Shown here: positions 1-64,000 of the stretch, piece by piece
Position numbering within the stretch: position 1 is the stretch's first letter
How the letters are laid out: every line of letters begins with the position of its first letter
From: Apostichopus japonicus
Lineage: Eukaryota; Echinodermata; Holothuroidea; Aspidochirotida; Stichopodidae
Direction: 5' to 3'
NCBI RefSeq assembly: GCF_037975245.1
Contig: NC_092569.1
Span: 22,038,168-22,102,167 of the forward strand
DNA: 64,000 bases
Translations under genes and position numbers: made by a program
The notes under the pieces: generated by a model
What the model saw: only the letters and a program-made list of their open reading frames with translations
Told to the model about the DNA's origin: nothing
Databases searched by the model: none

Positions 1-3000
1 ACAACACACATCTCTGTCGTGTTTTCTTTGATTTGCGAATTATTTCGTTGCTTTATCAATTTGTTTTTGCCTTGCTATATGGATATATATATATATAAAG
101 AATTCACACCTAAGGACTTCTGTGATATTTCAACCAAGGACTGGACTGCAAATGATTTTCCGCCTAAGCTACCAGCATTCCATTAACACAGGCAAGACCA
201 GCTAATGTCTAGTGCATGTCAATCATACACCCACCATCATCTAAAAAGATCGAATAATAATAGTAGACTCGACGATACCACCATTTCTCTTCTGAAAGAT
301 CTTATTATTATTAAGTTACGTAGGCACAGACGATGGACTAAATTAAGGCGACCTACAAAACTGATCGACCAATATGCAACAATTAGATTTACCCGCCAAT
401 TTTCGCAGAACTGGACCAAAGGTTATAGACATCAACGAAACGTAAGCAATGTTGTTCTTTCTTTACCACCGGTATTTCTATTAGAGTCTATATCAATCCA
501 CCTCAATGTTCTCCTTCAGAAAAAAGGTGCCAAACTGCAGTAGGAGAACATTTTGTTTGGTATGCTATCACCCTGTGAATTTTGCATACTGAAAACTCTG
601 AAAATACATCTTCAGGGACCTAAAATGATAATTGCATAGACTTTTGTTATGGTTTATATTGTAAAGACTACAACAAGTATCACTTTGGAATTAAAAAAAC
701 AATTGATATGTCAATTAAGGTGGCTTCTTATTATAGTCTATATCAATCCGCCCGGATGTTCTCCTTTACGAAAGGTGCCATCTCTTTCCATGTTAAAGAG
801 CATGAATTAAAGTGCATGTGGTGAAAGAAATGGGTCAATTGATGTTAGGCCCCTTTAGGCTCACAGGAACAGTGTACGAAAACTTAATACTGAGTGAATA
901 GGTTTGTTTATAAGTGGCGAAAACTTCCGGCTCGTATAGCAAAAAAATCTGCATGATCATGATACCACAAATTGATAGTACCATGAAAGGCCAACTTGTC
1001 AGCTATCCGGTGATGTGTAGCTTTTAGCTAGTGAGAACTTCTGTCTAGACTAAGAGACCACATTACTTTGGTAATTTAGTGTGTAAGTCAATGGGGCTTG
1101 TAATTGGCATATGCTACCTTCTAGATCATCGGGTGCTGATGTTCAAGTTAGCATTACTCAATGCACTTTCCGTTAAGCTAATGGCTCTAGATATACATGA
1201 TATCGTTTGCGATCACAGAAACCTGGCTAGAGACAGACACCGATCAAGCCTCCATTACTGAAATTAGACCACCGGGTTACAAATTTCACCATCGGTCTAT
1301 GCCTATGTCGCAATGATTTTGTCAGGAATGCCATGAGACTGGCCAAACGAAAACACTAGAATGGTCTCATTGTTAACAACTCACCAAACCAGCCATTACT
1401 GTTCAAGAAAGTCAGTGAGCCTTTGGGGTGTAAATATAATGTACAAACTCTTCCCAAAAAATCAATATGCACTGTTACAATAAGATACATTTGTTAACTT
1501 CCTGTCCGAGCTAGAACAAGCTTTGTCCATCCCAAACAACGAACCTCCACTCTTCAACCAGCAGAACCATTGTCCAAATTCCAGCTTATCCGTAATTCCA
1601 GCTTATCCGTATTGAAACCTGTTACAATACATGAACTCATTGACATTATTCCTAATCCCCATGTATTTAGGTACTTGCAACATAATTTATATATATTGTT
1701 AACTTTTCTTTGTCCAGTGGTAAGTTCCCTTCTGTTTTAAAACAAGCTGTTGTATCACTATACCTGAAAACGGCTAATGTCGACCCAGATTGCTTGAAGA
1801 ATTACAGAAACATCTCTCAAATCAGCCATTCATTGCAAAAGTCAATGAGAAGGTTGTTAACTGCCGACGGTCGAGATATAAACGTATCATAGTACTAAAA
1901 CTGCGTAATTCGAGAACTGAATGAAATCCTGTCTGTCATTGATGATAATTCTTGTTCTTTTGGCTATAGCAGTGCAGTAAATTGTGCCTCAGCAGACATG
2001 ATTCACATACAACAGAGCTTAGTTAATGCCTCTACCAGTGATCTAATATATGAATATCCGAGAACGATATCGTAAGAATGCGTAGAAAGGGGATCCCATA
2101 AACGCCATACACTTATATATAGTGAATCGGTCAAGACATTTTAAATTTCCGATTATTTCGAGGTTATTTTGTGTTAGTATTCTCCGTTCTGTATTTTCTA
2201 CATTTCCGTACGTAGTCACGTATATTGCTGAGTAGCCAGCCATACTATTATCAATTGCTAGTTGGTCAAATATGCTTACTGTATAGTGCATGATACAGGA
2301 AGCGTAATGTTATTATGAATTAGCAAACTGCAGAGAGAACAAGTGCCAGTGCCAGAGTAATAACGCGAAGGGAATTTTTTTCACTGAATTTTGAAATATA
2401 CAGTTATGAAAAGCCATTATTTCAATTAGAATTACCAAGATATTGTATTTATTCTAGTGCACGATAATCTATTGATGTCAGGTAGGATACGTGACAGTTA
2501 TGATAGATTTGATCAGTCGTAACTAAATATTATTTTAAATGTGTACATGAAAGACTTACATGTTCATGTTTGTACAAGTCAAGCAGAAAATAACTCTCAA
2601 AATACTGCACGAAATAAACCAACAAGCTTTCGTTCTCTATTCCAGAGGCGCATGAAACATTCAGCTGAACAGCATTGCCAATCGTGCTCTGTGACATTCG
2701 CAAATTTTAAGTTTGTCCATTACATATCATATAAAGCAAAAAAAGTTTAGTTGGACACATGTGGATTTAGTTTAGTGTTAATGAGAAGATTCTTAGTTTG
2801 TTGGGCTGAACTATAACGAATATATAAATTAGCTGTAGTTTAGCGATATGTTAACTTTTTGAAGCTGCTTTAAATATTAAGTAAGATTGATATATTTGCT
2901 CGAACAAAACTGAAAATTTAAACGAAAGATTTTTTTATATATATTGATTTAATTGCACTCAATTTCATTACGATACACGACGATAGATAGATTAACGAGC

Positions 3001-3600
3001 TGAAACTCCTATATTAAGCCTTCATGACGTCATTGATAAATGTAACCACTTTTATATATGTAAGAGGCTTAAAATACTATGGTTACTCGAAAATAATGAT
3101 GACGCATGTCTTAGCTTGCTGCTATTGTAAAAAAAAAGAAGATGAATGCCAATGTCAGTACTGAACCGCTAAACAAGTGTTACTGAATACACTGAGAGTT
3201 TCCAGCATCTTTAATTTCAGTACATGCCTGTGTAATAATTCCATGATCATATGTTTGTTAATTTGCATCTTTTTGTAGAGCTACGAATATTATCTTGACA
3301 TCCCTTCCCCTTCGAAATTGTACGATTATTTGGGATGAGAACAAGTGAGTACTATTTCATTTTGAATAAGAAAGCCAAGAGAAGTGAACGAAGATACAGT
3401 GAATATAGTTTTGTGTCAGTAGTCTCATCAGAATTGTCACATCGTTCACAACAAATATTAACATAATGTAATGCACTTTTCTTTTAAACTTACTTGATAT
3501 ATTTACAAAGAAAATTAGTAAAAATATGAAAACATTACACACAGTGAAATAAACATAACAATAGTCACTAGTTTTAACTCCTTTAGCACAAGCACATTGT
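1..3600. repeat. Flanking module, copy 1 of 3
   Basis: This stretch is repeated in the same orientation at 20640-22598 plus 28629-28960 and at 43757-47708. Landmarks shared by all three copies are the segment around 2020-2110 (matching 20885 and 45715), the segment around 2530-2740 (matching 21345 and 46165) and the segment near 3540 (matching 28890 and 47688). The first 130 bases match 43795-43870 and 44488-44520 only. The module carries a dead LINE (separate entry) and no intact gene. It flanks each SRCR gene and is the likely substrate of the tandem duplication. Confidence 0.8.
1105..1889 (+). pseudogene. Decayed non-LTR retrotransposon (LINE), copy 1
   Basis: Two separated fragments of a LINE ORF2 can be read. 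Around 1205-1290 the translation ITETW then PPGYKFHH matches the end of an apurinic-type endonuclease domain. Around 1710-1885 the reading SGKFPSVLKQAVV then DPDCLKNYR matches the start of a CR1/jockey-type reverse transcriptase. Stops and deletions separate them and the catalytic core is gone. The same relic, differently mutated, is at 44780-45590, so it predates the segmental duplication. The middle flanking module lacks it, probably by deletion. Confidence 0.7.
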
Positions 3601-6600
3601 TGAGCTTAGTTGTTTGTTTCTGGTATTATCCTGGTAGTAATCCTGACAACTTCCTGGCATGATCCATGGAAGCTATGCATATTCTTGGAAGTGTATACGG
3701 AATGTTAAACTTGACTTACGTAACTTCCAGGACCATTAGAACCAAAGCAGAACAAGAAGCTAATTTCAGAAGTCTGACAATTCATTGACGATTTTCTTTT
3801 ACGAAGCTGAAAGAGTAATTCTTCTGCAATACCATGTCGGTGTAACAGTGTAAAACCCCCCTGCCCCTCCCGAGCATTTTAACCCCAGTGTAATTCTTAA
3901 AAAGTCATGCTGTGTCCAAGGACAGTTTCTGGTATGGAATTAGTATTAGGTTGTTTGAAACTGAAAAAAGAGTATATAGTCCTCCCGTTCCGTAGACGCA
4001 TTTTCTATCCATATCTTGAATGACTGTATGATTTGTCAAACCTTGTCATGTAAACTAACCTCTTTATCAAGACGGAGAAGTTTGACAAAAGAGCAACAGA
4101 ACCACTGTCACGACGTTAAGGAACCTTGAAAGCTGCTATTGGAGAGATACAACATTCAGATGCAATGAAATCACGCAGGCAACTTTTCGATTCTACGTTT
4201 GATATACACTTTGGGTTCCGTAGAATACGAATGAACTAAATATGTACAAAATATTAACTCAATAGGATTCGCCACTCCCCGCGCCCCCGCCCGCTCCCCG
4301 TGGGGTTTACATGATTTCAAAGGTGGTTGGGAAGGACAAATTCACAATTTCTACTATTGATTTAGGTAAGGGCATGAACTGTTATGGGAGGGCAAGAAGT
4401 TAACTAGGAATGTTATTAGGGAATGGTTGCTCTGATTGGGTCATTAAAGCCAGTTCTTAACAAGAGGAAGGACAGGTGTTGGGGCCTCTCAGAGATTCTG
4501 CATTTCTGAGCCATATGTAATCTATAAATGAACCATACATGCATTGCTTGTAAATAATTTGAGTGAGGTTGGAAAATAGTTGGGTGAGGTAAACCTGTAG
4601 TATTTGTACAACTCTTCCGCTGCTAAATCAATTTCCAGAGTGTACCATATTCTGTCGACCGACAATCGCAAATAGGGCCTGTTAATCGCCACCATGATTT
4701 TAAACATCTCTCTGTGACACATTTGATATATAACAAGTACCCCTTTGGAAAGATTTACCTATTTCATTCCAGTTTTGTACTGAAAGACCCTTTCTTGAAG
4801 CTATATAAAATTTAATTTAAAAGTGTCCCGTTGTTACCAACTTAAAGAAAAATGTGATACCAGTGTCCATATGTAGAAATAACATTCAAATAGTGGAATG
4901 TATGGTTAGGAATGCACTGCGTATTCATTTTGTCGGGAAATGTTGAAGTCACTTTGTGCGTTGATCTCTTTAAGAAAGACTGTTGAAGGTAATTTAGGGT
5001 TTAGACTTTAGAGAAGACTTGGTGATAGTTGAGATCCCCTCCAGCCCCTCCTTCCAGGTTTAATACTCATAGGAGGATCATTCACTTTAAAAATGGATTC
5101 ACTTAAAGTACCGAAGGCGCGGTTCTATAGACTAGTGGTGTGCACAATTGGATGGGGAGGATGACTCGATGCAATCGGGGATTCCTTTTACAATCAGCGG
5201 AGCAAACATAAACCACTTCTTTAGGTGTACCACTCACCCATCTCTCTCAGCTTCACACACAATTTAAAGAGTAGTTACAAACAAAACATTCCTTTAAGGC
5301 CTAATCATGAACCTAATTTATGAACCTAATTTAAAGTCTAAAAGTGACTCAGAATGCACCATTTGCCATCTAAATATTTGTTTCAAGTTGATACCCTACT
5401 TAAGTCAGTATGGGGAAGTTTACACACCAACTCTCCGCCTCACGTTGAAATTAAGTTTAGGCTTATTGTATAAACCACCCTAACTTCTTTGTAGGGTATT
5501 GAGGATAATGCACTAAAAACAATAAGCTACCCTTAATTTCTCCGATTTCGCTATCACTATTTTAACACTCTGTTTATCTTTTCTGATGTTAGTTTGCTAA
5601 TTTTTGACAAATAAGTATTTTGTGTTGACCTTTCTGGTAATGATGGCAAAATAAACTGTAAATACTTTTAAGAAAATAATTACAAATGTTAATTTGAATG
5701 TTGTAAGTATCACAATTTCTAAACATCATCACTTATGTGTGTGTGAAAGAACAACGAAAAGCTGAAGGCCAATCTACAGAGCTTAATATCTCTTCGCAAA
5801 TACCCCAATGTAGTATCATGTTAATGTGTTGAAAAATATTTTATTTGTCGACATTTTGAGGAAAACATCGAAAGTTTGTCAAATTATGCAGTAAATGAAA
5901 CACAAATGGTCATGTTCTTGCTAGGAACATTTGTATTACGAGAAGGATCTCTTTGAGAAATACAACACACCGATGTACAACTTTTATCACGTTATTAATG
6001 ACGTTATGTATTGTGAAAACAAATTTCTATTAATTTAAAACCTAATGTCAGATTAACCAAATATTTCCTTTACCACTCTGTGCTTTATCTTTAATTTTTC
6101 CCGCTTTTTTATTCCTGTTTCTTTTACTTTTGAAAATCGTTTTGTTGCAGTAGTTAAATTGAACTATTGATATTACTGTATAAAAGCATGGTTAAAAGTT
6201 GACATAATATATAACAAATGATTAAATCGATACCTGTAAAATTAAAACAATGATGTATCTTATGTCATACGTCTGTTAATATGCGTAAAAGTGACTTCTT
6301 ATTTAACTTTCATCACATCTAGAAGTATAAATACATAAATCCAATTAAAGGAACGATTCGACAAACTATTTTTCTTTCTTGAACCCTAAAATTTACTTAC
6401 TGCTGTCATGATAGCAGTACTAAGCCAATATGTAATCATTGTCTGCAAATAAAGCATTGAATTCAATTGAACCTTCTCGCGTTGGAATTAAGAAAAATGT
6501 TATGTGAATGCTTGTTTTCGGTAATGTTTCAAACTTAAAGGCATGAAAATGAAGAAAAGACCCATTTTATACATGCTATTTCTAATCTTCTTCTACAGTT

Positions 6601-6706
6601 AGAAGGAAATTCACTGCTCTATTGAGAATTACGGCATAAATAATGTCAATGTAAGTGTAAATTAAAATACAATCGATGGAGCAACGCGAGTCGCTATTGT
6701 ATTTAT
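3601..6706. other. 3' flank of gene 1, no gene seen
   Basis: I see no credible coding exon here. Much of 3900-6700 aligns by eye with 31300-34236, the 3' flank of gene 2; for example the stretch near 3960-4075 matches 31370-31490, and 5560-6120 matches 32390-33660 apart from a LINE insertion in the latter. It is therefore part of the duplicated unit. Confidence 0.6.
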
Positions 6707-20521
<13,815 letters not shown>

Positions 20522-20639
20522 GTTTCCTCTCTTGAGAACAGGTCATATATTGAACACAAAGTGTGTAATACAATCTTCAGTAGGATCACTAGCTTTATTT
20601 CCTTAACGGAAATAGCGACAAACATTTGAAACGGGATAC

Positions 20640-22598
20640 TGACAGTTAAGGATACAGTCTTGTTATGCATCGTTGCCATTTAAGAGGAAACTTACATCTT
20701 CATATTTTGATTTCTTAACTGATGCCCTTCCGTCCAACCTTAGATTTCATGAAAACTTGTTTCACCTTTTTCTTGGAAAGAACTCAACGTTTGCTATTAG
20801 ATCATATTTGGTATTAGATGGGCAAAGCAGCCATGTAATGTTAAATGATATTTTTATTATTATCATGGCAGACATGTTTCTCATATAACAGAGCTTAGTA
20901 AATGCCTCTACCAGTGATCTAATATATGAAGATCCGAGAACGCTATCGTGAAGATGCGTAGGAAGGGGATTCCATAAACGCCATACACTTATAGTGAAAT
21001 GGTCAAGACTTTCTACACTTCCGTACGTAGTCACGTATATTGCTGAGTAGCCAACCATGCTATTATCAATTGCTTGTTGGTCAAATAGGCTTACTGTATA
21101 GTGCACGGTACAGGAAGCGTAATGTTATTATGAGTTAGCAAACTGCAGAGAGAACAAGTCCTAGTGCCAGAGAAATATCACGAAGTGAATTTATTCACTG
21201 AATTTTGAAATATACAGCTATGAAAAGCCATTATTTCAATTAGAATTACCAAGATAATGCATTTATTCTAGTGCACGATAATCTATTAATGTCAGATAGG
21301 ATACGTGACAGTTATGAGAGATTTGATCAATCGTAACTAAATATTATTTTGAATGTGTACATGAAAGACTTACATGTTCATGTTTGTACAAGTCAAGCAG
21401 AAAATAACTCTCACAATATTGCACGAATTAAACCAACAAGCTTTCGTTCTCTATTGCAGAGGCGCATGAAGCTTTCAGCTGAACGGCATTGCCAATCGTG
21501 CTCTGTGACATTCGCAAATCTTAAGCTGTGTCCATTACATATCATATAAAGCAGAAAAAACGATAACTTTGGATGGACTCATGTGGATTTAGTTAATTCT
21601 AAATGAGAATTTTCTTAATGTTTCTGGGCTGAACTATAACAAATATATTAAATTAGCCGTAGTTGAGCGATATGTTAACTTTCTGAGGCTGCCTTAAATT
21701 TAAAGATTGATGTATTTGCTCGAACAAAACTGAAAATGTAAACGACAGATTTTTTTGTAAATTTATTTAAATGCACTCTTTTTGGTTACGACACACGACG
21801 ATATATAGGTTAACGAGCAGTAACTCCGTTATTTAACTTTCATGACGTCATTGATAAATGTCATAACTTTGATATATGTAAAAGGCTAAAATGCTATGGT
21901 TACTCGAAAATGATGGTGCCGTATGTCTGAGCTTGCAGATATTGTAAAAAAAAAAGTTGAAAGCCAAGGTCAGTACTGAACCGCTTCACAAATGTTACTG
22001 AATACCACTCAGAGTTTCCAGCATCTTTAATTTCAGTACATGCCTGTGTACTAATTCCATGATCATATGTTTGTTAATTTGTATTATTTTGGAGAGCTTA
22101 AATTGTTATCTCGGCATCCTTTCACCTTCGAAATTGTACGATTCTTTGAGATGAGAACAAGTGAGTACTATTTCATTTTGAATAAGAAAGCTAAGAGAAG
22201 TGAACAACGATAAAGTGAATATAATTTTATTTTATTCAATGAATTCACGGACAGCAGTCTCATAAGACTGTTTTCATAGTTCAAAACCAGCCAAACCGAA
22301 TTGTACAGTTGCTTATAATAGCGTTTTCGACTTGAATATATTGCGCATTTATATACATCTGTGTTATATCATGATAACACGTGTAATGCTAGAGACACAT
22401 TTTATTGCGGCCTGCGTTAAAAAAAAAACTAATCACGTAAGCAAGATGCATGTGATGATAACGACTGTCCATTGGAGTCTACACAGGCCTAGTTTCAGTG
22501 ATTACCTTCGTACACAGTACAGCGTTTACTGATAGAAACGAGCTGGAAAACAAAATCCCACGCGCGAGTAGTCTTCGTTTACCAGTCGTCCAACCATT
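20640..22598. repeat. Flanking module, copy 2 (left part)
   Basis: Matches 2010-3380 and 45700-47425 over most of its length; the start (20640-20730) matches 43380-43470. It lacks the decayed LINE of the other two copies. The module is interrupted at a TA dinucleotide (22598-22599) by the 6-kb element and resumes at 28629. Confidence 0.8.
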
Positions 22599-22599
22599 A

Positions 22600-22770
22600 C
22601 ACTGCAAAAACAAATTGGTTAATTTCATAACCAATTCCATTGTTTGGAATGTAATTGGTCAAGCCAACCATTATATTGTTTACTTGTAACCAACGTACAC
22701 CAATTTAGTAGGTAGTCCTGAACATTAGCAATAGGTTAACTACACCAACAATAATTGGTTCTAAGTACGT
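22600..22770. repeat. Left terminal and subterminal repeat region of the 6-kb element
   Basis: Terminal inverted repeat followed by several AATTGGTT/AACCAATT motifs, for example at 22613, 22632, 22652 and 22757. Confidence 0.8.
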
Positions 22771-22829
22771 CATTATATGAGTCATATCCGTGACTTTGTT
22801 CTCTGCATGCTTTGGCTCGCCACGCGCGT

Positions 22830-23297
22830 ATGGAAAGCCATTTTAACATTTAATCGGGAATTTTAGATATCTGAAATTGTTTCTTATTTCAGATATCTGA
22901 AATTGAATTCGAGATATCTAAAACAGATTTCGAGATATCTGAAATTCTAATTCAGATATCTGAAATTGAATTCGAGATATCTGAAATTGAATTCGAGATA
23001 TCTAAAATAGATTTCGAGATATCTGAAATTCTAATTCAGATATCTGAAATTGAAATCGAGATATCTGAAATTGAATTCGAGATATCCGAAATTGAATTCG
23101 AGATATCTGAAATTCTATTTCAGATATCTTACATTTAATTCGAGATATCTGAAATTGAATTCGAGATATCTGAAATAAAATTCAAGATATCTACAATTCT
23201 AATTCGAGATATCTGAAATTGAATTCGAGATATCTGCAATTGAATTCGAGATATCTGAAATGCATATGCATAAATTCCCGATTAAATGTTAAAATGG
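22830..23297. mobile_element. Nested inverted-repeat element 1 with GATATC satellite
   Basis: Ends are inverted copies: GGAAAGCCATTTTAACATTT on the left and AAATGTTAAAATGGC on the right. The interior is almost entirely a roughly 20-bp repeat of GAGATATCTGAAATTGAATT type, centred on the palindrome GATATC, with some units inverted. Confidence 0.7.
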
Positions 23298-23814
23298 CAC
23301 GTATGGAAAGCCATTTTAACATTTAATCGGTAATTTTCATATATCTCTAATTGAATTCGAGATATCTGAAATTGAATTCGAGATATCTAAAATTCTATTT
23401 CAGATATCTGAAATTGAATTCGAGATATCTGAAATTGAATTCGAGATATCTGAAAATGAATTCGAGATATCTGAAATTTTATTTCAGATATCTGAATTGA
23501 ATTCAAGATATCTGAAATTGAATTCGAGATATCCAAAATTCTATTTCAGATATCTGAAATTGAATTCGAGATATCTGAAATTGAATTCGAGATATCTGAA
23601 ATTGAATTCGAGATATCTCGAATTCAATCTCATATATCTGAAATTCCCTGGTATTTCGAGATATCTGAAATTGATTTTAAGATATCTGCAAATATTTGTA
23701 GATATCTTAAATAAATTGGAGATATCTGTAATTTAATTTGAGATATCTGAAATTATTTCGAGATATCTGAAATTCGTTATTAAATGTTAAAACGGCTTTC
23801 CATACGCGCGGGAA
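23298..23814. mobile_element. Nested inverted-repeat element 2 with GATATC satellite
   Basis: A second, adjacent element of the same build. The left end is CGTATGGAAAGCCATTTTAA and the right end AAATGTTAAAACGGC followed by TTTCCATACGCGCG, the inverse of the left end of element 1. The open frame across 23497-23736 is a product of the satellite and not a gene. Confidence 0.7.
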
Positions 23815-23976
23815 ACCGCTCTCCGTTTAATTGTGTGCGTCCACCACTAGCACTGCACTGCAATTTATTGTGTTAACCACCCAGTTACGTACGTACACAA
23901 CACTGATGAGTGCACTCCAGGCACAACGGCAAGGTGTACCAGGTAAACTAAGCTAATTCCGCTCATTTTAATCGAC

Positions 23977-24043
23977 ATGGACCATTACGTGAAGAACATT
24001 CTAACAGAATGGAACCTAGAAATGCTTCACGAAGTCTTTGAAG
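23977..24043 (+). CDS. SAMD3-like exon 1
   Basis: ATG start, 22 codons plus one base, GAAG|GTAAGA donor. Reads ILTEWNLEMLHEVFEG, SAM-like. Confidence 0.5.
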
Positions 24044-27000
24044 GTAAGAAGATTATGTAAATTGTGCAGTAATAATCAATGTATTGGCATTACTGTAGGC
24101 TAAGGTTATACGGCCTAGCCTACCAATACAACTTTAGTGACATGACAAGCGACGTTCGCCTAGTGTTACCACTAAATGTTAAGCCTAACATTATGATATA
24201 ATAGCGCTGTAGGCCTAGGCCTCCTACAGTGCTGCGTACACTACTGTACCTGCAGGCTGAGGTCTGTCCTAAGCTAGCACTGGACTAGTGTTATACTTGC
24301 TTAGTGCTAGACCTAGGTCCCAGGCTACTTTTTTTTTAATTTTGTTTCTCTGGAACTTGGAGGGTAGCTATCCAGTCAAAATGTCCCCAGACCAAAACAT
24401 CCCTGCATTTTTAGCAACCAAAATGTCCCCGCTTTTTACCAAAATGTACATGGTATTGTAATGGCCTATTGCCAGTATTGGGTACAAAAATGTCCCAGCA
24501 GCTAGGAAATGTGAGAGGAATTTGAAAACTGAGTGTAAGGACGGAATTAGGAATGCTGAATTTTTTTCATTAACACGTTTTTATAATGTTAGGCCTGGGC
24601 TACTTGCTCAAGAAGAGGGATCGAATAATGAAGAAAAGTATACTTAGGGCCGTCAACCACTTCAATCCTTCGCATATGGGCTGTATGGTAGTACATTGCA
24701 CCACGTACTAGCCTATATACTAGCCTAGTCACTCATTGTAGCCTATACTAGATGCACGTAACCCAAGCACTCATTGTGTTGCAAGTACTGCAGTAGGCTA
24801 GCACTCTTCAATTTTCCAGAAAACTACTGTGCCTTATCAGTCACACCATCAACTGTGTTTTATTTTAGTTATTTTGCATTAACAAGACTCAGAGATTAAG
24901 TAGCATGCTAAATCATGTTTCAAGAGTGGAGTATATCACACAATTTTAGAAAGGAATAGATGAGACAGTTCTTAAAGGGCTGTTTGCTCGGTGAGGGTGG
25001 GTTTAGTGGCATGTCACATGTCCCCCTAAAAATTATCGCTGCCCCCAAGTACCCCCATTCTGTTTACTTTTCATATTTAAGATTGAAGAAGATTTCCAGA
25101 AATTGCATGAAGGGTCCCAAAGAGGTTTTTCAAGACAAGTAGTCAGCCGTGTTGCTCTAGACGTGAAGGATCCTGCCATAAAACGGACTTTAGCACTTAT
25201 GGATAAGGAACCAGAATTACCCCAAGGTAGAGTGTGTCTTCGGTATTCAGTGTAGAAGTTGTGTTGGAGAATTCCCCTGGCTCATTATTGTAATGTTCTC
25301 TGAGTTGCTATGTTAATAAGAACTGTGTTGGTTGCTAAATATAATACTGGTCAGATGACAAACACCAAGAAAAGTTCACACATAAAATCACTTGCAATAT
25401 GTTTAAGAGGAATGCATTCTAAGTGATTTGGTGAAAATTTGAGTAAATGTACTGTAGGTGCGTGGATTGAAAGTTCCTATTCTTTAAAAATTTTCAGCTT
25501 TGTCCCATGTAGTGAACTGTAGCAAATAGGTGTGACATCATCTTCAATATCCTCAATGACACTATCATATATTCCAAAAAGAACCCATAGCTCTTAATTT
25601 TAATTATGTATAATACTTTATAACATCCTCTTCAGTGTACAGTTCTAGGTCATAATTCAGGGTAAAAAACTAAGGCTGTACAAAACAAAGAACTTCTGGT
25701 AGTATTAAGGAGGTGATTTCATAAAGCTTCAAGGTCCTGTCTAACATCAGCTGTCATTTGTAGGCTACATGTGTTTTCATCCCATATCTTGTACTGAGTC
25801 AAACACACCCAAAATTTTCTAAACAGCTTAACTAAGGGCACTCCCATCTGGCGACACTGCAGAACCCCCAGAGGTTATTCCCCAAATTTATACAGGGGAA
25901 ACATATCAGTAGTAATTCAAAACTGCTGTTTGTACTGGCAGCTTTCAGAGTATCATGCTTTGGAGAGGCTAAATGGTTACACATCTCCCCCAACCCCCAC
26001 ATTTTCAAAGCACTTGTAGGCACAATCCTCCATTCAGATTACCCCCCCCCCCAAAAAAAAAAAAATACTTCTCTTGTTCAGATATTATCACAGCTTCACA
26101 TATTTTCCAATTTCTAGTTCAAGTTTCTGTTCCTTTCTTATAGATACCTATGGGGCTGCTTCCTTGTATTTGATGCCAAGTCTGTTTACACCTGGCAGTG
26201 TTGCCATCAAGAAGGGAAGCCAGAAGAGATGGAAGCCAACCATATCGGAGAGCATGAGGGCTTTCATTGCAGTGCTACCAGTTAGTATTTTGCTTAGAGT
26301 ATTATTGCATGTTGTGGACGGTAGCAGTCATGAGTGCAGAGTTTACTGCTTCAGCATTTTAAAGAAACTGTTATTTCATGGTATATATACACGAAGAAAC
26401 TTTGTTTCAAAACATTTTGTAAATAATTGGTTGTAAGTTAAAAAAATTGTTTGGAACTTTGTGCTAGAAATGAAAGTTGTAAAAAGACTGATAGAATGGT
26501 TTGGTTAAAGTGATAATTAAGCAGCCTAAATGTGTTTTAACTACCTGGTCAAAACACAGCATCACAAATGCTAAGGAATAGGACATGCAGGGAGGCTGGT
26601 GTAGTTGTAACCCATTTAACTATACCTTACTTTCTTATTTCTTTTAAATGCCTTTCAGTTCCAGTACCATTTTGATTATGATGGTTTGTTTCTTACATAT
26701 CTTGTTCCCAATTGTGAACAGCTCATTTCAGTAACACATTTACTCATTTACATTGCAGGTTGGAGCGGACTTGGAGAAATTCAAGGAAGAAAGACACACA
26801 GAATGCCGAAACCATTCTGTTACCTGGCAGCCGCAGGTCGTAGTAATTGGCACTTCTGTTCTGGATGTTCAGCAAGTCTTCGTATTTTTGAACAACATTG
26901 TATATTCCGTGCCCTCGGTTGTTAAAGGCATAGATGTCTGCTTTAAAACTTTTCAGGTCTTCAATATTGAATATCCATTGGAGTGTAAGTCTCCGTGGAC

Positions 27001-27100
27001 CTTTCTGCAGAGAGGCATTTATAATATTGAAACACAGTATGATTCTGTAACACCACGGGTAAGAGAACTGCTGTCGATCCTGAGACCGGACTCTGACTAA
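23977..27100 (+). CDS. SAMD3-like gene carried by the 6-kb element
   Basis: Spliced gene model. Exon 1 (MDHYVKNILTEWNLEML, then HEVFEG) resembles the first helix of a SAM domain. Exons 2-4 give IEEDFQKLHEG, then DTYGAASLYLMPSLF, and a C-terminal domain with GTSVLDVQQVFVFLNN, VVKGIDVCFKTFQVFNIEYP and WTFLQRGIYNIET. The last motif is typical of the multicopy SAM domain-containing protein 3-like family of fish and invertebrates; this match is from memory of the family. Phases match for exons 2-3-4 (1, then 0), but exon 1 (exit phase 1) does not join exon 2 (entry phase 0), so at least one more exon, probably the rest of the SAM domain, is missing from the model. A likely poly(A) signal AATAAA is at 27363. 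A role in mobility or host regulation is unknown. Confidence 0.6.
25082..25226 (+). CDS. SAMD3-like exon 2 (provisional)
   Basis: Pyrimidine-rich acceptor ending TTTAAG, 48 open codons (FSRQVVSRVALDVKDPAIKR, then KEPELPQ), donor AAG|GTAGAG in phase 1 that fits exon 3. The 5' boundary is uncertain. Confidence 0.5.
26144..26280 (+). CDS. SAMD3-like exon 3
   Basis: Acceptor TTATAG, reads DTYGAASLYLMPSLF and RWKPTISESMRAFIAVLP, donor CCA|GTTAGT in phase 0. Confidence 0.65.
26759..27100 (+). CDS. SAMD3-like exon 4 (terminal)
   Basis: Acceptor TTGCAG, 113 codons plus TAA. Contains the conserved C-terminal module: VVVIGTSVLDVQQVFVFL, GIDVCFKTF, YPLECKSPWTFLQRG. Ends LLSILRPDSD. Confidence 0.75.
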   Translation, partial: VGADLEKFKEERHTECRNHSVTWQPQVVVIGTSVLDVQQVFVFLNNIVYSVPSVVKGIDVCFKTFQVFNIEYPLECKSPWTFLQRGIYNIETQYDSVTPRVRELLSILRPDSD

Positions 27101-27362
27101 ACTTTGGTGGACATGTGCAAGGCTTCTGCTTGGCCATTAAATGGGCTTACTGAGTTGATATTGATTATTTTTTGACAAGTCTGAAAAGAGATCATTGCAT
27201 GACAATATTTGTAATTAGCCTCCTTATTCATGTATCACTTCCTGTAGTTACTGAAAATGTTGGAAATTGGTGTTTTTGTGGACGGGTTGCATAAGATTAA
27301 TACTTGCAATACCAGGGAGGGGGTTACATGTCCCTTTTTGTAAATTTTGTAAATTTTTATGG

Positions 27363-27368
27363 AATAAA
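27363..27368 (+). terminator. Probable polyadenylation signal of the SAMD3-like gene
   Basis: AATAAA 263 bp after the stop codon, the first one downstream that I noticed. Confidence 0.4.
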
Positions 27369-28370
27369 AAAACAGGCAAAGTTAACATGTTACAATGTGA
27401 CTAAATTTAAGTCTGATGTAATGCATACCGTGAAAGTATGTCACCAACTTTTTGTGGCATGCAGTTTTAGAGTATGAATTTCTGACCCTTGATATCTGTT
27501 TATTATAACCATGTTTGCACTCCTTAAGTATCATTTATTTTATTACTTGAAGATACTAAACATCCACCTGAGTTATATGATAAGGTTTCAGTGGAGTAAG
27601 GGTTAAATTCTTTCATTCATTTGTCCGTCCACTAATTTTGGTTATGTTGTTACTCAAACTGATGAAGTTTTCTGAATATTAAAGCTTGGGAATGTTTGTT
27701 TTTGAAGCTTTTCTTCAAATTGAACAGCTATAGTTTTCCTTATATTTAGCAACATGAATTTTTGGGGAATGTTTTATCTATCCGTCCTTATTGCAACTTT
27801 TATGATACTGTTTTTATGATTTCAAGTGTAAACATTCAACTAAGTGTGCTATAAAACTAAAGCCATTTTACCAAGTGGTTTCTCTGATCAGTATTATGAA
27901 TTCTACCATTAAAATTGTCTTGACAGCAGTTTCCCTTTTCTGATAGGCTATTGTGCTCATTATAAAACTATGCACAATATTGCTGTTTACTTTCTTCAGA
28001 AAGGTTGGAATGGCAAATGTTTTAACAATGCAGATTCCGTCCATAGTGCTTGCCTGCCCTTTATTTAATAAAAGCTCCATTTCCTGTTGTTTTTCTTTAT
28101 TTGCACACGCACAGTCGGCACAGAAAATTGTAAAATCCTATATGCATTGTTGCATCGATATTGTTTCTTTGCAAATGAACTAACCTTGACTGTATACCTC
28201 ATATCATCCTTGCCATATCATTTTATGTAAATTGCATGCTGTTGTAGAGTTCCAAGAGCAATACATGATTGTGTTAAAGCTATAATACCATAAAAAAATG
28301 TTGTTCGATTCATTTTTGGCCTACACTGGAGAGCTGCAGTGCTGGACGCTGGAACAGATGAGGGAGAGCT
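27369..28370. other. Interior of the 6-kb element, nothing recognised
   Basis: AT-rich sequence between the SAMD3-like gene and the right subterminal repeats. No convincing exon seen on either strand. Confidence 0.5.
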
Positions 28371-28377
28371 GACTGAA

Positions 28378-28626
28378 GTCAACAACCAATAACCAATTAA
28401 TTGGTTAAGGAACAGGATTGGTTATGTCAACCACATAAATTGGTTGCATAATTGGTGGACTTAACCAATTTTATTGGTTAATGTAACCAATTTTCATTGT
28501 TTAATGACTTAACCAATTGATGTTGGTTATGGTAGCCAATTTATTGGTGGGACTCACAACAAGTGATCAAATTGGTTGAAATTAACCATTTTTTTGGTTG
28601 CATTCAACCAATTTGTTTTTGCAGTG
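28378..28626. repeat. Right subterminal AACCAATT cluster and terminal repeat
   Basis: About 15 copies of AACCAATT/AATTGGTT or one-mismatch variants in 250 bp, ending in the inverted terminal repeat. Candidate binding sites for a transposase or a CCAAT-type factor. Confidence 0.8.
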
Positions 28627-28628
28627 TA

Positions 28629-28960
28629 CTAATCTATAATACCACTACGATATTCTGTATTGTATCTTTAACATATCTAGCTCTCGCCTGCTCCCAAAAC
28701 ATAACACGTGTTAGTATGTCATAACACCCTGGCATATAAATGCATAATATGCTACACGTTAAGAACAAATATAAGCTCACACCTTTTCGGCTTGGGTGTC
28801 AAAACAAGTATTTACAGAATTTGATGCACTTTTCTTTTAAACTCAGAACTTTACAAAGGAAATTGGTAAAAATCTTGACACATTATTCACAGTGAAATAA
28901 ACATAAATATAGTCACTATTTTTTACTCCTTTAGCACAAATACATCATTAACCTAAGTTG
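28629..28960. repeat. Flanking module, copy 2 (right part)
   Basis: Continues module copy 2 after the insertion; matches 47426-47708 nearly base for base, and its end matches 3540-3600. Confidence 0.85.
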
Positions 28961-29773
28961 GTTGTCTCTGGTATTGAACTTCTGTTGTAATATAATTGAA
29001 ATAAAATGATAGATGAATATTGCTCTCAAGCTCGTTTAAGTGTTGCGTGTATTATAAACTAAATTAACCTAAGCGTCTATCACCAGACTGAATGGCAAAT
29101 ATGCTTCTTGTATGGGAATGGATATAATCTGACTGAAATATTGTGAAGCATCCATCATTTTTTTTTCAAAATCTTCATGTAAATTACAATACGGTACTTG
29201 ATCTTTTAAGTGAAAAGTAGAAAACCTTTAAAATCACATTCATAGTAGACTGTTCGTTTTTTATCAGAAATTATTCCTTTGATTGTTTTTGTTTAAAAAA
29301 ATCTTCCCGTTGTAGCTCAGGATGAGGAAACGGTAATATTCCATCAACCTTCTTAAATTAGATGTGAATAGCACATGACAATGAACCCTTTTTGCTCTTA
29401 CAAGATATTTTGCTTTGATGTGACCTTTCACTTTTGACAAATAACTTTTGTCTTGAGTAATTTCAAATTATGGAACGCTTTGCTCGTCAATTTATTAAAG
29501 AAAGAACATTTGTATTGCTATGGAGAGAAAGTAATTATATCTGGCAACGCAAACTGGCTACTCTTTAGTAAAATTATTAAATGACGCTGATAAATATTTA
29601 ACATTGACCAGCAGTTTTCGTTTACATATCATATTGTCCTTATAGAGATAGAAACAAAGGCGCTGTATCTAACTTCGACTGTAACAACAGGTGGCGGTGA
29701 AAGTCAAAACCAGTAGTTGTACATCAAGTAAGAAAGACGCTAAAAGTTTTCAGCATCTACCTCAATCCGCAAT
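28961..29773. other. Intergenic, no gene seen
   Basis: AT-rich sequence without a convincing exon or repeat. Confidence 0.5.
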
Positions 29774-29998
29774 ATACCCAGCATCTATGTAATGTTCCCA
29801 ATCACAGTCTTCAATGTGCGTGTCTAATCCAGAACATTGAACATCCTCTAAGCAAATCTAACCCTATCACTGGCCAAACTTCCCGCAACAACTAACGATT
29901 CCTATATATGTTTCCGTAGCCTTTTTGACGGCATGCTACTGTGGCATCAAAGTCATCCCAATAATCATCACATATTTCAGGAGTAACCCCCTGCGTCT
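29774..29998 (-). pseudogene. Decayed SRCR exon
   Basis: Reads [19 protein letters not shown], then loses frame with a stop, and regains SRCR similarity in another frame (VQCSGLDTHIEDC). It resembles no exon of genes 1 or 2 closely and may be the remains of another SRCR gene. Confidence 0.75.
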
Positions 29999-30320
29999 AG
30001 AAATTTGATGAGACACTATATGCGCACGTTACAACAAGAGAAATAAGCAATTATATTCATCAGTAAAGTATAATGTTGTAATTGTTATATTTTGCTTTGG
30101 TACGTTTAAAGTATGTGTATATTGAATTTTATAATAATGCATTACATATTTATCAAGAGTAGCACTATGTGGTCAAATTGATAGCGTCTACGCACTAGGG
30201 TGTGTCATATTTTTATATGTTGTGAAGACACATTACTACGATTCTTTACTAATTGTAATGTGTTATCGAAGAGTTCAACGGTGTGACATCCATCTTGACA
30301 ATTTATTCGTGCCATCTAAC

Positions 30321-30452
30321 CTTTACTACACAACACTCCAGCATCTTCGTGATGTCTACAATGATGTTTTCCCCAGTCGAAGATGTCACAGTTCTCAATG
30401 TTCTCCTCTCCTCCGGACCAGTGGACATCATCTAACCAAATTTAATCCGATC
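30321..30452 (-). pseudogene. Decayed SRCR exon fragment
   Basis: The 3' part of an SRCR exon (SGGEENIENCDIFDWG, HHCRHHEDAGVLC) with an AAAG|GTTAGA donor still present. The 5' half is absent, and a TAG lies upstream in the same frame. Confidence 0.75.
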
Positions 30453-31290
30453 CATGGAGTTACATTAAAAATTATGTATTAACATAGCAACATACAAACG
30501 GTTATCACTAAATTAGAAGAAACGATAAGTTGAATGCACCTCTTTTGGAAACAGATGAGATTTTTGACAGGAAAATGAAAATAAATTGTGGAGGCCGAAT
30601 TGTTTTGAGGTTTTGTAAAGGATCTTCTCTTTTCGATTTCTTTCGATACTCTGATATTAGTCGAATTGATACAATTCATTTAGCAAATGAGAATAAGATG
30701 CGGGGTGGGGGGTTACAAAAAGTAGAGAGGCGAACATAAGCAGCTGTGCCCATGAGACTGATGTGATCGTTACATAGAATAAGTTCCATTAACCTCATCT
30801 CTTCATGTAATTAGAAACAAATTAAGATGTAATTTCACGGATGATTTAGCAATTGGCTAGAGAGAAAATCGACATGCTGTTTGTATTTTATTGGTTTCAA
30901 ATTTCTCAGCGAATGTGGCTCTTTCTGTCCTTTTGTATAACCATCGTCCCAACGAATGTTGAAACGCACGTATGTCTCTATTTGCACATTATCATAACCC
31001 ATGAGCAATGTATGTGATTACACCGTTTTTTTTAAAGACACTAATATGGCCTATATAGTGGGTCCTTTTCAAGTAATAGTTTTAATCGATGTTTTATGTT
31101 ATAAATTATGCAATTATCAAACATCATACTGCTGAACGTCATACAAATAAAAATCAGCTTTCATAACTTCTATCGCTATGAAAAGAAAATCACTCGCATA
31201 TAAGCTATAGTTACAACTGTTTACAGAAAAAAAAATTAATCTGTCAGTGTATGTAAATAATTTAGGCAATTATTTATTAATTATTAAAAT
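30453..31290. other. Intergenic, no gene seen
   Basis: No convincing exon. Open frames here are short and lack any recognisable domain. Confidence 0.5.
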
Positions 31291-31299
31291 TAGGCAATT

Positions 31300-34236
31300 T
31301 AGGTTATTATTGCAATGTCATGGCGTGTCGAAGGACAGTTTTGACGGTTCGCAGTACTATGGTTTTAGTATGTTAATGTTTGTGAATGAAAAAAACAGCC
31401 TATGGTCAGACCCTTCCGTAGGCGCTTTCAATCCGAATCTTGAGTCACTGCGTGATTGTCAAACCTTATAATGTGAACTAACCTCTCTATCAAGACAATG
31501 CAAAACAATCCCCGGCTCTACCATTTTTCATCGACTACAGATTGCATGTGGGGCCTGTTCCTCGCCACCGTAGGGAAATGCCACTGCCCTCCAACTTTTC
31601 AACACCTCCCAGTGCCACCTTTCATATATAAAAAGTAACCCGTTTGGAAAGAAGTACCCTTTTTCATTCTAGTTATCTACAAGAGGGTTCCGTTCTTGAA
31701 GCTTTATAACATTCAATTAAAAAGTGTCCTGTCGTTTCCAATTTAAAGGAAAATGTAAACACAACCGTGCCCATATGTAGAAATAACATTCAAATACTAG
31801 AATTATTGGTTCCGAATGTATTGCAGATCAATTTGTCGGGAAATGTTTAAGTAACTTTGTGCTATTCCCCTTCAAAAAGAATTTGAGAGATTTTATACTT
31901 TAGAGAAGATTTTGTAATAGTTAACACACGCCCTTTAGCCCCTCCCATCGGGTAAAATACTCAAAAAAGGATCTTTCACTTTCAAAATGGACTCACTTGA
32001 AACACCGAAGGGGAGATTTTATAGATTAGTGGTGTGCCCAGTGAGGTGGCCTAGTTCAGTCGGGGAAGTTGTTTGCAATCAAAAGAGCAAACTTACACCA
32101 CTCGTCCCGGTGTTACCCTCCCACATCTATTTCAGCATCACACACAACATTCCTTTTCAGGCTTATTATGGACCTAATTTATTAACCTAATGTATAAGTC
32201 TAAATGTGACTCAGAAGACACAATTTGCAATTTAAATATTTGTACAGGTTAATTCCCTACTTAATTCAGTCTGGGGAATTTTATACACTACCCCTCCGCC
32301 TCACTTTCAAATTCTGTTCACACCTATGGTATAAACCTCCCTAATTTCTTATAAACAGTTAGCTATCATTGGTCTCTTCGATTTTGCTATCACTCGCTTG
32401 ACACTCTGTTTATCTTTTCTGATTTTAGTTTGCTCATTGTTGATAAGTAAGTATTTTGTATTGACCTTTTTGGTAACCATGGCAAAACAAACTGTAAGTA
32501 CTTTTAAGAAAATAATTATAAACGTTAATTTGAATATTGTAAGTATCACAATTTCTAAAAATCATCACTGACGTGTGTTTGAGAGCAACGAAATACTGAT
32601 GGGCAATCAACAGAGCTGCATATCTCATCGCAAATACTCCAATATCGTAAGAAGTAAGTGTGTTGAAATGTCTTCTATATGTTGACATTTTGAGGAGGAA
32701 CATCAAAAGTTTGATAAATTATGCAGTAAATGAGACAAAAGTGTCATTTTCTTGCCAGGCACATTTGTATTATGCAAACGATCTCTTTGAGAAATACAGC
32801 ACACAGCTGTACTAATTTTTATCGCGTTATTAATGACGTTATATTATGTGAAAACAAATTTATATTAATTTAAGACATATTGTCTTAATTTCTTTTAATT
32901 TAAGACCTATCCTCCACTCCCTGTTGTTGTCAAAGGAAGTGTAGTTGATCGTGTTACGTCATATAAGTGTCTTGGGGTAGTGCTGAATGATCACTTGGCA
33001 AGGGGAGATCATATTGATATATTGGTTAAAAGTTGACTTCTAGATTGAACTGCCTCCGTAAGATGTCGAATTTTGATGTTCGTCATGACATCCTTGAAAT
33101 GTTTTATAATTGTACCATTAGCGGGGTTTGGCATCATTGCTTGATTTGCTGGGGAGGGAATGTCAACAAACATGAAAAAGATCGTATTAACAGCATCATT
33201 AAGAAAGCGGAGAGAGTAGTCGGGGAACCATTGCCTTCCATTGACTCGGTTTACCACAGCCTTCTCGAGTCCAATCTGGACGCGGTATGGAAGGACCATA
33301 CCCACCCCCTCTATGAGCTACTTCATAGTAGTCAGATGTCCAGAGAAAGAGGCAGGTTAGACTTACGTGTCTCAAAACCAATAAATACAGAGATTTTTTC
33401 ATACCCCGTGCAATTAGGCTTTTCAATGAGGTTTTGTTGCATTGACTCTCATATATTGACTTTTTCTTATTATTCTTACTGTCTTATTGTACAATATACA
33501 CATCTATTTTTGTAACATTTTCATTGTTTTATGAGCCTGTGCCTGGATTTCCCTTTAGGATTAATACAGTTTTACTTACTTACTTACTTATCTTGTCAGA
33601 TTAATCACCAATTTCGCTCACCACTTTGTGCTTTATCTTGGATTTTACCCGTTTTTTTGTTGTTCCTGTTCCTTTACTTTTAGAAATGGTATTGTTGCAA
33701 TAATAAGTATTAATGCAATAATTGGTATTGTTGCAATAAATGGTATTGTTGCAATAAAGTTCCATAAAATTAATCACCTATTTCGCTCACCACTTTGTAA
33801 TTTATCTTGGATTTTACCCGTTTTTTTTCCTGTTCCTTTACTTTTAGAAATGGTCTTGTTGCAATATTTGTTATTGTTGCAATAAAGTTCAATTCAATTA
33901 TTCTTTCTTGAACCCTAAAATTTACATACTGCTGTCATCATAGTAGTACTAAGCCAAGATTTAATCATTGCCAGAAAGTAAAGCATTGAATTCAACTACC
34001 TTTCACTTTGGAATTAAGAAATAATTGTTATGTGAATGCTTGTTTTCGGTATTATTTCAAACTTTAAGACATGAAAATGAATAAAAGACCCATTTTGTAC
34101 TTTGCTATTTCTAATCTTCTTCTGCAATAAGAAGGAAATCAACTGCTCCATTGAGAATGACAACGTAAAGAATTTCAATGTTAGTGTAAGTTTAAAAATA
34201 AATCGATGGATCAACGCGAGTCGCTGTTAAATTTAT
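31300..34236. repeat. 3' flank of gene 2, paralogous to 3900-6706
   Basis: Second copy of the downstream part of the duplicated unit, interrupted by a LINE tail at 32930-33594. A block of about 170 bp is tandemly doubled at 33600-33890. Confidence 0.7.
32930..33594 (+). mobile_element. 5'-truncated LINE with (TTAC)n tail
   Basis: Encodes the end of a non-LTR retrotransposon ORF2: VTSYKCLGVVLNDHL, then LNCLRKMSNFDVRHDILEMF, GVWHHCLICWGGN and IIKKAERVVGE, typical of the region after the reverse transcriptase, with frameshifts. It ends in a TTAC repeat (about 33570-33590). The paralogous place in the gene 1 flank (near 6040) lacks it, so the insertion probably followed the duplication. Confidence 0.75.
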
Positions 34237-34538
34237 TCAACAGAATACACCAGCATCCTCACTATGTCCACAATTATGTATACCCCAGCCTCTGCTTCCG
34301 CATTCATCAATATTTGCCTCATGTCCTAAGCAGGCAACATCATCAATCCAAATTTCGCCAGATCCTTCACCAAAGTTTGCACTACCAATGGCGGTTCCAC
34401 TGCTTCCAAAGCCAAGTTGACGACATATTACTGAGGCATCAGTATCATCCCAGTAATCATCGCAGATCGTTCCCCACTGGCCGTCATGGTAAACTTCAAT
34501 TCGCCCTTCATTCGAGGTTTGACCGCCAACCAGGCGCA
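34237..34538 (-). CDS. Gene 2 exon 11: terminal SRCR domain 7
   Basis: 302-bp terminal exon: [51 protein letters not shown] then TGA, with AATAAA overlapping the stop as in gene 1. Confidence 0.85.
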
Positions 34539-34564
34539 CTGTTAGAACAATTACGGTGTTTTGC

Positions 34565-34649
<85 letters not shown>

Positions 34650-37600
34650 TATATTATATTATATTATATATTCAGATTATTCAGAATAATTTCAATAATA
34701 TTTTCAGAGACAGACATTACTTTTGTACATAGAAAGCTAAGCTTGTAATCGATGCCATGAGCATGCAAGCGACAGTCCACAAAGTTGTCTAGAAGGAACC
34801 CTGCTAAAAATTAAACAAATATCATTTGTCATCCCATTGCATGGGACGTTTTATTCAATTTCAAGTTGTATTAGCTTTATATAATATCTTGCAACCCAAT
34901 AACGTATTTAACTGAAATAAAATAACGCAATTTTTCCAAATGTAATCTGTTGTCCTTAATATACTAATACAACAGTGCATCTCCCACAATAAACAGAAGT
35001 ATATGCACTTGCCCACAATTTCCTCCTCCTCCCAAATCGTTGCTGATACAATTCTAATCCTAAAAGCGGTGTTATAAAATATTAAGGTAGTATAAACTAG
35101 AAAATAAGGTATTTTGATGGAAACACTTCCTTTTTCCTTACAGGCTGAATTTTTTTTAAATGTGTTGCTAATATGTACATCTGTAGTTTTACCTGGCCCA
35201 CAAGAAACAGAAGCATCTTCATGATGTCCACAATTGTGCTCTCCCCAGTGAGTGCTATCGCATTCTTGAATATGTTGTTCTGATCCAGAGCAAGCAACAT
35301 CATCCAGCCAAATTGGGTCTGATCCTTGACCAAATTTTGCACTTTGCCATCCAACTCCGATGCCTTCATAACCAAGTTGACGACATATAACTGATGCATC
35401 GTTGTCATCCCATCCGTCATCACATATTGTTCCCCACTGACCATCGTGGTACACTTCTACCCGACCTTCCTGTAAAGAAACACCACCAACCAGGCGCACT
35501 GCAGTAAATGAAGAGAAAATTATAAAGGAACAAACATTATCAACATTGCTTAAACTTTCAAGATACTTGCATAATTCTTCGGAACAATTTCGCGTGCTTG
35601 ATCATAAAAACAATCTTAATAACATGATAAGAGGAAGTCATGCAGGTGGAAGACATGTTGGAACATGCAAGCCTAACTGAGATAAGTCGTTTAGAGAGGA
35701 CCTGCTAACTAGTACACAGATATCAGTTACCATTCCATTGCCTTTAATTAGACGGGACATTTTATTAAAGTTTAAATAATACATGTTTTACCGTTTATAA
35801 TATACTGCAATACAATCACCGTTTTAAGCTAAAACAAATTACTTTCAATGAAATATTTTGTTCTTGTTATATTCATCTACCCGTACCTGTCCTACAAGAA
35901 ACAGAAGCATCTTCACTATGTCCACAATTGTGCACTCCCCAATCATTGCTCCCGCATTCTTGAATATGTTGTTCTGACCCAGAGCAAGCAACATCATCCA
36001 ACCAAATTGGGTCTGATCCTTGACCAAATTTTGCACTTTGCCATCCAACTCCGATGCCTTCATAACCAAGTTGACGACATATAACTGATGCATCGTTGTC
36101 ATCCCAATAGTCATCACATATTGTTCCCCACTGACCATCGTGGTACACTTCTACCCGACCTTCCTGTAAAGAAACACCACCAACCAGGCGCACTGCAGTA
36201 AATGAAGAGAAAATTATAAAGGAACAAACATTTTATTTATCAACATTGCTTAAACTTTCAAGATACTTGCATAATTCTTCGGAACAATTTCGCGTGCTTG
36301 ATCAAAAAATAATTTTAAAATATTCATAGAGGAATCCATTGATTTTGTACATAGGAAACTATACTTCCAAGCGATGCTGGGACCAAGGAAGAGATAGTCG
36401 GATGACGTCTAGAGGGGACCTGCTAACAAGTACACCAAAATCATTTGCCATTACATTGCCTTTAATCAGACGGGAGGTAACATTAAAATTATTATAATAA
36501 AGTTGTTATTCTTGCAGTGTTCATTCCTAATTTCCAGTCTTATATCATAAAAAACATAGTCATGGGTACCGGATGTATGAAGTTTAGTAGGCCTGTATTT
36601 ATATATGATTTAATTTAGTTAATAACACTGGAAATGTAATTGACAAAAATTGTAACACTATAACGATGATTGTTTATATACCGGGGTTATAAACCATTAA
36701 GGTATTGTATATTAAAATTTACGGTAGTCTTGGGGGAAAATGTCTTCACTCCCTACAGGATGGAAATATTTTAAATCTGTTCCTAACATTTACTTCTGTA
36801 GTATTACCTGGCCCACAAGAAACAGACGCATCTTCATGATGTCCACAATTGTGCGCTCCCCAATCATTGCTCCCGCATTCTTCAATAAGTTGTTCTGATC
36901 CAGAACAAGCAACATCATCCAACCAAATTGGGTTGGATCCTTGACCAAATTTTGCACTTTGCCATCCAACTCCGATGCCCTCATAACCAAGTTGACGACA
37001 TATAACTGATGCATCGTTGTCATCCCATCCGTCATCACATATTGTTCCCCACTGACCATCGTGATACACCTCTACCCGACCTTCTTGCAGAGAAAAACCA
37101 CCAACCAGGCGCACTTCAGTAAATGAAGAGGATAGGATGAAGGAACCATAATTCTCAATTTTGCTATATTCTTAAAGATATTTGTATAATTCTTCGGAAC
37201 AATTTCGCGTGCTTGATCATAAAAACAATTTTAATAATATGATAAGAGGAAGTCATGCAGGTGGAAGACATGTTGCAACACGCAAGCCAAACTGGGATAA
37301 GTCGTTTAGAGAGGACCTGCTTACAATTACACAGATATCAGTTACCATTCCATTGTCTTTAATTAGACGGGACGTAATATTAACGTTTAAATTATACATG
37401 TTTCACCGTATATAATATACTGCAATGCAATCACCGTTTTTAGCTGAAACCAAATTACTTAAGTTTTTGAAGTAAAATATTTTGTTCTTGTCCTATTCAT
37501 CTTACCGTACCTGTCCTACAAGAAACAGAAGCATCTTCACTATGTCCACAGTTGTGCACTCCCCAACCAGTGCTCTCGCATTCTTCAATATGTTGTTCTG

Positions 37601-40600
37601 ATCCAGAGCAGGCAACATTATCCAACCATATTGGGTCAGATCCTTGACCAAATTTAGCACTTTGCCATCCAACTGCGATGCCTTCATAACCAAGTTGACG
37701 ACATATAACTGATGCATCGTTGTCATCCCATTCGTCATCACATATTGTACCCCACTGACCATCGTGGTACACTTCTACCCGACCTTCGTGCAAAGAAACA
37801 CTACCAACCAGACGCACTGCAATAAATGAAGAGAATAAATATAATCGTGGTAAACTTCTACTCGACTTTCTCGTTGACTAGTCCTGCCAACCAGACGTAC
37901 TTGCAATTTATAATTGTTACGAATTGAATTGTTGGCGTTTCCAAAGTTCCATGTGCCTAATTTACAGAATGTAGAACGTCATCTTGAGGTGTTCAGACAC
38001 AACCTGTAATCGTATTTCAAACAAAACGCATATTAATGGGTATAAGGTGTATTAAAGTTAGTAGACTTTTTTAAACTGATGAATTTATTTAATTACTAAT
38101 ATCGGTAATGTAAATGACAAATAATTTAGCACTAGTATTATTATTATTTAGATAACAGCAGTATAAACTAAAATGTATTATTAATTATAAGATAAGGTAT
38201 AGGTTATTGCAAACATTTCGTTTTTTCTGACAGTATCAAAATAAATTCATCTGTTACTGATATTTTACTTCTGTAATCTTACCTGGACCACAAGAAACAG
38301 AAGCATCTTTACTATGTCCACAATCGTGCACTCCCCAATCATTACTCCCGCATTCTTCGATATGGTGTTCTGATCCAGAGCAAGTAACATCATTCAACCA
38401 AATTCGGTCTGATCCTTGACCAAATTTTGCACTTTGCCATCCAATTCCGATGCCTCCATAACCAAGTTGACGACATATAACTGATGCATCGTTGTCATCC
38501 CATCCGTCATCACATATTGTCCCCCACTGACCATGGTGGTAAACTTCAACCCGACCTTCCCTTGGAACATTTCCATCAACCAGGCGTACTGTAGTAATTA
38601 AAAAGAGAAAAAGTATCATTTTCGCAGTAAGTTTGTTATAACCTCGAAAGGTTTATGCTTACTTTACAACTCTTTACACCTTAATGTTTTCTCCGTCACT
38701 AATCCCACCCACCAGGTGAATTATGGAAAAAATATGACTGCTTTAATATATTGTGAAGCTGTTTGTTTAAATATTATCACTATTGTTAATCATTTGGTAA
38801 ACGGACTGTTCGATTTACATGCCGTTACTAATAGAAACTGTCCTAGCTACTTATCAACACATTTTAATAAAACCATTTATTTCTCCAACAGGACTGTTCC
38901 TAAAATCGTACGTTGTCCTTACACATATGAATATATCTACGTTAAATGTCTTGTATATGCAACTTACACCTGTGACAAGGAATATACATATATATATACA
39001 TAATTAAATACCCCTGGCATATCCTCGAAAGATATATTGCCCTATCAAAATGGACCTGCGCCAAACAATGTAATGTTTACAGCAGTCTATGCGATCCCAT
39101 AACCAAGTAGAAGGCAAAGTTCTGATGTAACTGTGTCATTTCCACTTGTTATAAAACATTGTAACCCCATCATGACTTCACCAAACATACATATTAGACT
39201 ACTTAAGTTACAAAGCGAAATACACGTAACCGTAACGTGAATTTTGCTAATCATGAATTGGCGCCCTTATCAAACAAACTAATGCAGATATCCTAGTAGT
39301 ATAGGCTATCCAAGGAACAAGTTTGGAACTTTTGTTAAATTAAAGAATTTTTGAGCATACATTCATAATACGTTGTATTTACACAGTACGTTCAGTGTGA
39401 CACCTCTTCCCAGATGATGTCACCAACGAAGGGCTACCAGGCTGGGAGGTATTATGAAGTTTGGTTCTATTCACTTTCATGTTATATCTAAAATGCAAAG
39501 AGGGATTCAATGTGTTGTACTTGTTTGGATACGAGGAAATCAGGAGTTACAACATGACATTTTGATGATCATTTTGAAGTCATTCATGCTGGAATTATGA
39601 ATTATCCCACTGAATAAACATTTGTAACCAAAGCAAAATTTGATCATACTTGAATAAGAACGGATTCGTCTATTGGTGATTTGGAACCTAGAATCTGTTC
39701 AATTCGTTAGAGAAAAGAACAAAGTATTTTTTTTATATATAAATTAATCAAACTCATTGAATTTTATGGGCGTTTAAACGTACTTACAATCGATTATATA
39801 TGTTAGTATAGGCTAACCTGTGATACAACGTAATCCAGCATCCTCGTTATGACTACAATGTGTTTGTCCCCATCCAGCGTTACCGCAGTGATCAATGCTG
39901 CCCTCTTCTCCGGAACAAGCAATATTTTCCAGCCATATTGGGCCTGTCCCTTCACCATAGCTAGCGTTACCTGTTGCTATCCCAGTATCACTATAACCAA
40001 GTTGACGGCAAGCCACCGACGCGTCATTGTCATCCCAATATTTACCACAAACAGTACCCCATTGGACATTATGGTAAATCTCGACACGTCCTTCTAAGTT
40101 AGTGGTGCCATTAACAAGTCGAACTGTTAGAAGATGTGCATTTGTAAAGACAAAATAAAACATGATCAATATCAGGGAGTATTCTAAAAACTCAAAAAGT
40201 GTTTGGTTTTGAGGAAAATACTGCAAGTAGACCATTATCCGTTTGTTAATGTTATTTCGTTAAAATATGATCGGAAGATAAAAGCCATACTAATTGTAAC
40301 TTTTGAATGAAGTTACTCCATCCTATAGGCATTCTTCGGAGTACAGGTTAGTCACAGTTTATTATTGTGTGGAGTGACTATATCTGAAGGTGAATGTGAT
40401 TGAGAGCGTCATGTTGTATTTAAAACATTCATTAAAGCACCCACAACTAAACGTTTTGCATTGTACTCAATAAGTGACTGAAATATGATATAATCCGCAG
40501 ACTTTATGAATTACGTTTGATTTCGAATATATTTAAAATTGCTAAAATTGTTTAAATACATCTTCCTCACCAAGTTTAGCCATTTTAATCGCTCTTTTTT

Positions 40601-43266
40601 CCTTCACTAATAATAGTTCTATTATTCTTTTCAGTATCGTTAGAGGGCATCAGCAAACATGCAAATTGATTATTAATTACGCTTACTATGATTTGAGATA
40701 TGTAACTGCAGACTGGAGAGTGTGTATCTTCCCCATTCGTCTGTGATCCTAAAGTAGTCATAGTGCAGCCCATATGTAATATTTAACTCGGTGAAAATGT
40801 CCACACGAAGTTGGTAGTCTCTTTGGTTTGTTAAGTACGCTATTTTTTCAAGTCCGAGCCAAAATTCACTACCAGAGAAACCGAAACCATTTTTGTAGTC
40901 ATACCAGGTGCGATTAAAACCAACAGATCCGTCCAAGCGCCTTTCTAAGACCTGGAACCGTCAAAGAGAAACGTTTTATTAAATGCATAGATTGTTTTTC
41001 TGCGATGTCAATTTCATCGACACCACGTTATGAAAACATCGTTGCTTTCAATAAGATATTGTTTATCTGGTTTGTTAAAACACATATTAAATAGGCCGAA
41101 AAAGGTATATAATGATATTGTTGTATACTTCTTTTTCCCGTAACGGTTGTTTTTTTCTTACTTATATGTTTATATTTATATATGTCTAATAGAATCTTAT
41201 ACGCACCGTCCAAACCACATTTTCTAAATCAGTTTCGCAGTACACATCGAATGGTTCTGCACTCCCATCGGGCTTGATCTGGTAGACACCAGCGCCCGTA
41301 TTATATGTAGAGAACATGGTGAAGGCTTCATTACAATCACTCGGATACAGAGGTTGTTGAAGGAGGTCAAATATGTTTTTGTCTGCTCAGAAAAGGGAAT
41401 CGTAATGTCATGTGAAATTATAGTATTGGTTATTGTTAGGATACATTTCAATGTGTACTATTTTCGCCCTTTCGTCCAAGGATATCCCGGAATGACACAG
41501 AACGTTTTTAGGTAGTAACTACTACCATAATTTTTACTACACTGTATATTAGTGAATGACTCCTACGAAGATGATGGAAACTTCTCGAAGCAGGCATTGC
41601 TTCTATGCTTAGAAATCATGCAACGAGAGTATACAAGAAACTTCCAGAACACAGCTTGCACGCAAACATCAAGTAACTTAACAGCATCCCCATGCGACCG
41701 CCACGTTATTCTCTCTGTGTTCAGAAGCTCTATGTAGCCTAATGTAAAACTAGCTCCATTTTCACAATATTACTGCAAATAATGGTCTATAGACCAAACC
41801 GTTCACTGGTACTTAGTAAGATACTTTTGAGTATCGCATACTGTATATAAGCTTAAGTTAAGTGTCAAAGTAAGTAACTACAGTAATTGATTTCACCCTA
41901 ACCAATAATACTGTACTGATTGGTTTGGAAGAAGGTGTGTGAACGAGAATTCTATTTGAACGAAACATTGAACGATGCTTTATTTTTCCATTAATCGTCT
42001 TCCCGGTTTACGTAAGTTATTTGCATGCATTATCTGATGCCATTCCATTAATAACATTACTTTAATAGAAACATGAAAGGATAAACGTGCTGAATTGATT
42101 GTAACAACATGAGGTGCTAAAGGTTTGCAGAAGTGACAACATAGAACTCACCCAATGAAAGTGCAGTTACGTCCCTAGTTGCGGTAATCTTCCATTAAAA
42201 AAAAGGAATAAAGGGAAACGTTTTATCCATGCACAGTTGCATTATGAGGAATATAAGTAGTTTGTGTGTTACATGCACCCTTAGTTGATTTCATTAGTTT
42301 TCAATTAACCACCATATTAAAAGAAAATTAAGCAAATAACGAAATATATTAATTGCACTATATTAGTGCTATATTACCAATTTTTGCACTATATTACAAA
42401 CTGCTGCATGTCTATCAAATATCTAGCGACTGGACTTTCGCCCGGTCATATAAACATGTTTCATTTATAGAAATGTCTTACTTTTCAATGGATAAAAGTG
42501 TAGTGTTTTCTAGACTAAACACAAAAGTATTTTGAGGCAGGTCTGTCCCAGTTGCTATTTGTATCGCAGTTAGGCGTATTGTTGTTATGAGCACAAACAA
42601 CCATAAGCCAAATACTGCAAATACTGCATACGAAATAAAGCATTCATGTTGTATTAATCCTAGCTAGTCTATATCACGTGATGCACTCTTCCATAAGAGT
42701 TTTTACATTGTTTTCTAAAGAGCTAAACTATCAGTTACAGTATTAAGCAGCTGAGAGTAGACGAGTATTGCACCATGTCACAGTGCTTTCTCGTGTAACT
42801 TTAAACTAAAATGCAAAGTTAAGTAAAGATACGTCGAGGATGAAACAAAATAATGTAAATCAAAGCGATAATTTAATCACTTTTGTCGCAAATCCCTAAA
42901 CTTACAATAAAAAAACAATTGCAATTTTTCAACTTTTCTTGAGAAGAATTTTAGGTTCATGAGTTTTTACCTTTCCAATATGTAGTGCATGTTAAGGGTG
43001 GCCCTGGGATCGTTTAAGCAATTTCTCTTGAATTGTTGGGCATAGTTAGGGTATAAATTTAGTCACTCTCTTCTTAGATCTATACGTAAGTTGTGCTAAA
43101 TACTATGTTTATTCTCGTTGGAGTTGATAAGGAGAACTGGTACTGCTGCACACATAACATTCCTCCCCTGTATTCCCCCCTACATCCAACTTACCGTAGT
43201 ATTCCTATGAACGAAAGCAATGAACAGTACCCAATATAACCGTTGAATTAGCTTTAAAAGTTCCAT
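34237..43266 (-). CDS. Gene 2: secreted fibrinogen-like / 7x SRCR protein
   Basis: Paralogue of gene 1 with 11 exons and about 895 residues: signal peptide, 37-nt linker exon, shortened fibrinogen-like domain, seven SRCR domains. Every junction keeps the phases seen in gene 1, and exon lengths are identical (72, 37, 176, 265, 306 x 6, 302). No stop or broken splice site is seen in the listed exons, so both copies look functional. The difference in SRCR number (7 against 10) comes from gain or loss of exon-intron units and from exon decay. Expected to be secreted with a recognition or adhesion role; this is inferred from domain families, not shown by the sequence. Confidence 0.8.
34566..34641. 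repeat. (TA)n microsatellite
   Basis: About 75 bp of TA repeat 28 bp from the terminal-exon acceptor, the same place as the larger repeat in gene 1. Confidence 0.95.
35193..35498 (-). CDS. Gene 2 exon 10: SRCR domain 6
   Basis: 306-bp exon, [57 protein letters not shown]. The first two thirds are almost the same as exon 9. Confidence 0.85.
35887..36192 (-). CDS. Gene 2 exon 9: SRCR domain 5
   Basis: 306-bp exon, [54 protein letters not shown]. Exon and upstream intron are nearly identical to exon 10 and its intron (35499-35600), indicating a recent exon duplication or conversion. Confidence 0.85.
36808..37113 (-). CDS. Gene 2 exon 8: SRCR domain 4
   Basis: 306-bp exon, [57 protein letters not shown]. 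The acceptor is GAAG, a variant of the GCAG used elsewhere. Confidence 0.85.
37511..37816 (-). CDS. Gene 2 exon 7: SRCR domain 3
   Basis: 306-bp exon, [54 protein letters not shown]. Counterpart of gene 1 exon 6 by its upstream relic. Confidence 0.85.
37843..37899 (-). pseudogene. Half-exon SRCR relic
   Basis: [19 protein letters not shown] then intron-like sequence; paralogous to 15820-15876 in gene 1, so it predates the gene duplication. Confidence 0.7.
38283..38588 (-). CDS. Gene 2 exon 6: SRCR domain 2
   Basis: 306-bp exon, [59 protein letters not shown]. Its counterpart in gene 1 (16262-16477) is dead. Confidence 0.85.
39090..39190 (-). pseudogene. SRCR exon trace
   Basis: Only a scrap recalling the CRQLGY coding block (complement of CATAACCAAGT at about 39100) remains, followed by sequence paralogous to 16485-16560. 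Very weak as an exon in itself. Confidence 0.35.
39818..40123 (-). CDS. Gene 2 exon 5: SRCR domain 1
   Basis: 306-bp exon, [56 protein letters not shown]. The CGK variant at the domain start is shared with gene 1 SRCR domain 1. Confidence 0.85.
40687..40951 (-). CDS. Gene 2 exon 4: fibrinogen-like domain, second part
   Basis: [43 protein letters not shown]. Ends at the same early point as gene 1, before the C-terminal third of the family fold. Confidence 0.85.
41207..41382 (-). CDS. Gene 2 exon 3: fibrinogen-like domain, first part
   Basis: [40 protein letters not shown]. Same length and splice sites as in gene 1. Confidence 0.85.
42152..42188 (-). CDS. Gene 2 exon 2: 37-nt linker exon
   Basis: [12 protein letters not shown] plus one base, phase 0 to 1, G|GTGAGT donor. 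The copy in gene 1 differs by one residue. Confidence 0.55.
43195..43266 (-). CDS. Gene 2 exon 1: signal peptide
   Basis: [18 protein letters not shown] and six further residues; hydrophobic core conserved with gene 1; donor ACG|GTAAGT. Confidence 0.75.
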
Positions 43267-43484
43267 GTTTCCTCTCTTGAGAACAGGTCATATATTGAAC
43301 ACAAACTGTGTAATACAATCTTTAGTAAAATTACTAGTTTTATCTCCCTAACGGAAATAGCGGCAAACATTTTCAAACGGGATACTGACAGCTAAGGATG
43401 CAGTCTTGTTATGCATCGTTGCCATTTAAGAGGAAACCTCTACAGATGTTGCTTTAACCCTTTTACTAATGCCCTCCTCCCTTC

Positions 43485-43485
<1 letters not shown>

Positions 43486-43543
<58 letters not shown>
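43486..43543. repeat. (TA)n microsatellite
   Basis: Short TA repeat upstream of gene 2. Confidence 0.95.
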
Positions 43544-43546
<3 letters not shown>

Positions 43547-43903
43547 CTGCTGCTATAAGGAAGTCAGTTATTGCTTCTATAATGAAATCAGTTGCTCGTC
43601 TGGGTATTCATTAAAACTAATCTTCCAGTTTAGCGAGCTTTGTGTCACCAATAGAACAGTTATAAAGAGTTTAGAATATAAGTCAGCTTCGAAGAGAGAT
43701 ACAAGTTTTAACTAAACAGAATGTGGTTATTGCTAAGGATGTGACTATATAATAGGATGATACAAGGCGCTGAGTATGCTGCTGTCACAACACTCATCAC
43801 TGTCGTGTTTTTCTTTGATTTGCGAATTATTTCGTTGTTTTATCATCTTTGTTTTGCCTTGATTCATAGATATATATTAAGATTCGCATCCATGGATCTC
43901 AGT

Positions 43904-44479
43904 CATAGGCGTAGGAGGCGGGGAGGGGGCTGGGGGGGGACTGCAGTCTCCCCCAACCAACATTTGCTGTGAAAATTCGGGCAGTATGCTGAGAATTTTT
44001 CGGGTACCTAGTGAAAGAAGAATAATTTGCAATGTGTTTTTCAATTTTTTTTTGTGAAAATTCGGCAATATGCTGAGAATTTTTCGGGCACCTACTGAAA
44101 GAAGAATAATTTTCAGGGTGTTTTTTATTTTATTTTTTTTGTGAAAGTTTGGGCAATATGCTGAGAATTTTTCGGGCACCTAGTGAAAGAAGAATAATTT
44201 GCAAGGTGCTTTTCAATGGTTAAACTTATATTTTTATCATCATGATTGTTGTAACGACTCCCCCAATAATTCTAACCAATATGGAAGGGTAATAACACGG
44301 AAAATGACTGTATGTTATTGGCATGTGATGTAATACCCGATGAATACCTGTATGATATGCACATTAACATGTTGAACGCGCGGGGAGAAGGGGAAATATT
44401 TTAGTTATATTTTTCGGGCAAGTCGTTACAAGCCCCCCCCCCCCCAAAAAAAAAATCATATTAGGCTCCTACGCCTATA
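43904..44479. mobile_element. hAT-like non-autonomous element
   Basis: 576 bp flanked by an 8-bp target duplication ATCTCAGT (43896-43903 and 44480-44487). Terminal inverted repeats are CATAGGCGTAGGAG and its inverse, with one mismatch at the outermost base. The interior has G-rich and C-rich ends and three tandem units of about 90 bp (TGCTGAGAATTTTTCGGGCA type). Flanking module copy 1 lacks the insertion. The 8-bp duplication fits the hAT superfamily; no coding region. Confidence 0.8.
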
Positions 44480-44779
44480 ATCTCAGTGATATTTGAACCA
44501 AACAGGACTGGTCTGCAAATGATCTTCCACCTAAGCTACCAGCTCTCCATTCACACAGGTAAATCCAACGAATGTCAAATGCATGTCAATCATACATCCA
44601 AATGGAATAATAATAATTAACTAGATCACAACACCATTTATCTACTGAAAGATCTTATTATATTCAAGTTTCATCGGCACAGATGATAGACAAATTTACG
44701 CCGACAGTTAGCTTAACCCGCCAATCGTCGCAGAGCTGGACCAAAGGCAATACACATCAACAAAATGTAAACAATGTTG

Positions 44780-45590
44780 TATTTACTTTATCACCGGTTT
44801 TCTAGATCATCAAGTGCTGACGTCCAAGTTAGCCTTACTCAATCCACTTTCCGTGAAGCACAAGCTCTTGGTACACATGATATCTTTTGAGAGAAGCATT
44901 TTGACTTTTTTGCCATCACAGAAACCTGGCTAGGGACAGACATCGATCAGGCCACCATTGCTGAAATAAGACCACCGGGTTACAAATTTCACCATTAGTC
45001 ACTTCAAATTAGAAGAGGGGGTTTAGTTTGGCTATGTCGCAATGAAAGTCTTGTCGTGAATGCCATAAGACTGGCTAAACGTAAACACAAGGATGATCTC
45101 ATTTGTAACAACTCACCAAACCAGAAGTTTCTGTTCAAGACAGTCAGGGGGATTTAAGGGTGTAAAGATAATGTAACAAACCCTTCCCAAAAGTTTGTAT
45201 GCACCGTTACAATGAGATACATTTGTTGACTTCCTGTCGGAGCTAGAATAAGCTTGGTCCAACGATTAGCCTTCACTCTTCAACCAGCAGTACCATTGTC
45301 CAAACTCTAGCTTATCCGTAATTCCAGCTTACCCGTTTTGACATTATTCCTAATCCCCATGTATTTACGTACTTGCAACATAATTTATATATATTGTTAA
45401 CTTTTCTTTGTCCAGTGGTAAGTTCCCTTCTGCTTTAAAACAAGCTATGGTATCACCGTACCTGAAAACGGCTAATGTCGACCCAGATTGCTTGAAGAAT
45501 TACAGAAACTTCTCTCAAATCAACCATTCATTGCAAAAGTCAATGAGAAGGTTGTTTACTGCCGACGGTCGAGATATAAACGTATCATAG
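44780..45590 (+). pseudogene. Decayed non-LTR retrotransposon (LINE), copy 2
   Basis: Endonuclease remnant DFFAITETWLGTD, then IRPPGYKFHH, and reverse transcriptase remnant SSGKFPSALKQAMVSPYL, then DPDCLKNYR, with stops and deletions between. Paralogous to 1105-1889. Confidence 0.7.
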
Positions 45591-47708
45591 TACTAAGACT
45601 GCGTAATTCGAGAACTGAATGAAATCCTGTCTGTCATTGATGATAATAAACTTGTACTTTTTGCTATAGCAGTGCAGTTATTTGTGACTCAGCAGACATG
45701 TTTCTCATATATCAGAGCTTAGTAAATGCCTCTACCAGTGATCTAATATATGAAGATTCAAGAACGCTATCGTGAAGATGCGTAGGAAGGGATCCCATAA
45801 ACGCCATACACTTGTAGTGAAATGGTCAAGACTTTCTACACTTCCGTACGTAGTCACGTATATTGCTGAGTCGCCAACCATACTATTATCAATTGCTTGT
45901 TGGTCAAATAGGCTTACTGTGTAGTGCACGGTGCAGGAAGCGAGTTATTATGAGTTAGCAAACTGCAGAGAGAACAAGTCCTAGTGCCAGAGAAATAACA
46001 CGAAGTGAATTTATTCACTGAATTTTGAAATATACAGCTATGAAAAGCCATTATTTCAATTAGAATTAACAAGATAATGCATTTATTCTAGTGCACGATA
46101 ATCTATTAATGTCAGGTAGGATACGTGACGGTTATGACAGATTTGATCAATCGTAACTAAATATTATTTTGAATGTGTACATGAAAGACTTACATGTTCA
46201 TGTTTGTACAAGTCAAGCAGAAAATAACTCTCACAATATTGCACGAATTAAACCAAGCTTTCGTTCTCTATTGCAGAGGCGCATGGCAACCATTCAGCTG
46301 AACGGCATTGCCAATCGTGCTCTGTTACATTCGCAAACCTTAAGCTTTGTCCATTACATATCATATAATGCAGAAAAAAACGATAAGTTTGGATGGAATC
46401 ATATGGATTTAGTTAATTCTAAATGAGAATTTTCTTAATGTTTTTGGGCTGAACTATAACAAATATTTTAAATTAGCCGTAGTTGAGCGATATGTTAACT
46501 TTCTGAGGCTGCCTTAAATTTAAAGATTTATGTATTTGCTCGAACAAAACTGAAAATGTAAACGACAGATTTTTTTGTAAATTTATTTAATTGCACTCAT
46601 TTTGGTTACGACACACGACGATATATAGGTTCACGAGCAGTAACTCCGTTATTTAACTTTCATGACGTCATTGATAAATGTCATAACTTTTATATATGTA
46701 AGAGGCTAAAATGCTATGGTTACTCGAAAATGATGGTGCCGTATGTCTGAGCTACCAGATATTGTAAAAAAAAAAGTTGAAAGCCAAGGTCAGTACTGAA
46801 CCGCTTCACAAATGTTACTGAATACCACTCAGAGTTTCCAGCATCTTTAATTTCAGTACATGCCTGTGTACTAATTCCATGATAATATGTTTGTTAATTT
46901 GTATTATTTTGGAGAGCTTAAATTGTTATCTCGACATCCTTTACCCTTCGAAATTGTACGATTCTTTGAGATGAGAACAAGTGAGTACTATTTCATTTTG
47001 AATAAGAAAGCTAAGAGAAGTGAACAACGATAAAGTGAATATAATTTTATTTTATTCAATGAATCCACGGACAGCAGTCTCATAAGACTGTTTTCATAGT
47101 TCAAAACCAGCCAAACCGAATTGTACAGCTTTGCTTATAATAGCGTTTTCGACTTGAATATATTGCGCATTTATATGCATCTGTGTTATATCATGATAAC
47201 ACGTGTAATGCTAGAGACACATTTTATTGCGGCCTGCGTTAAAAAAAATATAAAAAAAATACGTAAGCAAGATGCATGTGATGATAACGACTGTCCATTG
47301 GAGTCTACACAGGCCTAGTTTCAGTGATTACCTTCGTACACAGTACAGCGTTTACCGATAGAAACGAGCTGGAAAACAAAATCCCACGCGCGAGTAGTCT
47401 TCGTTTACCAGTCGTCCAACCATTACTAATCTATAATACCACTACGATATTCTGTATTGTATCTTTAACATATCTAGCTCTCGCATGCTCCCAAAACATA
47501 ACACGTGTTAGTATGTCATAACACCCTGGCATATAAATGCATAATATGCTACACGTTAAGAACAAATATAAGCTCACACCTTTTCGGCTTGGGTGTCAAA
47601 ACAAGTATTTACAGAATTTGATGCACTTTTCTTTTAAACTCAGAACTTTACAAAGGAAATTGGTAAAAATCTTGACACATTATTCACAGTGAAATAAACA
47701 TAAATATA

Positions 47709-47934
47709 GGCGGAGTGTATAGGCTAGTGGTTAACGCCGGCGTCTCCCAGTCATGAGATCCCCGGTTCGATTCCCCGCCGACAGCAATGTGTGTCGTCTG
47801 GCAAGGGTGTTGTTCAATAACAACTTCCTGACATGGACGTTAAATGGATGTGTGCCGAGAGATTGGCTTCGGTCAGCTTGCGAGTCTACAAGCCTCCATG
47901 GCTTCTTTCGCGAGTTCCTGCTTGCGGGAAGATC
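47709..47934 (+). mobile_element. tRNA-derived SINE, copy 1
   Basis: The head carries Pol III promoter boxes: A box TAGGCTAGTGG (about 47720-47730) and a perfect B box GGTTCGATTCC (47764-47774), in a tRNA-like context. A tRNA-unrelated body follows to 47934, then a long CATA tail. A second copy in inverse orientation is at 48899-49086, which shows this is an interspersed family and not a tRNA gene. Confidence 0.85.
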
Positions 47935-48434
47935 ATACATACATACATACATACATACATACATACATACATACATACATACATACATACATACATACAT
48001 ACATACATACATACATACATACATACATACATACATACATACATACATACATACATACATACATACATACATACATACATACATACATACATACATACAT
48101 ACATACATACATACATACATACATACATACATACATACATACATACATACATACATACATACATACATACATACATACATACATACATACATACATACAT
48201 ACATACATACATACATACATACATACATACATACATACATACATACATACATACATACATACATACATACATACATACATACATACATACATACATACAT
48301 ACATACATACATACATACATACATACATACATACATACATACATACATACATACATACATACATACATACATACATACATACATACATACATACATACAT
48401 ACATACATACATACATACATACATACATACATAC
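47935..48434. repeat. (CATA)n SINE tail microsatellite
   Basis: 500 bp of pure tetranucleotide repeat directly after the SINE body. The long open frames (YIHT and CMYV repeats) on both strands are artefacts. Confidence 0.95.
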
Positions 48435-48579
48435 GCACCCAATGAGTAAAGTCGGGACATGCTTTTTCATCCCATTTTCTCCACATAACCCGGGACCTGT
48501 AGGAAACTTGTGTGTAGGGTGGGGACATGTCTGTAAAATATACTATTTACCATTTAAGGGCAAAATAACCCTTTGAGCT

Positions 48580-49450
48580 AAATAAAATACTATAAAAGAT
48601 GTAAAGAAATGAAAGAAATGGCTAGTTTGTAAATGCACAATCCCCCAAAACACAGGACATGATTAGGCACCACGTGCAATGTCAGGACATAGTGTGCATG
48701 TACCAATAAACCCAAGACATCAAAAATAACTCAAATAATGTGCATGCATTTACCCAGGTTAGGGCAAAACTTGCTGTTTGACTTACTAAAATACTGCAAA
48801 ACATGTAAATAAATGAAGGAAATGGCTAGTCTGAAAAAAATGACACAATCCCCCAAAACACAGGACATTATTAAGCACCACGTGCAATGCCAGGACATGT
48901 ATGTATGTATGTATAGTGATCTTCCCGCAAGCAGGAACTCGCGAAAGAAGCCATGGAGGCTTATAGACTCGCAAGCTGACCGTAGCCAATCTCTCGGCAC
49001 ACATCCATTTAACGTCCATGTCGGGAAGTTGTTATTGAACAACACCCTTGCCAGACGACACACATTGCTGTCGGCGGGGAATCGCCGACATAGAGTGAAT
49101 GTACCAATAAACCCAAGACATCAAAAATAACTCAAATAATGTGCATGCATTTACCCAGGTTAGGGCAAAACTTGCTGTTTGACTTACTAAAATACTGCAA
49201 AACATGTAAATAAATGAAGGAAATGGCTAGTCTGAAAAAAATGACACAATCCCCCAAAACACAGGACATGATTAGGCACCACGTGCAATGCCAGGACATA
49301 GAGTGAACGTACCAATAAACCCAAGACATAAAAAATAACTCAAATAATGTGCATGCATATATCCAGGTTAGGGCAAAACTTGCTGTTTGACTTATTAAAA
49401 TACTACAAAACATGTAAATAAATGAAGGAAATGGCTAGTCTGAAAAAAAT
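48580..49450. repeat. Roughly 208-bp tandem repeat
   Basis: Units with the landmark CCCCCAAAACACAGGACAT at about 48643, 48850 and 49251 (spacing 207, then 401 because a 193-bp SINE insertion sits in unit 2). Each also has ACCAATAAACCCAAGACAT and CATGTAAATAAATGAAGGAA. Confidence 0.85.
48899..49086 (-). mobile_element. tRNA-derived SINE, copy 2 (5'-truncated)
   Basis: Inverse copy of the SINE at 47709, lacking most of the tRNA head (it starts within the B box region). A short TATG tail lies at 48899-48914. The target duplication GACAT (48894-48898 and 49087-49091) is confirmed by the uninterrupted satellite unit at 49295. Confidence 0.85.
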
Positions 49451-50800
49451 GCGCTTAAATTTCAGGGGGCTTCTTTCCCTGGACCCTCCAATAACGCGGG
49501 TCACTTGACACCACACCAGGTACCTACAACATACAATTTAATCGTTGGCACTTGGGCCCACCCGGTTTGACTAAAAAACTGGCGAGAACCCTGACACATG
49601 ATAAGTTCAGTCAAATAAAGTATTTCTCAGAATTTTTTTTTAATGCAAGCAAGATTTAAATAATGCAGCCAGGGCTTAGATCATTTTTTTATGCCGGGTG
49701 TGATGTTCATGCTTAACAATTATGCATTAGGAAACAATAACTTCAACAGTAATGAGAATCCACTCTCAAACACAGGTCATGTAAGGCAGGAAATGACGAC
49801 AACAAGGCTCAGTGGTAGATTTTCTAATTTATTTATAAAATAAAGCAACACCCTGCAAGAGGAATAATAGAGTTAAGAAAATGTTAGAATGTTCTGATAT
49901 ATTAGCGTGTACACAAATTTTGCTATTATAACATATCCGACTGACATAGTGTTACATTCATACAGTATGTTAACTTAATATTCCCTCATTCCTATATGTG
50001 CGAGAATTTCATCAGAGTCCACTTAAAATAAATTAAGCAACTCTTTCAACAAGAAATATGGTATTAAATCAATTGGATTATGAAGTAAATGTTATGACAA
50101 TAAGTATACAATAACTTATGCTACCATTGTTTAAATAACTCCTGGTTCTGCAGTTGGCAGCGAAACGTGTGAGAACACAAAGTTACCCTGGGCTATAACA
50201 CATTTTTCGGAACATCAAGTTACCCTGTGGACACATGAGGGAACACTCATTACCACTACTTTAAATACGGAAAAGTAGGCAGGAACACACTGTATACCTT
50301 TTACTAAATTCTGGCAGGAACACAGTACACCTGGTCCGTACAGAGTACGTCATCACTCTCGCAACGACATAATAATAATAGCCACGCCACAATTGCCTCT
50401 ACTGCTTTTTTATGTTAACCCTCAGACCATGTAAGAAAATAATTAGGGGCGAGTACTACATCTTGTCTGCAACATGAGCACATGAATTCATATCACTTTA
50501 TTTTACTCTTTTGAGGGCTGATTTGTTTTGTTTTACCAATATGTCAGTTGACGCTAACTCTCATACATGCAGAAGAAAATGTTGTAAGATTTACTCTCAA
50601 ACATATAAGGACTTACAACATCTTCTTTTGCAACATAATGGGCTAAATCCTCACATAAAAACCATTTATATTTTAAATGGAATATATACTTGAAGAATAG
50701 AGGCCATATGGTTCATTGTTCCTGTTTGCCTGAAGGTAATGCCATTACAAATACTCTAGCCCAGGGCTATTAAAAGGTATATCCCTGATAAAGTCGGAGG
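49451..50800. other. Non-coding, nothing recognised
   Basis: No convincing exon. One motif (CTCTCAAACACAGGTCATGTAA near 49765, quoted only in part: CAAACACAGGTCAT) recalls the neighbouring satellites. Confidence 0.5.
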
Positions 50801-52010
50801 ACATTGCTAAAAATTAAGGTAATACAGATATCCATCCTCACACACATGTCCATGCATACTTGATAAAGTTGGGTATAATATAAATATTTAATGCATGGCT
50901 GAACTATAAACTCCAGCAGGACAATTTGAATCTATACTTAAGCTCATATAACCATTTGGACTATATTTAATATAGTAGGAGACCATGGCCATTAACTAAA
51001 GATAACTTCATTAGGCATAACTTACGTATATAAACAACAAAAAGGACACTGTAACAGGCATATGGCCTATATAAATGTCTGTGATAGTACTACAGCAAAC
51101 TTCACCAGGAAGATAGAAAGCAACCATACCCAAAATACTTTAATCAAAAGTGAATTCTTGTTAAACTAGGTTGTTGTAAAAAAAAGTATGGTAATCCATT
51201 CTCAAATGCAGGACAATGTAACAGGCATATAGCCAATATGGGAGTCAATGACGATTTTACAGGTGATTTCAACAGAATGATTGAATGACAACTTTAAGCA
51301 TAAGCCCTTGTTGAAAGGTATGCTCTTGATGAAAGAGTTAGAAGAACATAAATGGAGAAAATGTCAGGAAATATGGAAATCCATGAAACATGTTAATAGC
51401 GATAGGGCCTTTACAAAAGTCAATGACTTTAACACAAGACATTTCATCATGAAGATTGAAAGCTATCCAAAATCACAGGCCCCTATTGAAAGGTACAACT
51501 GTGTTTGATAGAATAGCTAGAACATTAAAACAGTCAGGAAATATTTAGATCCATCCTACACACAGGACAATTGTATCTAACATAGGGCCTATATAAGAGT
51601 CCAGGATAATACTACAGTAAACTTCACCATGCAAGATGATTGAAAGCCATCCTAAATCACAGGCACTTGTTAATTGGTGATTCCATGATAAAATAGGAGA
51701 ACATAAATAAAAAATCAAATGTCATAACATTACTTAAGTCATCCCCAAACACAGGATAAAGTTACATGCATAAATCCTCTACGTATGGGAGTCAATGACT
51801 ATAACACAAAAACTTCACCAAAATGTATGAAAGCTGCCAAAATCACAGGCCTTTGTTGAAAGGTACAAATGTTCTGATAGAACAGGAGAACATTAAAAAA
51901 TAGAAGGAAATTTATCTGGGATAGGGCCTATATTAGAGTCCAGGATAATACTACAGTAAACTTCACGATACAAGATGACAGAAAGCCATCCTAGATCACA
52001 GGCACTAGAT
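50801..52010. repeat. Degenerate part of the 470-bp satellite
   Basis: Scattered, imperfect copies of the unit found at 52921-54680 (for example GGGCCTATATAAGAGTCCAGG near 51585, quoted in part as CATAGGGCCTATATAAGAG). Confidence 0.65.
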
Positions 52011-52016
52011 CACAGG

Positions 52017-52112
52017 CATACAAGGCAGGGGGGGGGACAGACTGCCCCCCCCAAATTTACAGAGGACAAATTCTGGCAAAAGTCCTGAAAAATTCGGACA
52101 GTCTAAGTAAAT

Positions 52113-52175
<63 letters not shown>

Positions 52176-52905
52176 CAATAGCTTGCCCGAATCTTTTTCA
52201 AATATATGCCCGACAATGCCATGATTTTCTTTATTTAGCATCATGATGCCCAAATATTTCTGTGTAACACCACCGCAAGCGCAGCTCATCTGGGCTACTA
52301 GCTTTTTGCACGATCAAATTTTTCAACTAGTCAACTGTATACCTGGACATTCCCGACATGAGTGTATATCAGACACATTTTTTTTCATAGATGGGGGCGG
52401 GGGGGGGATGCCTACAAGCCTAAAAGTACAGGTTTATCATATTCTTTGTTATATTTTATTTTTTCTGTGAGACAAATTGCAGTCTTACCCGACACATGGA
52501 CAATATCCCGCCTACGTGTCATTGAACAATGTATGTTTTTCTGGAGGTAGCTGAGTACTGCGTTAAAATAATAAATATGGTAACTAAATAGGAGCTTAAG
52601 AAATATACTGTCCTATTTTTCCCCTTCAAAATGATGTTACAATTTTTCAACTTGTAATTTACCGATATTTTAGGGAAGTGTAAATTTCTAAACTGTGAGG
52701 TTATAAAATAAAGAATGTTTAGATGCAACTTGCAAGGCCTCAGAAGTGCCGTTTCCGGCAATCTGAGAGGCACCTTTCGCCCAAAATTTTCTTGTACGCT
52801 ATGCGCCAACCGATGGTGGCGCTCCGCTTAGATAGTGTCACGGGAACTTTCGAGCACAACAATTTCTGCCCCCCCCCCAAACTTAAATGGTCCCCTACGC
52901 CTATG
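52017..52905. mobile_element. Probable hAT-like element, second member
   Basis: Right end CCCTACGCCTATG is the inverse of the terminal repeat of the 43904 element; the left end CATACAAGGCAGGGG is a weaker match. Like that element it has a G-run start, a C-run end and AATTCGG/GCCCGA motifs, plus an internal TA repeat at 52112-52173. It interrupts the 470-bp satellite. No target duplication is evident. Confidence 0.55.
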
Positions 52906-52920
52906 ATAGAAGAACAATAA

Positions 52921-54680
52921 TATCAGAAAAAAGGTTAGGAATTAGTTAAAGCTATCCTCAAAAACAGAACAATGTAACAGGCAGAGGGCCTCTATGGGAG
53001 TCAATGACTTTAACAAAACAAACTTCATCAGAAAAATTGAAGGCTATCCTAAATCATAGGCCTAGGTTCAAAGGTATTTCCATGGTAAAATAGGAAAATA
53101 GAAATAAAAAATCAACAGTCATAAAATTAGCAAACCATCCCCAAACACAGGACAAAATTACATGCATAAATCCTCTATGTATGGGAGTCAATGACTATAG
53201 AATAGGAGAATATTCAAAAAGTCAGGAAATATTTGTATCCAATCTCAAGCACAGGACAATTTTATCTGGCATAGGGCCTATATTAGAGTCCAGGATTATA
53301 CTACAGTTAACTTCACCGAGCAAGATGATTGAAAGCCATCCTAAATCACAGGCACTTGTTAATTGGTATGTTCTTGATGACATAGAAGAACATCTATATC
53401 AGAAAAGGTCAGGAAATATTTAAATCTATCCTCAAAAACAGAACAATGTAACAGGCACAGGGCCTCTATGGGAGCTGTCAATGACTTTAACAAAACAAAT
53501 TCATCAGAAAACTTGAAGGTTATCCTAAATCATAGGCCTAGGTTCAAAGGTATTTCCATGATAAAATAGGAAAATAGAAATAAAAAATCAAAGGTCATAA
53601 AATTAGTTAACCATCCCCAAACACAGGACAAAATTACATTCATAATTCTCTATGTATGGGAGTCAATGACTATAGAATAGGAGAACATTAAAAAAAAGGA
53701 AATATTTGTACCCAATCTCAAGCACAGGACAATTTTATCTGGCATAGGGCCTATATTAGGGTCTAGGATAATACTACAGTTAACTTCACAATGCAAGATG
53801 ACTAAAAGCCGTCCTAAATCACAGGCACTTGTTGATTGGTATGTTCTTGATGACATTGAAGAACAATAATAACAGGAAAGGTCAGGAAATATTTAAATCT
53901 ATCCTCAAAAACAGAACAATGTAACAGGCAGAGGGCCTCTATGGGAGTCAATGACTTTAACAAAACAAACTTCATCAGAAAAATTGAAGGCTATCCTAAA
54001 TCATAGGCCTAGGTTCAAAGGTATATCCATGATAAAATAGGAAAATAGAAATAAAAAATCAAAGGTCATAAAATTAGTTAACCATCCTCAAACACAGGAC
54101 AAAATTACATTCATAAATCCTCTATGTATGGGAGTGAATGACTATAGAATAGGAGAACACTAAAAAGGAAATATTTGTACCCAATCTCAAGCACAGGACA
54201 ATTTTATCTGGCATAGGGCCTATATTAGAGTCCAGGATTATACTACAGTTAACTTCACCGAGCAAGATGATTGAAAGCCATCCTAAATCACAGGCACTTG
54301 TTAATTGGTATGTTCTTGATGACATAGAAGAACAATTATATCAGAAAAGGTCAGGAAATATTTAAATCTATCCTCAAAAACAGAACAATGTAACAGGCAC
54401 AGGGCCTCTATGGGAGCCAATGACATTAACAAAACAAATTTCATCAGAAAAATTGAAGGTTATCCTAAATCGTAGGCCTAGGTTCAAAGGTATTTCCATG
54501 ATAAAATAGGAAAATAGAAATAAAAAATCAAAGGTCATAAAATTAGTTAACCATCCTCAAACACAGGACAAAATTACATTCATAAATCCTCTATGTATGG
54601 GAGTCAATGACTATAGAATAGGAGAATATTAAAAAAGTCAGGAAATATTTGTATCCAATCTCAAGCACAGGACAATTTTA
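52921..54680. repeat. 470-bp tandem repeat (satellite)
   Basis: Nearly four units; the landmark ATCCTCAAAAACAGAACAAT recurs at about 52952, 53427, 53898 and 54368 (spacing 470-475 bp). Internal sub-repeats (hanging on ACAGGACAA and GGGCCT) suggest each unit is itself built from a shorter ancestor. Confidence 0.85.
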
Positions 54681-55333
<653 letters not shown>

Positions 55334-55500
55334 CTACTTGATTCCCCAAGCAGGGAGATGGAGTATTTGGATAAGAGAGGCTTTTCCTTCTCTTCTGCTC
55401 CTTGCCCTCATAGGGCCATAATGGACACCCAAAGAGTCACCAATGATTTCGAAGTCTGCTTCTGCAAGAAGCCTGCCAGCTTTGAGGGAAGATTGTACCC
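55334..55500 (-). CDS. BRCT exon 4 (terminal)
   Basis: Completes the conserved tryptophan (W, split codon), then VQSSLKAGRLLAEADFEIIG, GPMRARSRREGK and a stop after PAWGIK. This parallels the end of BRCA1 BRCT 1 and the linker; a second BRCT is absent. Confidence 0.8.
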
Positions 55501-58500
55501 CTATATTACAAAGGTATGAGAATAGACAAAACATGAAGAACCATTATCTACAGTACATTACATTTTTAATGGCTGATTTTCAGAACTTCTTAAAATCTCA
55601 AGTGCTGTACCTCTTAATTATTATAGAAATTTCCAAAACTACCATCAGCAAAGAAATAAAATTGGAAGCTTAATATCTACCATTAGCAACTGCTTTCAAC
55701 ATATATTCAATGAAGTAATAGCAAGAGATCATTCTCAATATATGCACATTTGCTGAGCTGAAATACATTTGTCTATTTATGATCATTATCACTTTAAACT
55801 TCCCCTGTTCAAAATACAAGAAGTTCAGGAACCAACATGGCTCAGCAAAATTTCAAAAACTCATTCAAATGAGTGGCATGCAAAGAAGCACCCCTAATGC
55901 AAACAGGTGGACAGAACAAAATTGTTTCTTAATTTGCACGCATTAACATATCATCATTAGCTGCTGCCATACCACACATGCTCCAAGCATAAAGGAGTGA
56001 AACCTACACATATAGTCAGTATATTTCAAATTCCAATAACACACAAATGTTTTGAAACTGTATGCCCAATGCAACTTCCATTTAACTGTCTAATCACTCT
56101 CAATATGTCAAGTTACTGTGTTGTACCATATATAACTTCCATTTACAAAATGACCTGTTTCAAACAAGGATGATTATAAGTGCTTAGCAGAGAGACATAT
56201 AATTGGAAACAATTCCATATTTAAATGTTGTAACTGAAAAAGTTTTTTAAAGATAGTTCTATATGAGTTCTGCTATCACTGAAGCAACTGATGGGTGTTG
56301 CTTATTTTGGTTAACATTTTGTCCAAAGGCCAAAGCCACTCTTGAACTTTAATCTATCGTCACCGTTTGATGTTCTACAGTTTTGACTTCTTTATCCTTT
56401 TCTGCCCTGACACTGCCTTACTGAGTGACCAACATCTACATACTGAATGACTTTTGTCCTACTATATAGGGCATAGTCCTAAATCAGAAACAGAATCTTT
56501 GTACAACACTGCAGGTAAAAGGACTGATCAAGCATATGTGCAGGTGATAAGAACATATTATAAACATATATAGTCACATGGACAGACAAATTCATTTAAA
56601 CTTACATGAGTAGCTCACTATCCACAATCCAGCAGCAATGCCTGTAATATACTTCATAGTTCTGGGACATTTCCCCTTTTCTGCAAAAAAGATTTAAAAC
56701 ACAAAGTGATTTTGCTTCCTTTATTGTTTGTGAAATTACCTAATCAGTCCTTGATAAAATGTATGTACACAACCTGCACTAGTTAATAAAGTTTATGAAT
56801 GACATTCAAGAAGGTCAGCCTGAGGTCAGAATTTTGACAATGTCAACAAGTGCACACTTCTAAGGGTATTAAAGAACTCCTTATCACACCCAGCAATTAA
56901 ACTCAAACATGAAGATATATGTAAGAATACTGAAATCCATGAGTTTACACATTTTATTCACATGTGCTGTTGGTTAATGATTACTTAAAAGATTTTGAAG
57001 TTTCCAATAACATGAAGCGAGTTAACTAACTGATAAAAGAATGAGAAGACATTAAAATAGAGTTACAACAATACTCACCAGCAATGAGAATAACATGGGT
57101 TGTGGTACTCTCTATCATTGCAGTATATCTACAACCATGGAGGTCTGCCAGCTTCTGTATATGATTCTGTATAGCAAAATCAGATAGGTTAAAAAAAATT
57201 GAAGTGAGTATAATTTGTCACTTATAAATGTGAATATAAACCACATTTATGCTCTTAATTGAAGAGTATATTTAGGATCTTACTTTTGATCAATTTTCAA
57301 AGTCTGAAGCACAATCATGTAAATTCTAACACTAGAAATAACAGATAGTGAATAACTTTCTTTACAAGTCAGTAATATTCATATCCATGCATGCACAAAA
57401 GAGAATGTTCACATAAATGTCAAATAACCTCTTAAAGGAGTTCACAAGAGCACCAATGGTACAGTAACTCATACCATAATGACAGTATGAATTAGAGCAG
57501 CTAATAAGAGTCCAATTAAAAACCCTTTGTCACAGCGTGAGCTGAATTTCAACCAAAGCTATTAGTATTCTGGATAATCACAAGTCTTTGACCAAAAAGT
57601 CCTTAAGATTAATGATAAGGGCACAATAATGGACAGCCTGCACCGAATAATACAACTCACACTGCAATGAATGAATAGGCCTAACCTATATGCATATTGC
57701 ATTAGCAAAGTTAAGTTTGGTATGGAGAGCAAAAATGTTTACAGTATGTTGTTTTCACTTGCCTTCAAGTTTTGAAAAGATCCCTAAATCTGCCTGTTGT
57801 TGTCAAAAATGGCTGTTGATAACCCAAACTCTGACAAAATATTCCCCAACACACGCATAAACAAAAAACTGTACAGCAATAGGAAGGATATATTTATCTC
57901 CCTTTTCATAAAAATAGCTATCAGCTGTGTGAGTGTGTCCTGACATCTGCTCTTGATAACAGAAAGTTTCTTAAGTTAACACACATGTCCATGGACAGAA
58001 TACCACTCACCTGCTGGAACCGATGCTTTAAGCCACTTGACACAAATGAGAATGCACTTAGGACAGTCTCTGCATCCATCTGGTCTGGCAAAGGATCACT
58101 TAGATTTTTTGTGTCTGCAGATCCACTAGGGACAGTCTCTGCATCCATTTGGTCTGGCAAAGGATCACTTTGATTTTTGGTGTCTGCAGATCCACTAGGG
58201 ACAGTCTCTGCATCCATCTGGTCTGGCAAAGGATCACTTTGATTTTTGGTGTCTGCAGATCCACTAGGGACAGTCTCTGCATCCATTTGGTCTGGCAAAG
58301 GATCACTTTGATTTTTGGTGTCTGCAGATCCACTAGGGACAGTCTCTGCATCCATCTGGTCTGGCAAAGGATCACTTTGATTTTTGGTGTCTGCAGATCC
58401 ACTAGGGACAGTCTCTGCATCCATCTGGTCTGGCAAAGGATCACTTTGATTTTTGGTGTCTGCAGATCCACTAGGGACAGTCTCTGCATCCATCTGGTCT

Positions 58501-59332
58501 GGCAAAGGATCACTTTGATTTTTGGTGCATGCAGATCCACTAGGGACAGTCTCTGAATCCATCTGGTCTGGCAAAGGATCACTTTGATTTTTGGTGTCTG
58601 CAGATCCACTAGGGACAGTCTCTGCATCCATCTGGTCTGGCAAAGGATCACTTTGATTTTTGGTGTCTGCAGATCCACTAAAGACAGTCTCTGCATCCAT
58701 CTGGTCTGGCAAAGGATCGCTTTGATTTTTGGTGTCTGCAGATCCACTAAAGACAGTCTCTGCATCCATTTGGTCTGGCAAAGGATCACTTTGATTTTTG
58801 GTGCACGCAGATCCACTAGGGACAGTCTCTGAATCCATCTGGTCTGGCAAAGGATCACTTTGATTTTTGGTGTCTGCAGATCCACTAAAGACAGTCTCTG
58901 CATCAACCTGGTCTGGCAAAGGATCACTTTGATTTTTGGTGTCTGCAGATCCACTAGGGACAGTCTCTGCATCCATCTGGTCTGGCAAAGGATCACTTTG
59001 ATTTTTGGTGTCTGCAGATCCACTAGGGACAGTCTCTGCATCCATTTGCTCTGGCAAAGGATCACTTTGATTTTTGGTGTCTGCACAATATTGTATGGTG
59101 CAACTATCAGGATTGAGATGATTTTCTAAAAAAGAAAAAATAATTGAATATGATAACAACACAAAGATCAGAGTGATTTTCGACATAGCCGAAGTGGCCA
59201 ATGGTTCATATAAACAGGCCATATATTGGCAGATTTGATGCCCCAAAACAGTGAACAATTAAACAGATACATGCCTGCTTATATGCAAACATTTTGTAAA
59301 ATCAACTTTTAATCAAACTCGTCCTTGAATTG

Positions 59333-59420
<88 letters not shown>

Positions 59421-62400
59421 TTATATGCCTCTTGATCATTCAACTTAATTAGTATTCAACTGATGAATTCCAAAGACAGTAGAATCCTACAATCCAGCTG
59501 CATAGTCACTTGCAAAATTCATAAAGACTTTCAAATTACTTGATATAGAAATGTAATAACAAGCATTTACAAATATCCCAAGCTGAGAACAATTGGGAAT
59601 TGTGCAGTTTTAATTGTATGGCACTGCTCCAGCATTACTGCACTGTTACTTGTCTTTGACTGTGCTCTTGGTACATATTTGTAAGTATATATGCTATATT
59701 TGTGGGTTGGTTCCAACAATCTATTTAATGACACAACTTTTGTGGCCTTACTATATGCTCTGTAAGAACTAAAAGCTTGTGAAACAAGAAATGTAGGTGA
59801 GCTCCAAAACAATATTTACATTCAAAACAAACAATACATGAAAACTCTGAAAAGCACTTTCTGAGAGGTATACGTACCTTTGACAGTTTTGAATTCATAT
59901 TTATACCGTACTTTCATACTTTAAACATACCAGTTTTTAAGAATTGCTTCTTAATCTGCTTTCACCTAACCAACCCTAAATCAAGCAGTGTTGAAGGTTT
60001 TACTCAGTCAATGGTGAGGCATAGAAGTTTTAGCCTAATAACTTACCCTCATAAAATGCTATGCAATCCTCAATAGTGGGCCTCAGTTTTTCATCTCTGT
60101 TAAGCATGTTTTCCAATAGTGGCTGAAAAGTGTCATGTGTTCCAAGATGTTTAAGGCTATATTGACCCTTTTTCATGTTTGTCACCAGACCTTCTGGCTG
60201 ATCAGTGTAAGGCACTGTGGTTTCGAATGGGACATGTCCATCACTCAAAATGTAATACATACCAACATCTGAAAGAAGGAAAAATACTTACAAAATAATT
60301 AAAATTGATCATAACTTTCAAATGTAATGTTTAAATTGTATGTTAATCAATTTCAAAAAGTGAGATTGAAGATTTCCTTTTTTTTTCAAGACCGTCTCCT
60401 TAGTAGTGGATCCATAACTAACGTACCGCTGAAAATCATTTTGAAAATTGACTGTTTAATGATTTATGGCATAAAAAAAGTAAAAATATTGTATAATAAT
60501 GTTGTCAGATTGCTGCCAGTTTCCTGTACAGTAGAGGTGCTTGTGGCATTTGTCTTCACAGAAATAACTAAATAGATAGTGGTGCAGTAGTTGTGTGGAG
60601 ACAGGTTAGTGAGAAGTGAAGTCAATTTTAAAGATTTCCACCATCCAGTGACTAACATATTTTGCATTGCTTATGGGGAAAAATCACTGCAAACCAGTTG
60701 TTTTAGGTATCATGCACTCAACTTTTACAAAATGTTATGGTTATGATCGCATGGATAGTTATGCAATTGGTTTTGAAGGACAGAAACCTGTTAAAGTTTT
60801 AAGTGTACATTATACAGTCTGTGCAATCATGATATTTTGGGATGTTGGGCCAAATTCTCTGTGTATCAGATAGTAATTAGAATGCAAGGCAAGCACATGT
60901 CGAGGTAATACAATGCAACACAATTACATTTTCAATTGAAAATTTGTTTGGGAAGTGTTTTATTATACAAATAATTTATTTTAGCATAAAAGAGTCATTT
61001 GATAACATGGTGTTTATAATCTAAGAAGAAAAGAGAGGTTGTTGCATGGATGAGTAGTTAGATCTATGTAGATTGGACAAGGTGTTTTCATAACAGTTAT
61101 TAAGATTGATTATTTGTAATCTATGTAACACTAAGTAGGAGTAAAGTGGAGAAGCGTTATACTCCTTACCCAATTCCATGCTTTATCACTGATCAGAAGT
61201 AGTCTTGAAAATAACATGGAGTTAACAATATTCAAGATTGAGGCATATGAATAATAGATTCCACAATCACATTACCAGAGGTGACCGTCCACCGAACAGT
61301 GACCCTTCTTAATTTGCAAATAAGCTAACAGGGCTAAATAAACCTTCCATCGCAAAAAGTATTACTGTCATGGCAAATGAAGTTATCCCATGACTTATGG
61401 AGTACATGGCAAAACAATGTGAAATCACCCACAGTTGTCTCATTTCCAATTTTCAATTGTGACTTATAATCATTGTACAAATGTACTGTAAGTCCTTTAG
61501 TGTAAAACAAGAACTTGTATTGTTTTCTCTCGTCATCTTTCTTTACCAGGAAAACTTTCTGTCTCTACGGGAAAATCCTACTGTCCCAAAATCAAGAGCT
61601 TGTCCATTCTATTGATTTTTTTGTGACAAAATATATAATAGTCAACTCTTCAAAGAGGGCTTCACTGTTCATATATTATTGACCTAACAGTAATTGTATG
61701 AAAGCAATAGCAGGATCATTGCAAAAGCTATCACATTTTATTTTGATATCTTGAAAATGAAATATATATACTTATAATGTAATTAACATGTCTAATCTCA
61801 AGGAAGTGGTATGTAAGTGCAACCAACATAATGACATAAAGAACAGACTGGATAAAGTGGTATATACTTCACTATTCCCTCGTTAAACAAACGCTGGCTG
61901 AAACAGACAGTTTAAATCAATTTGTGAGTAATTTTTTGGCTGCCAAGATATATTTAAGTAGCTTGACAGTGGCTCAAATACAGCAGCAATCCTGTTAATC
62001 AAAGCAAATAGTTGTTATGTCTCACCTGGATATCAGATGACTTCTTGTATCGGCAACGATTGTTGCTGGTGTTTTCAGGACTTGTCGAGCAGAGAGTTCC
62101 CATTGCTTTTGTAAGAAGGGTAGTGCCATGGGTAAATTGTCTAGAAATACCAAAATCTCCCAGAAGTATCTTTTCATTGTGATCTATGAACAAACAAAAG
62201 CAATTAATGTGCAATTAGTATAGACAATAAATCCATAAAAGACAATTTGATTTCTGCACAGAATGGTGACTATTGTTACTTTTACATTACTAATAAAATA
62301 AAATTATACCTTTATATATGATTTTCTGTTTTAATTGAAGCTGTAAAGCTATTAAATTAAAAGTTTCTTCTACATGATTTTAATACCACTACAATGTTTG

Positions 62401-63218
62401 TGGACATTTACAAATTTAATTTGGAAAATTTGGAATGAATAACATCATTCAAAAGATTTGACTGTAAAATATAAATCAATACTGAGAGTGATAACTTGAA
62501 GGCAAACTGGGACTAACAGTTTTAGCATGCTTAAAATTGAGGGCAATTCTCATTGACCTGTGACCAAAATTACAATCATGCATGGCTCTTCTGCTGCTGT
62601 TGGTTTTTGTAATGCTGTGCAAAAGTTGTGTTGAATTTGATACAAACAAGTTAATGACCAGCACCATGGAATGGAAATCTCTAATACTCAATACAACATT
62701 CTGAAATGACTCTCAAACAAGCCCTGTGACTGCTTACCTAAGAGAACATTACTTGGTTTCAAGTCCCGGTGGAGAATGTTCAGTTGATGCAATTCTGCAA
62801 TGCCGAGCATAAGTTGATAAGTTAGAGATGCTCTTTTGTTTGCTGTGAGCTGAGGTCTTAATGGGTTCCCCTTGTTTTCAATTATTTCCTCTAAGTTATA
62901 TTCACAAAGGGGTGAAGCTAAATAGAGAAAGTCATCATCTTCTTCCGAAAGTGTGTTTCTTAACAAATGCTTTGATCCTTGCATGCCCTCATTAAGCACT
63001 TTATTCACAGTTTGTTCCATAGAGTGGGTGCCCTGGTTCAGTCTTTTGATTGCTACAGGCCATTGCTCATCTACCAGTCCAATGAAAATTTGTGCGCCAT
63101 TGCTACCATCAGCAATTTTGTACTGCCTGCTGAAAGAAAGTCGCCCAATTGACTTGAAACAAACTCCAGAGTCTTTGTTTAGGAGCTGCTCTAACTGATG
63201 AGCCCATCGCTGTTGGTT
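55334..63218 (-). CDS. Kinase / 23-residue repeat / BRCT gene (3' part)
   Basis: Seven exons of a gene whose 5' end lies outside the window. Order in the protein: Ser/Thr kinase domain of IRE1-like type (exons at 62738, 62026 and 60047), an exon with fifteen 23-residue repeats (58011), and a BRCT domain of BRCA1 first-repeat type spread over the end of that exon and three more (57079, 56606, 55334), then stop. Phases match at all joins except kinase exon 2 (exit phase 0) to exon 3 (entry phase 1), where a small exon may be missing. The repeat-to-BRCT join is secure because the BRCT fold starts inside the repeat exon. The kinase-to-repeat join rests on phase, order and the absence of other exons in 900 bp. 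If real, this is a kinase with a phosphopeptide-recognition module, perhaps nuclear; function is inference. Confidence 0.65.
55501..56605. other. Intron of the kinase-BRCT gene
   Basis: No exon recognised in this 1.1-kb intron. Confidence 0.6.
56606..56680 (-). CDS. BRCT exon 3
   Basis: KGKCPRTMKYITGIAAGLW then IVSYS: corresponds to RTLKYFLGIAGGKWVVSY of BRCA1 BRCT 1. The arginine and lysine used there for phosphoserine binding are kept. Acceptor TTTTTTGCAG, donor CAT|GTAAGT. Confidence 0.85.
57079..57166 (-). CDS. BRCT exon 2
   Basis: NHIQKLADLHGCRYTAMIES then TTTHVILIAG: helix 1, strand 2 and strand 3 of a BRCT domain, matching the TTHVV motif of the family. Acceptor CTATACAG, donor G|GTGAGT. 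Confidence 0.8.
57167..58010. other. Intron between repeat exon and BRCT exon 2
   Basis: No exon recognised. Confidence 0.6.
58011..59125 (-). CDS. Repeat exon: fifteen 23-residue units and BRCT start
   Basis: 1115-bp exon with a strong acceptor (TTTTTTCTTTTTTAG) and CAG|GTGAGT donor. After NHLNPDSCTIQYC come 15 tandem units of the type ADTKNQSDPLPDQMDAETV plus PSGS. Units are acidic and rich in P, S, T, D and E, so probably disordered. Variants (DSETV, ACTK, VFSGS) recur at units 3-5 and 8-9, hinting at a higher-order duplication. After the array FSFVSSGLKHRFQQ forms the first strand of the BRCT domain. Confidence 0.8.
58042..59083 (-). repeat. 69-bp coding minisatellite, 15 units
   Basis: 69-bp units with very few differences, in frame (23 codons). 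The near-identity keeps several other frames open on both strands; those are shadows. Confidence 0.95.
59126..60046. other. Intron between kinase and repeat exon
   Basis: Contains a TA microsatellite at 59334-59418 and no recognisable exon or promoter; important because it separates the two halves of the proposed fusion. Confidence 0.55.
60047..60268 (-). CDS. Kinase exon 3 (C-lobe)
   Basis: VGMYYILSDGHVPFET, LENMLNRDEKLRPTIEDC and FYE, with the conserved arginine near the domain end. Acceptor TTTCAG, donor G|GTAAGT. Entry phase 1 does not fit the phase 0 exit of exon 2, so a short exon or a one-base indel lies between. Confidence 0.75.
60269..62025. other. Intron between kinase exons 2 and 3
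   Basis: 1.76 kb without a recognised exon; a small phase-correcting exon could be hidden here. Confidence 0.5.
62026..62183 (-). CDS. Kinase exon 2 (activation segment)
   Basis: DHNEKILLGDFGISRQF with the DFG motif, AMGTLCSTSPENTS in place of the usual GT-x-APE, and YKKSSDIQ carrying the conserved aspartate of helix F. Acceptor TTCATAG, donor CAG|GTGAGA in phase 0. Confidence 0.8.
62184..62737. other. Intron between kinase exons 1 and 2
   Basis: 554 bp, flanked by phase 1 splice sites (TTAG|GTAAGC and TTCATAG). No further exon or repeat recognised. Confidence 0.6.
62738..63218 (-). CDS. Kinase exon 1 (N-lobe and catalytic loop)
   Basis: Acceptor TTTATTAG, 160 codons plus one base. Gly-rich loop IADGSNGAQIFIGLV, ATP-anchoring lysine in PVAIKRL, hinge region PLCEYNLEEIIE, then LTYQLMLGIAELHQLNILHR followed by DLKPSNVLL. 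The donor is G|GTAAGC. The sequence style (LHQLNILHRDLKPSN) is closest to IRE1-like kinases, but no RNase (KEN) domain or lumenal part is seen. Confidence 0.85.
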
Positions 63219-63379
63219 CTAATAAAGAACAAAAATCAATTGCATTAAATCAATTTCTAACAAAACACTGACTTGAGGGAAAGAACATCCAACAGTTATT
63301 TTAACATAACTTCATCCAAGAGACCTGTATATGCTAATTAGGTAAACACTTTACACTCAGGTGGCCATGATTTTAAAAC

Positions 63380-64000
63380 GTAAATGTAACAGACAGGTTA
63401 GAATCCACCCTCAAACACAGGACCATAGTAAGGGTCATTAGGTATACACTGTTCATTCAGTAGCCATGAAAAAGTAACTGTAACAGACAGGTTAGAATCC
63501 ACCCTAAACACAGGACCATGGTAAGGGTCATTAGGTATACACTGTACATTCAGGTGGTCATATGAAAGTAACTGTAACAGACAGGTTAGAATCCACCCTC
63601 AAACACATGACCATAGTCATTAGGTATACACTGTACATTCAGTAGCCATGAAAAAGTAACTGTAACAGACGAGTTAGAATCCACCCTCAAACACAGGACC
63701 ATAGTAAGGGTCATTAGGTTTACACTATACATTCAGTAGCCATGAAAAAGTAAAGTTCTGTAACAGACAGGTTAGAATCCACCCTCAAACACAGGACCAT
63801 AGTAAGGGTCATAAGGTATACACTGTACATTCAGTAGCCATGAAAAAGTAACTGTAACAGACAGGTTAGAATCCACCCTCAAACACAGGACCATGGTAAG
63901 GGTCATTAGGTATACACTGTACATTCAGGTGGTCATATAAAAGTAACTGTAACAGACAGGTTAGAATCCACCCTCAAACACAGGACCATAGTAAGGGTCA
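63380..64000. repeat. 94-bp tandem repeat, continuing past the window
   Basis: GTTAGAATCCACCCT recurs at 63397, 63491, 63585, 63673, 63771, 63865 and 63960 (spacing 88-98, mostly 94). It lies in the intron or region upstream of kinase exon 1 and shares the core CAAACACAGGAC with the satellites at 48.6-54.7 kb. Confidence 0.9.

Follow-up and report, generated by a model that had tools for sequence, protein, structure and literature searches.

An IRE1-like kinase, a tandem-repeat linker and a BRCA1-type BRCT domain in a probable chimeric gene of sea cucumbers, and a frame-broken copy in Apostichopus japonicus

The kinases of IRE1 and RNase L are followed by a KEN endoribonuclease and preceded either by a luminal sensor with a membrane span or by ankyrin repeats, and BRCA1 has an N-terminal RING and a tandem of BRCT domains. 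In BRCA1 phosphoserine is contacted by S1655, K1702 and the G1656 backbone, according to PMC10974778. Neither BRCT nor BRCA1 occurs as a term in the available part of PMC13228809, and no description of a kinase-BRCT pairing was found in the literature searched. A further point of comparison is gi 218187285, which we take to be a rice protein. It is entered as a KEN-BRCT fusion in a HEPN survey table (PMC3710099), and thus shares with the locus described here an IRE1-family domain and a BRCT, but the domain named in the available part of that source is the RNase (KEN) and no kinase-BRCT pairing is given. The first-pass annotation knew of no described family with a kinase, tandem repeats and a BRCT domain; the architecture is already present in NCBI, where an A. 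japonicus gene model of 594 aa on a 34.6 Mb contig (P0001), titled 'uncharacterized protein', has kinase, 5 repeats and BRCT and is open throughout.

The window, the whole 64,000-nucleotide stretch of A. japonicus DNA that was analysed, contains the following features.

62738..63218, minus strand: kinase exon 1, with N-lobe and HRDLKPSN; AG/GT borders
62026..62183, minus strand: kinase exon 2, with DFG and activation loop; AG/GT borders
60047..60268, minus strand: kinase exon 3, with C-lobe (MYYILSDGHVPFE...); AG/GT borders
58011..59125, minus strand: repeat exon of 1115 bp, with a 14-residue lead-in, 15 repeats and the first BRCT strand (SFVSSGLKHRFQQ); AG/GT borders
58050..59084, minus strand: tandem array of 15 units, 69 bp each (ADTKNQSDPLPDQMDAETVPSGS), encoding 23-residue repeats, indel-free
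57079..57166, minus strand: BRCT exon 1, 88 bp, with Pfam and PDB matches; AG/GT borders
56606..56680, minus strand: BRCT exon 2 (CPRTMKYITGIAAGLWIVSY); AG acceptor and donor CAT/GTAAG
55334..55500, minus strand: BRCT exon 3 in the frame of the first-pass annotation, ending at TAG; AG acceptor only
55213..55383, minus strand: BRCT continuation in the frame of P0001 (KPLLSKYSISLLGESSSGPEG...FVSTL) to a stop; ORF 55213-55407

Exons, Pfam and PDB matches agree on a kinase, fifteen 23-residue repeats and a BRCA1-type BRCT in that order on one strand (minus), as had been proposed from the letters; there are no Rfam matches in the window at the gathering threshold. Domain order and the kinase-repeat and repeat-BRCT junctions are the same in P0001, which differs in having 5 repeats rather than 15, an unbroken frame, and the C-terminus KPLLSK...FVSTL. 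We consider it probable that this is a sea cucumber chimeric kinase gene with a BRCA1-type BRCT1 downstream, and that the window contains one copy of it. IRE1-like Ser/Thr kinase exons would then precede those that encode BRCT1 of a BRCA1-type pair, an arrangement that probably arose by exon shuffling.

The kinase part of the window matches Pfam PF00069 (E 1.2e-28), with catalytic K, HRD and DFG all retained. IRE1 is the best match among PDB sequences (E 3.3e-19), and a Foldseek search with the predicted kinase fold gives IRE1 in all 50 listed of 2000 matches; in sequence and predicted fold the kinase is an IRE1-like Ser/Thr kinase, resembling those of IRE1 and RNase L. The AlphaFold model is usable for the kinase only, with mean pLDDT of 26-51 in blocks from residue 421 on, and the predicted structure of the BRCT was set aside as too poor. 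There is a departure from IRE1 and RNase L after the kinase, and there may be another before it. The KEN endoribonuclease that those proteins carry after the kinase is missing from P0001 (no PF06479 at E<=10), and in the window the repeats follow the kinase. On the N-terminal side, the P0001 gene model puts just 14 residues before the part that corresponds to kinase exon 1, too few, as far as a gene model tells, for a luminal or transmembrane part; the P0001 exon upstream of kinase exon 1 (MDERDHADNIKPFQ) has no match within the window, nor is a 5' exon of the window copy itself visible. Kinase exon 1 is 95.6% identical to P0001 residues 15-174, and over the kinase and lead-out, with the broken junction (see below) left out, 13 of 298 aligned residues differ. 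At P0001 position 207, in kinase exon 2, the window has S and 15/15 relatives with a true kinase residue have W; all 17 letters in this column are W (17/17), but those of P0126 and P0146 are misaligned ends and were left out.

The link between kinase and repeats had been regarded as the weak point of the fusion. The phase fits as first described, the kinase exon leaving one base and the repeat exon needing two, and yields ...IAFYE-ENHLNPDSC; the link is supported by P0001, in which the parts follow in this order and meet at an identical junction. The repeats would constitute a coding minisatellite between kinase and BRCT in Apostichopus, with 5 units in one copy (P0001) and 15 in the other (window). 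Changes among the window's units comprise 19 nonsynonymous and 9 synonymous, with an expected nonsynonymous fraction of 0.79 (raw counts), and on these figures the repeat copies were rejected as a sign of coding selection.

The BRCT of the window matches Pfam PF00533 (E 1.8e-08) and is of BRCA1 type: BRCA1 accounts for 18/27 PDB sequences at E<=1e-3 (best E 5.9e-16), with best bit scores of 61.8 for BRCA1, 32.8 for microcephalin and 25.5 for BARD1. BRCT exon 2 has 65% identity to a human BRCA1 probe over 20 residues, and BRCT exon 1 has the same length as an 88-bp exon in human BRCA1 BRCT1. Residues S, G, R, T and K align to BRCA1 S1655, G1656, R1699, T1700 and K1702, in a numbering that we assume. 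The phosphoserine-contact residues are those of BRCA1 BRCT1, and a first-strand Ser-Gly together with a Lys in helix 2 suggests a phosphoserine-binding BRCT. P0001 has neither RING nor BRCT2, and a kinase replaces the BRCA1 body; RING is absent from the 11 Pfam families listed for P0001 at E<=10, and Pfam finds a single PF00533 stretch there. A human BRCT2 probe, used in tblastn over the whole window, gave nothing convincing (best E 0.24), although these probes are not very sensitive, since the human BRCT1 probe detects BRCT exons 2 (2.3e-05) and 3 (2.5e-04) and misses BRCT exon 1. The pocket that takes the +3 residue of a BRCA1 ligand is missing when BRCT2 is absent. If the chimera is real, it offers a natural test of phosphoserine reading by a BRCA1-type BRCT1 that stands alone.

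The window copy departs from P0001 by two breaks of the frame, and its exons do not all join in phase. The junction of kinase exons 2 and 3 is out of phase, and literal splicing gives ...SSDIQMLVCITF-stop, inside the kinase. P0001 reads SDNQMLACLMYYILSDG at the same site, 7 nt more than the window, and the missing 7 nt are at the start of kinase exon 3, near 60262/60261; with this deficit the frame is broken and the full protein cannot be made as written. Frame-keeping alternative splicing is unlikely: among donors between 90 nt upstream and 60 nt downstream of the exon 2 end, and acceptors up to 150 nt before the MYYIL codon, there are four pairs. These use donors 62081 and 62057, which look weak by eye and would delete some of the activation segment or of the sequence that follows it. 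The second break is in the last BRCT exon, which has one extra base relative to P0001 near 55385-55382, in an A run, where P0001 reads RREGKPLLSKYSISLLGESSSGPEG...; the window's other frame (55383-55216) equals P0001 539-594 in 55/56 residues. The BRCT exons do run in phase to the stop at 55334, as the first-pass annotation had it, but only mechanically, since the extra base makes that stop, and the C-terminus given with it, frameshift products. Damage to this allele or paralogue, or errors in the assembly, are the likeliest reasons for the breaks, and the copy in the window may not encode a working protein.

Somewhat unlikely, and put forward tentatively, is the explanation that the animal itself carries an intact copy and that both breaks arose in sequencing or assembly. 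For one break this would fit, as it is a single base within an A run. P0141 (193 aa) is identical at 190/190 aligned residues to part of kinase exon 1 plus its intron in the window, with TGA read as W, and indicates that the same kind of sequence is present in another source, but neither break lies within P0141. The 7 nt break is harder to account for in this way, as the letters inferred from the P0001 protein, not from DNA, put ATGT on both sides of it, as in a slippage deletion.

We regard it as unlikely that the locus is decaying, with a function-less chimera persisting as pseudogene copies. The two breaks speak for decay, and further departures point the same way, including the window S at position 207, the P0001 motif DNQMLAC in place of the DIQV(A/V)G found in 15/16 motif copies of aligned relatives (with the I and G of DIQVxG lost), the failure of the human probe to find BRCT2 in the window, and repeats in which constraint is not evident. 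Set against these, the window exons have no in-frame stop besides the two shifts, all 594 residues of P0001 lie in one open frame, the kinase keeps its catalytic K, HRD and DFG, and the BRCT differs between the copies at only 2/110 residues. If the locus is decaying, it is a caution that frame checks are needed at every junction in gene models of chimeras.

A search with the BRCT part found P0001 alone among 286 candidates; the query was 824 residues and the candidates ~453 to 1442 aa, so that longer echinoderm BRCA1 proteins lay outside the comparison. Linkage of kinase and BRCT is seen in a second family in P0146, a Holothuria leucospilota gene model in which kinase exon 1 is joined to BRCT exon 2, with BLASTP matches to P0001 (single comparison) of E 4e-40 for the kinase and E 4e-11 for the BRCT. 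Of the PDB rows matched by its tail of 33 residues at E<=10, 18/19 are BRCA1 chains (best E 3.8e-05), and Pfam finds no BRCT in P0146, whole or tail alone. We note that the BRCT exon in P0146 could instead belong to an adjoining gene. Unlinked kinase and BRCT genes in related genomes had been named as grounds for abandoning the fusion; linkage is found in H. leucospilota, in one short gene model. A third example is P0122, an ENA contig with one uninterrupted 303-residue frame from kinase (43% identity to P0001) into the start of a BRCT, with the repeats absent. Its 61-residue tail alone matches PF00533 (E 9.6e-05, 23.0 bits), and within the whole protein the BRCT start scores 19.7 bits, below Pfam's 21.3; it has no BLASTP match to the P0001 BRCT (E 0.67) and none among PDB sequences at E<=0.001 (best 0.024), and by eye it has T and D opposite BRCA1 S1655 and G1656. 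Taken with P0001, these sequences support the fusion, although the window copy itself is broken and only BRCT1 was found. P0001 and P0146 are gene models, i.e. predictions, and the support for fusion is from genomic sequence.

That a gene for a kinase lies next to one for a BRCT, or to a BRCT relic, on one strand, and that gene predictors misjoined the two in each genome, seems to us quite improbable. The named models are indeed predictions, and several kinase stretches have no BRCT match, either by Pfam (P0125 from another H. leucospilota contig, P0126, and Ptychodera P0121) or in precomputed Pfam annotation (P0127 and Ptychodera P0002), but P0125-P0127 are short fragments and the absence of BRCT from them is weak support. 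The same order in two families, and the uninterrupted frame of P0122, speak against misjoining.

A chimeric kinase gene, our preferred explanation, would unite in an animal protein a kinase of the unfolded-protein-response lineage with the part of BRCA1, the breast-cancer protein, that reads phosphopeptides. The intact protein would act as a kinase and carry a phosphoserine reader of its own: the BRCT may dock it on partners that are already phosphorylated, or on the protein's own linker once this is phosphorylated, with the repeats as a flexible tether. The extension of this to a holothuroid, perhaps wider, writer-reader family, in which an RNase-less IRE1-derived kinase is steered to pre-phosphorylated targets by a BRCA1-type phosphoserine reader on a minisatellite tether of copy-dependent length, is rather doubtful. 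The 5 and 15 repeats are natural linker-length variants.

The kinase, repeat and BRCT exons all lie on the minus strand of the window, in the order proposed by the first-pass annotation and with splice borders:

63218-62738, minus strand: kinase exon 1, AG/GT borders
62183-62026, minus strand: kinase exon 2, AG/GT borders
60268-60047, minus strand: kinase exon 3, AG/GT borders
59125-58011, minus strand: repeat exon (1115 bp), AG/GT borders
57166-57079, minus strand: BRCT exon 1, AG/GT borders
56680-56606, minus strand: BRCT exon 2, AG acceptor and GT donor
55500 onward, minus strand: BRCT exon 3 (last exon), AG acceptor only

Pfam assigns PF00069 to the joined kinase (E 1.2e-28) and PF00533 to the BRCT part (E 1.8e-08). 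The sequence itself is not new, since an NCBI gene model already has this architecture. Searching 5.8 billion proteins, restricted to fusion-like length, with the kinase part gave 1494 candidates and 134 proteins at E<=1e-3 (best 120 of 134 examined), and the top match is P0001, an Apostichopus japonicus 'uncharacterized protein' of 594 aa (E 2.1e-177). It alone has PF00533 in the Pfam column among the matches listed, some of whose long entries are incomplete, and it is the sole return from 286 candidates for the BRCT part. P0001 begins with MDERDHADNIKPFQ and then tracks the window through the kinase, ENHLNPDSCTIQYC, the repeats and BRCT; it therefore uses the same kinase-to-repeat junction, which had been regarded as the weak point of the gene. 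The repeat exon contains exactly 15 indel-free units of 69 bp, the number first counted, versus five repeats in P0001. The opposite strand of the array is likewise open over long parts, and the open frame by itself is thus no coding evidence. Changes between units are 19 nonsynonymous versus 9 synonymous (79% nonsynonymous expected; counts without a significance test). The repeats may represent a tether with drifting length.

There are departures from P0001 at two junctures. First, kinase exon 2 finishes at SSDIQ in phase 0. To give the in-frame MYYILSDG of P0001 (SDNQMLACLMYYIL), exon 3 would need 7 nt more; literal splicing of the window exons gives 220 residues ending SSDIQMLVCITF-stop. Second, the BRCT exons had been joined in phase to a stop, and that stop is present in the frame then chosen, but one extra base near 55385-55382 in the last exon shifts the P0001 frame (RREGKPLLSKYSISLLGESSSGPEG...) to it (RREGKASLIQILHLPAWGIK-stop); the P0001 frame continues to 55216 with 55 of 56 residues identical. 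Elsewhere, the two copies differ at 13 of 298 aligned residues in the kinase and lead-out (broken junction excluded), and within the BRCT at 2 of 110. At one kinase position the window carries S, against W in 15 of 15 relatives (17 of 17 W in the column, where the kinase fragment P0126 and the Holothuria leucospilota gene model P0146 have misaligned ends), and P0001 reads DNQMLAC in place of the DIQV(A/V)G present in 15 of 16 motif copies among 20 aligned relatives, the exception being the model end in the Ptychodera protein P0002. Neither copy is pristine, and the presence of lesions in both makes a decaying locus a serious alternative to a chimeric gene whose window copy is damaged or mis-assembled. 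A 193-aa database protein, P0141 (source marked lgn, five member sequences, taken as assembled public reads), is identical to the window at 190 of 190 aligned residues across a portion of kinase exon 1 and the adjoining intron, with TGA read as W; the overlap includes neither frame break. It reads the sea cucumber intron through three such codons, apparently because genes in that source were called with the wrong genetic code.

For the chimeric gene, two of the 84 proteins found with a kinase-alignment query (E<=1e-3, 3150 candidates) bear on the fusion. One is P0146, on a 103.9 Mb contig, which has the same kinase exon followed by GDDLICSRTMKYMTGIAAGLWIVSY, the second BRCT exon, and matches P0001 by BLASTP in both kinase (E 4e-40) and BRCT (E 4e-11). 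Its tail matches BRCA1 chains (best E 3.8e-05), and Pfam reports no BRCT in it. Holothuriidae and Stichopodidae are separate families of one order. The second is P0122, from a 1852-nt ENA contig, whose frame is unbroken across the positions of the window's three splice sites bounding kinase exons, with the putative BRCT starting about 16 residues past the kinase match. We assign this BRCT with moderate confidence from sequence comparison: PF00533 matches the tail alone at E 9.6e-05 and the whole protein at E 0.001, under the Pfam cut-off, BLASTP against the P0001 BRCT gives E 0.67, and no PDB sequence matches the tail at E<=0.001, the best (0.024) being the BRCT protein Rtt107. A pattern search with two BRCT signatures in 203 retrieved proteins marked P0001, P0122 and P0146 alone.

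Among PDB sequences IRE1 ranks first for the kinase (E 3.3e-19, 72.6 bits; NEK2 61.6; best 60 of 1918 matches). AlphaFold (21 sequences) models P0001 well over most of the kinase, with block means mostly 73-95 and the activation loop down to 31, and poorly beyond it (overall mean 59.6). The best 50 of 2000 Foldseek matches to the predicted kinase are all IRE1, in agreement with the initial assignment. Sequence and predicted fold thus resemble IRE1, although Pfam finds no KEN domain in P0001. IRE1-like kinases are numerous in carp-family fishes (P0123, P0129 and further cyprinid matches of the kinase-alignment search), some with CARD (PF00619, precomputed Pfam column), and the SDIQVAG motif is common to cyprinid kinases and the sea cucumber family.

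The BRCT is nearest to BRCA1 in PDB sequence comparison, but BRCA1 has a BRCT pair and BRCT1 alone was found here: a human BRCT2 probe gave nothing convincing in the window, and a BRCT1 probe picked up two of the three BRCT exons. Without BRCT2, BRCA1's +3-residue specificity cannot be kept as such. Residues aligned to what we take to be S1655, G1656 and K1702 of BRCA1 are S, G and K. These three are the phosphoserine contacts in BRCA1 according to PMC10974778. If intact, the protein would use its own BRCT to hold the targets that its kinase phosphorylates; alternatively, the BRCT would recognise phosphorylated repeats, its own or a sister molecule's. No paper describing a kinase-BRCT pairing was found in the literature searched, mostly abstract openings; the closest precedent encountered in print, a KEN-BRCT fusion, is noted in a table of PMC3710099.

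SRCR genes adjoin the kinase-BRCT gene, with a cluster of SRCR exons at 6707-40259 (minus strand); PF00530 is present in 5 of 10 ORFs scanned across the window (E 1.4e-29 to 2e-32), and more look alike by eye. Two minus-strand blocks (17215-18354 and 39813-40960), nearly identical by eye, each pair an SRCR exon with a fibrinogen C-terminal exon (PF00147, E 2e-20 and 5.5e-20), and probably represent a recent segmental duplication. Directly upstream of the first kinase exon, 63337-64000 is a tandem array of seven ~94 bp units, probably inside an intron hiding a 5' exon. A 469-bp tandem repeat (52906-54681, 3.8 copies) lies downstream of the BRCT end, CATA is repeated ~125 times at 47934-48434 (100% match), and a 21-bp array at 22891-23774 (~42 copies) is partly open on the plus strand as ISEIEFE-like repeats.
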